Assembly (NCBI GenBank): GCA_900109895.1
Contig: FOBR01000029.1
Coordinates: 1 to 58,855 of the forward strand
Direction: 5' to 3'
DNA: 58,855 nt
DNA from: a bacterium A37T11
GTDB lineage: Bacteria; Bacteroidota; Bacteroidia; Sphingobacteriales; Sphingobacteriaceae
Part shown: piece by piece, positions 1 to 58,855 of the stretch
Position numbering within the stretch: the stretch's first letter is position 1
Layout of the letters: every line of letters begins with the position of its first letter
Program-made: the position numbers and the translations under genes
Notes under the pieces: generated by a model
What the model was told of the DNA's origin: nothing
Seen by the model: the letters and a program-made list of their open reading frames with translations, nothing else
Database searches by the model: none

Positions 1-219
1 GTTTACACACATTCCCACACCACAACAATAACAACAAGGTTGATTATTGTTCTTAATTTAAGGAGTATTTTGTCCTAACAATGGGGAGTACTTTAGTAGG
101 CTTGCCAATGATTTCTTTTGGTATCGTCTAAAAATGAAGCAAACGTCATTTTTTCGATGAGCTCGCTGCTTGATAACATGGACCCTAAAATTTTCCAATA
201 AGTGCATTAAAAAGGACTT

Positions 220-543
220 TTAAGTTACATAAAATTTTCCTCGCCCAGACCAAATAATTTTCAAAGTTAACCGTTCTTCTTCACTTAGCCCCTGGTTAAA
301 GTGGTAATATAATCCACTTAACTCACGGATGGAGATCAATGATTCCGTACCGTAGCTATAATGCAGCTGAAGGCTTTGTTCACAAGTAGCACTTGCCTCT
401 TTAAAGTTTCCATAACCAACATAAATCTTGGCTCTATCCAGCCATAAGCTGGCCACAACATGTGTGTCAGCGTTTCCTTTCATCCATCGGCCGATCAAAT
501 TGATGGCAGACACATAGTGTTCCAAATTGAGTGTAAAGTGCAA
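220..543 (-). CDS. Hypothetical protein, TPR-like helical segment
   Basis: Reading frame of 107 residues starting at ATG 543. I do not recognise a named family. The central part (about residues 25-75) alternates short amphipathic helices, with A-x-x-Y-x-x-x-G-N-F-x-E-A spacing that resembles one tetratricopeptide repeat, so it may be a TPR fragment or a small helical protein. It is divergent from the GNAT gene, with only 44 bases between the two starts. The region to its left (1-219) has no convincing gene, so this could be the remnant of a longer protein. Confidence 0.4.
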   Translation of the reverse strand: MHFTLNLEHYVSAINLIGRWMKGNADTHVVASLWLDRAKIYVGYGNFKEASATCEQSLQLHYSYGTESLISIRELSGLYYHFNQGLSEEERLTLKIIWSGRGKFYVT

Positions 544-571
544 ATTCTTTAAAAAAGTTAAGAAGCCATGT

Positions 572-579
572 TATATTTG
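572..579 (+). promoter_or_regulatory. Putative -7 promoter element for the GNAT gene
   Basis: The octamer TATATTTG matches the Bacteroidota -7 consensus TAnnTTTG and ends 8 bases before the GNAT ATG at 588. Transcription would then begin almost at the start codon, giving a nearly leaderless message. No clear TTTG -33 box is visible about 20 bases upstream, so this is a moderate call. Confidence 0.4.
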
Positions 580-587
580 CCTCATAA

Positions 588-1103
588 ATGATACAGTTAA
601 TTGAGGCTCAAATAGCACATATTCCTGTTATCCGGCGCATCGCCCTGGAGACTTGGCCAGCCACATTTGGGGGAATACTGTCTAAAGAACAGATAGCGTA
701 TATGCTGGACATGATGTACAGCGAAGCGTCCTTGGCGCATCAAGTCACCGAACTGAGGCACCGGTTTGTACTGGCGCAGGATACGGTGGATGACCAATAC
801 CTGGGTTATCTATCATATGAACGGCCCTATCTCGACCAGCCGCAGACTAAAATTCATAAAATCTATGTGCTGCCCCAAACGCAGGGGCAAGGTGTAGGAA
901 AGCAGCTCATGGAAGCTGCCGAACTCGCTGCCCGGCAACAGGGGGATCATTACTTGTTGCTCAACGTGAATAAGCACAACAAAGCAGAAGCTTTCTACCA
1001 ACGACTGGGTTTTGAAACCATCGGCACGGAAGATATCGACATCGGGAATGGCTACCTGATGGAAGATAAGATTATGCGCAAAAGGCTCTGCCGCGTTGAT
1101 TAG
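588..1103 (+). CDS. GNAT family N-acetyltransferase
   Basis: Protein of 171 residues with the GNAT fold. Its acetyl-CoA binding motif A is visible around residues 90-110 (KIYVLPQTQGQGVGKQLM, the Q/R-x-x-G-x-G/A signature). Motif B follows near residues 128-142 (LNVNKHNKAEAFYQRLGF), the usual end of GNAT domains. It transfers an acetyl group from acetyl-CoA to an amine; the substrate cannot be told from sequence, though small-molecule amines are typical for this size class. The start at ATG 588 is supported by a TATATTTG element just upstream. Single-gene unit, divergent from the ORF at 220-543 and followed by a hairpin at 1143-1166. Confidence 0.9.
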   Translation: MIQLIEAQIAHIPVIRRIALETWPATFGGILSKEQIAYMLDMMYSEASLAHQVTELRHRFVLAQDTVDDQYLGYLSYERPYLDQPQTKIHKIYVLPQTQGQGVGKQLMEAAELAARQQGDHYLLLNVNKHNKAEAFYQRLGFETIGTEDIDIGNGYLMEDKIMRKRLCRVD

Positions 1104-1142
1104 TTCAAATACCGGAACTTTCCGCTTTGCAACCGCCATGCT

Positions 1143-1166
1143 TACTTGAAATACCCGTTTCAAGTA
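1143..1166 (+). repeat. Inverted repeat downstream of the GNAT gene
   Basis: Arms of 9 bases (TACTTGAAA at 1143-1151 and its complement at 1158-1166) surround a 6-base loop. No T-run follows on the plus strand, so it is not a textbook intrinsic terminator. It could still mark the 3' end of the GNAT message, since it lies 40 bases past the stop codon. Confidence 0.4.
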
Positions 1167-1182
1167 TAGCACAAAATATACT

Positions 1183-1219
1183 AAAGAAAAACCCTCTCTA
1201 CAAAATGTAAAGAGGGTTT
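1183..1219 (-). terminator. Intrinsic terminator of the tRNA-Leu unit
   Basis: A 9-bp stem pairs AAACCCTCT (1189-1197) with AGAGGGTTT (1211-1219). Read on the minus strand, the stem begins two bases after the tRNA 3' end and is followed by TTCTTTAG, a U-rich tail. This fits a factor-independent terminator for the tRNA transcript. Confidence 0.75.
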
Positions 1220-1220
1220 G

Positions 1221-1300
1221 TACCCAGGGCCGGGATCGAACCGGCACGGTTTCCCACTAGTGTTTGAGACTAGCGCGTCTACCAATTCCGCCACCTGGGC
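1221..1300 (-). tRNA. tRNA-Leu (anticodon CAA)
   Basis: Read on the minus strand, the 7-bp acceptor stem pairs GCCCAGG with CCTGGGT (one G-U) and carries an A73 discriminator. The D-arm has the class II form GCGGAATTGGTAGACGC. The anticodon loop is CTCAAAC within a CTAGT/ACTAG stem, so the anticodon is CAA, decoding UUG. The variable arm is short for tRNA-Leu, and the T-arm has GCCGG-TTCGATC-CCGGC. CCA is not encoded and must be added after transcription. Length is about 80 nt. It has its own promoter (1338-1369) and terminator (1183-1219). Confidence 0.95.
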
Positions 1301-1337
1301 ATTTGTGGCGGGTATCCCCTCCTATTCGTTGGGGCTG

Positions 1338-1369
1338 CAAATGTATTTATTAATTAGACATTCGCAAAA
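1338..1369 (-). promoter_or_regulatory. Promoter of tRNA-Leu (TTTTG-N19-TACATTTG)
   Basis: On the minus strand TTTTG (1369-1365) is followed by exactly 19 bases and then TACATTTG (1345-1338). This is a full match to the Bacteroidota sigma-A consensus TTTG-N19/20-TAnnTTTG. The expected start near 1331 lies about 30 bases before the mature tRNA 5' end, leaving a short leader for RNase P processing. It is the clearest promoter in the window. Confidence 0.8.
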
Positions 1370-1401
1370 TGTTTTTTGTTTTTTTAACCCGAAGGACATT
1401 A

Positions 1402-2733
1402 TTACTTAATGCCTATGGCCTTGAGGATGTCATTTCCCATTACAAAAACCATCAACGCTACAATAATCACGAAGCCGACGACTTGTGCTTTTTCCATGAA
1501 TTTATCGCTAAGGGGTTTGCCTGTGATCATCTCCACGATGAGGAACAGGGCATGGCCACCATCCAAAGCGGGGATGGGCAAAAGATTCATTAGGGCCAGG
1601 GCCATTGAAAGCAAGCCTACCAGACTCCAGAACTTAACCCAGTCTACATGCGAGCCAAACATACGGGCAATGCCTACGGGACCAGCCAGGGCTTTACGCG
1701 GATTTACTTCGCCTTTGACCACCTTGCCCAAGCCTTTAGCATTGTCTAATAACGATCCCCACGCTTTAGAAGCGCCAATGGGTAATGCTGCCCAGAATCC
1801 GTAATCGATTTTCTTGTATAGTTTTGCCTGTTCATCGGTAATTTGAAAGCCGAGGATTCCATTGGCAGGGACGTGCAGCTGCAACGGGACTTCTTGTTTG
1901 TCACGGAGTACAGTAAGGGTTAGATCTTTGCCGGCATTGCTTGAAACGCCATTGCGCAGTTCGTCCCAAAATGCATAGGGTTGATCATTTACTTTGACAA
2001 CAACGTCACCTGTTTTTAAACCTCCTTTTTCGGCAGCGCTTCCCTTTACTACCGCGGCTATAGGCGTAACTTTTACACGGGGTTCTACAAATTCTTCAAT
2101 GCCATCATCTGCAACCATATTCAATACATCTGACGGAATGGTTAGGTATTCTGTTTTCCCTGCACGTTCAATGGTAAGACGGGAGTTGCCCAGCAATACT
2201 TTGGAACTAAGCAAATCTTCAAAGCGTACAATCTTAACACCATCAATCTCCAAAATTTTATCGCCGGGCAAAATACCAACGGCTTTGCCGATTTTGCCAG
2301 GCACCACTCCATCAACCAGTAAATTGTTATCCCGATAGTTTTCGCCGAATCGCAGTACCATCATCCAGAAAATAAATATACCCAATGCGATGTTGACAGC
2401 TATACCTGCCAACATGACAATAAGACGTTGCCAGGCTGGTTTAGCCCTAAACTCCCAAGGCTGCACGGGGCCGGCTAACTGTTCAGTATCCATGGACTCA
2501 TCGATCATGCCGGCAATTTTAACATAACCACCCAGGGGCAGCCAACCTATGCCATATTCTACACCTTTATGCGTAAATTTAAAGAGCTTTACACCCCAGG
2601 CATCAAAGAATAAATAAAATTTCTCTACTTTGATACCAAAAGCCCGGGCCGCTAAAAAGTGGCCCAGTTCATGCAAAACTATTAAAATTGATAATCCCAG
2701 TATAAACTGGCCTACCATGATCACTATATCCAT
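1402..2733 (-). CDS. rseP: RIP metalloprotease RseP (site-2 protease)
   Basis: Inner-membrane zinc protease of 443 residues that cuts substrates within the membrane, classically anti-sigma factors during envelope stress. The HExxH zinc site is HELGH at residues 21-25 in the first membrane helix. The third ligand motif LDGGH is near residues 390-394 in a late helix. PDZ-like segments lie between (about 130-290), and further hydrophobic helices are near 105-125 and 420-435. Length and order match bacterial RseP. It lies 18 bases downstream of dxr in a minus-strand run, a pairing common in Bacteroidota. The window also encodes an ECF sigma/FecR pair, but there is no direct evidence that RseP acts on it. 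Confidence 0.95.
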   Translation of the reverse strand: MDIVIMVGQFILGLSILIVLHELGHFLAARAFGIKVEKFYLFFDAWGVKLFKFTHKGVEYGIGWLPLGGYVKIAGMIDESMDTEQLAGPVQPWEFRAKPAWQRLIVMLAGIAVNIALGIFIFWMMVLRFGENYRDNNLLVDGVVPGKIGKAVGILPGDKILEIDGVKIVRFEDLLSSKVLLGNSRLTIERAGKTEYLTIPSDVLNMVADDGIEEFVEPRVKVTPIAAVVKGSAAEKGGLKTGDVVVKVNDQPYAFWDELRNGVSSNAGKDLTLTVLRDKQEVPLQLHVPANGILGFQITDEQAKLYKKIDYGFWAALPIGASKAWGSLLDNAKGLGKVVKGEVNPRKALAGPVGIARMFGSHVDWVKFWSLVGLLSMALALMNLLPIPALDGGHALFLIVEMITGKPLSDKFMEKAQVVGFVIIVALMVFVMGNDILKAIGIK

Positions 2734-2751
2734 TCGTTATTTTTTACTTTA

Positions 2752-3930
2752 TTATATTTGATAAACTTTTTGTTGGTTTGTTACGAGTTGACGTGCTATC
2801 TGCCGGCTTTCTGCATCGCTTTGGCTAAAATCCTGAATGGTCGGCACCTCCAAATAAGGCGCCTTTACCATCGTCTCTGCAATGACATCGCTCATACCTG
2901 TAAAACTGATCTCACTGTTCAAAAATGCTGCCACAGCAATTTCATTGGCGGCATTGAGCACACATGGCAGGTTGCCCCCTTTGGCAATGGCCTCATAGGC
3001 AAGTGCCAGGTTGCGAAATGTTTTTAGGTCGGGTTCTTCAAAACTTAAAGACCTATAGTCAGCAAAATTAAACCGTTTGAAATGGTTGGCCGCCCGGTTG
3101 GGATAACTGAAGGCATACTGAATGGGCAACTTCATATCAGGCACACCCAGCTGTGCCTTGATGGATCCGTCTTGAAACTGTACAAGCGAGTGCACCACTG
3201 ACTGAGGATGTACAACCACATCGATCTGCGCTACATCAAGCCCAAAAAGCCATTTGGCCTCGATTACTTCAAGCCCTTTATTCATGAGCGATGCCGAGTC
3301 TATCGTAATCTTTTGCCCCATGACCCAATTGGGGTGTTTAAGGGCATCCTGCGGCCTAACGCCAGCCAGGAATGAATGGTCCTTTTTAAGAAAAGGCCCG
3401 CCGGATGCAGTTAAATATATTTTTTCAACCGGGTTGTTATCTTCGCCCACCAGGCATTGAAAAATGGCTGAGTGTTCTGAATCAACCGGGAGTAGTTTAA
3501 CCCCATGCCTTCTTACGGCTTCCATCACCAACTCGCCGGCTACGACCAGCGTTTCTTTGTTGGCAAGGCCAATGTCTTTACCTGCTTCTATGGCAGCTAG
3601 TGTGGGCTCCAAACCAGCAAAGCCAACTAACGAGGCCAATACCAGGTCTACATCAGGCTGACCAACAACTTCTATTAAAGCCTTGCTGCCTGCATGTACC
3701 TTGATACCCAGCGGTACTAATACGTTAGCGACCTGCTGATATTTGTTTTCATCCGCAATGACCACCGTTCCGGGCCTGAATTCAAGGGCTTGGGCAATAA
3801 GGAGGTCAGCATTGCTGCCTGCAGTCAGTACGGTTGCTTGAAACAAGGCCTTGTGCGCCTTGATAACTTCCAGAGCTTGTGTACCAATGCTGCCCGTAGA
3901 CCCCAATATGGCTATTTTCTTTCTATTCAC
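2752..3930 (-). CDS. dxr: 1-deoxy-D-xylulose 5-phosphate reductoisomerase
   Basis: Converts DXP to 2-C-methyl-D-erythritol 4-phosphate with NADPH, the committed step of the MEP isoprenoid pathway, in the cytoplasm. The protein has 392 residues, the usual length. The NADPH-binding loop GSTGSIG is at residues 10-16. The metal/substrate motif LLPVDSEHSAIFQ and the segment ITIDSASLMNKGLEVIEA are typical Dxr signatures. The start is GTG at 3930; no other start is possible because an in-frame TAA lies immediately upstream. That GTG overlaps the TGA stop of the GH3 gene (GTGA), which suggests translational coupling. rseP follows. Confidence 0.96.
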   Translation of the reverse strand: MNRKKIAILGSTGSIGTQALEVIKAHKALFQATVLTAGSNADLLIAQALEFRPGTVVIADENKYQQVANVLVPLGIKVHAGSKALIEVVGQPDVDLVLASLVGFAGLEPTLAAIEAGKDIGLANKETLVVAGELVMEAVRRHGVKLLPVDSEHSAIFQCLVGEDNNPVEKIYLTASGGPFLKKDHSFLAGVRPQDALKHPNWVMGQKITIDSASLMNKGLEVIEAKWLFGLDVAQIDVVVHPQSVVHSLVQFQDGSIKAQLGVPDMKLPIQYAFSYPNRAANHFKRFNFADYRSLSFEEPDLKTFRNLALAYEAIAKGGNLPCVLNAANEIAVAAFLNSEISFTGMSDVIAETMVKAPYLEVPTIQDFSQSDAESRQIARQLVTNQQKVYQI

Positions 3931-5468
3931 TTAGTGTATGTGGCTAACTGATCGGCAATGCCCCGGTCATTTGACAAACGAGGCAATTTATTTTGGCCCC
4001 CAAGCTTGCCTTGGGAACGCATATATGCTACAAAGGTACCTTTTTTAACCGGATGGATGATTAGCGGCTGTAGAATTTTGCCGTTGATAAGGTCGTAATA
4101 ATAGGTATTTTTCTGTTGGAGAGCCTGGTCTACCTGATGACGGAACTGCTCCAGGTTAGTAGGTTCTTCATCAAATTCAATAAACCATTCATGGTAGGGC
4201 AACTGACCAGGTTCAGGGTTGACCTGCGGGGCTACGGTAAATTCACAAATGCCTATACCCTGTTTATTTGCGACAGAAAGCAGGGCCCCTTCTACTTCTT
4301 CGGCGATGACGTGTTCACCAAAGGCCGATATGAAATGCTTAATACGCCCGGTTACGACCAGCCTATAAGGTTGTGTAGATACAAATTTAACCGTATCACC
4401 CATGTTGTAGGCCCATAATCCGGCCGTATTGCTTAATATGAGTACATAGTTTACCTGTGGCTTAACATCGGCCAGCGATATTCGCGTGGGGTTGGGATTA
4501 TAAAATTCGTCTGCCGGTATAAATTCATAAAAAATGCCAGAGTCTGGCAGCAGTAGCATGCCTTTTTCTTTTTGGGAATCCTGGAAGGCAATAAAGCCTT
4601 CGGAGGCAGGATAGAGTTCTATAGAATCAATCCGTTTGCCCACCACCTCCTCCAGCCGTGTACGATAGGGTTCAAAATTGACACCCCCGTATACAAAAAG
4701 ACTAAAATTTTTGAAGATGTCTTTTATCTGTTTGCCTCCTGTACGAGCCATAAGCCGGTCAAAATACATCTGTACCCAGGGCGGGATGCCCGAAATAAGG
4801 CGCATATCCTGGTGGAGGGTTTCTTCAACGATGGCATCGACCTTGGTTTCCCAATCATCAATACAGTTGGTGGCATACGTGGGCAACCTATTCTTTTGCA
4901 GATAGGGTGGCACGTGGTGGGCGGTTATGCCTGACAGGCGACCTACATGGATGCCGTTTTTTTTGTGAAGGACGGGGCTACCTTGCAAAAAGATCATTTT
5001 ACCGTTTACGAATGAAGCATTACCCGTTTCATGGATATAGTTGAGTAAAGCATTACGTGCGGCCTTGATATGCTGAGGCATGGATGCCTTGCTGATGGGA
5101 ATGTACTTGACGCCAGAGGTGGTGCCGGATGTTTTGGCGAGGTATAATGGTTTGCCGGGCCAAAGTACATCGGCCTCACCCGATACCATGCGGTCAATAT
5201 AGGGTCTTAAGCCTTCATAATCACGTACAGGGACCTTTTCTTTAAATTGCTCATAGCTGTGGATAGAATTAAATTGGTGGTCACGGCCGAAAGCGGTATT
5301 TTGTGCGGCGCTTAGTAATTTTTTAAATACCCGTGTCTGCGCAGCAACCGCATCATATCGCCAACGATTGATCTCTTTTGCCACGATACGGGCAAATAGT
5401 TTACTTAATGCACTTTTTATCCCCAATTTAAATAATGTTTTTAAGTACTTCCGGGTCGTCATCCCCAT
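3927..5468 (-). CDS. GH3 auxin-responsive-promoter family protein (acyl-adenylate/amide synthetase-like)
   Basis: Protein of 513 residues in the GH3 family, best known from plant enzymes that adenylate a carboxylate and join it to an amino acid. It shows the ATP-binding P-loop-like motif AKTSGTTSGVKYIPIS, the LYPASEG motif, YNMGDTVKF and the hinge GRIKHFISAFGEHV, in the order expected of the ANL/GH3 fold. The bacterial substrate is unknown. The ATG at 5468 lies within the 3' end of the upstream membrane gene (41-base overlap); the second in-frame ATG at 5462 is equally possible. Its stop overlaps the dxr start. Only the family is certain. Confidence 0.88.
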   Translation of the reverse strand: MGMTTRKYLKTLFKLGIKSALSKLFARIVAKEINRWRYDAVAAQTRVFKKLLSAAQNTAFGRDHQFNSIHSYEQFKEKVPVRDYEGLRPYIDRMVSGEADVLWPGKPLYLAKTSGTTSGVKYIPISKASMPQHIKAARNALLNYIHETGNASFVNGKMIFLQGSPVLHKKNGIHVGRLSGITAHHVPPYLQKNRLPTYATNCIDDWETKVDAIVEETLHQDMRLISGIPPWVQMYFDRLMARTGGKQIKDIFKNFSLFVYGGVNFEPYRTRLEEVVGKRIDSIELYPASEGFIAFQDSQKEKGMLLLPDSGIFYEFIPADEFYNPNPTRISLADVKPQVNYVLILSNTAGLWAYNMGDTVKFVSTQPYRLVVTGRIKHFISAFGEHVIAEEVEGALLSVANKQGIGICEFTVAPQVNPEPGQLPYHEWFIEFDEEPTNLEQFRHQVDQALQQKNTYYYDLINGKILQPLIIHPVKKGTFVAYMRSQGKLGGQNKLPRLSNDRGIADQLATYTK

Positions 5469-6231
5469 TATAATCGTTCATCATCTGCCGGTAAGCCACG
5501 GCCATGGCTACGCAGGATAAGGGCACGATAAGAAATGAGCTGACGATACTTAATCCGGTTGACACAATGGCATAACCCTTATAGTTAAAATAAATATATA
5601 AAAGCTGCAAAATGGCAAAAAAGGCTAACAGTAGCAACAGTTTTGTGAAATTTCCTTTGGTGATGGCCAGGCTGAAACGGATGGACTTGAAGGGCGGGTC
5701 ATGCCGGTCAATAATAAAGAACGGGTAAAAGACTATGCGCATGGTTAAGGCGATGAGAACTATAAAAGCCAGCGCCTGCGGTATGTTATAGGCTATTTCC
5801 CGGCTAATGCTGCAGTACTTAACAGCTATATAATATACTGGAAATAAAATAGACTGAAGGATGAGAAAAGCCAGGAAACCGATAATGGAAAGGCAAAGCC
5901 CACCCAGAAAGAAATAAACGATCTCCAGTTTGGTGGGCAGCGCATCTTTTAAGTATACTTCCCGCTCACCGCTATCTAATACGTGCAAAATATACTTAAA
6001 CAGCGTTAGGGTAAGACCTATATAGATAGCAATAAACAACAACGCCATGGCACCGCGAATGTAGGGGCTAATGTCACTGAGGTAAAAAGCCAGTATGCCT
6101 GAGGCATTGGAAGTGAGGAACAATGAAAAACATAGACCCGTAATGTAAAAATACTGTCGCTTAAGTACCTCCCAGGCATCATTAATGACTTCATTCACAG
6201 CAAAGGTGCTTTCCTTCAAAAACTGGATCAT
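5428..6231 (-). CDS. Polytopic membrane protein of unknown function
   Basis: Protein of 267 residues with about six hydrophobic segments (near 28-50, 60-82, 110-135, 150-172, 195-215 and 225-248) and a charged acidic C-terminus. It lacks a signal peptide and recognisable catalytic motifs. Its general build resembles DUF975-type or glycerophosphodiesterase-membrane-domain proteins, but I cannot assign it. It is the first gene of the run membrane protein - GH3 - dxr - rseP, and overlaps the GH3 gene by 41 bases, which suggests co-expression. Confidence 0.75.
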   Translation of the reverse strand: MIQFLKESTFAVNEVINDAWEVLKRQYFYITGLCFSLFLTSNASGILAFYLSDISPYIRGAMALLFIAIYIGLTLTLFKYILHVLDSGEREVYLKDALPTKLEIVYFFLGGLCLSIIGFLAFLILQSILFPVYYIAVKYCSISREIAYNIPQALAFIVLIALTMRIVFYPFFIIDRHDPPFKSIRFSLAITKGNFTKLLLLLAFFAILQLLYIYFNYKGYAIVSTGLSIVSSFLIVPLSCVAMAVAYRQMMNDYNGDDDPEVLKNII

Positions 6232-6319
6232 TGGAGAATGTCTATATCAGCGCAAAGGTAATAAAAGTATTTTGTGAACGATTTAAAACATGACGCGTTT
6301 TAGAATTATTATTGGATAT

Positions 6320-6360
6320 TAAATCGGGGGCAAGTACTAAATATACTTGCCCCCGATTTA
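6320..6360 (-). terminator. Strong hairpin downstream of the mannanase gene
   Basis: A perfect 17-bp stem (6320-6336 with 6344-6360) encloses a 7-base loop. The stem has a GGGGGC core flanked by AAAT/ATTT, lies 25 bases after the stop of the GH76 gene, and probably ends the PUL transcript. The T-run is provided mainly by the stem end itself, so it may also work from the other strand. Confidence 0.65.
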
Positions 6361-6385
6361 TTTGATTGATGGTATTATATACTGA

Positions 6386-7558
6386 TTATTCAAGGTACCC
6401 TGCCTGCTTTATTAAAGCCATGGCCTCCATCAGCATGCTTCCGCTGAGTTGTGTACGTAGGCCCGCTTTACCATTTTCGGGAGCTTGCCACCAGTGAAAT
6501 CCAAATAATATCACCGGGTTTTTAGCCGTACCTGTTGACCAGAGTATCTGCGCACTGTTCTTTAGAAAATTGACATATCTTTTGCGGGTGGATTCAGGCA
6601 AGTCTTTGTTCAGGATCAGTTGGGTAAAATAGCGCACGAAGATTCCTTTAAATAGATCGACGTCGTGATCTTGCTGCTCTGCCCAATCGCTGAGCACCTT
6701 ATTATTGGTATTGACAAGGGTGCTGATGGCCCAATCTGCGGTTTTAGTGGCATCGTTCAGATACACTTTATTGCCGGTGATCTTATAGTACTCCAGTGCT
6801 GCACCAATATAAGTACCTGCATTATAGGTCCAATCTCCGTTTTTATCGTCGATATTTTCAAACACCCTGCCAGATTGTTGAACCACCCGGTTCTCCTTGA
6901 TCCAATTATAGATTTTGGATAACCACTCCAGGTCATTTAGCCCATTTATGACCTCCGATTCGCCATATTTTTCCCAGCGACGGGCTGCTATGATGGCTGC
7001 AGGTCCATTGGAAGGCAATCCTTTGCTTTTCCCTTGTTCGGTATTTTCATGGTTCCAGGGGATGCCTCCGCCAAAATCTTCGTTCCAGCCATCGGCTATC
7101 CATTGCCAAAGATCTTTGGCAGATGCTTCATACCGGGCGTCGCTGGTTGCTTCAAAAGCCCTTAAGTGTGCCATACCGTGCCAGCCCATGTCATCATAAT
7201 AATTATTGTAGAAGCTACCCCCATTTTTGGCTTTTACGCCGTCATATAGGTCATAAATGCGCTGTTTAAAGGTGTCATCCTTGGTCCTTTGATAAGCATC
7301 TACCAATACGTCCAGTCCATGTGCTTCAGGCCAATAATCGTTGGAAACAATCGTTCCAAAGTTGTCGTTGTTAAAATGATGCTTGTTAGCGTTCCAGTAG
7401 ACCGAAACAAAGCTGTTGGTACTGCTATCCGCCACCACGTTCCAGTCATAGTTATATTTTGGGCTCCGGTCAATGTAGACATCATTGATCTTGCCGCAGG
7501 CAACTGCCAGGAATGCCAGGCAGGCTATCATGATTGGCTTTTTCATGTTTGTGACCAT
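6386..7558 (-). CDS. Glycoside hydrolase family 76 lipoprotein (alpha-1,6-mannanase-like)
   Basis: Surface or periplasmic lipoprotein of 390 residues. Its short signal ends in the lipobox AVAC, making Cys21 the lipid anchor if translation starts at ATG 7558 (ATG 7546 would shorten it by 4). The paired catalytic aspartates of GH76 are D122-D123 in YYDDMGWHG. The helix-rich (alpha/alpha)6 pattern with WHG, GGIPWNHEN and WTYNAGTYIGA blocks is typical. Known GH76 enzymes cleave alpha-1,6-linked mannan, such as the yeast mannan backbone. It is the last gene of the SusC-SusD-SusE operon, 2 bases after its neighbour, and is the only hydrolase of this PUL in view. Confidence 0.88.
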   Translation of the reverse strand: MVTNMKKPIMIACLAFLAVACGKINDVYIDRSPKYNYDWNVVADSSTNSFVSVYWNANKHHFNNDNFGTIVSNDYWPEAHGLDVLVDAYQRTKDDTFKQRIYDLYDGVKAKNGGSFYNNYYDDMGWHGMAHLRAFEATSDARYEASAKDLWQWIADGWNEDFGGGIPWNHENTEQGKSKGLPSNGPAAIIAARRWEKYGESEVINGLNDLEWLSKIYNWIKENRVVQQSGRVFENIDDKNGDWTYNAGTYIGAALEYYKITGNKVYLNDATKTADWAISTLVNTNNKVLSDWAEQQDHDVDLFKGIFVRYFTQLILNKDLPESTRKRYVNFLKNSAQILWSTGTAKNPVILFGFHWWQAPENGKAGLRTQLSGSMLMEAMALIKQAGYLE

Positions 7559-7560
7559 AT

Positions 7561-8682
7561 TTAATAGGTGACTATGTGGGTGTAATTTTCAATTTCTGAA
7601 CTAAATTTCACAGTAAAACTGCATTTCTGCACATTTCTATTGGGAAATTTGAAAGAGTAATTCCATTGGTCTTTATCTTCCGGATGGAAATTCAAATAGA
7701 AAAAGGAACCCGTATTAGTTGTAGGTGGCTGGTTGTTTTTGACAGAGCTTCCCACTTTTTGTTCTGATCCACCGATAGTCATTAAAAAGTAGTATCTGTC
7801 GTCTGAAAAGCCTGTTTTAAAGTCAGGGACAATATCATTTACTTGCCAAATGCCTTTTCCTTGGTAGTTGAGGGTTACTCTTTGTTGGGCCGTACACATA
7901 AAGAAATCCAATTTGGTTATTTCTTCCACGGATACGGAGGATGCAATAAAATCTAAACTGATCCGATAAATACCATCTTTGGCTACGGTAGCACCAGTTT
8001 CATTTTCTTTAAATGATGGGCCTCCTGCGTCTACTGAAAAGGTACGGGATACCGTCGTTTTGGAATCAACAAATTTGTAAGTTTTGCCAGCCAGCAATTT
8101 GGTATAAATTTCAAATTTGGACCCGCCTGTAAGCGCTTTAACCGGTAAGGCTTGTGTCAGGTCGGCACCGCCTTCTGTTCCTTCGCCGGTTAGATAGAGC
8201 ACGGAAGGTGGTTCAATACTGTTTAAACGGGTAATGTGGATGACACGGCTTTCTGCAGACAACACCTTAGTAAGCCCGCGCGATGATTGAATGGTCCATT
8301 TTATGGCGCCTTCTTGTGAGGTCGGAATTCCTGCCAACCCGGCTATCTTATTTAAAACCTGATGAGTAATATTAGCACCTGTACTGGTACCCTTGTTTTC
8401 TGCTGGGACCACATAAATGGGATTGGAAAAATCCCCATCTTCTTTATCAAAAAGGACATCATAATACACCAATCCGTTGTCTTGGGCAACTGCTTTTTCC
8501 CATTCAAAATAGAGGCTGGCCGAACCGGTGGTTTGCAACACTACATTTTTATTGTCGTCGGGTGAATATAGGGTTTTTACGGCCGTTACATCCACCTCCT
8601 TGAAGGATTCATCCTTTGAGCAACCTGTAAATGCCACAAAAATTAAAAAATAGCTGGCTATAGATATTATATTCTTTTTCAT
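7561..8682 (-). CDS. SusE/SusF-like outer-membrane lipoprotein
   Basis: Protein of 373 residues with lipobox FTGC (Cys21). Residues about 25-140 match the SusE N-terminal Ig-like domain (LxFEWExA-type start, here YFEWEKA, then TIQSSRGLTKVLSAESRVIHI). The second half contains beta-rich modules (IYTKLLAGKTYKFVD; KGIWQVNDIVPDF) like the starch-binding domains of SusE/SusF. Such proteins sit on the cell surface and bind glycan beside SusCD. It is placed between susD-like and GH76 genes, which supports a role in capturing mannan-type glycan; the ligand is an inference. Confidence 0.82.
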   Translation of the reverse strand: MKKNIISIASYFLIFVAFTGCSKDESFKEVDVTAVKTLYSPDDNKNVVLQTTGSASLYFEWEKAVAQDNGLVYYDVLFDKEDGDFSNPIYVVPAENKGTSTGANITHQVLNKIAGLAGIPTSQEGAIKWTIQSSRGLTKVLSAESRVIHITRLNSIEPPSVLYLTGEGTEGGADLTQALPVKALTGGSKFEIYTKLLAGKTYKFVDSKTTVSRTFSVDAGGPSFKENETGATVAKDGIYRISLDFIASSVSVEEITKLDFFMCTAQQRVTLNYQGKGIWQVNDIVPDFKTGFSDDRYYFLMTIGGSEQKVGSSVKNNQPPTTNTGSFFYLNFHPEDKDQWNYSFKFPNRNVQKCSFTVKFSSEIENYTHIVTY

Positions 8683-8700
8683 TTCTTGTTGATTAAATTT

Positions 8701-10344
8701 TTAATAACCGGGATTTTGGGTTAGATTACTATTTAAAAGAAGTTCCTTTCTGGGCACTGCCCACAAATAATCACGATTGCGGCTAAATGTGCCGGCTGGT
8801 AGCTTGATGTAATCATAACTTCCGCTGCTGTTATCAAACTTAGCTCCTCGCCCTGCTTGGGTAAGTACTGTTTCGGCAGTTTTCCACCTGCGGATATCAA
8901 AAACACGGAGTCCTTCTAGCGCGAGCTCGCACCGCCGCTCATTCCTGATCACATTGCGCAGGTCATTCTGATTGGAAGAAGGAAGGTCTAAGGCTTCCGG
9001 TGTATTATCAAAGCCGGCCCTTACGCGTAGTTTACGGATGGTCTGATCCCATACTTGGCTGTTCATTTCTCCCAATTCATTTTTTGCTTCTGCATACATG
9101 AGCAATACATCGGCAAAGCGGATCAAAGGCAGGTTGAGGTTTGAATCCCAGCTGATACCTGTATAGGAAGTGGGGGTTGGATCGCAGTATTTACGGTAAT
9201 AATAGCCGGTCGGCGTTTGTGCATTGCCAGCACCTGTATATTTGTCAGATATTTTTCCTGCCGGACTGGTACCTGCCGGATTGATGACGATTGGATATTG
9301 ATTGCCTGACCGGTCGGTCCACATGGATCCGTCATAAACAATGGTTGAACCCATACGTGGATCGCGGTTTGCGTAATCCGGATCAGCAGTGGTCCATTTT
9401 TTTCCACTTTTCATCAGGTAGCTATCTACCAATCCTTGGGTGGGTCCGGCGATACATAAGCGGGCATTGGCAGACATAGGCACGTGGTCAACCAGATTAC
9501 CCCAGGTCCTTAAATCTGGTACGTACTGAAGACTTAGAATAATCTCACTATTATACTCGTTTTTTACCCAGAACAGCTGTTCATAATTTTCAAATAATCC
9601 GTACGTACCATAGGCCGTGCTGTTAATCAGCTTGTCAGCGTATTCGGCTACTTTTGTCCAGTTATTTTCATACAAATAGGCCCGGGTATTTAATGCAACC
9701 GCAGCACCACGGGTAATCCGTCCATTATCTGCTGCAGGGTATTCTTCGCGACTTGGTAAAGCAGCAGCCACTTCATCCAGCTCCTGATGGATCCACTGCA
9801 TGATCTCGGCCTGTGGCTTACGTTTTAATACTTTGGATTCTGCCAAAGTAACATCTGTGGTAAAGTGCGGCACATCGCCATACCAAGTGGTTAATTCCAG
9901 ATAAAGTGAGGCACGGATAAACCGTATTTCAGCTTTTCGCTGGGCCCTTAGGGCCTCACTCATGGAGGTGACGCGGTCTATATTTGCCAGAAAGGTATGG
10001 CAGGTTTTTATTCCACCATAGCAACCTCCCCATTCGCTTTCAAATCGGCCATTAGACGCGTCGGCCAGTCCGGTAGCGATAATTTTTTCATTGGTGGTGC
10101 CATAACCGTTATACACGTTGTCACTCAGTATTTCATTGGCCATTAGGTAGTCACTTGAAAACATTTGCCGATAGGCCATATTCACCACCGAATTTGCTTT
10201 ATCTTCAGAAGTCCAGTAGGTTTCATCTGTAAATTTATTCGTTGGTATCACATCCTGTTTTACACAACTTGAAAATAAACAAACCGCTACTGCAATGACA
10301 AAATGGCTATATAAATTGATTTTATTTTTCATGATCATTTTCAT
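8701..10344 (-). CDS. RagB/SusD family nutrient-binding outer-membrane lipoprotein
   Basis: Protein of 547 residues with lipobox FSSC (Cys27 from ATG 10344; Cys23 if the ATG at 10332 is used). SusD features include the conserved N-terminal ETYWTSEDKANSVVNMAY, TPR-like helices, RFADVLLMYAEAKNELGE and the C-terminal ERRCELALEGLRVFDIRRWKTAE. SusD proteins lid the SusC barrel and bind oligosaccharide at the cell surface. The gene follows susC-like by 16 bases and precedes susE-like by 18 bases. Confidence 0.95.
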   Translation of the reverse strand: MKMIMKNKINLYSHFVIAVAVCLFSSCVKQDVIPTNKFTDETYWTSEDKANSVVNMAYRQMFSSDYLMANEILSDNVYNGYGTTNEKIIATGLADASNGRFESEWGGCYGGIKTCHTFLANIDRVTSMSEALRAQRKAEIRFIRASLYLELTTWYGDVPHFTTDVTLAESKVLKRKPQAEIMQWIHQELDEVAAALPSREEYPAADNGRITRGAAVALNTRAYLYENNWTKVAEYADKLINSTAYGTYGLFENYEQLFWVKNEYNSEIILSLQYVPDLRTWGNLVDHVPMSANARLCIAGPTQGLVDSYLMKSGKKWTTADPDYANRDPRMGSTIVYDGSMWTDRSGNQYPIVINPAGTSPAGKISDKYTGAGNAQTPTGYYYRKYCDPTPTSYTGISWDSNLNLPLIRFADVLLMYAEAKNELGEMNSQVWDQTIRKLRVRAGFDNTPEALDLPSSNQNDLRNVIRNERRCELALEGLRVFDIRRWKTAETVLTQAGRGAKFDNSSGSYDYIKLPAGTFSRNRDYLWAVPRKELLLNSNLTQNPGY

Positions 10345-10360
10345 ACTATCTTACCATTCA

Positions 10361-13300
10361 TTAAAATCCAAAATCAAAACCGCCACCGAAATATTTCAAC
10401 AGGGGATAATTACGTGCACTGTTAGCACCAGCAGCATTCATGCTGCTGCCAAATTCCGTAGATTCAGGATCGACAAACGAGTTTTTACTAAATGTAAGCA
10501 GGTTCTGTGCATTGACAAAAACACGCAATTTTTTGACACCGATTCGTTTGGACAGGTTTTGAGAAAGTGTATATCCCAGTTGAATGTTTTTCAGGCGTAT
10601 GTAGGCCCCATCCAGGATATTGAAATCTGACCCTTTACCATAATTATTGATGGTGGAGGCTGTACTTGGGGCCGTGAGCCTTGGCCATTTGGCATCCGGA
10701 TTGGCCGGAGTCCAATAATCCAGCTGATGTTCAAACATGACAAATGAATAGCCGCCATGAAAGGGTTCAATCGTTTCTCCCCGGATGGCCATATCTCTTT
10801 TACCTACCCCCTGCCACAACATGGACAGGTCAAAACCTTTATAGTTTAGGCCATAAGTAAACCCAAAGGTAAGGCGGGGAAAGGCATAGCCTAATACGTA
10901 CCGGTCATTATCATCAATAATCCCGTCATCATTGCGGTCTTTGTAGCGTACATCGCCGGGCTGTGGCGACACGCCAATGGGAAGGGCTGCATTTTTGATC
11001 TCTTCTTCATTTTGGAACAAGCCATCGGTTTTATAACCGTAATAGCTTTGTAAGGGAAGGCCAACACGGGTGATCCGCTCTATTTCATCACTTTTATCAA
11101 TCTGCTCATTTCCTTCCCACTTAGTTACCCTGTTCCAGGTGTCACCCACGTTTAAGCCGAATGTATGGTGAAAATCCTGGTGATCCAGGCGATAGCTGAT
11201 GCTGACCTCCCAGCCTTGATTAACCATTGCGCCTAAATTAGCCTTTGGCACGGCGCCACCAAGGGTTAGAGGCGTTTGCGGGGTCAAAAGGATATCTTTG
11301 GTGGTTTTGTGAAAATAGTCATAGGTTACAGCTAGCTTACCTTTAAAAAACGTACCATCGGCCCCAATATTGAAGGAATTTGTTGATTCCCACTTGAGGT
11401 CGGGATTTCCAAACGTATAACCTGTACCTGGCACGGCTACATTATTAAACCCATATTGATTGGAATAAATATTATAGGTGGTATAGGTCATGTAATCGTC
11501 TATATTTTGATTACCCAACTGGCCGTAACTACCACGGATCTTCAGGTCACCAACATGTTCTTTCCAATAGCTCATGAATGATTCTTCACTGGCACTCCAC
11601 CCCAGGGAAACGGAAGGAAAAAATCCCCAGCGATTATTCTTGGCAAATTTTGAAGAACCGTCATACCGGAAACTTGCTTCGGCATAATAGCGCTCGGCAT
11701 AAGCGTATCCTACCCGGCCGAAATATGAATTGATACTTCTTTCGGTTGTACCGTCTACCGTATTGTAACTGGTGGGGTCTATAATGGTTCCTTGAATGGG
11801 AATGCCCAATACAGGATCAACGAATTGTTTTTTTATTTCTTCACGTTGTTGCCTGTAGGATTCATTAGAATAGCCCACTAATGCAGTAACATTATGCAGA
11901 TTTCCGAAGGTTTTGTTATAGTCCAACATGGCCTGCATATTAAGTAGTGTGGCTTTACCACTGTAGTTTTCTATGCTATAATTGGTTGAACTATTTTGGT
12001 TGACGGGTGTATCATCTCCCGACAAACTATAGACTGGCCAGTAAAAGCGGCGGATTAACCGGCTTTCCGGACGAAGGTCTAAGCTCAGCAGGCCTTTGGC
12101 CTTTAGCCCGTCTATGATGTTCAATTCTCCATTCAAACTTCCCTGGAAGTGATCATTATTTGTTTTGGTATACCCGCCATGCTCTAAACTGGCTAGCGGA
12201 TTGCCGCCCGTTAAAACATCATTGGCATAGTAACGCCCGTTAGCATCTTTTAACACATACGTATTATATACCGGCACCCGGGAGGCATCAGCTATTAAGA
12301 AACCATCGTCTCCCTGATAGGCATTTCCATCTGTGCGGTCATACCACAAAATGGAGGTAAGTTTCAGCCTTCCGATATCGGTACTGATGTTTGAGCGTAT
12401 ATTATATCGCTTTATCCCATAATCAGGACCTTTATAATTGCTGTTTTGGTCATAATATCCCAAAGACATCATATAGGTGGTGTTATCAGAACCACCTTGA
12501 ATGTTGAGGTTATAATTTTGCTGCAAACCATTTTTCAAAATACCTTTCAAAAAATATTCACTATCGCCTGTTGCAAACTGCCGTATTTGTTCGGAAGAGT
12601 AAATGGGGTTGGCACCCACATTGACATAGGAATCATTGCGAAGCAGTGCATTTTGATACCCTTTTAAGGGTTTCACCAAAACATCCGGGTTTTGCGAACC
12701 CACAAGCCCACTTAACGTAATGGTGGGCTTCATTCCATGTTTACCCTGTTTGGTGGTAATGATAATAACCCCATTGGCCGAACGGGAGCCATAAATAGCG
12801 GAACTACCTGCATCTTTTAATACCGAAATTTCGGCTATATCATTTGGATTCAGGTTATTCATGTTATTAATATCGTTATTAATGACCCCATCAATAACCA
12901 GCAGCGGGGAGTTACTACCCACAGTACTGACCCCCCGTAAGTTAATGTTCATTGCATTGTTATTGGGATTCATGCTTCGTTGCTGGATAACAATACTGGG
13001 AGAACTTCCCTGTAATGCCTGCATCACATTACCCACCGGGCGGTTTTCAATTTGCGAAGCTTTGACCTGGTCAATAGCGCCGGTTACTTTTTTTCGGGTG
13101 GTGGTGCCATATCCGATCACCACTACCTCATCCAGATTATTCTGACGCCCCTTAAGCTGCACGTTGATGACAGTCTGGTTGCTTATTGCTACGGTTTGTG
13201 TGTCAAACCCTACATAGCTGAAACTGATTTCGGCCTGATCATTTGTTACGTTTAACGCGTAATTGCCGTTATTGTCGCTGAGTGTTCCGCGCCCTGAACC

Positions 13301-13759
13301 GGCCTGAATGGTAACTCCTGCCAAGGGTTGGCCTTGCTCATCCGTCACCTTTCCGGTGATTTGTTTCTGTGTTAGGCTTTGTTTAGCCACCAATAACTGT
13401 CCGCTTTTCCTGATTATGACCGTTTTTTTCTCAATTTGATAGGTAAATATTGTCCCTTTCAAATATAGATCCAGCACCTCTTTAACCGGCCGTTTGTTAA
13501 AATTAACATCTTTTGGGACAATACCTTCCAGCACGTCTGCTTCACACAGTACCGTTATTCCGGTTTGCTTCTGCACCTCCAAAAATAGCTGCTCGGCAGT
13601 CACGTTTTTTTTGACAAGGCTGATATCCTGCCCGAAACTTCTGGCAGAAACCTGTGAAATAGTAATCGCAACCAATAAAATCATCAATTTCATGACAATA
13701 AATTCAAACCGGTATTTTTTTAATTTTTGTGATAATAAAATATTAGTTAGTAAATTCAT
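10361..13759 (-). CDS. SusC/RagA family TonB-linked outer-membrane transporter with STN domain
   Basis: Protein of 1132 residues. An N-terminal signal is followed by an STN (secretin/TonB short) domain at about residues 50-115, a carboxypeptidase-like/CNA-B domain (ITGKVTDEQGQPLAGVTI) near 133-205, the TonB box region LDEVVVIGYGT, a plug (NPNDIAEISVLKDAGSSAIYGS) and a long beta-barrel ending in F. The STN domain is the feature that lets such transporters signal through FecR-type anti-sigma factors, and fecR and an ECF sigma gene lie directly upstream. Substrate uptake (probably manno-oligosaccharide) is inferred from the GH76 gene. An internal ATG (MKLMILL) may be the true start, giving a more usual signal peptide. 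Confidence 0.95.
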   Translation of the reverse strand: MNLLTNILLSQKLKKYRFEFIVMKLMILLVAITISQVSARSFGQDISLVKKNVTAEQLFLEVQKQTGITVLCEADVLEGIVPKDVNFNKRPVKEVLDLYLKGTIFTYQIEKKTVIIRKSGQLLVAKQSLTQKQITGKVTDEQGQPLAGVTIQAGSGRGTLSDNNGNYALNVTNDQAEISFSYVGFDTQTVAISNQTVINVQLKGRQNNLDEVVVIGYGTTTRKKVTGAIDQVKASQIENRPVGNVMQALQGSSPSIVIQQRSMNPNNNAMNINLRGVSTVGSNSPLLVIDGVINNDINNMNNLNPNDIAEISVLKDAGSSAIYGSRSANGVIIITTKQGKHGMKPTITLSGLVGSQNPDVLVKPLKGYQNALLRNDSYVNVGANPIYSSEQIRQFATGDSEYFLKGILKNGLQQNYNLNIQGGSDNTTYMMSLGYYDQNSNYKGPDYGIKRYNIRSNISTDIGRLKLTSILWYDRTDGNAYQGDDGFLIADASRVPVYNTYVLKDANGRYYANDVLTGGNPLASLEHGGYTKTNNDHFQGSLNGELNIIDGLKAKGLLSLDLRPESRLIRRFYWPVYSLSGDDTPVNQNSSTNYSIENYSGKATLLNMQAMLDYNKTFGNLHNVTALVGYSNESYRQQREEIKKQFVDPVLGIPIQGTIIDPTSYNTVDGTTERSINSYFGRVGYAYAERYYAEASFRYDGSSKFAKNNRWGFFPSVSLGWSASEESFMSYWKEHVGDLKIRGSYGQLGNQNIDDYMTYTTYNIYSNQYGFNNVAVPGTGYTFGNPDLKWESTNSFNIGADGTFFKGKLAVTYDYFHKTTKDILLTPQTPLTLGGAVPKANLGAMVNQGWEVSISYRLDHQDFHHTFGLNVGDTWNRVTKWEGNEQIDKSDEIERITRVGLPLQSYYGYKTDGLFQNEEEIKNAALPIGVSPQPGDVRYKDRNDDGIIDDNDRYVLGYAFPRLTFGFTYGLNYKGFDLSMLWQGVGKRDMAIRGETIEPFHGGYSFVMFEHQLDYWTPANPDAKWPRLTAPSTASTINNYGKGSDFNILDGAYIRLKNIQLGYTLSQNLSKRIGVKKLRVFVNAQNLLTFSKNSFVDPESTEFGSSMNAAGANSARNYPLLKYFGGGFDFGF

Positions 13760-13826
13760 AGATTTACATCTTGGTTTTTAATATAGTTTTTGCTAAGCTG
13801 TATTGGAAATTCCAACTTTGTGTTTT

Positions 13827-13855
13827 GACTGGGGATGTTGGTAGCATCCCTGGTC
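13827..13855. promoter_or_regulatory. Hairpin in the fecR-susC gap
   Basis: An 11-bp stem (13827-13837 with 13845-13855, two G-U pairs) encloses a 7-base loop. It lies 67 bases before the upstream-most susC start. Read on the plus strand it is followed by ATTATTTTTTATTTA, a good U-run, so it could terminate a rightward antisense transcript. Read leftwards (the susC direction) it has no U-run and would be a leader hairpin. Function unproven. Confidence 0.5.
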
Positions 13856-13874
13856 ATTATTTTTTATTTAACTT

Positions 13875-15047
13875 CTACCCCTCTACAATGATCCTCCTTC
13901 CTATTATTTTACATTTAACGCCGCCTGTGGCCTCCAGCATATGCAGTACATCGCCTACCTGGTCAAAACGCGAAACGGTTCCCCAAATCTTAGTTTTTGG
14001 CTCAGGCCCTTCGTAGTGAACTTCCACATTATACCAACGGGCTATTTTTTGCATCACCTCATGGATAGTTTCTTTGTTAAACATAAAATATCCATCTTTC
14101 CAGGCTACGGCGTATGCCGTTTCAACCTCGTTTATCTGTATTTTCGCCAGTGAATCAACTTGTGCTTGCTGACCAGGCCATAATAATGTATGGCCCGACC
14201 CATTTTCTATCTGAACCGAACCATCCACTAATGTAGTAGTAAAATAAGGATCTGTTTGGTAAGAACTAACATTAAAACGTGTGCCCAAAACTCGTATGTC
14301 ACCCCGATTGGTCTTAACAATAAATGATGACTTACTATTTTTGGCAACTTCAAAATAGGCCTCACCATTCAATATAACTTCACGCATCCCGGCGTCAAAT
14401 ACTGTGGGGAATCTTAGCTGGCTGGAAGCATTTAGCCAAACATTGGTTCCGTCGGGCAATTGTAGTTTAAATTGCCCGCCTCTGGGGGTGACCAATATAT
14501 TGTATTTTCTGGATTTTGTTTGTGTATTCGCTGCTTGATAACTCAAAAAGCCTTTTTGTTTATGGAATCCTGTTTGAAGGCTATTGCGGGTAATTTCTCC
14601 ATCAGCGGCCGTATCCAGATCAATAATGCTGCCATCCGCCAGCTTAAGCAATGCCTTGTTCTTTCCGGGTTCAATTTTTTGAGCAGCAAGGACATCTTTT
14701 GTACCATGCCGACGGCTAGTATGGGGGTAATAGTATAAGGCTACGAAAGTTAACAGCAAGAAACTTGCGGCAATTTTAAATCCTAATCTTAATTTTTTTG
14801 TTGTAAATAATCTTTTTTCCGGGATTTTTACAAGTGTCATTTCTATGGAAAAAACCATATTTTCTACATCTACCGGTAGTGCATTACTTGCAGATGCACG
14901 AAAAGCTTGTTCATATTGGTCCAGAACCACTAATGCTTCATCCGGATTTAACGTGGTAAGCCATAAACGAAATTCTTCCATATCAGCATCATTCTGGCGA
15001 TTTAAGCGTACTTTGTCTAAAAATTGGTCAAATCCATAATGGTTCAT
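13875..15047 (-). CDS. FecR family anti-sigma factor
   Basis: Inner-membrane protein of 390 residues. It has a short cytoplasmic N-terminus (1-88) able to hold the sigma factor, one membrane helix at about 89-107, a periplasmic FecR domain (VTPRGGQFKLQLPDGTNVWL to LVDGSVQI, about 185-280) and a DUF4974-like C-terminus (WKDGYFMFNKETIHEVMQKIARWYNV). It would receive the signal from the SusC STN domain and release or activate the ECF sigma factor encoded 49 bases upstream. Standard sigma - fecR - susC order. Confidence 0.95.
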   Translation of the reverse strand: MNHYGFDQFLDKVRLNRQNDADMEEFRLWLTTLNPDEALVVLDQYEQAFRASASNALPVDVENMVFSIEMTLVKIPEKRLFTTKKLRLGFKIAASFLLLTFVALYYYPHTSRRHGTKDVLAAQKIEPGKNKALLKLADGSIIDLDTAADGEITRNSLQTGFHKQKGFLSYQAANTQTKSRKYNILVTPRGGQFKLQLPDGTNVWLNASSQLRFPTVFDAGMREVILNGEAYFEVAKNSKSSFIVKTNRGDIRVLGTRFNVSSYQTDPYFTTTLVDGSVQIENGSGHTLLWPGQQAQVDSLAKIQINEVETAYAVAWKDGYFMFNKETIHEVMQKIARWYNVEVHYEGPEPKTKIWGTVSRFDQVGDVLHMLEATGGVKCKIIGRRIIVEG

Positions 15048-15096
15048 CCCATATAAGACACCTGGAAAGACGTAAAGGACCCCTTTGCGGAAAAAT

Positions 15097-15714
15097 TTAT
15101 TTTATAAAATGTATTAGCAGGTTTAATAACAGTAAGGAGAGCGTTAATTCTCCATGCTCTCGAAGGTAGGAACGCATAAAGGCTAACCCTTTATATAATT
15201 GTTTTTTTACTACATTTTTGGAAATGGACAATTGACTTGCAATCTCATCTAAGGTCAGTTCTTGCTTAGTACGGAGCTCCACAATTCGTTTTCGCTGGGG
15301 TGATAATTTGGATAAGGCTTCTTCCGCCAGCTTTAACCTTTCTTTATGTATGAGTATATCTTCAGGCGTTTCGTAACTGGGTATTTGAACCGATTGATAT
15401 TCGGTATAGGCTTTAATTTGTTTTTCCTTTCTTAATTCATTCAAAATCCTGTTTTTAACGGAATGAAATAAATAAATCCGCAGCTCTTTTATTTTCCCCA
15501 TCGATTCCCGAGCTTCCCAAAGATGAATGAAAACTGACTGAACAATATCCTCGCTTAACGCTTCGTTATTACAAATACTATTGGCAAACCGATACAGGTC
15601 TGGAATATAATGCAAATATATATCGCGAAATGCTAACCTATCGCCCATGCTAACACGGGATAACAAATAAGTATCCTCACTCCTTCCACTCATCAATAAA
15701 GTATTAGGTTCCAA
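15097..15714 (-). CDS. ECF sigma-70 factor (Bacteroidota FecI-like group)
   Basis: Protein of 205 residues. Region 2 is at about 25-95 (YLHYIPDLYRFANSI, SEDIVQSVFIHLWE). Region 4 is at about 130-180, with a helix-turn-helix LTLDEIASQLSISKNVVKKQL. It directs RNA polymerase to the linked susC operon when FecR is triggered. The extreme C-terminus (about 190-205) is unusually hydrophobic, LTLSLLLLNLLIHFIK, which could be a membrane- or FecR-contact tail. An internal ATG at residue 8 is an alternative start. A TATGTTTG element lies about 43 bases upstream. Confidence 0.93.
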   Translation of the reverse strand: MEPNTLLMSGRSEDTYLLSRVSMGDRLAFRDIYLHYIPDLYRFANSICNNEALSEDIVQSVFIHLWEARESMGKIKELRIYLFHSVKNRILNELRKEKQIKAYTEYQSVQIPSYETPEDILIHKERLKLAEEALSKLSPQRKRIVELRTKQELTLDEIASQLSISKNVVKKQLYKGLAFMRSYLREHGELTLSLLLLNLLIHFIK

Positions 15715-15756
15715 TTAGTTTATTAATATAAGGTTACATCCCATCAAATTAATCTT

Positions 15757-15764
15757 CAAACATA
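15757..15764 (-). promoter_or_regulatory. Putative -7 element for the ECF sigma gene
   Basis: On the minus strand TATGTTTG matches TAnnTTTG. It lies in the 88-base gap between the histidine kinase and sigma genes, placing a start near 15750 and leaving a leader of about 35 bases. No convincing -33 TTTG was found. Confidence 0.4.
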
Positions 15765-15802
15765 AAGAAAAATATTTTAATTAGATAAATAATATGTAAT
15801 TC

Positions 15803-17137
15803 TTATTTTTGGTTAGGTTCACTTATGGTAGGTATACTAAGGTAAAATGTAGTCCCTTCATTATTTTTGCTTTCAAACCAAATATCGATCTGTTGCCGCT
15901 CTGCAAATTGTTTGGCAAGTACCAGCCCCAAACCATTGCCTTTTTCATTGTAGGTTCCAAAGGTAGCATTAATGTGTAACGTAAATAGTTTATCCTGATT
16001 TTTTGTCGGAATTCCTGCACCGCAATCGTGCACTTTTAATATACATCGCTGCTGTTCGAGGCATATACAAATATCAACTTGGGTTTGGGTGGGGCTAAAT
16101 TTAATGGCGTTATTTACCAGAATGCGTACAATCAGACTAAGCATCTGGATATCTGCCAAAATTTGCATATCAGTTTCGGGGGCAAAGTACAAAGATACCT
16201 GCTTGCTATTTGCAAAGGGGGTTTCAATTTCCAGGCAGGACCTGATTAGAGAGTTAATTTCTATAGGGACAATTTTAGGTGTTTTGTTTTCTACCTGGTC
16301 CCTGGCCCAAATCAACATATTGTCCAGATTGGTGGCAGTTTCTTTGGTAAGCCGAAGTAACTCGGTCTTGATATATGTTTCTTTTTCTTTTCCTATTTCA
16401 ACCTTGGCAATAGTTTGCAGGTATATCTGTATAGATGCTAAAGGACTTTTTAGATCGTGAATAATGATGGAAAATAGTTTTTCTTTTTCCTTGGTGATGT
16501 TTTCTAATTCCACACTGCGCTGTAATGCTTCATCAGCTTTCAAGTCTGCTTTGGTTTTTTCAGCATAGTAATTATCCAGAAGACTGCGGGTAATAAAATA
16601 TAAGAATAAAAATACACATACGAATGCAGAGAATGTATTAATATAACGGTCTCTTTCTTGTAAATACGTATAAGCTATGCAACTTTTATGGGTATATTGA
16701 AAATATAGCAGCAGACCGACTTCAGCCAAGGTAGTGATCAAAAAAATCCAATGATAACGCTTGGAAGTAACGGAGACGATAAGTTGAAATGTAAAATAGA
16801 AGATAAACAAACTTGGACCATCAATGCCAGAATTAAAATAGTAGTTAAAGGGTACACCTGTGTAAGCCAGGAAAATTAACAAAGTCAATGCCCAACCATC
16901 TTTACGCAGCACCCGGGAGAGATAATATATGGCTGCATGACCTGTAAAAAGCACTAGTAGCACTAATGCTACAGGAAATAAACCCAGCAAACAATTGACA
17001 ATTACAGAAATAATCAACAGTATACAGGTTAATAAACTAATTGCATGCAGTATTCGTTTACCAACAGAAAAGTTTTCTGGTGACCCCAGTACATCTTTGA
17101 TGGTCCATGCTAATGGCTGTTTTCTTTGTACGCCCAT
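15803..17137 (-). CDS. Membrane-bound sensor histidine kinase (orphan)
   Basis: Protein of 444 residues. About six hydrophobic helices occupy residues 30-190 without a large periplasmic loop, followed by a short coiled coil (193-222). The HisKA domain carries the H-box SIIIHDLKSPLASIQIYL (phospho-acceptor His227). HATPase_c has the N-box VNNAIKFSPT, G1 DCGAGIP and G2 GNGLGL. It senses through its membrane part and would phosphorylate a response regulator, but no response regulator is encoded nearby. It sits between cysM and the sigma factor on the same strand, with a hairpin on the cysM side. A link to the PUL is only positional. Confidence 0.9.
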   Translation of the reverse strand: MGVQRKQPLAWTIKDVLGSPENFSVGKRILHAISLLTCILLIISVIVNCLLGLFPVALVLLVLFTGHAAIYYLSRVLRKDGWALTLLIFLAYTGVPFNYYFNSGIDGPSLFIFYFTFQLIVSVTSKRYHWIFLITTLAEVGLLLYFQYTHKSCIAYTYLQERDRYINTFSAFVCVFLFLYFITRSLLDNYYAEKTKADLKADEALQRSVELENITKEKEKLFSIIIHDLKSPLASIQIYLQTIAKVEIGKEKETYIKTELLRLTKETATNLDNMLIWARDQVENKTPKIVPIEINSLIRSCLEIETPFANSKQVSLYFAPETDMQILADIQMLSLIVRILVNNAIKFSPTQTQVDICICLEQQRCILKVHDCGAGIPTKNQDKLFTLHINATFGTYNEKGNGLGLVLAKQFAERQQIDIWFESKNNEGTTFYLSIPTISEPNQK

Positions 17138-17161
17138 CCCACAATCTATCTGAAAAACTGC

Positions 17162-17186
17162 CTACAAACCTAGTAAAAGTTTGTAG
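17162..17186 (-). terminator. Hairpin after cysM
   Basis: An 8-bp stem, CTACAAAC (17162-17169) with GTTTGTAG (17179-17186), lies 12 bases past the cysM stop in the short gap before the histidine kinase gene. It probably separates the cys operon from the kinase transcript, though there is no long T-run. Confidence 0.45.
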
Positions 17187-17197
17187 ATAAGCAAGTG

Positions 17198-18070
17198 TTA
17201 TCCAAATAAATCGCTGCTTAAATAGCGGTCTCCACGGTCACAGGCTATAAAAACAATCACTCCTTCTTCGATTTTATCTGCAACCTTGAGCGCTGCTGCA
17301 AAGGCACCTCCTGTACTCATCCCTACAAAAATACCTTCGGTAAGGGCCAGCGATCTTGCCATTTGGGTAGCCTCTTGCTGTGATACATCAATGACCTGGT
17401 CCACACGACTGGGTTCAAATATTTTAGGTAAATAGGCCTGTGGCCAGCGGCGAATACCGGGTATGGAAGATTCTTCGGTGGGTTGGCACCCTACGATCTG
17501 TATATTCTTATTTTGCTCTTTAAGATACTTGGAGTTGCCCATAATACTGCCGGTTGTTCCCATGGCACTTACAAAGTGAGTGATTTGCCCGTTGGTGTCC
17601 CGCCATATTTCGGGGCCTGTGGTTTTATAATGTGCCAGATAATTGTCTGGATTGGCAAATTGATCTAACAAATAATAGCCCGGGCTTGCCCCGCGCTCTT
17701 CAGCATAATCTCTGCACGTTTCAATGGATTCTAGCAGCGTTACTTTTGCGCCAAAGGCCTCCATGGTCAGTGTGCGCTCCCTGGTAGAATTGGCTGGCAT
17801 AACCAACTCGATCTCCAGCCCATAAATGGCTGCTATCATGGCCAGCGCGATACCGGTATTACCACTAGTGGCTTCAATAAGCCGGGTACCCGGCGTGACG
17901 TCCCCGCGCTCATAAGCGCTTCGGATCATATTAAGTGCTGCCCTGTCCTTGACGCTACCGCCAGGATTATTTCCTTCCATTTTAGCATAAATTTGCACAT
18001 GTGGATAAGGATTAAGTTTTTTTATTTCTACAAGGGGCGTGTTGCCAATGGTGTCTATAATGGTTGCCAT
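17198..18070 (-). CDS. cysM: Cysteine synthase B (O-acetylserine sulfhydrylase)
   Basis: PLP enzyme of 290 residues making cysteine from O-acetylserine and sulfide (thiosulfate for CysM types). The PLP lysine is K41 in NNPGGSVKDRAALNM. The substrate loop is EATSGNTGIALA, and GMSTGGAFAA binds the PLP phosphate. The blocks THFVSAMGTTGSIMG and IPGIRRWPQAYLPKIF are diagnostic of CysM over CysK. It lies 9 bases after cysE, so donor and acceptor enzymes of cysteine synthesis are co-transcribed. Confidence 0.94.
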   Translation of the reverse strand: MATIIDTIGNTPLVEIKKLNPYPHVQIYAKMEGNNPGGSVKDRAALNMIRSAYERGDVTPGTRLIEATSGNTGIALAMIAAIYGLEIELVMPANSTRERTLTMEAFGAKVTLLESIETCRDYAEERGASPGYYLLDQFANPDNYLAHYKTTGPEIWRDTNGQITHFVSAMGTTGSIMGNSKYLKEQNKNIQIVGCQPTEESSIPGIRRWPQAYLPKIFEPSRVDQVIDVSQQEATQMARSLALTEGIFVGMSTGGAFAAALKVADKIEEGVIVFIACDRGDRYLSSDLFG

Positions 18071-18079
18071 GTGTTTAAC

Positions 18080-18910
18080 TCAAGGATTCGTTTCTACTAC
18101 TTTAATAATGGACTGGTGATATACGGTTGAATGTGGTGGAACGCTCTTGGTGAGCCATACATTGCCACCGATAGTGCAATGGCTGCCAACCACGGTTTCC
18201 CCTCCAAGAATGGTTGCTCCTGAATAAATGATGGCATGGTCTTCAATGGTCGGATGACGTTTGATATTGGCCATATACTTCTCTACACTCATTGCTCCGA
18301 GCGTGACCCCCTGATATAACTTGACGTGATTTCCAATGATGGTTGTCTCTCCAATTACTAAGCCAGTGCCATGGTCAATGTATAAATACTCACCAATGGT
18401 AGCTCCGGGGTGTATATCTATACCAGTCTGCGCGTGGGCCCATTCAGTTAGGATGCGTGGGATGAGTGGTACCTGCAACAAGTGGAGCTGATGGGCTATC
18501 CGGTAAATGGCAATGGCCAAAAATCCGGGATAAGCCCTAATGACCTCAAACTCACTTTTGGCGGCTGGGTCTCCCTCTATTATGGCTTTCAGATCGGTAT
18601 TCATCTGCCGGTAAATATGAGGTAGTTTACTAAAAAACTGACTGGATAATAACTGATTATCGCGCTGTTGTCCTACTTTAGTTGCTTGTAATATCGCTCG
18701 TAGTTCTTCTTTTACTTGTTGAAAACCTGCATGTATGGTTACCAGGCTTTCTTGTTTTCCAGGTGACCGCTGGGGATATAGCAGGTGAAGCACTTTTAAT
18801 GCCCACGCGGCGATATCTTCATTAGCAGGGACATGATCAACCCGCTGGTGCTTGTCATATAAATGGAGATAAAACTCTTCGTTTGAATAAGGAACAAACT
18901 CTTCGTTCAT
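18080..18910 (-). CDS. cysE: Serine O-acetyltransferase (EpsC/CysE type)
   Basis: Protein of 276 residues acetylating L-serine with acetyl-CoA, the first step of cysteine synthesis. The C-terminal left-handed beta-helix carries hexapeptide repeats (IHPGATIGEYLYIDHGTGLVIGE through GGETVVGSHCTIGGNVWLTKSVPPHSTV), with the catalytic HGTG element. The N-terminal 130 residues are helical and longer than in E. coli CysE, as in Bacteroidota EpsC-like enzymes. It heads a cysE-cysM operon. Confidence 0.93.
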   Translation of the reverse strand: MNEEFVPYSNEEFYLHLYDKHQRVDHVPANEDIAAWALKVLHLLYPQRSPGKQESLVTIHAGFQQVKEELRAILQATKVGQQRDNQLLSSQFFSKLPHIYRQMNTDLKAIIEGDPAAKSEFEVIRAYPGFLAIAIYRIAHQLHLLQVPLIPRILTEWAHAQTGIDIHPGATIGEYLYIDHGTGLVIGETTIIGNHVKLYQGVTLGAMSVEKYMANIKRHPTIEDHAIIYSGATILGGETVVGSHCTIGGNVWLTKSVPPHSTVYHQSIIKVVETNP

Positions 18911-19064
18911 GTAAATTTTGTTTAAATAAGGTGTACTACGTTGTTAATATATTCAAACCAGATATGTGCCTGGCCAAACTGCTAACAACAGCAACAGCAA
19001 TATTTTAAACTAAGTATACGAAGACTACGCATAATAAATATTCAATTGGGTTAAAACAAAAGTA
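18911..19064 (-). promoter_or_regulatory. Leader and putative promoter of cysE-cysM
   Basis: TACTTTTG at 19064-19057 on the minus strand matches TAnnTTTG and would start a leader of about 140 bases, long for this organism's genes. The leader contains a small CCAG/CTGG-based hairpin near 18960-18976 and GTTA/TAAC complementarity (18940-18990). I see no match to a known SAM riboswitch core, so regulation by the leader is only a possibility. Confidence 0.3.
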
Positions 19065-19162
19065 AAGTATTTTTTGAAATTTAAGGTGATCTATAAAAAT
19101 ATTTTAATTATTGTCATTATTAAATTTTGTTATATATACAATTGTTTTGATAGTCACAAACA

Positions 19163-20803
19163 TTACGTTAATGGTTTTTTAGCCCAGGCGTACTCCGTAA
19201 AATCAACCTCGTCAAAATTGGGGGTAAATGTATCCAACCGGCTAACTTTCATCAGCATCTCAAACGATTTGGGATAAGGCTGCTGTAACAAACTGCCCGT
19301 AGGAAGGTATGGATAGCTGTCAAGATAAGTCTGAATCTGGCTGGGAGAAACACGTCTGTGTATATACACCCGATGAATATCATCTGGATGCTTAATACCG
19401 GCAGCGCCCATCAGCTGTCCTGCACTTTTTACGGTTTCATGATGAAAATTGGCCACTCGGACTTTTTTATCAGCAACGACCAACCCTTTGACCAAAGATG
19501 TGTCTTGTGTAGCGACACCCGTAGGACACGTATTGGCATTACACTGTAATGCCTGGATGCAACCCAAGGCCATCATCATGCCGCGGGCACTGTTGCACAA
19601 ATCAGCACCGAGGGCAAAATTTTTGACCAGATCAAAGCCTGTGACGATCTTTCCTGAAGCAATTAGTTTGATATGCCGCTTCAAGTCAAATCCAGTCAAA
19701 CAATCGTAGACAAATGCTAAAGCATCCCTAAGCGGCATTCCGACGGAATTGCTAAATTCCAACGGAGCAGCTCCCGTGCCCCCTTCCCCACCATCAATCG
19801 TTATAAAATCAGGATATATATGCGTACTCACCATGGCCTTACAAATAGAAACAAACTCACTACGATGACCAATACAAAGTTTAAAGCCAATGGGTTTGCC
19901 ACCCGATAGCTCCCTGAGTTGCTTGACAAAGGCCAGGAGCTCTAACGGAGTGGTAAAAGCCTTATGGTAAGGCGGAGAATCCACATCTTTACCCATTTCT
20001 ACCTGTCGGATGCGCGCGATCTCGGGCGTGAGCTTTGCAGCAGGAAGGATGCCACCGTGACCAGGCTTAGCCCCTTGAGAGAGCTTTATCTCAATCATCC
20101 TTACTTGTTCTAATACTGCTTTTTTGGCGAATTCTTTGGGGTTAAAGTTTCCATCGGGCATGCGGCAACCAAAATAACCCGTCCCTAATTGCCAGATAAT
20201 ATCGCCCCCACCAGCTAGGTGATGATCGCTAAGGCCTCCTTCACCTGTATTGTGTGCAAAACCACCAATCTTGGCCCCTTCATTGAGGGCCAAAATAGCA
20301 TTGGCACTTAATGAACCGTAACTCATGGCCGATATATTAAAAATGCTGGCCGAATAAGGTTTGAGGCAGTCTGGCCCTCCTACCACTACTCTGGGGTTTT
20401 CATTAACTGACGCAAAGTCAAGGGCATTTATACTGTGGTTGAGCCACTCATAGTTGTCATCATATACATCCAGCTGAGTACCAAAAGCGGTGGTGTCGCG
20501 CTCGCGTTTAGCCCGTTGGTAGATCACACTCCTGTTAAGCCGGCTGAACGGACGGCCATCTGTATCCTGCTCAATAAAATATTGCTGTATTTCGGGCCGG
20601 ATGCTTTCGAATATGTAGCGAAGCCGGCCAAATAACGGAAAGTTTCTTCGGATGGCGCGTTTGGCCTGAACCATATCATATATACCCAAAATGACCAGCG
20701 GGACAAAAATGAAGTAGGACCATAGCATGTGCGGACGCCAAAAACTGGCCACATAAACAGCCAGCAGCACAAGTGCCGAAAATATAATGAAAGCTTTTCT
20801 CAT
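19163..20803 (-). CDS. FMN-binding glutamate synthase family protein, membrane-anchored
   Basis: Protein of 546 residues. Two N-terminal hydrophobic helices (about 5-22 and 28-45) are followed by a domain like the FMN/Fe-S central domain of GltB. Motifs include ISAMSYGSLSANAILALNEGA, SQGAKPGHGGILPAAKLTPEIA, TIDGGEGGTGAAPLEFSNSVG and LQCNANTCPTGVATQD (cysteines for a 3Fe-4S type site). It lacks the glutaminase and NADPH-binding parts, so it is a stand-alone oxidoreductase of unclear donor and acceptor, not a full glutamate synthase. It is divergent from poxB, with a 110-base shared gap. Confidence 0.88.
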   Translation of the reverse strand: MRKAFIIFSALVLLAVYVASFWRPHMLWSYFIFVPLVILGIYDMVQAKRAIRRNFPLFGRLRYIFESIRPEIQQYFIEQDTDGRPFSRLNRSVIYQRAKRERDTTAFGTQLDVYDDNYEWLNHSINALDFASVNENPRVVVGGPDCLKPYSASIFNISAMSYGSLSANAILALNEGAKIGGFAHNTGEGGLSDHHLAGGGDIIWQLGTGYFGCRMPDGNFNPKEFAKKAVLEQVRMIEIKLSQGAKPGHGGILPAAKLTPEIARIRQVEMGKDVDSPPYHKAFTTPLELLAFVKQLRELSGGKPIGFKLCIGHRSEFVSICKAMVSTHIYPDFITIDGGEGGTGAAPLEFSNSVGMPLRDALAFVYDCLTGFDLKRHIKLIASGKIVTGFDLVKNFALGADLCNSARGMMMALGCIQALQCNANTCPTGVATQDTSLVKGLVVADKKVRVANFHHETVKSAGQLMGAAGIKHPDDIHRVYIHRRVSPSQIQTYLDSYPYLPTGSLLQQPYPKSFEMLMKVSRLDTFTPNFDEVDFTEYAWAKKPLT

Positions 20804-20868
20804 ATCGTGTTAGTTAGTAACCTAATTTTTGTTCTGCTGAAATGTGTATTTTACAAAACTCTTCTGCA

Positions 20869-20888
20869 GTTTACCTGTTTTTGTAAAC
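20869..20888. repeat. Inverted repeat in the divergent glt-like/poxB gap
   Basis: GTTTAC (20869-20874) and GTAAAC (20883-20888) with an 8-base spacer lie 26 bases before the poxB start, a position suited to a regulator-binding site. Short, so it may be coincidental in AT-rich DNA. Confidence 0.3.
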
Positions 20889-20913
20889 AAACATACAAAC
20901 AAAGTCACAAAAT

Positions 20914-22632
20914 ATGAAGAAAACGATCGCTGCTATGATAGTTAACATGCTTGAACAGGCAGGTGTTACTCATGTGCATGGACTTGTGGGTGATTCACTC
21001 AATGGTATTGTCGATGAAATACGTCAATCAAAAACCATTAGATGGATACACTACCGGCATGAAGAGGCAGCTGCATTTGCAGCAGGGGCGGAAGCGCAGC
21101 TAACGGGTAAACTTGCGGTATGTGCCGGAAGTTGTGGGCCCGGAAATATGCATCTTATCAATGGTCTGTATGATGCAAACAAAAGTGCTGCCCCGGTGCT
21201 GGCCATTGCCGCCCAAATACCCAGCGATAAGGTAGGCACCTCCTACTTTCAGGAAACCAGGCCTGAATCGTTGTTTCGGGAATGCAGTTATTATTGTGAA
21301 ACGATTACTTCCGAACGGCAAATGCCCTATATCGTTGAAAATGCTATTCAGGCTGCTATCGGGCAACGTGGAGTAGCTGTTATTTCCATTTCTGGGGATG
21401 TAGCCTTTGAAAAGGTGGAAGCAGAATTTGTGCCCCGAACTTTTAAGGTAGCTCCACCCCTATTACATCCAAACCGGGAATCTTTATTGGCGCTGGCAGA
21501 CCTGATAAACGAAAATGATAAGGTGGCGCTACTCTGTGGGGCAGGGTGTGCAGGTGCTCATCCTGTACTTATTGAACTGGCCGAAAAGATTGGCTCACCC
21601 ATTGTCCATGCGCTGCGCGGAAAAGAACACGTGCAGTATGACAATCCGTATGATGTGGGCATGACGGGACTTATCGGTATTTCTTCTGGCTATCAGGCAC
21701 TGGAAGAATGTTCTGTATTGGTTATGCTGGGTACTGACTTCCCATATAATGAATGGTATCCGCCAAAAGCCAAGATCGTACAGGTTGACATTAGGCCTGA
21801 ACGATTGGGGCGCCGATGCGTTTTGCAACTGGGCATTGCTGCTAGTGTTAAAGAGACGTTGGAAGATTTGTTACCCTTGGTAGAAATAAAATCTGATCGT
21901 AAATATTTAGAAAAAAGCCAGGAAAGATATCGTGAAGCCCGGAATAACCTGGATGAACATGCCCAAGACGAAAAAGAGAAGTTGATCCATCCCGAATACC
22001 TGACCAAATTAATCAGTGAACAGGCTGCTGCCAATGCCATTTTTACCGTAGACGTTGGAACACCGACCGTATGGGCCGCTCGATACCTGGACATGAAGCC
22101 CGGACGCAGGTTGATCGGATCGTTTAATCATGGATCTATGGCCAGTGCTATGCCACAGGCCATTGGTGCCCAATTTGCTTTTCCACAAAGACAGGTTATT
22201 GCTTTGTGCGGAGACGGGGGGTTTGCGATGCTGATGGGTGATATCCTAACCATTGCTCAATATAATTTGCCTGTAAAGCTGGTGATCTATAACAATAGCT
22301 CATTAGGATTTGTGGGTATGGAAATGAAAGTTATTGGCATGCCGCCATTTGGTATAGACCTTAAAAATCCAAATTTTGCAGCCATGGCAGAGACAATGGG
22401 GATTAAAGGAATCAAGGTTGAATATGCCGAAAACCTACCTATCGCGATCGATCAAATGCTTCAACATGAGGGGCCTGTTCTTTTGGATGTGATCGTTAAT
22501 CCTACCGAATTGTCTATGCCACCAAAAGTGAGCTTGGGCCAGGCAACAGGTTTTAGTATTTATATGGTTAAACAGACTTTAATGGGCGATGGAAAAGAGG
22601 TTTGGGACACCATAAAATCAAATTTTTTATAA
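20914..22632 (+). CDS. poxB: Pyruvate oxidase / pyruvate dehydrogenase (quinone)-type ThDP enzyme
   Basis: Protein of 572 residues, the same length as E. coli PoxB and aligning with it end to end by eye (for example GDSLNG, RHEEAAAFAAGAEAQLTG, YFQETRPESLFRECS, TGFSIYM near the C-terminus). It decarboxylates pyruvate to acetate and CO2 with ThDP and FAD, passing electrons to quinone at the membrane. The ThDP motif is GDGGFAMLMGD...YNNSSLGF. The catalytic Glu is in HYRHEEAAAF. The C-terminal amphipathic end fits lipid activation. Divergent from the FMN oxidoreductase. Confidence 0.9.
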   Translation: MKKTIAAMIVNMLEQAGVTHVHGLVGDSLNGIVDEIRQSKTIRWIHYRHEEAAAFAAGAEAQLTGKLAVCAGSCGPGNMHLINGLYDANKSAAPVLAIAAQIPSDKVGTSYFQETRPESLFRECSYYCETITSERQMPYIVENAIQAAIGQRGVAVISISGDVAFEKVEAEFVPRTFKVAPPLLHPNRESLLALADLINENDKVALLCGAGCAGAHPVLIELAEKIGSPIVHALRGKEHVQYDNPYDVGMTGLIGISSGYQALEECSVLVMLGTDFPYNEWYPPKAKIVQVDIRPERLGRRCVLQLGIAASVKETLEDLLPLVEIKSDRKYLEKSQERYREARNNLDEHAQDEKEKLIHPEYLTKLISEQAAANAIFTVDVGTPTVWAARYLDMKPGRRLIGSFNHGSMASAMPQAIGAQFAFPQRQVIALCGDGGFAMLMGDILTIAQYNLPVKLVIYNNSSLGFVGMEMKVIGMPPFGIDLKNPNFAAMAETMGIKGIKVEYAENLPIAIDQMLQHEGPVLLDVIVNPTELSMPPKVSLGQATGFSIYMVKQTLMGDGKEVWDTIKSNFL

Positions 22633-22644
22633 ACTGGAAGGCCA

Positions 22645-23088
22645 CTAGTTTATCGCCAGCACTTCGTATTCCAGGTGGTTAAATGTAAATCGGTCAAAAA
22701 GGGTTTTACCAAGTAACAAACGGCCTATTGGCGAAGCGGCTGATATAGCATAACAGCTTTGCCCGCCAACTTCTAGCTGCCCGGCACTTACCGCCACAAA
22801 AAACTGTCCGCGATTTGTTTTAACAAGGCTACCGGGTCGAATGTACCCTTGCGTTTGGCCTATATCTAATTGATGCAATAATTGCTGCATTTGCAATGCA
22901 TTCTGAAGGAGTTGTTGGTTTCGCGCAATCTCCTGCTGCATCATCTCCCGGGTGGTTTCATATTTATCGCCTGCACTACTTTTGGTGTCGTCCGTAGAAG
23001 CGTCATTGGCAGATGAAATGGCTTGCCAGGCTGTATTAATGCGTGCCTGTACATAGACCATACATGCATCCCATAGTGCCTTTTTCAA
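22645..23088 (-). CDS. GreA/GreB C-terminal-domain-like protein
   Basis: Protein of 147 residues. The N-terminal half is helical (about 1-85, likely coiled coil). The C-terminal half resembles the FKBP-like domain of Gre factors and Rnk: GSLVKTNRGQFFVAVSAG followed by the hallmark SPIGRLLLGK. It could bind RNA polymerase as Gre/Rnk proteins do, but the acidic tip of the GreA coiled coil is not obvious, so cleavage stimulation is not implied. Relatives are sometimes labelled 3-oxoacyl-ACP synthase in databases, which the sequence does not support. It converges with poxB (12-base gap) and follows doxX by 26 bases. Confidence 0.65.
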   Translation of the reverse strand: MKKALWDACMVYVQARINTAWQAISSANDASTDDTKSSAGDKYETTREMMQQEIARNQQLLQNALQMQQLLHQLDIGQTQGYIRPGSLVKTNRGQFFVAVSAGQLEVGGQSCYAISAASPIGRLLLGKTLFDRFTFNHLEYEVLAIN

Positions 23089-23114
23089 TAATTGATCGTA
23101 TTTTTAATTGGTAA

Positions 23115-23525
23115 CTAACGTCCTTTCATCAGCCCATCCAGACTAAACTTACCTGGCCCGAGTAAAAGAATGGTGAAATAACTCACTAAAAACGTGAATG
23201 CAAGCTGGTGGTCTCCAAATAATTCCCATTTATGCATATTGCCGGCTACCAGCATATTGATAATTAAAGGTATTACTGCCAGCCTTGTGAACAACCCGGC
23301 TATTAGTAAAATGGAACAGAAAAATTCAGCAAAAATACACAGGCCCAATGTGATGGCACTTCCTAATCCTAAAAAACCCATAAACTGATCTTTCATGGAT
23401 GAAAAATGGACCAGCTTATCGTAACCATGAGGCACCGCCATAAACACTCCAAAACTCAAACGCAACAAAAAAGTGCCTATGTTAAAGGCCAAAGGGCTAT
23501 ACTTTATGCTGAAAAACTTTTTCAT
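23115..23525 (-). CDS. DoxX family membrane protein
   Basis: Protein of 136 residues with four hydrophobic helices and the DoxX pattern (LLRLSFGVFMAVPHGYDKL, CIFAEFFCSILLIAGLFTRLAVIPLIINML, LLGPGKFSLDGL). Members are inner-membrane proteins of ill-defined redox or quinone-related function. It is directly upstream of the Gre-like gene. Confidence 0.88.
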   Translation of the reverse strand: MKKFFSIKYSPLAFNIGTFLLRLSFGVFMAVPHGYDKLVHFSSMKDQFMGFLGLGSAITLGLCIFAEFFCSILLIAGLFTRLAVIPLIINMLVAGNMHKWELFGDHQLAFTFLVSYFTILLLGPGKFSLDGLMKGR

Positions 23526-23752
23526 ATGGTTATTTTAAAAAGCAAAACTAACAGAATATCCACAGTCTCCAAAACAACCAGCTATTTTTTGTTTTCACCA
23601 TATATATTATTTTGTAGAAGAAACGCATTAACTCTTTTAATGCATGATATAATTGGCAATTAATAACATTAATTTTAATTAATTTCTTGCTATGGCATAT
23701 GATTTGTGGAGTTAGAAATTATTTTTACTTAATATTCACTATATTTTCAAAC

Positions 23753-24226
23753 ATGAAAAAACAATTTCTATTTGCATTTTTAATTTTAGGTTTAAATCTA
23801 GGATTGCACCAAATGGCAGCTGCCCAACAAACCCCGTATAAAACTGCGTTTGGTTTGTTTCTGGATCTGGGCAATGGCGGCACCTATGTTGGACCGCACA
23901 TTAAACATTTTTTGAACAACCAAAATGCTATACAAGGCACGCTATTGTTTGGGAATGGCGCAACGTTTATTGGAGGCGATTATTCTTACAATAAACAGAT
24001 CCAGAATGCACCTGGACTTTTTTGGAACGTAAGCGGTGGTGCTCAAATTGGATTTGGAAATGACCAAACAGCATTCTTACTGCGTCCGGCAGTTGGTTTA
24101 GAATACAAAATTAAAGAGATACCTATTGCAGTTGGTTTTGACTGGCGCCCATCCTGGCAGTTAACTCAAGGTTCACACTTTGAAGCCGGAAGGTTTGGGC
24201 TTACTTTTAAATATGTGTTTAAATAA
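23753..24226 (+). CDS. Small outer-membrane beta-barrel protein
   Basis: I chose ATG 23753 because it begins a clean signal peptide (MKKQFLFAFLILGL, cleaved after AAAQ) where an upstream in-frame ATG at 23687 would not. The mature part (about 133 residues) consists of alternating beta-strands with glycine turns (GLFLDLGNGGTYVGPHIK, TLLFGNGATFIGGDY, FLLRPAVGLEYKI) and ends FGLTFKYVFK, a terminal aromatic strand typical of Omp-type 8-strand barrels. Function unknown. Followed by a bidirectional terminator. Confidence 0.8.
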   Translation: MKKQFLFAFLILGLNLGLHQMAAAQQTPYKTAFGLFLDLGNGGTYVGPHIKHFLNNQNAIQGTLLFGNGATFIGGDYSYNKQIQNAPGLFWNVSGGAQIGFGNDQTAFLLRPAVGLEYKIKEIPIAVGFDWRPSWQLTQGSHFEAGRFGLTFKYVFK

Positions 24227-24237
24227 GCTTTAAAACG

Positions 24238-24280
24238 AAAAAAGGGACTTGTTTTTTATAAGTCCCTTTTTTATTTTTTA
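24238..24280. terminator. Bidirectional intrinsic terminator
   Basis: A 13-bp stem (AAAAAAGGGACTT at 24238-24250 with its complement at 24260-24272) with a 9-base loop ends in T-runs on both strands. It lies between the convergent barrel gene and DEAD-box helicase gene and can serve both. Confidence 0.85.
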
Positions 24281-25567
24281 TGATGCTTTGGTGGCGTTTC
24301 CGCTGCCTGATGGTCTTTTCTTTCCTTTAAAAAAACGCTTTTTATGGCCTGCATTGTTACTTCTGCCATGATGGTCACGTCCTCCTTCGCCCCTGCCGTG
24401 TTCCCTTTCAAGAGCTCCTTCGGCTAATATGGGCGACTCACCAATCTCTGGAGGTAGTGGTACAAGGTCAACTTTTCTCTCCATCATACGTTCAATTGCC
24501 AGAAATTTACGCGCATCTTTATTATTTATAAAGGTAACGGCTGTTCCGGTCTTTTCAGCCCTGGCCGTCCGTCCAATACGGTGGATATAATCTTCTGGAT
24601 CGAGTGGTACATTGTAATTGACCACCAAATCTATACCTTCTACATCAATACCGCGTGACAATACGTCGGTACCAACCAGCGTACTGAGCTGCCGGTTCTT
24701 AAAACTAAGCAATATCTGCTCTCGCTCATCCTGGGTAAGGTCTGAGTGAAATGGTTTCACCTTTAAACCTGCTGCCCGTAGTTCTCTGTCTAATTTTTTG
24801 ACACTTTCCTTAGTAGATGCAAAAATAATGATGCTGTTATAACTACCGTTCTTTAGGATATGCAAGATTAAGGCGTTTTTTTGCTCGTCGGCTACCCGAT
24901 AACATTGCTGCAATATACCTGCGGCTGGTTGTGAGATAGCAATATTAACCTGTTCCGGATTTTGCAATAATTTTGACGCAAAACTGCGTATCTTAGGAGG
25001 CATGGTGGCTGAAAATAATAAGGTTTGCCGTTTTTCAGGCAACTGCCCCACGATGCGGAGAATATCGTCCTTAAAGCCCATGTCAAGCATACGGTCGGCT
25101 TCATCCAATACTAAATACTGGATTTCGCCAAGCCTCACAATGCCTGAGCTAATGTGGGCAATGAGCCTGCCTGGAGTTGCTATAACTATATCGACCCCTT
25201 CCCGCAATGCTTTGCGTTGCTGTTCATAGCCGATGCCGTCTCCCCCTCCATATATAGCGATGGAACTTAAGCCGGTAAAATAGGCCATGCCCTCTACCTG
25301 CTGATCTATTTGTACGGCCAGCTCACGGGTTGGGGCTAGTATTAACGCACTGATGGTCGGGCGATTTTCATTGCGGCAAATGGCATCCATAACCGGAAGC
25401 AAGTAAGAGGCTGTTTTTCCAGTACCAGTTTGCGCACAAGCTATCAAATCGTGATGAGCTTGAATAAGGGGTATGGTTTGTGCCTGAATGGGAGTGGGTT
25501 CTCTGTAACCCATGCTGCTCAATCCTTCAAACAGGCGTTCGTCAAAGTTAAAATCGTTAAATGTCAA
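24278..25567 (-). CDS. DEAD-box ATP-dependent RNA helicase (RhlE-like)
   Basis: Protein of 429 residues with all superfamily 2 motifs in order: Q-motif (GYREPTPIQAQTIP), Walker A AQTGTGKT, PTRELA, TPGR, DEAD, SAT, and in RecA domain 2 IIFASTKES, GTDVLSRGID and HRIGRTAR. The C-terminal tail (about 375-429) is rich in Arg, Gly, His and Lys, as in RhlE/CsdA-type RNA-binding tails. A role in ribosome assembly or RNA turnover is expected from the family. Divergent from pyrG. Confidence 0.93.
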   Translation of the reverse strand: MTFNDFNFDERLFEGLSSMGYREPTPIQAQTIPLIQAHHDLIACAQTGTGKTASYLLPVMDAICRNENRPTISALILAPTRELAVQIDQQVEGMAYFTGLSSIAIYGGGDGIGYEQQRKALREGVDIVIATPGRLIAHISSGIVRLGEIQYLVLDEADRMLDMGFKDDILRIVGQLPEKRQTLLFSATMPPKIRSFASKLLQNPEQVNIAISQPAAGILQQCYRVADEQKNALILHILKNGSYNSIIIFASTKESVKKLDRELRAAGLKVKPFHSDLTQDEREQILLSFKNRQLSTLVGTDVLSRGIDVEGIDLVVNYNVPLDPEDYIHRIGRTARAEKTGTAVTFINNKDARKFLAIERMMERKVDLVPLPPEIGESPILAEGALEREHGRGEGGRDHHGRSNNAGHKKRFFKGKKRPSGSGNATKAS

Positions 25568-25630
25568 TTGGGTAATTCATATTATTTGTTGTAAAGATAA
25601 GAATATAACCTGATATTCGGAAATTAACCG

Positions 25631-25638
25631 TACTTTTG
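25631..25638 (+). promoter_or_regulatory. Putative -7 element for pyrG
   Basis: TACTTTTG matches TAnnTTTG and lies 21 bases before the pyrG ATG at 25660. It gives a leader of about 15 bases and also argues against the upstream TTG at 25636 as start codon. Confidence 0.5.
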
Positions 25639-25659
25639 TATCCCGTACAAAACAATAAC

Positions 25660-27276
25660 ATGACCAAATTTATTTTCGTTACGGGCGGCGTTACCTCGTC
25701 GTTAGGTAAAGGTATTATTTCAGCTTCGCTGGCTAAATTACTGCAGGCACGCGGTTACAAAGTTACCATTCAAAAGTTTGACCCCTACATTAACATTGAC
25801 CCGGGTACGCTCAATCCGTATGAGCACGGCGAGTGTTTTGTGACTGAAGATGGGGCTGAAACCGACTTGGATCTGGGCCATTATGAACGGTTCCTGAACA
25901 TTCCCACTTCACAGGCAAACAACGTGACCACAGGCCGCATTTATCAACATGTGATCAATCAGGAGCGTCAAGGTGCTTTTTTAGGCAAAACTGTTCAAGT
26001 GGTTCCACACATTACCGATGAGATTAAACGCCGCATGAAGCTGCTGGATCAGGATAATAAGTATGATATTATTATCACCGAGCTTGGAGGTACTGTGGGC
26101 GACATTGAGTCTCTCCCTTTCATTGAGGCGGTACGGCAGCTGCGATGGGAGTTAGGAAGCAACAAGTCATTAGTAATACACTTGACGTTGGTACCTTTTC
26201 TTGCTGCCGCAGGCGAACTAAAAACCAAGCCCACCCAACACTCTGTAAAAACTTTGTTAGAGTATGGCATTCAACCTGATATCCTGGTGTGCCGTACGGA
26301 GCATCACCTTAACCAGGAAATCCGGAAAAAGCTGGCCCTCTTTTGTAACGTGCATGTGAATGCGGTTATTGAGTCTATTGATGCACCTTCTATATACGAT
26401 GTGCCTTTATTAATGCTCAAAGAGCAATTGGATAAAATTGTATTAAGCAAACTGAAACTGACAGCTAGGCAAGAACCAGACCTGGAAACCTGGAAAACTT
26501 TTTTAGGGAAATTGAAAAATCCGACAGCAGAGGTTAATATTGCCCTGGTTGGAAAATATATAGAACTGCCAGATGCCTACAAATCCATAAATGAAGCCTT
26601 TATTCATGCCGGCGCAGCAAACGAAGCTAAAGTAAGGGTTAAATGTTTAGCCGCCGAGAGCATTAATGAAGAAAATGTAGCTGAAGTATTGCAGGGCTTT
26701 TCAGGTGTCTTGGTAGCCCCCGGGTTTGGCGAGCGTGGATTGGCTGGCAAGATCGCGACAATTCAATATGTTCGGGAGCACGATATTCCATTTTTTGGTA
26801 TTTGTCTGGGTATGCAAGTGGCCGTAATCGAATTTGCCCGGCACGTATTGGGCCTTAAAGATGCTAACAGCTTTGAAATGGACCAGAAGACAAAGCATCC
26901 GGTCATCAATTTGATGGAAACCCAAAAATCAATTAAAGAAATGGGAGGCACCATGCGATTGGGCGCTTATCCATGTACCATAAAGAAAGGGACCCGGGCG
27001 GCTGCTATCTATGGAAAAACACACATTACCGAGCGGCATCGCCACCGTTATGAATTTAATAATGATTACCTTAAAACGTTTGAAAAGGCCGGTATGATAG
27101 CCTCCGGGATCAATCCAGACAATGGTTTGGTCGAAATCATTGAGCTTAAAAACCATCCATTTTTTGTGGGCGGGCAATTTCATCCGGAATTAAAATCAAC
27201 AGTTGCTAATCCTCACCCGCTTTTTGTTAACTTTGTCGCCGCTACGCTGGCCTTTACTAAAAAAAATAAGAAATAA
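25660..27276 (+). CDS. pyrG: CTP synthase
   Basis: Protein of 538 residues converting UTP, ATP and glutamine to CTP. The start at ATG 25660 gives the conserved [19 protein letters not shown]-loop beginning; a TTG at 25636 in the same frame would overlap the promoter element. The synthase domain (1-270) contains [22 protein letters not shown] and the UTP-binding [10 protein letters not shown]. The class I glutaminase domain (about 290-538) has the nucleophile motif [11 protein letters not shown] and the His-Glu pair in [10 protein letters not shown]. It is followed 36 bases later by yidC. Confidence 0.97.
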
Positions 27277-27312
27277 GGTCGAAAGCGTTATAATATATAA
27301 GAATACATACGG

Positions 27313-29133
27313 ATGGATAGAAATACGTTTACTGGCCTTATTTTAATATTTATTATTATTGCTGGGTCGGTATTTTTAATGAAGCCTTCGCAAGATGAGC
27401 TCAATAAAGAACGCGCACTGCAGGATTCGCTGGCCAGGGTAAAAAAAGGCGAACATGTGCTACCTAAAGATACTAAAACGGCCATTTCTGACTCGACAAA
27501 ACTAGCCCCTGTTGATTCAGCGGTTCTTAAAAGTCCTTTTGGATCTGCTCATTTTGGCAATGAGCAATTGGTGACCTTGGAAAATGAATTTATTAAGGCC
27601 ACGCTAACCAGCAAAGGAGGCCGGGTAAAATCAGTAGAAATTAAAAATGAAAAGACCTTTCGGGGTAAGTCACTTATTCTATTTGATGGTGATGCCAACC
27701 GTTTCGGATTATTGTTTCCTGCAGCAGGTGTAAATATAAACACAAACGACCTGTATTTTACTTCAAATGGTGGCAATGCCAGCGTAAGTAAAGCTGATTC
27801 AGCATCCGTTAGCTTTAGGCTACCGTATGCTGATGGCCGTTATATTGATTATATTTATTCTTTAAAAGGAGAAAGCCACCAAATAGGTTTCACCATTGTG
27901 ACCAAGGGGATGCAGGATGTAGTTGCGCCTGCCGAAAAAACGATTACGATAAACTGGGAAGCTTCTTTGCCCCTTAAAGAGCAATCGATGAGTAGCGAAC
28001 GCCAATATTCTACGGCTTATTATCGTAACAATGAAGGAGACGTTAAAAGTTTGAGTATTGGTGGGAACGATGATAAAGAGCTTCCAGCAAATACACAATG
28101 GGTTTCATTTAAACAGCATTTCTTTTCAAGCGTATTGATTGCTCCCAAGGGTTTTTTTGGCGGAAAACTAGCTGTTACAACTCCTGTTAGCGACCAAATC
28201 GTCAAGAACTTTGCAGCCAACATTTCCCTTGAATTTCCACGGCAGGATATAAGTACCTACCCGATGCACTTTTATTTTGGCCCGAACCAGTACCGGGTAT
28301 TAAAATCCCAAGGTTATGAGCTGCAGGACCAGGTAAATTTAGGATGGGGCCCGATGCATTGGGTAAACCGATGGGTTACGATTCCAGCCTTTAATTTATT
28401 GGATAGCCTGAACATTGGTTATGGTTTGGTGATACTGATTTTGACGCTCTTGCTAAAACTGCTACTATCACCCCTCACCTACCGGTCTTATAAATCCATG
28501 GCCAAAATGCGGGTTCTCAAGCCTGAGATGGACCAGATTAAGGCAAAAGTTGGCGAAGATAATCCAACCTTGCTGCAACAAGAATATCTAAAGCTGTATA
28601 AGCAAGCCGGTGTGAATCCGCTGGGAGGATGTATCCCAATGTTGCTACAGATGCCTTTTACCATCGCGTTCTTCTCATTTTTCCCCAACTTATATGAACT
28701 ACGTGGTGAAAGCTTTTTATGGGCCAAGGATCTCTCGACCTATGACACTATCTTAAACTTCCCGCCCATTTTTGGTGTGGATCATGTGAGTTTATTTTGT
28801 ATCCTGATGACCATTGCGACTTTGGTATCTACCTGGTATAATAATTCTATATCCGGAGCAACAGGGCAAATGAAATACATTGGCTACTTTATGCCACTCA
28901 TCTTTTTATTTGTACTAAACAGCTACCCTGCCGGATTGAACTACTACTACTTCTTATCTACCTGTATGACCTTCGTCCAGCAGTTCATCATTCGGCAGAT
29001 GATCAATGATGATAAGATCCATGCCGCTATTCAGGCCAACAAGAAGAAGCCAGAGGGCGAAAAGAAAAAATCGAAGTTCCAAAGCCGAATGGAAGATTAT
29101 ATGCGGCAGCAGCAAGCGAAACCCAAGAAATAA
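27313..29133 (+). CDS. yidC: Membrane protein insertase YidC
   Basis: Protein of 606 residues. It has an N-terminal membrane anchor (about 5-22), a large periplasmic domain (about 60-345), and the conserved Oxa1/YidC core with its five helices (GYGLVILILTLLLKLLLSPLTYRSYKSMAKMRVLKPEM, LYKQAGVNPLGGCIPMLLQMPFTIAFFSFF, GYFMPLIFLFVLNSYPAGLNYYYFLST). The basic tail (KKKPEGEKKKSKF) is typical for ribosome contact. It inserts and folds inner-membrane proteins, alone or with SecYEG. A strong terminator follows. Confidence 0.97.
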   Translation: MDRNTFTGLILIFIIIAGSVFLMKPSQDELNKERALQDSLARVKKGEHVLPKDTKTAISDSTKLAPVDSAVLKSPFGSAHFGNEQLVTLENEFIKATLTSKGGRVKSVEIKNEKTFRGKSLILFDGDANRFGLLFPAAGVNINTNDLYFTSNGGNASVSKADSASVSFRLPYADGRYIDYIYSLKGESHQIGFTIVTKGMQDVVAPAEKTITINWEASLPLKEQSMSSERQYSTAYYRNNEGDVKSLSIGGNDDKELPANTQWVSFKQHFFSSVLIAPKGFFGGKLAVTTPVSDQIVKNFAANISLEFPRQDISTYPMHFYFGPNQYRVLKSQGYELQDQVNLGWGPMHWVNRWVTIPAFNLLDSLNIGYGLVILILTLLLKLLLSPLTYRSYKSMAKMRVLKPEMDQIKAKVGEDNPTLLQQEYLKLYKQAGVNPLGGCIPMLLQMPFTIAFFSFFPNLYELRGESFLWAKDLSTYDTILNFPPIFGVDHVSLFCILMTIATLVSTWYNNSISGATGQMKYIGYFMPLIFLFVLNSYPAGLNYYYFLSTCMTFVQQFIIRQMINDDKIHAAIQANKKKPEGEKKKSKFQSRMEDYMRQQQAKPKK

Positions 29134-29158
29134 TAATTGGTAAAAAAGTGGTGATAAA

Positions 29159-29194
29159 GCTTGAGGTATCCTTGCGATACCTCAGGCTTTTTTT
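29159..29194 (+). terminator. Intrinsic terminator of pyrG-yidC
   Basis: A 12-bp stem (29159-29170 with 29176-29187, one G-U pair), a 5-base loop and seven T residues lie 25 bases after the yidC stop. Confidence 0.9.
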
Positions 29195-29287
29195 ATAATA
29201 GTATAATTTATAAATTTATTCTATTTTCATAGTAATACAATCTATAAATTGAATGTTTAAATTATTTAACCTATTTTTACTACATAT

Positions 29288-29295
29288 TATGTTTG
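29288..29295 (+). promoter_or_regulatory. Putative -7 element for the universal stress protein gene
   Basis: TATGTTTG matches TAnnTTTG and lies 22 bases before the ATG at 29318, downstream of the yidC terminator. No clear -33 box. Confidence 0.45.
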
Positions 29296-29317
29296 TCTTG
29301 TCTCAAATTAATAAATT

Positions 29318-30124
29318 ATGGATCCTATTCTTTTGCTGACTGATTTTTCTCCCGTATCCCTAAACGCATCACAGTATGCGCTACACCTGGCCCAGACACC
29401 GGGGCAACATATAACTTTGTTGCACGCCTTGAATAAAGATGAGAATGAAACACGGCAGTCCTGTGAACAGCAACTTGAGCTGTTTAAGGCAAAACTGGAG
29501 GATTCCGCTAAAGCAAATACCAGAACAATACCAACCATAAAATATGTCAGCAAAAAAGGATCGCTTACTGAATCTCTGAAGCAATTGCTTAAAGAGCAGC
29601 CAATAGGCCTTGTGGTGATGGGTGCCAGTGACGGAAAGGCACTGCCAGGTTATCTGTTTGGAAAAATGGTTCGTGACATTATTGAAGTAGCAAACAAACC
29701 GCTACTTCTTATACCAGAACAGGTCACATTTGCGGGTATAAAAAAATTATTTTATGTTACGGATCTTCGTTACTTAAATTCAAATACCTTTACTTGGCTA
29801 ATCCAGATGACGAGCCCGTTGCATTTAGCCATTTCTTTGTTGCATGTTACTGCAAGCGGTTTGCCCAACCTATCCCCCTCCGAGGCAAGCTCCCTCTTTG
29901 GTGATACCGTTACATCCATGACTAAACACCCGGTACAGCTATTTAACACCACCAAAGAAGCCGAAGCCGAGGAAGTGGTGAAACAGATGGTTGAGAATAA
30001 ACAATTAAGTATCCTGGCAGTAACACATCATAAATACCATTTTTTTAAACGGATATTTAGTGAAGCACCTTCTACCTTATCGGGTGTATTTAAGCAAATA
30101 CCGTTACTGATCTTACCTGTTTAG
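29318..30124 (+). CDS. Universal stress protein family, two tandem Usp domains
   Basis: Protein of 268 residues. The first Usp domain (1-133) has the opening ILLLTDFSPVSLNASQYALHLA and GLVVMGASDGKALPGYLFGKMVRDIIEVANKPLLLIP, close to the G-2x-G-9x-G-S/T nucleotide loop. The second domain (135-268) is more diverged (KKLFYVTDLRYLNSNTF, ILAVTHHKYHFF) and lacks the nucleotide-binding loop. Cytoplasmic; a role in stress survival is the family expectation. Converges with the sugar isomerase gene (15-base gap holding a 5-bp AGAGA/TCTCT stem). Confidence 0.85.
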   Translation: MDPILLLTDFSPVSLNASQYALHLAQTPGQHITLLHALNKDENETRQSCEQQLELFKAKLEDSAKANTRTIPTIKYVSKKGSLTESLKQLLKEQPIGLVVMGASDGKALPGYLFGKMVRDIIEVANKPLLLIPEQVTFAGIKKLFYVTDLRYLNSNTFTWLIQMTSPLHLAISLLHVTASGLPNLSPSEASSLFGDTVTSMTKHPVQLFNTTKEAEAEEVVKQMVENKQLSILAVTHHKYHFFKRIFSEAPSTLSGVFKQIPLLILPV

Positions 30125-30139
30125 AGAGAAATTAATCTC

Positions 30140-30994
30140 TTATAATTCAGTTACTATCTTCCTAAAATTTTCCACACTCTGTTTTACTTCTGGTTGGTTG
30201 TTATCCCAGTTATATTCATATTCTGCGGAGAACATACCCTTGAATTTCTGGCGCTTCAATTCTTCCAGTATAGTATTTACGCCCAGCACGCCAGTTCCCC
30301 AAGGCACGTCATGTGCATCTGGCCCTTTTTCATTGAGGTCTTTAAAATGCAAGTGATTAATATGTCCTTTTAATTGTTTAATACAAGTAAGCGGATCAAG
30401 CCCTGAACGAAGCCAGTGACCCACATCAGCACAAGAGCCAACATATTTGCTATTGGTTTTCGCAATGGCATCCAGCACAATCTGCGGGCTCCAATAATGA
30501 GAAGGATTGGGGTGATTATGGAAAGAGACAAGGATTTTGTATTGATTGGCCAATTGGCCTATCAATGGCAGGTCTGCATCTTTAGGCTCGGTATTGATAT
30601 TTTTAACCCCCATTGCCTTCGCAAAATCAAAAAGTTGTTTCCATTCTTCAGCATTATCAGCATTAACAACGCCAAAGGCCACCAAGGTAATTTTCTTTTC
30701 TTTCAACTTTTTTAGGATGGCTTCCCGTTGGGCCAGTGGCATCTTAAAGTCCATCGTCCCTTCCAATCCGCCGCCTAAATTTTGGCCTGGATAGGCTTCA
30801 ATATAACTTACACCGCAACTAATTGCTTTATCAACCGCTTCAAAAAATGTAAACTTTTTGAACGTATAGGTTTGCGTCCCTAATTTCCATCCGAGTTTTG
30901 TTTCCGGATATGTTTGGCTGTAGACCTTTGATGTAAACCCTATGGCTGTTAATAGAACCATGGCTGTAAGCACTCGCTGCATCATCTGTTTCAT
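30140..30994 (-). CDS. Exported sugar phosphate isomerase/epimerase-like protein (xylose-isomerase TIM barrel)
   Basis: Protein of 284 residues with an N-terminal signal peptide (hydrophobic 9-25, cleavage near VYSQ). It has the AP-endonuclease-2/xylose isomerase-like fold: LGWKLGTQTYTF, ISYIEAYPGQ-type strand, VSFHNHPNP, GSCADVGHWLRSGLDP, INHLHFKDLNEKG and FSAEYEYNWDNN. The His/Glu/Asp residues in these blocks are positioned like the metal ligands of the family. Export to the periplasm suggests action on sugars or cyclitols there; substrate unknown. Confidence 0.85.
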   Translation of the reverse strand: MKQMMQRVLTAMVLLTAIGFTSKVYSQTYPETKLGWKLGTQTYTFKKFTFFEAVDKAISCGVSYIEAYPGQNLGGGLEGTMDFKMPLAQREAILKKLKEKKITLVAFGVVNADNAEEWKQLFDFAKAMGVKNINTEPKDADLPLIGQLANQYKILVSFHNHPNPSHYWSPQIVLDAIAKTNSKYVGSCADVGHWLRSGLDPLTCIKQLKGHINHLHFKDLNEKGPDAHDVPWGTGVLGVNTILEELKRQKFKGMFSAEYEYNWDNNQPEVKQSVENFRKIVTEL

Positions 30995-31059
30995 TAATAT
31001 AGTTATAATTTATAAATTCTGTTTAGTATTATCGGCTAAATTTAGACAATTTTACCCAA

Positions 31060-31956
31060 TTAACGATGGTCCTGATAGTAAAATTTCCGAATAACCGCAT
31101 TCAGCCGATTTAGCCGGGCAGCATCTATCACCAACGGGTCGTTCATTTGACGAACCCATTCATCAAGCTGTTCTGCCGTCCGGATGCCAATAACGGCGGT
31201 TTTGACCGTTGGGTGATGATATACATAAGCAAGCGCCAGCTGAGAAGGCTCTTTCCCCATTTCCTGCGCTATGGCCGCAAGCATTTTTGCAGCTCTGGCC
31301 ACCTCACTCCCTGTATATTGCAAATAAGTTTTGGCAGGCTTACCTAGCAAAAGGCCACCCGCTGTGGTTCCGCGGGTGATTAAGCCGACATCCTGAGCGG
31401 CCAGCAGATCGAGCATTTCCTCTTCAGGCCGTGTATCCAGCAGGCTGTATTGCATCATCACACTAACGATGTTTGAGCGCTTTATGTATTCCTTGATCAC
31501 ATTTGGCCGGATAGAAGAAAGTCCGTACCAACGAATCTTTCCCTGTGTTTTTAATTGCTCAAACGCTTCGATGGTTTCATCGATCGGATCATCTATGGTG
31601 CCGCCATGCAATTGGTAGAGATCTATATAGTCGGTCTTAAGCCTTTTTAAACTTTGTTCAACAGCTTTCAGAATATAATCTTTTCTTGGGTTCCAATCCC
31701 ATCCGCTACCATCCGGCCGCCATTGGTTACCAACTTTGGTTGCTAAGATCACATTTTTCCGTACCTCCTTTAAAGCAGTCCCTACCTGCAACTCATTAAT
31801 CCCTTTATCATAAAGGTCGGCTGTATCAAAAAAGCGAATACCGTGGTCAACAGCTTTTCGAAGCAATTGTGAATTTTGTGCCTGATTATCGCCTAAAGAC
31901 ATACAGCCAAAACTTACTGTCCCTACTTCCAGATCAGATTTCCCAAGGATGGCCAT
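31060..31956 (-). CDS. Aldo/keto reductase
   Basis: Protein of 298 residues, NADPH-dependent (alpha/beta)8 barrel. The catalytic tetrad residues are visible as D45 and Y50 (FFDTADLYDKG), K in ILATKVGNQW and H in YQLHGG. The C-terminal nicotinamide-binding AVIGIRTAEQLDEWV is present. Substrate unknown. It lies 2 bases after the FKBP gene on the same strand, so the two are probably co-transcribed. Confidence 0.92.
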   Translation of the reverse strand: MAILGKSDLEVGTVSFGCMSLGDNQAQNSQLLRKAVDHGIRFFDTADLYDKGINELQVGTALKEVRKNVILATKVGNQWRPDGSGWDWNPRKDYILKAVEQSLKRLKTDYIDLYQLHGGTIDDPIDETIEAFEQLKTQGKIRWYGLSSIRPNVIKEYIKRSNIVSVMMQYSLLDTRPEEEMLDLLAAQDVGLITRGTTAGGLLLGKPAKTYLQYTGSEVARAAKMLAAIAQEMGKEPSQLALAYVYHHPTVKTAVIGIRTAEQLDEWVRQMNDPLVIDAARLNRLNAVIRKFYYQDHR

Positions 31957-31958
31957 CT

Positions 31959-32726
31959 TTATTTATTAGCAACAGTTGCCGGCGCAGCTTTTTTTACTGA
32001 TAACAATTCCACGTCAAATACAAGCGGGCTGTATGGGGGAATGTCTTGGCCCGCACCGTGCTCCCCATACCCTAATTCATAGGGAATATAAAAGCGGTAA
32101 TGGGATCCTGTAGGCATGAGTTGTAACCCTTCTGTCCAACCTGGAATCACCTGGTTCACACCAAAGGAATTTGGTTCGCCCCGATCATAAGAACTGTCAA
32201 ACTGTTTTCCATCGGCTAGCGCACCTTTATAATTAACCACAACCGTATCATTCAGGCCTGGTTTTACCCCATCGGCTGATCGAATGACCTCGTATTGCAA
32301 ACCACTTACAGTACTAAGGACGCCTGGTTTTACCTTATTCTTTTGCATAAAGTTAACTGCATTCCGTTTTAGGGGCAAATCCAGTTTTTCCTGTGCACTG
32401 CTAAGCGCCTTTGTAATCAGGTCGCGTTGCTGCCCTTCGTTAAGCCGAACCGGTTTCTCTGCAAACACATCTTTCACGGCCATGGCCAAAGCCTCGGCAT
32501 TTAGCTCTTTCAATCCACGTTGCTTCAGGTCTTGCGCCATGCTCATTCCAAAGGCATAAGCTACAGAATCAGCTTCTGTGGCCGCTAATCTCAGTATCGG
32601 GCCGGGCTTTGTTCCTACCACCTTTTTTCGGGCCTTCGCTGCGTGCTGTGCCAATAAAACACCCGAAGGAAAACCTAATAACAAAGCCAGTAAAAGCAAG
32701 CAACTCGATGGATGATGATACTTCAT
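31959..32726 (-). CDS. FKBP-type peptidyl-prolyl cis-trans isomerase, exported
   Basis: I chose ATG 32726 (255 residues) because it starts a normal signal peptide, MKYHHPSSCLLLLALLLGF, cleaved after LLAQ; the longer frame to 32780 adds an implausible N-terminus. Residues about 50-130 are the FKBP N-terminal dimerisation helices (YAFGMSMAQDLKQRGL, QRDLITKALSSAQEKL). The C-terminal FKBP domain has VVVNYKGALADGKQFDSSYDRGEP, VIPGWTEGLQLMPTGSHYRFYIP and YGEHGAGQDIPPYSPLVFDVELL. Periplasmic Mip/FkpA-like folding helper. Confidence 0.9.
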   Translation of the reverse strand: MKYHHPSSCLLLLALLLGFPSGVLLAQHAAKARKKVVGTKPGPILRLAATEADSVAYAFGMSMAQDLKQRGLKELNAEALAMAVKDVFAEKPVRLNEGQQRDLITKALSSAQEKLDLPLKRNAVNFMQKNKVKPGVLSTVSGLQYEVIRSADGVKPGLNDTVVVNYKGALADGKQFDSSYDRGEPNSFGVNQVIPGWTEGLQLMPTGSHYRFYIPYELGYGEHGAGQDIPPYSPLVFDVELLSVKKAAPATVANK

Positions 32727-32785
32727 ATATTTTTTAAAATTTAATTCCGCTAAGATACAAAATAGGCAATTATGCGTCAATGTTT

Positions 32786-33775
32786 CTAATGACCATTTGC
32801 TGCCATGATACGGTCAATGATCTCCTGTGTTTGGTTAGGAAAGTCAACGGGAATAATTTGCTCTTTGCCAATCCATTCAGCAATTATTTCCTCATTTTTT
32901 GGTTTAAGTTTTTTTATGGAAGGCACACCCATTTCAATCAGTGCTGCCGCATTCAAATGTTGTTCAAACTGGTTTTTCATCGGGATAACCATGAGTTTCT
33001 TTTTCATAAACAAAGCCTCGGCAGGTGTTTCAAAGCCAGCACCGCACAGCACGCCGGCCGAGGTTGCCATACTTTTGATGAACGATTCATTGTGGATAGG
33101 CTGTATGCGCACATTGCGTATGCGGAAAGCCGCCCGGTTATGTTTAGAAAACACCTGCCATTCTACTTGAGGAAACCGCAGCAGTTGCTTAAAAAGGCGG
33201 GTATCATCGTAAGAAGGCAAATAAACCGTAAAGTGTCCCAAGTTCTCCAGTTTTTGTTCACGGACTTGCTGGCGAATCACCGGGGTAAAAATACGGGAAC
33301 TGTAAGATTTAAAATGAAAACCGTAATGAGCCGTTGATGGGGCATAATTCTTTAAAATAAATTTACCCAGCGTGTCTGACTCCTCCGGCTTGGGAGAAGT
33401 CGGGTCTAAAACGGCATTTTGATGACTCAACCCCACACAGGGTAGGTCTTTTAAGTGACATGCCCAAGCAGAAACCGGTTCAAAATCATTAATCACCAAA
33501 TCATATTTATCAACGGGTAATTGATTGATCTCACGAACTAACTTGCGAGTCCGGGAACTAAGGAAGGTTCGCCAAAGATCTACCCCCCCTTTTTTGCCGA
33601 AAATAAAGCTTAATCCCCGCATTCGGTATTTTACCTCAAAAGGTAATTCAAGGTCGGCCTGTATGCCACTCACTAAAATATCGGTCTGGGCGCGTTTTTG
33701 CAAGCATGGTATGACATCCATGGCGCGGCTCAGGTGTCCATTACCCGTTCCCTGTACGGCATACAATATCTTCAT
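32786..33775 (-). CDS. Glycosyltransferase-like protein (GT28/GT-B fold)
   Basis: The start at ATG 33775 yields a 329-residue protein beginning MKILYAVQGTGNGHLSRAMDVIPCL, the glycine-rich N-terminal loop of MurG/GT28-like enzymes. An in-frame extension to 34084 runs antisense through the neighbouring gene and is rejected. The C-terminal half contains GVLCGAGFETPAEALFMKKKLMVIPM and NQFEQHLNAAALIEMGV, the sugar-nucleotide binding pattern of this fold. It probably transfers a sugar in lipid or wall glycoconjugate synthesis; the acceptor is unknown. It follows the membrane gene at 33784 by 8 bases. Confidence 0.85.
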   Translation of the reverse strand: MKILYAVQGTGNGHLSRAMDVIPCLQKRAQTDILVSGIQADLELPFEVKYRMRGLSFIFGKKGGVDLWRTFLSSRTRKLVREINQLPVDKYDLVINDFEPVSAWACHLKDLPCVGLSHQNAVLDPTSPKPEESDTLGKFILKNYAPSTAHYGFHFKSYSSRIFTPVIRQQVREQKLENLGHFTVYLPSYDDTRLFKQLLRFPQVEWQVFSKHNRAAFRIRNVRIQPIHNESFIKSMATSAGVLCGAGFETPAEALFMKKKLMVIPMKNQFEQHLNAAALIEMGVPSIKKLKPKNEEIIAEWIGKEQIIPVDFPNQTQEIIDRIMAANGH

Positions 33776-33783
33776 TTCATAAA

Positions 33784-34311
33784 TTAATAAGGCAGTCTGA
33801 AACGACGGAATAATAGGTACCAACTCCAAATTGGACCTAATAATAAGAATTTTAGCCCTGAATTGCGTCCTTCCAGCCAGGCACCAAGAATTAGTAATAA
33901 CCCTGCTACGAATAGCAGTGCCAAACAGCACAACCAAACAGCAGGCCCACCACCGGCTGCCCAATGTTCCAGTTGCACGATAAAAAAGGCATATACCCCC
34001 ATATTTAATAAGACTATATAGGACAACATTGGTGAAAGCCGAAGGTAGGCATACACAATTATAGCAATAAATATAGAGGCCCAATTAATGTACGTATCAT
34101 AGCCATGCCGTTTTAAAAAACTGATCTCCGGAAAAGGTTGTATCCAAACCAATCCAAATACCCCGAAAAATATTAACTGAATAGCCAGCAGGCTCAATAA
34201 AAGGTTAACCGGATGCTGGTGACTTTGATTAAATAGTGTAAAATAGCGATCAATAGGCCTTTGGGGCTTATTGATCACAGTAATTTGTTTTTTCTTAACC
34301 GCTTTCGCCAT
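33784..34311 (-). CDS. Small multi-pass membrane protein, possibly DUF962/Mpo1-like
   Basis: Protein of 175 residues with about four hydrophobic helices (35-55, 72-90, 95-112, 122-145) after a basic N-terminus. The start FTLFNQSHQHPVNLLLSLLAIQLIFFG recalls the H-x-x-P-x-N pattern of DUF962 proteins, which in yeast (Mpo1) oxidise 2-hydroxy fatty acids, but the remaining motif His residues are not clear, so this is tentative. It lies between rny and the glycosyltransferase on the same strand with short gaps. Confidence 0.65.
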   Translation of the reverse strand: MAKAVKKKQITVINKPQRPIDRYFTLFNQSHQHPVNLLLSLLAIQLIFFGVFGLVWIQPFPEISFLKRHGYDTYINWASIFIAIIVYAYLRLSPMLSYIVLLNMGVYAFFIVQLEHWAAGGGPAVWLCCLALLFVAGLLLILGAWLEGRNSGLKFLLLGPIWSWYLLFRRFRLPY

Positions 34312-34326
34312 CGGAATATTCTTTGG

Positions 34327-35886
34327 CTATTTAGCAAAAGCGACAGACCGGGTTTCGCGAATGACCGTTACTTTGATCTGGCCAGGATATGTCATTTCTG
34401 TCTGGATCCGTGTAGAGATGTCCGCAGCCAGCAATTCGGCCTGGGCATCTGTTACTTTTTCACTTTCTACAATTACCCGCAATTCACGACCAGCCTGGAT
34501 GGCAAAGGTTTTTTCCACACCGGGATAAGAAAGCGCTAATGACTCAAGGTCTTTCAGGCGTTTAATATAACTTTCTACCACTTCCCTGCGGGCACCCGGG
34601 CGAGCACCAGAAATAGCATCACAAGCCTGTACAATGGGTGATATCATGGCCGTCATTTCAATTTCATCGTGGTGCGCACCAATTGCGTTGCATATATCCG
34701 GATGTTCTTTGTATTTTTCGGCCAATTGCATACCCAAAATGGCATGTGGTAATTCCGGATTATCGTCAGGTACTTTACCTATATCATGTAGCAAACCTGC
34801 CCGTCTGGCCATTTTAACATTAAGCCCCAATTCAGCAGCCATTGTTGCACAGAAATTGGCCACTTCACGGGAGTGCTGCAGCAAATTCTGGCCATAAGAC
34901 GAGCGGTAACGCATGCGGCCGACCATTCTTATTAATTCCGGATGAAGCCCGTGAATACCCAGATCAATAACGGTACGTTCGCCAATCTCCACAATTTCAT
35001 CTTCAATCTGCTTGCGTGTTTTAGCGACCACCTCCTCAATGCGTGCCGGGTGTATGCGCCCATCCGTTACCAAACGGTGCAATGCTAAACGTGCAATTTC
35101 ACGTCTAACAGGATCAAATCCTGACAAAATAATGGCTTCAGGCGTATCATCCACAATGATTTCTATACCAGTAGCTGCTTCCAATGCCCGTATATTACGG
35201 CCTTCACGCCCAATAACCCGACCTTTGATCTCATCACTTTCAATATTGAATATGGATACAGTATTTTCAATAGCACTTTCCGTAGCAGTTCGTTGAATAG
35301 TTTGTATAACCACCTTTTTTGCCTCTTTGCTGGCCGTAAGCTTCGCCTCGTCAACAATATCTTTAATCTGGATGAGGGCTTGCGATCGCGCTTCATTTAC
35401 CAAATTACTCACAAGCTGTGCCTTGGCCTCTTCTGCAGACAAGGCAGCAATAGCTTCCAATTGCTTTATATGTTGATTTTTGAGTTGTTCTACCTCCTCT
35501 TGTTTCTTTTCATTGAGTTCGGTAAGGCGATCCAGGTTTTTCTTGGTGTTATCTAGTTCCTGTTTTTCGCGGTTAATGTTTTCGAGTTTCTGGTTATAAG
35601 ATTGCTCTTTTTGACGCAAATTATTTTCACGCTGGTTAAGAGCATTATTTTTGGTATTTACTTCCTTCTCATGTTCAGCCTTTAGTTGCAGAAACTTCTC
35701 CTTTGCCTCAAGCATCCGGTTCTTTTTCAAAAGTTCGGCCTCCTGTTCAGCGTCTTTTAGGATCTTTTTGGTCTTACTTTGCAGTACGGCATCTTGCTTT
35801 TTAAATAAAAGCCGCAACAAAAACCTGCCGACAAGAACACCGGCAATAAAGGCCAGTATGATATAAGCAATTATTTGTATTTCCAT
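34327..35886 (-). CDS. rny: Ribonuclease Y
   Basis: Endoribonuclease of 519 residues that initiates mRNA decay at the membrane. An N-terminal membrane helix (about 5-24) is followed by a long coiled coil (30-190). A KH domain has [21 protein letters not shown]. An HD domain carries LLHDIGK and GAHHDE metal-binding residues. The C-terminal block is conserved ([18 protein letters not shown]). Length and architecture match the family exactly. It is adjacent to the 6S-like RNA and zapA, a conserved arrangement in the phylum. Confidence 0.97.
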
Positions 35887-35950
35887 TTATATTCTATCTA
35901 TATTTATTGATTTGATATGTTATTTAAATATTTAATTTACATTTTAAAAC

Positions 35951-36120
35951 AAAAAAACCGCAGTTAAATTCAACAGATTTCAATGTATTAAAAACTTCTT
36001 TACCTAAGTTTTGTAAAAATGCCTGTCCAGGTGGCTTACGCAAGATGGATGGCTTATTTACGCCTGAGATATTGAAGCGTTAAGTTTAAAATAGTGAAAC
36101 CCGAATTTAACTGCGGTTAA
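35951..36120 (-). ncRNA. ssrS: 6S RNA (SsrS)-like
   Basis: The gap between zapA and rny contains no ORF but a structured minus-strand element of about 170 nt. Its 5' end (36118-36103) and 3' end (35971-35956) form a perfect 16-bp closing stem, and seven T residues follow on the minus strand, as in an intrinsic terminator. A long closing stem around a central open region, the length, and the position beside zapA all match what is known of 6S RNA, which traps sigma-70 RNA polymerase in stationary phase. I could not test it against a covariance model. Confidence 0.72.
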
Positions 36121-36153
36121 ATCGTTATTTGCTCTATATAAAAGAACGATATA

Positions 36154-36441
36154 TTATTTAAAAAATTCATTTAATAAGTTATCTATTTGGTTAACCTTTT
36201 CCACCACACTTACATCCTCTTGCGTCGTATGCTGCTCCGATTTTAAGGAAGCTGTTGCATAATGAAGCACGCTCATCGCCAATAGATCCTGCTTATCCCT
36301 TACTGCATAGTTTTCCTGAAATTCTTTAATCCTATCATTGATCAATTTAGCTGCACGGCGGATAATTTCCTCCTCTTCCATACTTACCCGCAATGGATAT
36401 ATCCGGTCAGCAATGTTTATTTTTATGGAAATATCTCCCAT
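36154..36441 (-). CDS. zapA: Cell division protein ZapA
   Basis: Protein of 95 residues. It has an N-terminal beta-alpha ZapA domain (ISIKINIADRIYPLRVSMEEEEIIRRAAKLINDRI) and a C-terminal helix for tetramerisation. It binds FtsZ filaments and stabilises the Z-ring. It lies between the coiled-coil gene and the 6S-like RNA. Confidence 0.9.
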   Translation of the reverse strand: MGDISIKINIADRIYPLRVSMEEEEIIRRAAKLINDRIKEFQENYAVRDKQDLLAMSVLHYATASLKSEQHTTQEDVSVVEKVNQIDNLLNEFFK

Positions 36442-36474
36442 TATTGAGCTTATTCACTATCCCGTTACATCCAA

Positions 36475-36777
36475 TTATTTCAGTAACGTAATACATTTAT
36501 CTATTTCCCGCACAAAATCGTCAATTTTTTTCTTTGTGTCAAGAGTTTTTTCATTTATTGTAACATTTTCGGTTTCTGCCGCTTCTAAAGAACGTGCTAC
36601 AGATAACGCCTTAACCTTATCTTCCAACTCTAACGTCTTATCTCTACTTGCCCTTAAGGCCACATTTAGCGATTGATTCTCCAATTTAAGCAGGTCATTT
36701 TCTTCCTGCAGAGACAAACAAAGCTCAATGAGTTTTGATGTTTTGTCAAGTACCTTTGTTAACTGTTGTGATAACAT
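36475..36777 (-). CDS. Small coiled-coil protein between pheT and zapA
   Basis: Protein of 100 residues, predominantly one long coiled coil (heptads of L in LIELCLSLQEENDLLKLENQSL and LELEDKVKALSVARSLEAA) with a C-terminal VREIDKCITLL. It resembles ZapB-type cell-division coiled coils in size and context. The pheT - coiled-coil - zapA order recurs in Bacteroidota. A division role is inferred from position only. Confidence 0.7.
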   Translation of the reverse strand: MLSQQLTKVLDKTSKLIELCLSLQEENDLLKLENQSLNVALRASRDKTLELEDKVKALSVARSLEAAETENVTINEKTLDTKKKIDDFVREIDKCITLLK

Positions 36778-36791
36778 GGAGTAGTTCTTTA

Positions 36792-39191
36792 TTAACCGCG
36801 AATGGTGGCGCCTGCTTCTTTTTCAAAATTAAGAATTAATTTTTGAACTATGGTGTCAATTTGTTTATCATTTAACGTTTTTTCCTCATCCTGCAATATA
36901 AAACTCATGGCATAAGACTTTTTGCCTTTCGGCAAGCTGTCACCTTGGTATACATCAAACACCTGTACAGATTTAAGTAACTTGCGCTCGGTTTTTTCTG
37001 CAATGGCTTTTAATAAGCCAAAAGAAACGTTCTGATCAATTAGCAATGACAGGTCCCTTCTTACCGCAGGAAATTTAGTTACCTCCTGATATTTAATCTT
37101 ATTTTTACGGATGGTTTTAAGCAATAGATCGAAATCTAGATCAGCATAAAACACTTCTCCTTCTACGTCTGCCAATTTCTTAGCTGCATCATTAACGGCA
37201 CCAAAACTTAATAGCACATTTGGGCCACGCAGGTACCGTAAACCATAAGAGAAATGGCTTCCGGGGTTATCATCAACCTCAAGCCCCCGAATATTTAACC
37301 TTTTTAATATACCATCTACTATCCCTTTGAGCAGAAAGAAAGTTGTAGGTTTACTGGACTGGTTCCATTGCACTGCATGTTGCAAGCCTGTTATTAATAA
37401 AGACAGGTGCTGCCTTTCTTTATAACCTTCTTCCAGTAAATGGTATGACTTGCCAAATTCAAATAACTTAAGGTCGGCATTTCTGCGCTTCTGATTATAA
37501 GCAACCGCTTCCAACGCTGAAAATAGAAGCGTTTGTCTCATGGAGTCCAAATCAGTGCTCAATGGATTTACTATTTTTACTAAGCTTTCCAAATCGTCTG
37601 CATATGCAGCTTTTGTCAATGAATTGGACAAAATTTCGTGAAAACCATTTCCAATCAACAGATCTGATAGCTGGTTCTGTATGAGTTCTTTATCCGGCTT
37701 TGGGGAAGTATTAAGCGATGCCTTTATCTGGTTACCTATTCCTATACGGTTGTACCCATATATTCGCAACACTTCCTCGATGATATCAACTTCTCGCGTC
37801 ACATCTACTTTGTAAGGGGGGACTTCCAAGTTCAGTCCGGTCTCCGTTTCCTCTTTAACCGCTATACCAAGCGACGTAATAATTGATTTGATCTCATTTT
37901 CGGGTATAGGCTCACCAATTAGCCGCTGTATATTTTTATAATCGATCAAAACCTTGAAAGGCTGTATCGGTTCAGGATAAAAATCAGATAATCCTGACGA
38001 AATGGTACCTCCGGCAAGCTCCATGATGGCTAAAGCAGCATATTTGATAGCCAAGACCGTCATATTCGGATCGGTGCCCCGTTCAAAACGAAACGAAGCA
38101 TCTGTTTTCAAACCATGGCGCTTAGATGTTTTACGCACAGATACTGGATGAAAATAGGCACTTTCCAGAAAAATGTTAGTTGTTTCTAAAGTGATACCTG
38201 AATGAGATCCACCAAATACCCCAGCAATACACAATGGCTTTACCGCATCGGCTATGACCAGATCCTCGGATGAAAGCTTTCTTTCCACGCCATCCAGCGT
38301 CGTAAAAATTTCCCCCTCGGTAGCATTTCTTACCCGTACAGCAGCCCCCTCTATCTTATCCGCGTCAAACGCATGCATAGGCTGCCCTAAACCATGCAAT
38401 ACATAATTGGTTACATCTACCACATTATTTATGGGTCGCACGCCAATAGTATTTAGTTTATTTTTCAGCCAATCGGGCGATTCAGCTATTGTTACCCCTG
38501 AAATGCTAAGCGAACTATAGCGCGGGCATGCCTTCGCATTTTCAACCTTAACAGGAATGCTTGCTGCTGAGATAGGGGCATAAAAACCCAAAACATCGGG
38601 CAGATTATAGCGTTTGCGTAGAAAAGCAGCCAGATCACGGGCCACACCAAGATGAGAGGCCGCATCAGCCCGGTTGGGGGTGAGCCCAATTTCAAATAGG
38701 TAATCGTCTTCAATCTTAAAAAAATCTTTTGCCAGGCTCCCAACTGCTGCGTCTGCTTGCAAAACTAAAATGCCTTCGTGTGAATGCCCTAAGCCAATTT
38801 CGTCTTCCGCGCAGATCATCCCTTCAGAAACCTCTCCCCTAATCTTAGATTTATTGATCTTAAACGGTTCTCCTTGCAGCGGATATACAGTAGCACCCAC
38901 AGGTGCCAATACCACCTTCTGCCCAGCGGCTACATTCGGTGCCCCGCATACTACCTGTAGCAATTCATCGCCCCCAGCGTCAATTGTAGTAATCCGCAAC
39001 CGGTCAGCATTGGGGTGCGGAATGCAGGTCTTAACTTCCGCAATGAGCAAACCTTCCAAACCTCCCGGAATCGCTTGTTTTATATGTAGAGCTTCAACTT
39101 CAAGCCCAATATCTGTTAAAATAAATGACAATTCCTGTGGAGATTCTTTAAAGGATATAAATTGCTTAAGCCAGTTATAGGATATGTTCAT
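36792..39191 (-). CDS. pheT: Phenylalanyl-tRNA synthetase beta subunit
   Basis: Protein of 799 residues, subunit of the alpha2-beta2 enzyme. In order: N-terminal B1 and EMAP/tRNA-binding domain (LLIAEVKTCIPHPNADRLRITTIDAG), B3/B4 editing domain (about 210-380, with the conserved NVVDVTNYVLHGLGQPMHAFDADKI), B5 domain (about 405-475), catalytic-like core, and C-terminal ferredoxin-fold anticodon-binding domain (KFPAVRRDLSLLIDQNVSF). Full length. pheS is not in the window. Confidence 0.97.
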   Translation of the reverse strand: MNISYNWLKQFISFKESPQELSFILTDIGLEVEALHIKQAIPGGLEGLLIAEVKTCIPHPNADRLRITTIDAGGDELLQVVCGAPNVAAGQKVVLAPVGATVYPLQGEPFKINKSKIRGEVSEGMICAEDEIGLGHSHEGILVLQADAAVGSLAKDFFKIEDDYLFEIGLTPNRADAASHLGVARDLAAFLRKRYNLPDVLGFYAPISAASIPVKVENAKACPRYSSLSISGVTIAESPDWLKNKLNTIGVRPINNVVDVTNYVLHGLGQPMHAFDADKIEGAAVRVRNATEGEIFTTLDGVERKLSSEDLVIADAVKPLCIAGVFGGSHSGITLETTNIFLESAYFHPVSVRKTSKRHGLKTDASFRFERGTDPNMTVLAIKYAALAIMELAGGTISSGLSDFYPEPIQPFKVLIDYKNIQRLIGEPIPENEIKSIITSLGIAVKEETETGLNLEVPPYKVDVTREVDIIEEVLRIYGYNRIGIGNQIKASLNTSPKPDKELIQNQLSDLLIGNGFHEILSNSLTKAAYADDLESLVKIVNPLSTDLDSMRQTLLFSALEAVAYNQKRRNADLKLFEFGKSYHLLEEGYKERQHLSLLITGLQHAVQWNQSSKPTTFFLLKGIVDGILKRLNIRGLEVDDNPGSHFSYGLRYLRGPNVLLSFGAVNDAAKKLADVEGEVFYADLDFDLLLKTIRKNKIKYQEVTKFPAVRRDLSLLIDQNVSFGLLKAIAEKTERKLLKSVQVFDVYQGDSLPKGKKSYAMSFILQDEEKTLNDKQIDTIVQKLILNFEKEAGATIRG

Positions 39192-39693
39192 TCGTTACGC
39201 ACTTATTTTTGAAGCGCAAATATAGTTTTTTTTATGGCACCCTTGACAAAATTTCTGGCACACGATTATCTAGTAAGCCCTACCTAAAGCTTAGGAGATC
39301 GCATCTATTAGTGTGTGGCTAATATTTAAAAAATGATTAAATTGGGTTTTAATATTCATCGATTATGGCGAAATTGGGCGCATATGCCTTCCTCATGTTC
39401 GCGCTGGAGGCTCTTATTAGTGGTGAGTCGCTCAAAACGCCTCAACCCTTTGCAGCAGCCTTTTCTTCGTGATTGCCATTGCAGTACAAGTACTGTGCGG
39501 TTTTTTGTACAACCTATTTTATACTTATTATCTCACGCAATTCCCCGAAAATGTCTGACCTTTAAAAGGTGTTTCAAATACCTGAAATTTTTAAGAGCGA
39601 AATTAATTTTTTATAATTGATAAAAGAACAAAGCAACACGGAAATAAACATGTGATGTTTAAGAAAAGTTAGTTATTAGAAAAGTTAAAAAAC
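39192..39693. other. Gap between pheT and the SUKH gene
   Basis: 502 bases without an intact gene. It contains a frameshifted small membrane-protein gene (39365-39558) and AT-rich DNA before the SUKH start. A longer plus-strand frame at 39333-39620 has poor amino-acid composition and is not believed. Confidence 0.6.
39365..39558 (+). pseudogene. Frameshifted small membrane protein (about 64 residues)
   Basis: ATG 39365 opens a frame MAKLGAYAFLMFALEALIS...PFAAAF that meets TGA. Shifting one frame at the TTTT run near 39461-39466 restores FVIAIAVQVLCGFLYNLFY...TQFPENV and a TGA at 39556. The combined product has two hydrophobic helices, and both halves show protein-like composition, so a one-base loss in the homopolymer (or a base-calling error) is the simplest explanation. 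No family recognised. Confidence 0.5.
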
Positions 39694-41853
39694 ATGTCCA
39701 CTATATTCCAAATAAAAAAGTATACAGAAATAATGAACATACTCCCCCAGAATTCCTGGTGGATACAAAGACTAGCCTATGATAAGTACGAGTGCGAAAA
39801 GGAAATAATTGCATATGCAGAAGGAGATGTGTTTTTTGAGCATCTTAATCTAGATTATATTCATCTCCAGATTAACTTAACTGATGAAACCTATTTAGAT
39901 CGGGTATCATTAATATTAGTAAATGGCAATGTTATTGCGAAAAATATTTTTAACGAAGAAACAGATGGCGCTGTGTCTGTCATGGTTCTTGGAAATTTGG
40001 AAGCAGATAATATACTAGTCGGCGGACAGGAAATCTATGTAACCGGAAATCTTATTGTACACAATCTATTTTGGGGCGATTACAATCACGGAGAACTAAT
40101 TGTAGAAGGAAATATTACCGCAAAGGTTCTGATGGCATCCGACTACAATTTTGATAGCGAGCGATTTTACAATAATGAAAATATAAATGTCGGATTATTG
40201 ATAGACGATAATGAAGCCCATGGTGTATATGCTCGAGAAATTATGGAAACTGCATTCAAAGAAGAATGCCTTTTAAAGGAAGAAGAAATAGATGAAGAAA
40301 TTTACAGCTATAAGAATTGGCTTAATACAATTGAGTTAATTAATCGACTGCATAAAAATACACCAATCCTACACGACAAAATTAAAGCGCTTCCTGAGGA
40401 CAACATACCGTTTGTGTTTGAAAACTATAATCTCACGGATAATCATATGGAACGTTTCCGTATATCCGACTTATTTGCGCTATTCGGCGACGACGAAACC
40501 CATTTGAAAGAACTGGAATTTGAGCATTTCGACACCTATAAACGTGTGAGAACGCAACCTAACAAGCCTTTTTCAACAAACATCTATTTGCAATATAAAC
40601 AAGAGTATGCCGTAATGATATTTTATTTTAATTATGAAGGCAATTTACGAAGAGGAATTGTATACAAATCATTTATTGAGGAAGATAAAGAGTGGCACAC
40701 CCTTGATCTCCAGCAGACACCCCTACCGTTAAAGGAATTCATAGAAAAAGCGTGGAAGAACCTTTTATTGGATTTTTCGGCGGCCGAATACTATCAACAA
40801 CAATTTTCCAGGCAAATCACGGTACAGGACATATACGATATATTGGCACTTCCGGTTGTCAAAAAACAATACAGTGATTATTATAACGATGAAGGCAAAT
40901 CATACTATATCGGCAATTTAATGGTGCAATTCAGGCAGAATGAAAACATAGAGGATGGCTGTCCAAGAATCAGTATAGTCAAAAGTATGCCGTACGCAAA
41001 AGATGATGCCCAAAATATCTTTTATCATTTAGACATAAATAAAGACGAATCAGGCACAGAAATCGTAACCTTGAATACTCAATATACAGACGGGTATGAC
41101 AGCGAAGTTTATCATGTATCCATTACCCATTACCAAAAATACAAGGAAATCTTATCCTATTTCGCCATAATAAAAAAGAAACTTGAAGCAACCAATAAGA
41201 AATATTTGAACAGATCTATGGTACGCACTCAAATATCCCCATCCTCTCCCATAGAGCAGGATTATTCGTATTTAGAACAGCTATGGCAAAACTGGATAGA
41301 TAGTATAAATCAATTCGTTCCAAAAGATAATGAGTATTATAATTTAACAGAAGGAATTTCACAAGAAGAAATAGAAAAATATACGATAATAGATGATAGC
41401 ACTAGCATTCCTGAAGAGCTTCTCTATTTTTATCGCATACAAAATGTGGAGTATCATCCGGTCACCTCTGCTTTCAGTATTTCAGTAAATGGGTGGGATT
41501 ACTATCTAATACCGTTTCAGGACATTTCTGAAGAATGGAATATTATGGATTTTCAGGAAGAAGAAGACTTTGAAAATGATATTTTAATTCCCCTTTCTGA
41601 AAAACTGTATTTAAATGGCTATACCAATCCACGTTGGATACCTTTTGCGACAGGTATGAATGGTGATTACTTACTTTATGATACAGACCCATCTGAAAAA
41701 GGCAAATACGGGCAGATTGTAGAATTACAAAATGAATCCTGGCAACGAAACGTAGTTGCAAACTCTTTAAAAGAATTGATTGAAAAGGAAATTAAAAATT
41801 TAAAAAAAACGGGTACTACAAAGTTTGATTTTATTTTGGGTAAATCTAATTGA
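39694..41853 (+). CDS. Large protein with beta-solenoid N-terminus and C-terminal SUKH (SMI1/KNR4) domain
   Basis: Protein of 719 residues. Residues about 70-160 form repeated short strands with VNGNVIAKNIF, VLGNLEADNIL, VTGNLIVHNLFWG and VEGNITAKVLM, a G-N-L/I/V repeat every about 20 residues like bactofilin or polymer-forming beta-helices. The middle (160-520) is acidic and unassigned. Residues about 526-700 match SUKH/SMI1-KNR4: SIPEELLYFYRIQN, the strand block, then PRWIPFATGMNGDYLLYDTDP and a final helix SLKELIEKEI. SUKH domains are immunity proteins against polymorphic toxins or contact-dependent effectors; no toxin gene is adjacent. The gene is monocistronic and richer in Glu, Asn and Ile than its neighbours. 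Confidence 0.8.
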   Translation: MSTIFQIKKYTEIMNILPQNSWWIQRLAYDKYECEKEIIAYAEGDVFFEHLNLDYIHLQINLTDETYLDRVSLILVNGNVIAKNIFNEETDGAVSVMVLGNLEADNILVGGQEIYVTGNLIVHNLFWGDYNHGELIVEGNITAKVLMASDYNFDSERFYNNENINVGLLIDDNEAHGVYAREIMETAFKEECLLKEEEIDEEIYSYKNWLNTIELINRLHKNTPILHDKIKALPEDNIPFVFENYNLTDNHMERFRISDLFALFGDDETHLKELEFEHFDTYKRVRTQPNKPFSTNIYLQYKQEYAVMIFYFNYEGNLRRGIVYKSFIEEDKEWHTLDLQQTPLPLKEFIEKAWKNLLLDFSAAEYYQQQFSRQITVQDIYDILALPVVKKQYSDYYNDEGKSYYIGNLMVQFRQNENIEDGCPRISIVKSMPYAKDDAQNIFYHLDINKDESGTEIVTLNTQYTDGYDSEVYHVSITHYQKYKEILSYFAIIKKKLEATNKKYLNRSMVRTQISPSSPIEQDYSYLEQLWQNWIDSINQFVPKDNEYYNLTEGISQEEIEKYTIIDDSTSIPEELLYFYRIQNVEYHPVTSAFSISVNGWDYYLIPFQDISEEWNIMDFQEEEDFENDILIPLSEKLYLNGYTNPRWIPFATGMNGDYLLYDTDPSEKGKYGQIVELQNESWQRNVVANSLKELIEKEIKNLKKTGTTKFDFILGKSN

Positions 41854-42244
41854 TTTAAAAATTTTTGTTTACCAACACATTAATAAAATGTGATATCTCT
41901 GTTTTCGTCCAGATTTGCTTCATTGTTTATAAGCAGAGCAACGGGCACAAATGCCTAAAGGAACTCATGCCGTACTGGATCGGAGAACCCTATATAATGC
42001 TAAACTTAAACTATTACGCAGACCTCCTCAGCCAAATATTTGCCGATCATAGGCTCACCCAGTTCCATTTAGAAGATCATTCCGGAGTCATTACAAATTA
42101 CATTATTTATCAACTTTACATGCTTTCGTTACATTTATTGAATGTAAATGTAAATTCAGAAAATTATGCATTTTCCAGCTCCAAGTATTTTTAATAAATT
42201 ACTACTTTTGCCTTTTTAAATTTAATCTAAATAAATAATTATAC
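41854..42244. other. AT-rich gap with possible small ORF and promoter
   Basis: 391 bases between the SUKH gene and the TonB receptor gene. A plus-strand frame (41865-42194, 109 residues) contains MPYWIGEPYIMLNLNYYADLLSQIFADHR, which looks protein-like, but has no recognisable family and no ribosome-binding site; it may be a decayed fragment. The right end carries the promoter element at 42203-42210. Confidence 0.5.
42203..42210 (+). promoter_or_regulatory. Putative -7 element of the TonB receptor - peroxidase operon
   Basis: TACTTTTG matches TAnnTTTG and lies 34 bases before the GTG start at 42245. The -33 position has no clear TTTG. Confidence 0.45.
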
Positions 42245-45034
42245 GTGAATAAAGTTTGCGCTTGTTGGAATACCTTAATTTGCTGCTTAATTATAGGCAT
42301 ATTGCCAACTACGGCACAACAGTCATCGCATCATTGGTCATTAAGTGGAACCCTTATAGATACAGTCCTTAATAAACCCGTCCCCTATGTAACAGTATAT
42401 GCACGTAAAAATGTCACCACCTATAAAACGGTGAGTGATCAAAACGGATTTTTTATGTTCAAAGAGCTACCATCAAATTTCTATAGTATTACGGTTTCTG
42501 CTTTAAATTATAAATCCCAGGATATTGGAATACGGTTAAATAAAAATGAAAATTTAATAATTCCTTTAACACAGCTACTTAGTGAACTTAATGAAGTTTA
42601 TGTCACGGCTGCGGAATCCAAAGGAATTACGAGTTCATCCATCATAGACCGGGATGCCATGCAGTTGTTGCAACCGTCTAGTTTTACAGACCTATTGGAG
42701 CTATTACCAGGAGGCACTTCAACAAATCCAAATTTAACTGAAATGAACCAGGTGAGAATAAGGGAATCTAACCCACCCAATAATCAATTTGATGCAACTT
42801 CATTGGGCATCGCCTTCTATGTGGATAATGCACCCATAAATACCTCCGCTAATATGCAAACTCTCTCTGGATTTTCTTTATCAAGCCCCAATGACGACCG
42901 GGTTTCAGTAAACAAAGGGGTTGACATGCGGACACTATCAACCGATCAAATTGCCCGAGTAGAAATTGTTCGTGGAATTTCGTCCGTGGAATACGGCGAC
43001 CTCACAAGTGGCCTCATCAAAATTGAACGAAAAAAAGGTCAGAGTCCACTCAGTATTCGCATCAAATCGGATGGATTCAGCAAATTGGTCGCCGGTAGTA
43101 AAGGGATCACCTTTAAAAACAATTTTACTATAAACTTGGATGCAGACTTTCTCGATTCAAAATCCGACCCCCGAAATAATTATGAAAATTATAAAAGATT
43201 GGGAACTTCCCTACGTACCGAGAAAAGTTGGGAATTCTCTGGCAGCAGTATCAAATGGAATGCTGCATTGGATTTAGCCAGCAATATAGACAACGAAAAA
43301 GACGATCCTGATAATTCCTATGCCGCAACGGACCGTTATCGGTCATCCTATCAGAGTTATGCCATGCTTCATCAATTTAGCTTAAAGCTCAAGGACCAAC
43401 AAAGCTTTGTAAACTCCATTGATCTGACAGCGAAACTAAGTTATGACCTGGATAAGATAGATATGGTAAAATTAATACAAGCAGGGTCTGCAGCCATTCT
43501 CGCCAACTCGCTGGTAGAAGGAGCCCATGATGCCTCGTATATAACACCATCATACACCGGGCATATGATTGTTGATGGCAAACCCTTCAATGCCTATATA
43601 AAAGCCGCTACAAATTTGCGGTATTTTACGGGTTCTATCCGTCACCAGTTCAAAATAGGATCAGAAGCCAACTTCAGCAAGAATTACGGAAATGGTCAGG
43701 TTTACGATCTAAATTTCCCGTTATCTTCATCCGCGTCTACCAACAGGCCAAGGGCTTTTAAAAGCATCCCTTCCATGCAGAACCTCTCTTTTTACGGCGA
43801 AGACGCTGTCAACCTACTAATCGGCAACCAGCAGATAGACGCTGTGGCAGGTGTTCGTGCCAGCAGCCTTTTAGGAATGGGCTCCCAATATCTCCTTGCC
43901 AACCACGTATATGCAGACCCGCGAGTCAATATTAGATGGAGCATTCCTACTTTTCATATGGGTAAAAACCCATTTTCCCTATCATTTGGAGGTGGTTGGG
44001 GCATGTTAACTAAATTTCCTACCCTAAAACAACTATATCCTGATCCGCAATATGTAGATCTCATACAGCTAAATTTCTATCATAATAATGCCGAATACAG
44101 AAAAGCCAATGTGATGACCTATATATTAGATGGCAGTAACTATAATCTTACAGCTGCCCGAAACAAAAAATGGGAATTTAATACGGATATTTCATTTATG
44201 GGGAACCGCCTATCGGTAACGTATTACCGGGAAAAGATGACATCAGGTTTTCGATCAACAAGTCAATACAGTGCCTTTGCCTATAAATCCTACTTGAACA
44301 GTTCTGTGGATGCAGCCAATATGACCGCAGCACCATCTTTAAGTGATTTCGATTATAAAGAACTCAAAGAATACTATAGTTATAGCATACCCAGTAATGG
44401 TAGTGCGACCATCAAAGAAGGAATAGAATATCAGCTTACTACAGCCCGCATATCGGTCATTAATACCCGGTTCACCCTCAATGGAGCTTGGTTTAAAACT
44501 GCCTATCTCAATAGTTTGCCTAATCCTGAAATTATAGATACAAAAACCATCACAGATGGAAAGGTTAGGCAATATATCGGTTTTTACCAAGATGACGACG
44601 GCTATTTAAGTCAGCAATTTAACACTAATCTTACCATAGACAGCTATTTGCCAAAAACAGGACTTAATTTATCTGCTTCCATCCAAAGCACATGGTTCTC
44701 AACCAGCCAAAGTGCCTATAAGTCAGGTACACCCTACCAATACATGGATATAGGGGGCAACATTTATGATTATACAGAAGCCGATAAAACTGACCCTAAC
44801 CTTCAGGTCCTCAATAAAAACTACAACGAAACGCAATTTAGAAAATATAAAACGCCGCTCGATATGGAGATCAACCTAAAAGCCTCCAAGAATTTGAAGA
44901 AAAGGGCGCGCATATCCATGTTTGTAAACCGCATCGTCACCTACTCGCCAGACTACATTTCCTACGGGGTAAAAATACGGCGTCAGGGCCTTGACAGTCC
45001 CTATTTTGGCATGGAACTAAACGTAAATTTTTAA
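42245..45034 (+). CDS. TonB-dependent receptor with carboxypeptidase-like regulatory domain
   Basis: Outer-membrane receptor of 929 residues starting at GTG, with signal peptide (cleavage near TTAQQ). An N-terminal CarboxypepD_reg-like domain occupies about 30-115 (LSGTLIDTVLNKPVPYVTVYA). The plug is at about 125-250 (SSFTDLLELLPGG, TDQIARVEIVRGISSVEYGDLTSGLIKIERK), followed by a barrel ending MELNVNF. No STN domain, so it is not a sigma-linked transducer. It is the first gene of a four-gene operon with a lipoprotein, a second barrel and a di-heme peroxidase, which suggests uptake of a metal complex or modified ligand. Confidence 0.92.
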   Translation: MNKVCACWNTLICCLIIGILPTTAQQSSHHWSLSGTLIDTVLNKPVPYVTVYARKNVTTYKTVSDQNGFFMFKELPSNFYSITVSALNYKSQDIGIRLNKNENLIIPLTQLLSELNEVYVTAAESKGITSSSIIDRDAMQLLQPSSFTDLLELLPGGTSTNPNLTEMNQVRIRESNPPNNQFDATSLGIAFYVDNAPINTSANMQTLSGFSLSSPNDDRVSVNKGVDMRTLSTDQIARVEIVRGISSVEYGDLTSGLIKIERKKGQSPLSIRIKSDGFSKLVAGSKGITFKNNFTINLDADFLDSKSDPRNNYENYKRLGTSLRTEKSWEFSGSSIKWNAALDLASNIDNEKDDPDNSYAATDRYRSSYQSYAMLHQFSLKLKDQQSFVNSIDLTAKLSYDLDKIDMVKLIQAGSAAILANSLVEGAHDASYITPSYTGHMIVDGKPFNAYIKAATNLRYFTGSIRHQFKIGSEANFSKNYGNGQVYDLNFPLSSSASTNRPRAFKSIPSMQNLSFYGEDAVNLLIGNQQIDAVAGVRASSLLGMGSQYLLANHVYADPRVNIRWSIPTFHMGKNPFSLSFGGGWGMLTKFPTLKQLYPDPQYVDLIQLNFYHNNAEYRKANVMTYILDGSNYNLTAARNKKWEFNTDISFMGNRLSVTYYREKMTSGFRSTSQYSAFAYKSYLNSSVDAANMTAAPSLSDFDYKELKEYYSYSIPSNGSATIKEGIEYQLTTARISVINTRFTLNGAWFKTAYLNSLPNPEIIDTKTITDGKVRQYIGFYQDDDGYLSQQFNTNLTIDSYLPKTGLNLSASIQSTWFSTSQSAYKSGTPYQYMDIGGNIYDYTEADKTDPNLQVLNKNYNETQFRKYKTPLDMEINLKASKNLKKRARISMFVNRIVTYSPDYISYGVKIRRQGLDSPYFGMELNVNF

Positions 45035-45055
45035 TTTTTAATTCATAAAAAACAT

Positions 45056-46258
45056 ATGAACACCAGAAACACATTTTTCTACTTTTACCTACTAATAACA
45101 TTAACCATCCTGCATTCCTGCAAAAAAGATGACGATCCCAGCACCAAAAAGACTGGAGTTGAAGTTGGACTAATTAATCCGCCGAACTTGGAAATCAGTA
45201 AATTTACCAGCCTGAACATTTCTTTCCAAGAAATAAACAGCGGAACTTCGCAAACCATCAGCCAAGTTCCTGAAACAAATAGCCTATCTACAACGCTGCC
45301 AGAGGGCGCTTACAATGTAAGCTTGGAAGGGGAAGCGGAATATAGCATTGGAGGAGTTGTCAACACTATAAAAATACGTGGATATAAAGAAAATTTTGTC
45401 GTAAGCGGAAGTAGTGTCAATCTGAGCCTTCCGTTATTCGTGTACAATGAAAATGCGGGTTTTGTATTCCAGGAGATTTATTTTACGGGGTCTGTTACAC
45501 CCGAAGGCAAGCAGTATTCCGGAGATAAATATATTATTCTAAAAAACAATTCAAACGAAGTGCTGTATGCTGACAGTCTGGTTATTGCCCAATCTTCTTT
45601 TTTGACTACCAGCTCGCACCAATACACACCAGACCTTATGTCCGAAGCCTTCACTTCGGGTGAAATTATTATGATACCCGGAAGCGGTAAAGACCACCCA
45701 GTACAGCCAGGAGCCACCTATGTAATTGCAGAGAATGCCATTAACCATAAAGAATACAATGTCAATTCAATCGACCTGAGCCATGCGGACCTTGAAATCC
45801 CTTTATTGGCTAGTATCAATGTAGATAACCCACAAGTACCAGACGCTATCAACATCACTCGTTACATAGCCATCCACAATCGAGGGTTCCGAAGCTTTGT
45901 CCTGGCCAAGTTTAACGGCATTAATATTGACAATTTTAAAACGGCCAACTATTATACCTATAGCTATACCTTAACAAGTGGGACTACGCTTAACCTCAAT
46001 GCTTATAAAATCCCAAATACCTTAATAGCAGATGCCGTAAATCTTAGCGTAGCTTCAGAATTTCAAATGATCGTTACAGACCCTTCGCTTGATATGGGAT
46101 GGACCTATTGTGGCACGGTTGATGCCGATCCTAATCGCTATGGCAAAAGCGTACAGCGCAAAGTGTTAAGCACCTCTGAAGATGGCCAGCAGATCTTGCA
46201 GGACACCAATAACTCTACCGTCGATTTCAATGCAGAACAGGTGCCTTCCTTGCAATAA
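45056..46258 (+). CDS. Lipoprotein, DUF4876-like
   Basis: Protein of 400 residues, lipobox LHSC (Cys22), so anchored at the outer membrane. Residues about 35-140 form an Ig/Big-like beta domain (VEVGLINPPNLEISKFTSLNISF). The rest is beta-rich with FVFQEIYFTGSVTPEGKQYSGDKYIILKNNSNEVLYADSLVI, a lamin-tail-like block often seen in proteins I recall as DUF4876. Besides the lipid cysteine it has a single Cys (352), and a single Trp (349), lying together in MGWTYCG. It follows the receptor by 21 bases and precedes the barrel gene by 3 bases, so the products probably act together at the surface. Confidence 0.8.
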   Translation: MNTRNTFFYFYLLITLTILHSCKKDDDPSTKKTGVEVGLINPPNLEISKFTSLNISFQEINSGTSQTISQVPETNSLSTTLPEGAYNVSLEGEAEYSIGGVVNTIKIRGYKENFVVSGSSVNLSLPLFVYNENAGFVFQEIYFTGSVTPEGKQYSGDKYIILKNNSNEVLYADSLVIAQSSFLTTSSHQYTPDLMSEAFTSGEIIMIPGSGKDHPVQPGATYVIAENAINHKEYNVNSIDLSHADLEIPLLASINVDNPQVPDAINITRYIAIHNRGFRSFVLAKFNGINIDNFKTANYYTYSYTLTSGTTLNLNAYKIPNTLIADAVNLSVASEFQMIVTDPSLDMGWTYCGTVDADPNRYGKSVQRKVLSTSEDGQQILQDTNNSTVDFNAEQVPSLQ

Positions 46259-46261
46259 ATC

Positions 46262-47782
46262 ATGAATATCCGTAAATATATCTGCATGCTGATACTCCTG
46301 GGCATACGACATGTATATGCCCAGGATTCGGTAGTTTATGAACCTAGCGGGCTGGAACTGGAGCAGACCATGCGTTTATTTCAGCTACAAAATGAATTTT
46401 ATGAAAGTCCGGCACTAAAACCACACCAGCACACTTTTTCATATTCGCAGATATTTGGTCAATACAATGACCAGCAGAACGATTTATACATTTACCAACT
46501 GGGCAATGGCCAAAAGAGCTGGCAAATCTTATCAGAATCTTATCAGAAGCCAGGAAAAGACCAGGCTCTTTGGGGTAAAGCGTATTATGCTAACAAAAAG
46601 TTGCTAGGGATCAATTATAACGAATCACTCGATTATGAAATAATCTATCCATACGTGATGGCTGACACGATAGGCGGCGATCTCCAATCTGAGACCTATT
46701 TTTTTGAGGGAGGCTACGCCAACCGGTGGAAAACTTTAACCTATGGTTTCAGTGGGGGCTTTCGTGGAGTTCAAGCCTATCGCGACCATGACCCACGCCC
46801 CAAAAATACCGTCTCTGATCTCTATTTAAAAATGTCTGTCGGAAAAATGCTATCACCCATTTATGAAATCAGTGTAGACCTAACCGGTGGCCTTTACAAA
46901 CAGCGCAATCAGTTGACATTTGTCAATGAATTGGGTGCTCCATATATATCGCAGGAAGCCGGTTTTGGTGTTTATAACAATTTAATATCTGGCAGTAATA
47001 ATACCGCCTACATCAATGGACAGCGCATTAGAAGTCAACTAAACATAGTCCCCGTTACCAAAAACGGGCTGGCAATGCAGCTTGCCATTGAAGATTTCAG
47101 TTTTCACAAACAACTCTCTAGCATTGTAGACAACATTGCCGATGCCAATGAAAAAAAATTATACGCCGCAATAGGATATCTTCGTCAAAGCGATCAGAAC
47201 CATAGCCTAATCCAATTTGTATTTGAGCATAACAGGCGTGAAGGCGTTGAAGCCAAATTTTCAAATTCAGGAAATAGTACCTCCATCACAAAAATAGCCG
47301 AAGACCTTCGCTTCTTAAATCGCGGCTTAATAGCATGTCTAAATGCAGGATATGGCACTTTGCACCCACATACAGCATGGACCATATCTGCAAACGTTGC
47401 CTATAAACAAAACGAAGCAACCTATGCAGATCCCAATCGCCGGATAGATGTATCCAATGTATCTGCCTCGCTAGAAATTGGCGGACTACACCATTACCAT
47501 AAAACCACAGTGAATGCCGTGCTTTCCATACAAAAAAATAGCAACCTATCCGAACAGTACCAATGGGAACAAGTAAAAACTGGATCGGGCGTGGAAAAAA
47601 TGCTACAGTCAACATATACCTATCTATCAGCAAATTATTGGAAGTTAGAAGCATCTTTTGGAGCCTTCCATCCGCTAACCTATAAATTAAAAGGTTTCAT
47701 TAAACTAGCTGGCGACTATACCCGATATGCACATCCATTTAATGGCCATCAATTAATTTTATCGGCTGGATGTATTTTTTAA
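46262..47782 (+). CDS. Outer-membrane beta-barrel protein, DUF6850-like
   Basis: Protein of 506 residues with signal peptide (cleavage near HVYAQ). The mature chain is made of paired amphipathic beta-strands with aromatic ends (for example YGFSGGFRGVQAYRDHDPR, YLKMSVGKMLSPIYEISVDLTGGLYK) and ends in LILSAGCIF, a C-terminal aromatic barrel signature. It matches what I recall as DUF6850-type barrels that accompany DUF4876 genes. Third gene of the operon; start 3 bases after the lipoprotein stop. Function unknown. Confidence 0.78.
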   Translation: MNIRKYICMLILLGIRHVYAQDSVVYEPSGLELEQTMRLFQLQNEFYESPALKPHQHTFSYSQIFGQYNDQQNDLYIYQLGNGQKSWQILSESYQKPGKDQALWGKAYYANKKLLGINYNESLDYEIIYPYVMADTIGGDLQSETYFFEGGYANRWKTLTYGFSGGFRGVQAYRDHDPRPKNTVSDLYLKMSVGKMLSPIYEISVDLTGGLYKQRNQLTFVNELGAPYISQEAGFGVYNNLISGSNNTAYINGQRIRSQLNIVPVTKNGLAMQLAIEDFSFHKQLSSIVDNIADANEKKLYAAIGYLRQSDQNHSLIQFVFEHNRREGVEAKFSNSGNSTSITKIAEDLRFLNRGLIACLNAGYGTLHPHTAWTISANVAYKQNEATYADPNRRIDVSNVSASLEIGGLHHYHKTTVNAVLSIQKNSNLSEQYQWEQVKTGSGVEKMLQSTYTYLSANYWKLEASFGAFHPLTYKLKGFIKLAGDYTRYAHPFNGHQLILSAGCIF

Positions 47783-47792
47783 TAATTATAAG

Positions 47793-48911
47793 ATGAAACG
47801 TGTGATAATTATTTTCTTTTCTCTATCTGCAGCTATTTTGTCAACGGCCTATTTCCCACAAGATGATGAGCTAAGATTACAGTACAGTAAACCCATATCC
47901 TCATGGCCCAAACCAGATATTGATTCAAATATCAACTATAAAGAATTTAGTGCACTGCCCGATTCGGGCCTGGAAATACTCAAAAAACAGCAAGAACCCC
48001 GCGCATACTTGGGTAAAATGCTGTTTTTTGACCCTTTACTATCTGGCTCAAACCAAATTTCTTGCAGCAGTTGCCATGATCCTGAAATGTCATGGGCAGA
48101 CAAGCGCGCAGTCGCCTTAGGAAATGATCACCTATTAGGCACACGAAATAGCATCTCCCTATTAAACGTAGCAGCCAGAAAGTCATTTTTCTGGGATGGC
48201 CGGGCTAAAACCTTAGAAGATCAAGCCCATAACCCCATTGCTGCGCACCATGAAATGGCCATGAAACCAGAATACCTTCCAAAAAAACTCCATAAGATTA
48301 CCCGTTATAGACAGCTCTTTGCCCAAGCATTTACAGACTCAGCAATAAACCTTGACCGCATAAGTAATGCATTAGCCGCATTTCAACGCACCATTGTCAG
48401 CAGGCGTAGTCGGTTTGATCAGTTTTTAGATGGCGAATACAAAGCGCTTTCAGATCAGGAAATCCTTGGCATGCACCTGTTCCGAACCAAGGCACGCTGC
48501 ATGAATTGTCACAACGGCCGCTACCTAACAGATGAAAAATTTCATAATATCGGACTCACCTATTACAAACGCAAATATCAAGACCTAGGACGCTATACGG
48601 TGACGGGAGATACCGCCGATGTGGGTAAATTCCGTACAGCCTCCTTACGTGATGTAATGAATACCGGACCATGGATGCACAATGGACTATTCAGAGGTGA
48701 TATGATTGGCCTTATTAATTTATACAACAGCGGCATGCATTTAATTGATCCAACCCCCGAACAGAAAGCAGCCGATCCTCTTTTCCCGATTACAGACCCC
48801 ATATTGCGTCCACTCCAATTAACAATAGAAGAAAAAAGGGCCATCATCGCATTTCTCAATGCAGTAACTGCTTCACCCAATTATATGTCCAGACCAGAAT
48901 TGCCCAGGTAA
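47793..48911 (+). CDS. Di-heme cytochrome c peroxidase / MauG-family protein
   Basis: Periplasmic protein of 372 residues. Signal peptide at 1-19. Two c-type heme sites: CSSCH at 91-95 and CMNCH at 236-240. Conserved family blocks include LGKMLFFDPLLSG, SWADKRAVALG, RNSISLLNVA, FFWDGRAKTLEDQA, FRTASLRDVMNTGPWMHNG (candidate distal Met in MHNG) and LVEFL-type ending (AIIAFLNAVT). Family members either reduce H2O2 or, like MauG and MbnH, oxidise residues on a partner protein. Its place at the end of the receptor-lipoprotein-barrel operon (10-base gap) suggests it acts with those proteins. Confidence 0.92.
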   Translation: MKRVIIIFFSLSAAILSTAYFPQDDELRLQYSKPISSWPKPDIDSNINYKEFSALPDSGLEILKKQQEPRAYLGKMLFFDPLLSGSNQISCSSCHDPEMSWADKRAVALGNDHLLGTRNSISLLNVAARKSFFWDGRAKTLEDQAHNPIAAHHEMAMKPEYLPKKLHKITRYRQLFAQAFTDSAINLDRISNALAAFQRTIVSRRSRFDQFLDGEYKALSDQEILGMHLFRTKARCMNCHNGRYLTDEKFHNIGLTYYKRKYQDLGRYTVTGDTADVGKFRTASLRDVMNTGPWMHNGLFRGDMIGLINLYNSGMHLIDPTPEQKAADPLFPITDPILRPLQLTIEEKRAIIAFLNAVTASPNYMSRPELPR

Positions 48912-48987
48912 AGTCGCAGCTTTCAACAACACCTTAATTTATAAAGCCAAAGCACAACTTTATCAGTTCACACTATTTATTAATAAA

Positions 48988-49014
48988 ACCGGCAACCTAC
49001 CTAGATTTGCCGGT
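48988..49014 (-). terminator. Hairpin between the peroxidase operon and the SDR remnant
   Basis: An 8-bp stem, ACCGGCAA (48988-48995) with TTGCCGGT (49007-49014). On the minus strand it is followed by TTTATTAATAAAT, fitting a terminator for the former SDR gene to its right. It may also end the plus-strand operon. Confidence 0.5.
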
Positions 49015-49035
49015 CATTTCACAGGCATACACACT

Positions 49036-49528
49036 TTACTTAGCTGTCAACCCACCGTCAGTCGGAAAAGAATCTCCTGTGATTAGGGATGCTTCGTCGG
49101 AAGAAAGCCAGAGGGCTGCATTAGCTACCTCTTCAGGTTTCCCGAAACGTTTGATAGGCTGGTTAGCTCTGTATTGATCGAGAAACTGACCAAATTCACC
49201 TTCTGTAAGGCCGAGTGTTTCAATAGCTTCTGGACAGATGGCATTGACACGGATGCCTTTATCGGCATATTCGATAGCGGCCGTTTTGGTCATGCCTACC
49301 TACAGCATGTTTAGATGCGGAGTAGGCAATCATGTTCGCTGTAGCATCCAGCCCTGCCGTAGAGGCCATTTTAACGATGGAGCCTGTACCCCCATTGTTT
49401 CAGGAACTGCTGCAATTCATATTCATGCAAAGAAAAACCCCTTTTTGATCGATGGCAACAGTGCGGTCATATACACCCTCCGGAAATTCATGGATGGGCT
49501 TGGACGTACCTCCTACACCGGCATTGTT
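49036..49528 (-). pseudogene. Short-chain dehydrogenase/reductase remnant
   Basis: C-terminal two thirds of an SDR in three frames. From right to left: NNAGVGGTSKPIHEFPEG (from 49528) ending at TGA; then GTGSIVKMASTAGLDATANMIAYSASKHAV with the catalytic Ser, Tyr and Lys; then 49293-49036, MTKTAAIEYADKGIRVNAICPEAIET through SLITGDSFPTDGG. At least two frameshifts, and the Rossmann N-terminus (TGxxxGIG) is absent. Non-functional. Confidence 0.85.
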
Positions 49529-49582
49529 AAAAGGACCACTTTATTTTTTAAACTGTACATATAATTTGTTTAATTGCCCATA

Positions 49583-49999
49583 TTATTTTACGATCAATGT
49601 AACCTGCACATTTCCACGTGTGGCATTCGAGTAGGGACATCCTTGGTGTGCCTTGTTAACCAGCTCTTCGGCCAGATCACGTTCCACACCGGGCACTTCC
49701 ACTTCCAGTGTCACTTCCAGCCCATATCTGCCTTCTTCCAGCTTACCGAGGCTTACTTCAGCGGTCACAGATGTCGTACCGGCCTTGATCTTTTCAGAAC
49801 GGATAATGTTGAGCAAGGCATTATCAAAGCAAGCCGCGTATCCCCCCGCAAATAAGATTTCCGGGTTTAGATAGTCCCCTTTTGGTCCCCCCAACGATTC
49901 TGGTGTCCTTACCTGGATGTCCAATATACCATTTTCTGATTTAACATGGCCATTGCGGCCCCCTGTTGCTGTGGCTCTCGCCGTATACATTTTTTCCAT
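49583..49999 (-). CDS. ohr: Organic hydroperoxide resistance protein (Ohr/OsmC family)
   Basis: Thiol peroxidase of 138 residues that reduces organic hydroperoxides. The two redox cysteines are C57 in GGYAACFDNAL and C121 in HQGCPYSNATRGN, the spacing of Ohr proteins. The N-terminal MYTARATATGGRNGHV and LGGPKGDYLNPEILFA are typical. Intact and full length. A remnant of its usual repressor OhrR lies immediately upstream, 3 bases away, on the same strand, so repression is probably lost. Confidence 0.93.
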   Translation of the reverse strand: MEKMYTARATATGGRNGHVKSENGILDIQVRTPESLGGPKGDYLNPEILFAGGYAACFDNALLNIIRSEKIKAGTTSVTAEVSLGKLEEGRYGLEVTLEVEVPGVERDLAEELVNKAHQGCPYSNATRGNVQVTLIVK

Positions 50000-50002
50000 T
50001 TT

Positions 50003-50174
50003 TTAATTTGCTGTTTGTAAATTATTTTCATCAAATTGAATTAACAAGTAATCCAGCCTGGTTTTAAGGCTCAGGTAACTCTCTTCATCCAGATTCAGTG
50101 TTTTATTCAGCTCCTCGGGTAGGCACCGTGCCCGATTTTGTAGGCCAATTCCTGCCTTGCTAAGTTCAATGATG
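50003..50174 (-). pseudogene. MarR/OhrR regulator, C-terminal remnant
   Basis: About 56 codons remain, reading IELSKAGIGLQNRARCLPEELNKTLNLDEESYLSLKTRLDYLL to a TAA at 50003-50005. This matches the winged-helix end and dimerisation helix of OhrR-type MarR proteins. The DNA-binding part and the sensing cysteine are missing; a TGA lies just upstream in frame. ohr starts 3 bases downstream, the classic ohrR-ohr arrangement. Confidence 0.7.
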
Positions 50175-50313
50175 CATCATGAGTTTTATCCTATTTAATT
50201 GTACACAATTTTGATAACGCGATTATTTTCTATTTATTTTATTCCCCGATATTTGAATATTCTTATTGATCCAAAATTTTTGAGATCGTTCTTCATTTTC
50301 CTTCCTACGTAGT

Positions 50314-50624
50314 ATGGCACAAGAAAGTTCTTTTGTCGGATTTATTGATGGTTCAAAAATGGAGCAAGTTTTTAATTTATATATTTTGCCCAATCATAAA
50401 TTTGTAGCAAAAATCATTTACGGGTCAGAAGACCGAGTCATTGTGCGCTGTTAATTAGAAATCGCAAAGAATAAAATCAACCTTAAAGAAAAAAGAGAGC
50501 ATGAAGATCCGGTTGTGCTGTATGCAGCAAGCAATAAAAAAATAGAACATTGGAATTTAAATATTTCGATCAGAATACTGTGAATGCAAAAGCTTTTAGA
50601 GAACTTTTAAAGCATCTAAGTTAA
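50314..50624 (+). pseudogene. Decayed hypothetical gene
   Basis: ATG 50314 opens 46 codons (MAQESSFVGFIDG...YGSEDRVIVRC) to a TAA, after which the same frame continues with LEIAKNKINLKEKREHEDPV and IEHWN, then a one-frame shift gives EFKYFDQNTVNAKAFRELLKHLS and a TAA at 50622. The composition is protein-like throughout, pointing to one broken gene of about 100 residues. No family recognised. Confidence 0.45.
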
Positions 50625-50740
50625 CATTTATTTTAAAACAGATGAGTATCATTTTTCTTATGAATATAATATGCTTAAATCAAAAGATTGCTCAAAAGTA
50701 ATATGCCTCAACCATCCATTAAGGAAAACGAATAAATGTT

Positions 50741-50921
50741 TTTTCACCAGGCGTTGTTAAAACTCCGATCATACTTGATGGCCTAGCCGGTAGAAATTGC
50801 CGACCTCTTAGCGTTTCTGGCTTCTTCAGAAGCAAAGTATATTACCGAAGCTAATTATTCAGTAGATGGTGGTGTTTTGCCCACCATTTTAAAGAATCCG
50901 GTGCGATCTTGGCTGCGTTGA
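50741..50921 (+). pseudogene. Short-chain dehydrogenase/reductase, C-terminal remnant
   Basis: FSPGVVKTPII is read from 50741. A frame change near 50780-50790 then gives VEIADLLAFLASSEAKYITEANYSVDGGVLPT, the standard C-terminal end of classical SDRs. Nothing of the N-terminal 170 residues is present. It lies on the opposite strand to the SDR remnant at 49.0-49.5 kb. Confidence 0.75.
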
Positions 50922-50939
50922 AGTGGAACTTTCTTATTT

Positions 50940-51281
50940 CTAGTAATCTATAATTACTAATTCATTGGACACCAGAGTTATAACCTCATTTAAATTAATA
51001 AAATTACTTTCATCAGGGTGGATTTTTAGTTTGTAGTTTTCACTTTCAAAGAAGCTATTAAAATCTTTCATTGAAGCAAAGTAAATATCAGTTATTCCGT
51101 CGTAAGCAGGTGTTGAAAAACCTTCCATTATTTCAGGGTGCGAAACAATATACTTCTTTACATATTGTTTCGCTTCAGGTACAGACATAAATAAAGGTGC
51201 TTGATGATTTCTGTGATAATCAACAAAATTTTCTTTGCTCATTCCTGCAATTTTTCGGATTAAAAATGTAAATTTAAACAT
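50940..51281 (-). CDS. EthD domain protein (dimeric alpha+beta barrel)
   Basis: Protein of 113 residues. The start FKFTFLIRKIAGMSKENFVDYHRNHQAPLF and later YDGITDIYFASMKDFNSFF match the EthD-like ferredoxin-fold family, small proteins often linked to polyketide or hydrocarbon oxidation. Function not predictable. It is divergent from the hxlR gene with a perfect 20-bp palindrome in the shared 114-base gap, so it is probably regulated by that HxlR protein. Confidence 0.8.
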   Translation of the reverse strand: MFKFTFLIRKIAGMSKENFVDYHRNHQAPLFMSVPEAKQYVKKYIVSHPEIMEGFSTPAYDGITDIYFASMKDFNSFFESENYKLKIHPDESNFINLNEVITLVSNELVIIDY

Positions 51282-51333
51282 ATTTGTAATTTTCTTTTAT
51301 GCTAAGATAGAATGCTTTATTTATTCAGGCAAT

Positions 51334-51353
51334 TACGCATAAATTTATGCGTA
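51334..51353. promoter_or_regulatory. Perfect 20-bp palindrome, candidate HxlR operator
   Basis: The half-site TACGCATAAA is followed directly by its exact reverse complement. It lies midway between the EthD-like start (51281) and the hxlR start (51396), 52 and 42 bases away respectively. HxlR proteins bind such palindromes in divergent promoter regions, so this is likely the regulator's own binding site. Confidence 0.7.
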
Positions 51354-51395
51354 TTCAGCCAGTTGCCTACCCCTATATATACGTGTTAATTTACA

Positions 51396-51790
51396 ATGGC
51401 AAAATCATTATTTATGTATCAAAAAAAAACACCAGTTCAACTTGATTGCGGATTACATTTTTTTAAAGAACTTCTAAATGGCAAATGGAAACTGATGCTT
51501 GTTTATTATATTCCAAAAACTTTAAACGTCCAAGTGAATTGCAACGAATAATTCCAAATGCAGACAGAAGAGTTATGGATAAACAATTACAAGAACTAGT
51601 GTTGCACGGATTTATCAATAAAAGGACTTTCAACACCAAAATTCCTAAAGTTGAATATGAACTTACAGAACTTGGCGAAAAACTATTACCATTGATATTA
51701 ACTATTGAACAATGGGGAGATGAAAACCGTTTTGTACTTAACCAGGCATTAGAAAAAGACCCAAAATTTGAATACGTAGTCTTATTTTGA
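51396..51790 (+). pseudogene. HxlR-family transcriptional regulator with one frameshift
   Basis: From ATG 51396 (or 51414) the frame gives the HxlR N-terminus LDCGLHFFKELLNGKWKLMLVYYI. At about 51506-51512 the reading must change frame to continue YSKNFKRPSELQRIIPNADRRVMDKQLQELV, the recognition helix and wing, to the TGA at 51788-51790. Together these form a normal-length HxlR winged-helix protein (about 130 residues). A single lost base explains it; a base-calling error is possible. Its neighbour and operator are intact. Confidence 0.8.
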
Positions 51791-52060
51791 TTTGAAAATT
51801 TTAAAAGAAAATCCAATAATACAAACCGTTCAGGAAAAAATAAGGATGAAAAATCGATCAAATATATGGCTGCTATGCGAGACGATTCCGTTTTCAGCAC
51901 TAGTGCCACCATTGCCATGAAGTACAATGAGCAAAGGACATTTTGCTGCAACCCCTTCGGAGGTATAGACCTTATATGTGCGATTTGTGCCCCCGATATT
52001 GATCTGTCCCCTGGTGGTATTACCAGAGACAGATTGAAAAATATTTTAAAGAAACGTAAC

Positions 52061-52089
52061 AAGGCTGGCAATTATCAAATGCCAGCCTT
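52061..52089 (-). terminator. Hairpin after the SusD remnant
   Basis: A 10-bp perfect stem, AAGGCTGGCA (52061-52070) with TGCCAGCCTT (52080-52089). On the minus strand it is followed by GTTACGTTTCTTT and lies 25 bases past the stop of the SusD-like fragment, consistent with the old operon terminator. Confidence 0.55.
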
Positions 52090-52113
52090 TGTTATGTTCA
52101 CACATAAATATAA

Positions 52114-52389
52114 CTAAAAACTTTTATCTTCCAAATCCCACCAAAGACGTGTACCACCATTATCCGGACCACCGAGCAGTTGAACCCCTGCAGCTACCGC
52201 AGCACTATTGCTGTTATATTCGCGCTGCGGATAAGGCATCCTTCTAATTCCAGAAATTGTAGGAATAGCGCCATTGCTGTAATTAACCACCACAGGAAAA
52301 AGAATTGGGTAACCTGTACGCCGATATTCTGCCCAGGCTTCATCATATAGAACAAATTCTTCAATATATAATAAGACATGCTGGTAAGC
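52114..52389 (-). pseudogene. SusD/RagB-like lipoprotein, C-terminal remnant
   Basis: About 90 codons remain, reading YIEEFVLYDEAWAEYRRTGYP, IPTISGIRRMPYPQREYNSNSAAV and ending DNGGTRLWWDLED before TAG. This is the characteristic end of SusD-like_2 lipoproteins (AWxEYRRTGYP ... RLWWD). The upstream 400 residues and any susC are missing. It ends abruptly where the photolyase-like remnant on the other strand begins, marking a recombination junction near 52390. Confidence 0.8.
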
Positions 52390-53057
52390 AAGGCATGAAG
52401 CCTATTCCAGATTTAATTGACCCAGATTATTGGGTATATGAAATTGGTGAAAATGATGATTGTTCGGTAGATGCCACAATTTGCAACAATGTTAAAGACC
52501 TAATCACCCTTTTCACCAAGCTGCCTAACGCTAAGGTCACCTTTGCGACCAAATTTGTAAACAAAGAATTATTAAATTATAACCCTAAGGGAAAAACACG
52601 TATTCGATTTAGCTTAATGCCTGGCCACATTTCCTAATTAGTAGATGTGCGCACCTCCCCTATTAGTGATCGGATCGCTGTTATGCAGTCGTTTAGGGAA
52701 GCTGGTTATGAGGTAAGCGTTAGTTTTGCGCCTGTCATCTATTATGAAGGATGGCTGGAAGATTGGAAATTGGTTTTTGATGGGATGAATGAAGTATTGG
52801 ATGAGCAAACTAAAAGAAATTTGTTTGCAGAAATCATTTTTCTGACGCATAATGAACAATTGCATTATGTCAATCTGGTATAACATCCAAAGGCAGAGTA
52901 AGTATTATGGACACCAACTTTACAAGAAATTAAATACAGCCAGACGGATGGCAAGAATGTACGTTACAAACGAGGGCTAAAAGGAGGATTGGTAGACCAA
53001 TTTCTTAACCTCTTGTATCAGAAAATGCCTTATATTAAAGTAAGGTACGCGTTCTAG
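52390..53057 (+). pseudogene. Spore photoproduct lyase family protein, C-terminal half with three stops
   Basis: One continuous frame reads PIPDLIDPDYWVYEIGENDDCSVDA, AKVTFATKFVNKELLNYNPKGKTRIRFSLMP, VDVRTSPISDRI, YEGWLEDWKLVFDG, EIIFLTHNEQLHYVNL, HPKAE, VLWTP and ends VRYAF before TAG 53055-53057. This matches the C-terminal half of the SplB-like radical SAM family almost block for block. In-frame TAA codons at 52635, 52881 and 52899 interrupt it, and the N-terminal half with the CxxxCxxC cluster site is missing. A broken gene. Confidence 0.85.
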
Positions 53058-53143
53058 AACAAGGAATCATTATTCCGGTCAATAAAATAGATAACTTAAC
53101 CACTACCAAAGATGCATAAGGCCACCAAGTGAGCCAGGTGGTC

Positions 53144-53206
53144 ACTACCTTTAAGTAGGATTATGGCCCAACCGTAGTTGGTTACCTAATCCTACTAAAA
53201 GGTAGT
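53144..53206. repeat. Long imperfect hairpin (20-base arms)
   Basis: Arms 53144-53163 and 53187-53206 are complementary except for one position. The 23-base loop holds a second small stem (CCAAC/GTTGG). A further short stem (CCACC/GGTGG) lies just left, at about 53122-53140. It sits in the gene-free stretch after the photolyase remnant (53058-53316), where I see no other feature. It could be a REP-like element or the end of a lost mobile element. Confidence 0.55.
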
Positions 53207-53316
53207 TTCTTCACACATAGTTAAGTGGATCAAAAAGAAACAAGTAAACGGACAAAAGTGTATGTAAGATATTAAAAATAATCTATTCGATATACCCCCA
53301 AATCGTTTTTGCTAAC

Positions 53317-53967
53317 TTATTTCAGCGCATAGTTTGTCATTCCGTCATCCACTAAAAACTCGCTTCCTGTAATAAAACCAGCCTTGTCAGACGCCAGGAA
53401 CAGTACAGCATATGCAATTTCTTCGGGTTGACCCATTCTTTTTACCGCAGTAGTTGCAATAATTTGTTCTGTAACTTGATTTTCTACATCTTTCGGCATT
53501 CCTACTTTAGACAAAACACCGGTGTCTGTTGGTCCAGGAGTGACAATGTTTACGCGAATTTTTCGTTCGGCCAATTCATTTGCTGCAACACGAGCAATCG
53601 TGTTTATTGCAGATTTTGTTGCGGAATAGACACTAACATTTATATTTGCCAAATGCGCTGCGTTTGATGAAGTGAACACCACTGATGCGCCGTCTGCCAA
53701 ATGCGGTATCAATTTTTGTAATGTAAAGAAATACCCTTTTACATTGGTATTGAACTGTACGTCAAAGTCGGCTTCTGTTGTATGTTCAATAGGTCCAAAT
53801 ACAGCCAATCCTGCGTTCAGGAAAAGAACGTCCACTTTGTTTCCACTTTCTGCAACTGCCTTTTCTAATACTGCAATTCCTGCTAAATTAGACGTATCAG
53901 AAACTACCGTACTTAATTTCGGGGATTTGAACACCGAAAGAAAATTAGTGAAAAATAAAGTACCCAA
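53317..53967 (-). pseudogene. 5'-truncated short-chain dehydrogenase/reductase
   Basis: The frame of 216 residues can only begin at TTG 53967. Recognisable SDR sequence starts at VVSDTSNLAGIAVLEKAVA and includes LFLNAGLAVFGP (NAG motif), the catalytic region TSSNAAHLANINVSVYSATKSA and the end RMGQPEEIAYAVLFLASDKAGFITGSEFLVDDG. The NAD(P)-binding TGxxxGxG segment (about 45 residues) is replaced by unrelated sequence, FFTNFLSVFKSPK, so cofactor binding should be lost. No start codon or promoter is convincing. Confidence 0.75.
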
Positions 53968-53992
53968 CCCGGAGGCAACACTATTGCTACAA

Positions 53993-54124
53993 TTATTGTA
54001 ATCGCCTTATGGCGTTTTTTGTAATCACCCAGCCCATTAATGGCAGCGGTAAAACAAATACCTTCAGTAAGGCGCAAACCATTGGTTTATTAAAAACAAA
54101 CAAAAACATCCAGCAACCAAGCAT
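53993..54124 (-). CDS. Very small hydrophobic protein (43 residues)
   Basis: ATG 54124 to TAA 53993. The product begins MLGCWMFLFVFNKPM, continues ALLKVFVLPLPLMGWVI and ends KNAIRRLQ: one or two membrane-spanning stretches with a positively charged tail. The composition is coherent for a small inner-membrane protein, or for the C-terminus of a lost longer one. No family recognised. Confidence 0.35.
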   Translation of the reverse strand: MLGCWMFLFVFNKPMVCALLKVFVLPLPLMGWVITKNAIRRLQ

Positions 54125-54240
54125 GGCGTAAATTTATTTGCCGAATTTTGCTGGATTTTTTGTGAAATAATTGTGTAAAATTGTGAAGCAATTCTACAAG
54201 CGGCAAATTTGCCAATGACGGCATTTTAATGAGCATTGGT

Positions 54241-54274
54241 AAACTACAGGAGCGATATTTTGCCCCTGTAGTTT
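54241..54274 (-). terminator. Probable terminator of the SDR gene at 54284
   Basis: A 10-bp stem, AAACTACAGG (54241-54250) with CCTGTAGTTT (54265-54274), lies 9 bases beyond the SDR stop. The T-run is short on the minus strand and slightly better on the plus strand. Confidence 0.5.
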
Positions 54275-54283
54275 TAAAATCAG

Positions 54284-55036
54284 TTATTTAGCCAACCAGC
54301 CTCCATCAACAGCTAAGGCTGTCCCATTCACATAGGAAGCCCCGTCCGAACAGAGGAATATGACTGCGTTTGCAATTTCTTGCGGATCTCCTAAACGACC
54401 CATGACCAGCGCACTTTCGATCTTGTCTTTGGCAGTCTTACTATTTCCCATCGTTGCTTCCAGCATAGGTGTTTTAATAGGGCCAGGTATAACCGCATTT
54501 ACGCGTATACCCTGCTTGCCATAGTCGATAGCGGCAACCTGGGTAAGCCCTATAATGCCATGTTTGGAAGCCGTATAAGCTGACAAAGATGGAACGCCGG
54601 TTATCCCGGCCGTAGAAGATGTGTTAATAATAACTCCTTTGCCTTGCTTAAGCATCTGGGGGATCTGATATTTTAAACCCAGCCATACGCCTTTAAGGTT
54701 AATACTGATAACCTTGTCGAATTCCGCTTCATCCACATCAGCGGTAAGCTTGCCGCCTAATTCTATTCCCGCATTGTTAAACGCGTAATCCAGAGAACCA
54801 TAAGTGGATACGGCTTTTTCTACCAAAGCCTTGACATCGGCACTTTTTGAAACATCAGTTCTTACATAAATGGCCTCGCCACCGGCAGATGTTATCGCAT
54901 CAACCGTTTCTTTTGCATCCGCTACATCCGCTACTACTACTTTCGCACCATTTTTGGCAAACTCAATAGCTGTAGCCCTTCCAATACCAGTTGCCCCGCC
55001 GGTCACCAGCGCGACTTTGTTTTCAAACTGTCCCAT
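54284..55036 (-). CDS. Short-chain dehydrogenase/reductase (glucose-1-dehydrogenase-like)
   Basis: Protein of 250 residues, complete classical SDR. Cofactor motif TGGATGIGRA near residues 12-21, NNAG at about 88-91, catalytic Ser in NTSSTAGITG, and Tyr/Lys in SAYTASKHG. The C-terminus GRLGDPQEIANAVIFLCSDGASYVNGTALAVDGG is typical. The Asp at the end of beta-strand 2 (VVVADVAD) favours NAD+ over NADP+. Substrate unknown. It is the only intact SDR among the SDR pieces of this region; an AGTAAC-N5-GTTACT repeat lies 24 bases upstream. Confidence 0.93.
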   Translation of the reverse strand: MGQFENKVALVTGGATGIGRATAIEFAKNGAKVVVADVADAKETVDAITSAGGEAIYVRTDVSKSADVKALVEKAVSTYGSLDYAFNNAGIELGGKLTADVDEAEFDKVISINLKGVWLGLKYQIPQMLKQGKGVIINTSSTAGITGVPSLSAYTASKHGIIGLTQVAAIDYGKQGIRVNAVIPGPIKTPMLEATMGNSKTAKDKIESALVMGRLGDPQEIANAVIFLCSDGASYVNGTALAVDGGWLAK

Positions 55037-55364
55037 TTTTTATTATATATTTTTTAAAAAGTAACCTCATGTTACTGTAGAAGGTAAACGCAATCATAAA
55101 TTCCATTATTGTTTATATTCTTTGAAGTAAATTTATAATGACATTAAGGTGGTAATGTATCTTTTCCTCCTAAAACATTCTTTTAAGATTAAGTGAATTA
55201 TGGCATGAAAAAGGCAATAGATCTAGTCCTCCGCACCAAGTCAGGGTATTGCGAAGCCCCAACAGTACCATTCTGAACAGAGTTATAAAGTACAAATGCA
55301 TTTACACTGATTTGAAACTTATTTTATAGCTTGTTGCATTTGCACACAAACACTTTTAATTCTT
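55037..55364. other. Gene-free stretch upstream of the SDR
   Basis: 328 bases without a believable gene. It contains the 55060-55076 inverted repeat and, at about 55221-55237, a short ATCTAGTCCTCCGCACCA-like stretch resembling the 3' end of a tRNA-Ser, possibly an old integration scar. The remainder is AT-rich. Confidence 0.5.
55060..55076. promoter_or_regulatory. Operator-like inverted repeat before the SDR
   Basis: AGTAAC and GTTACT, exact complements with a 5-base spacer, centred about 32 bases upstream of the SDR start (55036). The spacing fits a dimeric repressor site. Confidence 0.4.
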
Positions 55365-56135
55365 TTATAATAGCTCAAAATTGTCCTTGAACGAACTGTT
55401 TTCGTCCATGGCTATGAATGAATAATGATTTGGAAGGAACCATTTCAAGTACCGGGAAAGAACCTCATAATGATCATTTCCTACTTTTGACGGTGTAAGA
55501 TTGGATACCAATTCCTGTATAATCTCACCTCCATAATTTCGTGACATCAACATTATTTTTACGTCATTTATTCCTTGTTGAGTCAAAAAATTTCTGATAA
55601 CAGTCCGTGACTTTGCTGGTAAAAAACTTTCTGATGGTTGTCCCATCAACACTTGTTCACTATGTGATAGTGTTTCTTCTTTAGGTAGTGAGGTTTTCGG
55701 AATAGGGGAATAAAACTCTTCATTTAAATAGTAGTTAATTAGTTCACCATAGGTAAATACCCAGTCAGGTTGTCCTTTATTTGCATTTATGGCAATGCCG
55801 ATGCCCTGATCCAAAATAAAATCCTGAATTATATGTTTTACTACATAACATTGAAAAGGACGGTTTGGTTCCGGAATTTGCAAATTAAAATATGGAAATC
55901 TATCTGGTCCTTGCAGAATTTGAGGTTGTCCGCAGGCAAAACTCGCTTCAGCCACATGCGACAGAAAGTTCGTCTTCCATTCACCGTCTCGAGATTGATG
56001 TGATATATTGAACAGATCGGAAAGTATAGCTGTTTTTTCCAAATCCCCTATGTATTTTCCCTGATCTGTTACTTGCTTTTGATTGCTATTTTCGTCTTTG
56101 TTTTTCTTTCTAAAATTAAATAAACCCATTTTCAA
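55365..56135 (-). CDS. Hypothetical cytoplasmic protein
   Basis: Protein of 256 residues, soluble, without signal or membrane segments. A basic N-terminus (FNFRKKNKDEN) is followed by a mixed alpha/beta region with GPDRFPYFNLQIPEPNRPFQCYVVKHIIQDFI and GIGIAINANKGQPDWVFTYGELINYYLN. I do not recognise the family. The style (F-F-P-Y-x-x-L, Q-P-x-W-V-F-T-Y-G) resembles small enzyme-like or immunity-type proteins of unknown role. The gene is isolated between two gene-free stretches and is intact. Confidence 0.7.
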   Translation of the reverse strand: MKMGLFNFRKKNKDENSNQKQVTDQGKYIGDLEKTAILSDLFNISHQSRDGEWKTNFLSHVAEASFACGQPQILQGPDRFPYFNLQIPEPNRPFQCYVVKHIIQDFILDQGIGIAINANKGQPDWVFTYGELINYYLNEEFYSPIPKTSLPKEETLSHSEQVLMGQPSESFLPAKSRTVIRNFLTQQGINDVKIMLMSRNYGGEIIQELVSNLTPSKVGNDHYEVLSRYLKWFLPNHYSFIAMDENSSFKDNFELL

Positions 56136-56844
56136 TATTTATTGTAATTGACTACGTTTACAAGAAAATGTCTAATAAAAAACACTTTTAACTACATGAT
56201 TTTATAATTATTATATTAAATTATATCTATTTACCTCATGCATTCTAAAAGCAAAACGTCAGAGTTAGGAAGTTATTGTATAATTTAAATTGTAATCCTC
56301 ACCTAGCTAACTGCGTCCAAAACTAAAGAATTCAAATCTTTCAAAGTTCCCCAGAAAATAGCATCATTGTCCTTATCCTAGTTTTAGAAATCACTCACCG
56401 TAAAAACCCATTCACCACGTAAAACTGGCTTTTCGCGTAAACTGGAAAAATTTTCTTGCAATTTTGAATATGTATTTCTACCACAAAGCGCAGATACAAG
56501 CTGATACTAAAAAAATTTGAATTGAAATACAACCCTTTCCGAACTGAAGCCACACCACTAAGCGAATATACCGGTTGGTAAAACAACCCATCCTCCGGCA
56601 TCTGGCCTGCTCCAGCCGCTCAGAACGCGCGTTGACCGTCTTCTTACGCATGTCTGCAAATTTCTTCGCGTCCTTCATGTCCTTTTCTCGCCAACTCAAA
56701 TGCAGCGATTTTTCCAAATTTATATTGGTGGAACATCCCATTTTCCAATCAAATTGTTTCTGAATGTTTAGATGGCGCTCATAAACAGTGTAATATCAAT
56801 TGATAAAGTCCTGAATACAATTATTTAGACGTGAAACTATAACT
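56136..56844. other. Gene-poor stretch, possible decayed sequence
   Basis: 709 bases. A minus-strand frame (56478-56741, 87 residues) contains a lysine/arginine-rich segment (WREKDMKDAKKFADMRKKTVNARSERLE condensed in one helix) but no recognisable family, and its remaining residues look random. Base composition shifts to GC-richer around 56560-56700, which may mark a foreign fragment. No RNA or repeat recognised. Confidence 0.45.
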
Positions 56845-58317
56845 CTACAAATAGCTTTCTAACTGCTTATAAAGGGCCTCCTTCTCACTGGGCGCTTTCA
56901 TAGACAAACCGACTATTTTCCGGTCTTTGATCAACACATAGCGCGGAATGCTCAAAACGTCTTTGTTACTGAAAAGTCTACGGATGTCTTTCATAAGTTC
57001 CGGGTTTGCCCGGAGGTGATAACCCTGCAAATCGTAATATTTGATCATATCTTTCCACCGCTGTTCATCCTCTTCCCGATCAATAGAGATGTAAAGCGGC
57101 ACAATATTTTTGGCTTTCAAAAATGCGCGAAGTTCTTTGTTGTAGCCGAACTCCGCTTTGCAGGGACCACACCACGTCGCCCAGAGATCGATGAAGAGCG
57201 TTTTGCCCGGAAAGTATGCGACTACAGCATCAAATGTATTAATGCTGTCATAGGTGGGAACGAACTTTTGCTGTGGGGTATAATCTTCTTTGGATTTTTC
57301 CTGATACGCGAGCAATTTTTCCATCCCAGGCTTCATAAAACTTGTATAGGGGCTATGGGGATATTGGGTGGTGAATGCCTTGTATTCTTTCGGAATTTGA
57401 GGAAGGAATTTCTCTTCGAGCAATAGATAAGCTAAGTGTGAAGCACTGAGATATTCCGCCAACTTCCCTTTATATGACTGCTGAATGTTATCGTAGTGAA
57501 ACTGTTCATAATCATCCTGCGTTTTAAATTTTTTAAAAGTACCGTTCAAGCTACCTTGAATATAGCCTACAAGCCACATATTAATCAGGTTAGCATAGTC
57601 AATATATTCGCCGGGCCCGGTATTATCCGGATCAGATACATCGCAGATAGTTGCCAGTTCACGCCACCTGGCTTGCATTAGCCGGATACGCCCTGCGTCA
57701 TAAGCTGCGCTGTCTTTCTTAAAAACCAGGTGATGTGTGGACGGAATAAGGCTGGCGCCCAGTACTGAAGCATAATAAGCCTTAGCTTTTTTGCTGACAA
57801 ACTGCAAAAAACCATCATCGATCTGACCATTACGCTTTAACTGCGTGAATACCCGCATACAGCTATCCAGTGCAGCCTGCACCCGGGCTTTATTATTAAC
57901 AAACGAAGTATCGGCCTTATAGTAGTTCATCCCCACCGTTTGATAAAATTCACTGCTGAGCTTGTTGAGCTGCAGTTGCCCGGCACTATCGGCGGATGCG
58001 ATGGACAACGGACGATCCTTTTTATCAGCATTTACTGTAACCACATAGTCCTGGTTGGGCCTCACATACAGCGAATAGCTGCCGTTGCAATAAAAGGTGT
58101 AAACACCAGGGACCGTTTCCCTGTTTTCCAACACCAGGATACCTGTGCTATCCAGCATTTCATTTTGAATCATCCCCCAAAAAAATTGTCCGTTGAGGGG
58201 TGCCAATATCTTTACGGCCTGCCCCGCTGCCTGTTTCGACTTAAAGGTAATGTGTGCGGCCTGACCATGCGATAATACGGGTGCACACGATAGGACAAAA
58301 AGGAGAAACTTGTTCAT
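56845..58317 (-). CDS. TlpA-like thioredoxin-domain protein, exported
   Basis: Protein of 490 residues with signal peptide (cleavage near SHGQA). The N-terminal 340 residues contain a beta-rich DUF4369-like region and a helical middle. A C-terminal TlpA/AhpC-type thioredoxin domain starts near residue 365 with LFIDLWATWCGPC (redox cysteines at 383 and 386) and continues VPLYISIDREEDEQRWKDMI and the cis-Pro segment VLSIPRYVLI. Such proteins reduce disulfides in the periplasm; Bacteroidota have many. Monocistronic. Confidence 0.9.
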   Translation of the reverse strand: MNKFLLFVLSCAPVLSHGQAAHITFKSKQAAGQAVKILAPLNGQFFWGMIQNEMLDSTGILVLENRETVPGVYTFYCNGSYSLYVRPNQDYVVTVNADKKDRPLSIASADSAGQLQLNKLSSEFYQTVGMNYYKADTSFVNNKARVQAALDSCMRVFTQLKRNGQIDDGFLQFVSKKAKAYYASVLGASLIPSTHHLVFKKDSAAYDAGRIRLMQARWRELATICDVSDPDNTGPGEYIDYANLINMWLVGYIQGSLNGTFKKFKTQDDYEQFHYDNIQQSYKGKLAEYLSASHLAYLLLEEKFLPQIPKEYKAFTTQYPHSPYTSFMKPGMEKLLAYQEKSKEDYTPQQKFVPTYDSINTFDAVVAYFPGKTLFIDLWATWCGPCKAEFGYNKELRAFLKAKNIVPLYISIDREEDEQRWKDMIKYYDLQGYHLRANPELMKDIRRLFSNKDVLSIPRYVLIKDRKIVGLSMKAPSEKEALYKQLESYL

Positions 58318-58550
58318 ATGGTCTTATTATTGTAACGGATAAAGGTAAGGATTTTATGACAATATCATAAAAAAGATCATTGGGTCAATTTTCATATATT
58401 AAGATATAACTTTATCTTTGGTCATTAACGATCTTTGATATGCTTTAAGTATTTTGATTAAATTATTGGGGAGATTGGACGTAAACTTTTGTGGAAGGTT
58501 CCTTTAACGAACGGACACTAAACTCAACCCGTACCTCGTCGGCAATGTAA

Positions 58551-58855
58551 GAGGGCTTAAGCAAAGAAGAAATTTTTGACGGAGTCTCCATTCCCCGAAA
58601 TCGAGAATTGATGCGGGTATATCGCGACTTAGAGTTGGTGGAACAGCTAGGTTCGGGCGTGCCAAGGATTCTGTAAATCTATGGAAAGGAATGCTTCCAC
58701 TTTATGGAAAATTTTACCCGGATGACGTTTCCCGCTTCGAAGCTGGTTATCCCGCAAGTTACCGAACAAGTATTGAAATTGCTTTCAGTGTCGGATTCGA
58801 TTGGAAGTACGGGAACAGAACTAATGGCGATGATGGGCATACCTGCAACCCGCCC
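58551..58855 (+). pseudogene. COG2865-type ATP-binding transcriptional regulator, remnant cut by window edge
   Basis: The frame from 58551 reads EGLSKEEIFDGVSIPRNRELMRVYRDLELVEQLGSGVPRIL, then TAA at 58674, then IYGKECFHFMENFTRMTFPA and further PQVTEQVLKLL. These blocks match the GHKL-type ATPase part of AlbA_2/COG2865 regulators (RNRxLxxxFxxLxLVExxGSGIPRI). A second TAA lies at 58548, immediately before. The upstream DNA-binding half is not recognisable in 58318-58550. It may continue beyond the right edge. Confidence 0.7.

Follow-up and report, generated by a model that had tools for sequence, protein, structure and literature searches.

The window, by which is meant the whole 58,855-nucleotide stretch that was analysed (contig FOBR01000029.1 of bacterium A37T11, Bacteroidota, Sphingobacteriaceae), contains four open reading frames that follow one another on the forward strand with gaps of 21, 3 and 10 bases. 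They encode a TonB-dependent receptor, a DUF4876 lipoprotein, a DUF6850 outer-membrane barrel and a di-heme enzyme of the MauG/CCP superfamily (Table 1). An earlier note, made from the letters of this DNA, had described a compact operon of this composition, and its order, strand and gaps were re-derived from the open reading frames. The same gene order is seen in named genomes of the Sphingobacteriaceae, Weeksellaceae, Flavobacteriaceae, Chitinophagaceae and Spirosomataceae, and this recurrence across five families places the four-gene operon beyond chance. Pedobacter caeni (locus L083) and Sphingobacterium siyangense (locus L120) are among its carriers. Identical proteins and near-identical upstream regions were counted once in the counts of systems, motifs and clade residues; on this basis 117 unique DUF4876 systems comprise 74 with a di-heme gene on the same strand, 8 with a divergent one and 35 without any. 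A same-strand receptor lies near in 117/117, in the window directly on the 5' side of the DUF4876 gene, and the DUF6850 barrel is found in 116/117. The core of the system consists of receptor, lipoprotein and barrel, and the di-heme gene is an optional, strongly linked fourth member. An inverted repeat downstream is possibly the end of the operon; the terminator scan does not list it, its loop of 11 being longer than the limit of the scan.

Table 1. Genes and sequence features of the operon and its flanks (window coordinates).
Feature	Position	Strand	Basis or remark
TACTTTTG, match to TAnnTTTG, the consensus of the Bacteroidota -7 promoter element	42203..42210	+	sequence read
Fur-box-like operator TTTTAAATTTAATCTAAAT	42214..42232	+	15/19 to Riemerella Fur box; 12 bp before start codon
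TonB-dependent receptor, 929 aa, GTG start	42245..45034	+	Pfam CarbopepD_reg_2 (CarboxypepD_reg) and Plug
DUF4876 lipoprotein, 400 aa, lipobox C22	45056..46258	+	Pfam 1e-49, residues 217-398
W349-T-Y-C352 codons, proposed modification target	46100..46111	+	present, not conserved with di-heme gene
DUF6850 outer-membrane beta barrel, N-terminal helices, 506 aa	46262..47782	+	Pfam 8e-71
Di-heme MauG/CCP-superfamily enzyme, 372 aa, N-terminal WP motif clade	47793..48911	+	Pfam CCP_MauG 1.8e-52
First heme motif CSSCH (H95)	48063..48077	+	C91, C94, H95 in 108/108 clade members
W134, inter-heme Trp (= MauG Trp93)	48192..48194	+	108/108 clade members
Second heme motif CMNCH (H240)	48498..48512	+	C236, C239, H240 in 108/108
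Y311, expected distal ligand of six-coordinate heme	48723..48725	+	Tyr in 108/108
Inverted repeat ACCGGCAA...TTGCCGGT, candidate operon end	48988..49014	+	read from sequence

The protein families named in the earlier note were recovered for all four products. In the Pfam search the receptor gave CarbopepD_reg_2 and Plug, and no STN domain was found. The lipoprotein scores 169.6 bits against a Pfam cut-off of 27.9 for DUF4876, carries a lipobox and presumably lies at the cell surface; its model (pLDDT 90.7) has as its best fold match 4q1z, which is BT_1938, a DUF4876 protein of Bacteroides thetaiotaomicron, and a viral_contigs search with the lipoprotein as query returned no relative. The barrel is modelled at pLDDT 93.7 with 18 strands of at least 12 residues. 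VIA-align ranks porins first among its matches (best CymA 4v3g, Z 18.8, rmsd 5.0, 295 aligned), Foldseek gives weak global matches only (TM about 0.3-0.4), and DUF6850 is, judged by this model, a generic, porin-like barrel. Porin-cytochrome complexes pair a barrel with a heme protein, and a barrel beside a heme protein recalls them here. However, it is very improbable that the two serve envelope or extracellular electron transfer, passing electrons out and reducing ferric iron at the surface: the enzyme has only two hemes, in 35/117 systems the barrel family is present but this di-heme gene is not, and the lipoprotein has no CxxCH because it possesses only two Cys.

The di-heme enzyme is probably exported, as an export signal read by eye suggests, and its two CxxCH motifs (91-95 and 236-240) agree with the MauG/CCP-like identity given to it before. 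It belongs to a clade whose scores (at least 436 bits) are clear of those of the other CCP_MauG proteins (at most 275), and it scores below the MauG equivalog cut-off (TIGR03791, 209.6 versus 443.85) as well as the MbnH cut-off (TIGR04039, 198.4 versus 362.85). The register of W134 was set by its spacing to Q144, P148 and E154, as for BthA and MauG in PMC6405878, and Y311 aligns with MauG chain position 294 (Tyr294) and with a Tyr of BthA. By alignment, the heme site is of the MauG type, with a Tyr ligand and a Trp relay. A Met ligand as in canonical peroxidases, considered at first, seems less likely, since the MauG and BthA alignments show Tyr at the ligand position; N309 stands opposite a Met of the Geobacter peroxidase, but M315 is close by and conserved in 95/108.

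The di-heme gene and DUF4876 are inherited together. Among 151 genomes of the family sample, DUF4876 is found in 34, the di-heme clade in 35 and both in 28 (Fisher p 2.7e-18, with kinship not corrected for), and 27/28 di-heme genes of at least 520 bits sit within 7 kb of DUF4876 loci. In a class-wide sample, DUF4876 occurs in 12 of 395 genomes. The earlier note held that frequent absence of the di-heme gene would tell against its proposal, and at least in part it does: the gene is missing at 26 of 33 DUF4876 loci of the phylum sample, for which 33 of the 38 DUF4876 genes found were fetched, whereas in the window's own family it is present within 7 kb at 29 of 40. The three core genes stand divergent beside the di-heme gene in 7 of 80 named loci, these being the best 80 of at least 563 relatives, and the 73/80 count is inflated because the loci were chosen by similarity to operon members; the linkage outlasts rearrangement. 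In addition, orphan di-heme genes exist (L118 and L151) at the slot which holds the whole operon in relatives, and therefore the enzyme may act without its operon neighbours. The same clade is also found with SusC/SusD-type operons. A neighbour of about 740 aa beside a second DUF4876 operon was tried as a gingipain-like peptidase from its N-terminus and rejected, since Pfam gave HEAT repeats only.

Bacteria of this kind use -7/-33 promoter elements, and in Riemerella the Fur box was predicted and promoters bound Fur by EMSA (PMC5609570). The Fur-box-like site of the window is weak when compared with its own upstream region alone (15/19, P 0.02 against 2000 shuffles), and it is also recovered by pattern searches at 1 and 2 mismatches. 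Moreover, de novo motif discovery upstream of the operons gave a palindrome matching the Riemerella Fur box. The search patterns were built from the same upstream regions, so to speak from within, and the published Riemerella box is the only outside motif. This published box stands at receptor starts in 57 of 74 di-heme operons versus 1.6 in shuffles, at orphan di-heme starts in 4/13 versus 0.1 (9/13 are without it), and at all 7 truly divergent di-heme starts, the receptor and divergent di-heme boxes being not independent because one intergenic region is shared. At operon-internal starts it is found before the lipoprotein gene in 0/74 and before the di-heme gene in 1/76. It occurs in 5 of the 35 systems without a di-heme gene, and the C15 receptor of the window's own genome has no box (10/19); thus the evidence for control by iron concerns chiefly the operons with a di-heme gene.

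Throughout the window's genome, the long pattern gives 27 strand hits (21 sites) versus 0 for the reversed pattern. Eight of the 21 sites, including that of the window, precede TonB receptors, 5 of which pass the NCBI siderophore-receptor cut-off; 3 precede ECF sigma genes, and another 8 are located within genes, or upstream of unidentified genes, of a GH95 glycosidase gene or of no gene at all. A related site is located 5' of an ECF sigma gene in the SusC/SusD-type loci L154-L157 and L171 (ECF sigma and FecR identity confirmed for L154 and L171), and the scanned stretches of L077, L172, L174 and L176 contain none, even with 4 mismatches allowed. Among the own-genome sites, that of L221 also lies 7 bp from a rhamnosidase gene. 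The identity of the MATE genes was likewise confirmed. The pattern TTTAGTCTAAATAA with one mismatch gave 7 hits in the own genome and 7 in the reversed control, and is therefore uninformative.

What the enzyme oxidises has more than one candidate answer. In an MbnH-like protein modification, it would oxidise an aromatic residue of the lipoprotein, the receptor or the barrel and thereby build or tune a metal site. The MauG-type Tyr and Trp, invariant in the clade, are consistent with such chemistry; MbnH/MbnP pairs can sit near TonB receptors, and in Methylococcus a Trp of MopE is converted to kynurenine at a copper site (PMC3621798). The earlier note had placed the target in the GWTYCG motif of the lipoprotein, and the sequence does contain exactly one Trp (W349) and, besides the lipobox C22, one other Cys (C352). 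However, when conservation of W-T-Y-C was checked wherever the di-heme gene is present, only 19 of the 81 lipoproteins with a di-heme gene nearby had retained both Trp and Cys, and 44 of the 81 have no Cys except the lipid one; both are also present in the L041 lipoprotein, which has no di-heme gene near. Counted by unique system, W349 occurs in 44/74 same-strand, 0/8 divergent and 1/35 systems without di-heme gene (44/82 di-heme systems overall), and C352 in 21/74 and 0/8. In the modification's favour, Trp is kept at position 349 in 43 of 47 adjacent tree rows including the window, with Tyr in 4 (counted by eye), but in other groups carrying the di-heme gene this position is Ala, Arg, Phe or Tyr. 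Among the lipoproteins of di-heme systems, Trp does not reach 75% in any column, and none of the W, Y, C, H, M and F positions of the lipoprotein combines near-invariance in di-heme systems with rarity in the others. Consequently, the W/C target was dropped.

Receptor Y833 (Tyr in 79/79 di-heme systems versus 21/32 without di-heme) and barrel Y146 (76/79 versus 14/32) were tried as alternative targets, with 6/117 systems dropped by length bounds in this comparison and in that on the tree. Both are commoner in di-heme systems, but none of the five residues tested on the tree clearly follows the di-heme gene, the 4 independent contrasts being too few to reach significance either way. Furthermore, the SusC/SusD-type operons of the clade carry other lipoproteins, so that one fixed protein target is unlikely, and the MbnP family is absent from the Pfam and NCBIfam matches (E 0.1) of all four window proteins, the lipoprotein included. 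Protein modification is on the whole an unlikely function of the enzyme.

A protective peroxidase, that is, a periplasmic H2O2 scavenger which is co-expressed with iron import and limits Fenton damage, seems about equally doubtful. BthA, which has the same Tyr-His ligation, converts H2O2 to water (PMC6405878), and at L041 genes for a peroxiredoxin and a Dps-like ferritin come after the operon in place of the di-heme gene, both of which would suit a scavenger. On the other hand, two hemes per enzyme would be spent under iron shortage, a condition in which other c-type cytochrome genes of Riemerella fall (PMC5429918), and a general scavenger would not be expected to be so closely linked to TonB transporters of two types.

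The interpretation preferred here, an iron-uptake operon under Fur control to whose work the enzyme contributes actively, is considered probable; that the operon serves iron acquisition, whatever the enzyme does, is highly likely. Iron is strongly supported, and copper found no support in any analysis run. Low iron raises expression of the DUF4876 loci PG1019-22 and BT3625-33 by 20.8- to 214.5-fold and by 38.1- to 128.1-fold, respectively (PMC10434189), and a DUF4876 gene is listed in a hemin-response table (PMC10470040). Of the surface redox/uptake system suggested in the earlier note, the uptake operon, its lipoprotein and its second barrel are upheld, as is a MauG-type heme site in the enzyme; the W/C target is not supported.

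From the operon, family identities, ligand residues, co-inheritance and Fur box established computationally, we infer the ligand, location, substrate and chemistry of a pathway as follows. Iron-loaded Fur would repress the operon at the promoter operator, and low iron would give a single transcript for all four products. The DUF4876 lipoprotein may capture or present an iron-containing ligand, which the TonB-dependent receptor would import, and the porin-like DUF6850 barrel would be made as a second outer-membrane barrel. The exported enzyme could use periplasmic peroxide to reach a high-valent, MauG-like state and oxidise a component of the uptake path, the simplest candidate being the iron ligand that is imported and not the lipoprotein Trp/Cys, whereby iron might be released or kept ferric. 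Given iron acquisition, oxidation of the imported ligand is a tentative proposal, somewhat short of an even chance. More doubtful still is the wider idea that a MauG-type di-heme enzyme is a dedicated, Fur-controlled part of TonB iron uptake in Bacteroidota, which moves between DUF4876/DUF6850 and SusC/SusD transporters and releases iron through peroxide-driven ligand oxidation in the periplasm.

Di-heme enzymes of the MauG superfamily are numerous and their function is mostly unassigned, so the invariant MauG-type site, the Fur box and the tie to TonB receptors offer a specific and genetically simple system for asking what this clade oxidises. The DUF4876/DUF6850 systems, which in Bacteroidota of the gut and mouth are under strong iron repression, gain a three-gene definition. 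Production of an iron-costly enzyme during iron scarcity is a puzzle open to test, and the wider idea, if true, would mean that a c-type di-heme enzyme frees iron by oxidation. A search of mostly open-access literature turned up no paper that mentions DUF6850, and among the hits read none described the four-gene system. The available parts of Flavobacterium and Riemerella papers on iron and heme gave neither DUF4876 nor this enzyme under the terms used, which do not cover every name.

Among known systems, PG1019-1022 of Porphyromonas gingivalis and BT1938-39 and BT3625-3633 of B. thetaiotaomicron, the source of the best fold match mentioned above, likewise combine a receptor with DUF4876 and are induced by iron shortage. 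Their products named in the available part of PMC10434189 include HEAT, PepSY, DUF4857 and ABC proteins but no di-heme enzyme, and 'cytochrome c peroxidase' is absent from its main text. MbnH/MbnP, CorB/CorA and SACCP/MopE likewise have a di-heme enzyme of the CCP superfamily, with some loci near TonB receptors (PMC3621798); unlike the MbnH/MbnP copper systems, the window has no MbnP, a Fur box pointing to iron and no conserved Trp target. Among solved structures, BthA of Burkholderia matches the C-terminal 153 residues of the enzyme most closely, and it shares the Tyr-His six-coordinate heme, but has Ser where the window enzyme has Trp, and its gene is always near a putative phosphatase gene according to PMC6405878. 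MauG of Paracoccus denitrificans has in common with the window enzyme Tyr294 (Y311), Trp93 (W134) and the distal set Q144/P148/E154; the window enzyme differs in its TonB-receptor context and in its score below the TIGR03791 cut-off. In EfeUOB, a heme peroxidase, EfeB, is likewise made under iron limitation within an uptake system, although EfeB has another fold and another heme type and EfeUOB is an inner-membrane ferrous system.

The four genes, their gaps of 21, 3 and 10 bases and the heme and Trp/Cys motifs were confirmed from the sequence as the earlier note had described them. The domains of the TonB receptor are CarboxypepD_reg and Plug, with no match to STN, the lipoprotein belongs to DUF4876 with W349 as its sole Trp and C352 as its sole non-lipid Cys, the barrel belongs to DUF6850, and the last gene encodes a CCP_MauG protein, two more of which are encoded elsewhere in the genome. 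The lipoprotein model (pLDDT 90.7) best matches 4q1z, that is, BT_1938, a DUF4876 protein (Foldseek E 6e-26, TM 0.56). The barrel model (pLDDT 93.7), in which helices at 29-55 precede the strands, is porin-like by VIA-align (CymA Z 18.8), and this predicted fold does not name a function.

In the phylum sample of 296 genomes, DUF4876 is present in 29, with 38 genes counted and 33 examined (32 fetched and that of the window). A receptor lies upstream in 33/33 loci, as two split frames in locus L045, and a barrel downstream in 32/33 (L064 is negative by the profile used and L048 is cut by the contig end). All loci gathered gave 117 unique systems, with a receptor in 117, a barrel in 116 and a di-heme gene on the same strand in 74, on the other strand in 8 and absent from 35. 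The conserved unit is the three genes for the receptor, DUF4876 and DUF6850. Frequent absence of the di-heme gene, which the earlier note had set against its own idea, is found in the phylum sample, where only 7/33 DUF4876 loci have one, but not in the window's family, where 29/40 have one within 7 kb. Next to the barrel there is instead a HEAT protein of about 740 aa in L043, L166 and L167, and L037 and L059 have it slightly farther off. L163 and L165 have a 276-282-aa gene without a family there, and L038 a 195-aa gene plus PepSY_TM, with DUF4857 lying beyond them. L037 is a second receptor-DUF4876-DUF6850 set in the window's genome, on another contig and without a nearby di-heme gene; a 216-aa gene and then the HEAT-repeat protein come after it.

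A profile built from seven operon members and searched in the 296 genomes set apart a clade of di-heme proteins with at least 436 bits, against at most 275 for all others among the matches listed. The clade was found in 16 genomes of the phylum sample and adjoins DUF4876 in 7. Among 151 genomes of the window's family, DUF4876 occurs in 34, the clade in 35 and both in 28, and 28/43 clade genes lie within 7 kb of DUF4876, as do 27 of the 28 clade genes with scores of at least 520 bits. The whole four-gene set is present in 73 of the best 80 of at least 563 relatives, on one strand in 66 (64 scored, L107 and L144 by order) and divergently in 7; the others are L071, L074, L075, L077, L087, L118 and L148. 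Because these 80 loci were taken for their close similarity to operon members, the proportion is biased, and the family sample gives the fairer figure.

Lower-scoring clade members follow a receptor the size of SusC, a gene the size of SusD and another lipoprotein. In L154 both SusC and SusD were confirmed, in L171 SusD together with a TonB receptor. The high-scoring member in L077 follows a SusC operon that includes genes for a metallopeptidase lipoprotein, a clostripain-like gene and a DUF4302-like gene below the cut-off, and L087 resembles it. In L118 and L151 a lone clade gene has as neighbours the genes which, judged by their length and order, lie on either side of the complete operon in L080 and similar relatives; the gene 3' of it in L118 is UvrA-like. 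In L177, whose receptor showed no STN domain, Fur-box-like sites precede both genes of the ECF sigma/FecR pair.

Coordinates and loci of the features (L-numbers are individual loci compared)
Feature	Location	Remark
Candidate Fur box	window 42214..42232	before the receptor start
719-aa gene	window 39694-41853	same strand, 5' of the operon
ECF sigma genes sharing an N-terminus	L037:4204-4802; L218:3150-3742	own genome, contig C15
DUF4876 operon with 436-bit di-heme gene	L177:2325-11064	behind ECF sigma/FecR pair
Lipoprotein of about 204-213 aa between SusD-type and di-heme genes	L171:8940-9554; L172:7373-8014; L176; L178	no family by Pfam scan in L171, L172
Peroxiredoxin and Dps-like ferritin after the barrel, in the di-heme gene's place	L041:11430-12646	receptor-DUF4876-DUF6850 operon
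One di-heme gene near two DUF4876 systems of opposite orientation	L138; G699:C59:127726-136261	
HEAT-repeat proteins (about 740 aa, conserved SFAI start) recurring beside di-heme-less DUF4876 operons	L037, L043, L059, L166, L167; L160, L161	Pfam HEAT_2; N-terminus only
Clade member, SusC/SusD-type setting	L154-L158, L171, L172, L174, L176, L178	mostly by length and order
Clade member behind MATE gene	L169; L170, L175	scanned; by likeness
Clade member in other places	L152, L153, L159, L173	

A count of gapped palindromes upstream of receptors, made with no motif given beforehand, singled out TTATT-3-AATAA and its extensions (26/112 against 0.8). This palindrome agrees with the Fur box predicted for Riemerella anatipestifer, ATTTAGAATTATTCTAAAT, in which species Fur bound the four putative-box promoters tried by EMSA (PMC5609570, in part). 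In the window's genome the refined pattern gives 27 matches when both strands are counted, at 21 sites, and the reversed pattern gives 0; the corresponding counts in five relatives are 13/0, 14/3, 13/1, 20/0 and 28/4. Eight of the 21 sites precede TonB receptors, namely the window's and those of L217, L227 and L221, L222, L224, L230 and L233, the last five of which pass NCBI's siderophore-receptor cut-off; three precede ECF sigma genes (L037, L218, L223), one a PepSY_TM gene and one a DUF4856 gene. The remaining eight fall within genes, upstream of small or unidentified genes or of a GH95 glycosidase (L226), or have no gene after them, and the L221 site is also 7 bp from a rhamnosidase gene. 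The sigma genes of L037 and L218, one of them downstream of the second DUF4876 operon, are each closely preceded by the same Fur-box-like site (1 mismatch) and look like a recent duplication.

With the published box (at least 15 of 19 matches within 250 bp of a start, shuffled sequence as control), receptor starts have a box in 57/74 same-strand systems (shuffled 1.6), 7/8 'divergent' ones (0.0) and 5/35 di-heme-less ones (0.4). Di-heme starts have one in 7/8 'divergent' systems (0.0), the eighth being L138, where the di-heme gene is part of a different, same-strand operon, so that truly divergent genes have it in 7/7 (16-17 of 19, in the region shared with the receptor), and in 4/13 orphans, that is, clade genes without the operon (0.1). 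Internal di-heme starts have it in 1/76 (0.3), internal lipoprotein starts in 0/74 and other genes of the same loci in 31/667 (8.1); the window's own site has 15 of 19, P 0.02 alone. Therefore, a single front box serves the whole operon, and the di-heme gene often retains a box where it does not follow the front one. Among the SusC/SusD-type loci, L154-L157 and L171 have a related site with 1-2 mismatches in front of the sigma gene, and none with up to 4 mismatches was found in L077, L172, L174 and L176; L154, L171 and L177 were confirmed to carry sigma and FecR genes. In addition, according to the available parts of PMC10434189, DUF4876/TonB loci rank near the top of the iron-responsive genes both in P. 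gingivalis (PG1019-22, 20.8- to 214.5-fold) and in B. thetaiotaomicron (BT3625-33, 38.1- to 128.1-fold; BT1933-39, 3.5- to 7.4-fold), a hemin-response table contains a DUF4876 gene (PMC10470040, in part) and PG1019 is tabulated with hmuY (PMC12119571 and PMC10101095, both in part). In silico, an operon for iron uptake to which the di-heme enzyme is an optional addition is strongly supported.

The earlier note proposed that this enzyme modifies the Trp/Cys pair of the lipoprotein. Both W349 and C352 are present in only 19/81 lipoproteins near a di-heme gene, 44 of which have at most one Cys, and the L041 lipoprotein carries WTYC with no di-heme gene near. W349 itself is found in 44/74 same-strand, 0/8 divergent and 1/35 di-heme-less unique systems, and, in favour of the proposal, the 47 tree rows around the window are by eye always aromatic at this position (43 Trp, 4 Tyr). 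In a tree-aware comparison of five residues of the lipoprotein, barrel and receptor, none clearly tracks the di-heme gene, although with 4 independent contrasts such tracking could not be shown. The motif is not kept with the di-heme gene and the modification is not supported.

Iron-short cells appear to make a two-heme enzyme tied to an importer, while in a relative iron limitation lowers the expression of c-type cytochrome genes (PMC5429918, in part), which argues for a catalytic role in acquisition over housekeeping. The enzyme may oxidize an imported iron ligand, which fits better than one fixed protein target because the clade serves two transporter types; the main simple rival is that it protects against peroxide. 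All 108 unique clade members have W38, P39, both CxxCH motifs, W134, E154, H228, H296 and Y311, and Q144 (107/108), H251 (107/108) and W101 (105/108) are nearly invariant. In the alignment Y311 falls on position 294 of MauG and on a Tyr of BthA. The enzyme's heme site is therefore of the MauG type, yet its scores, which are below the curated MauG and MbnH cut-offs, do not class the protein as either of the two. According to the available part of PMC6405878, BthA depends on its ligand Tyr for the bis-Fe(IV) feature and not for peroxide turnover; unlike BthA, which is without the inter-heme Trp, the window's enzyme has it.
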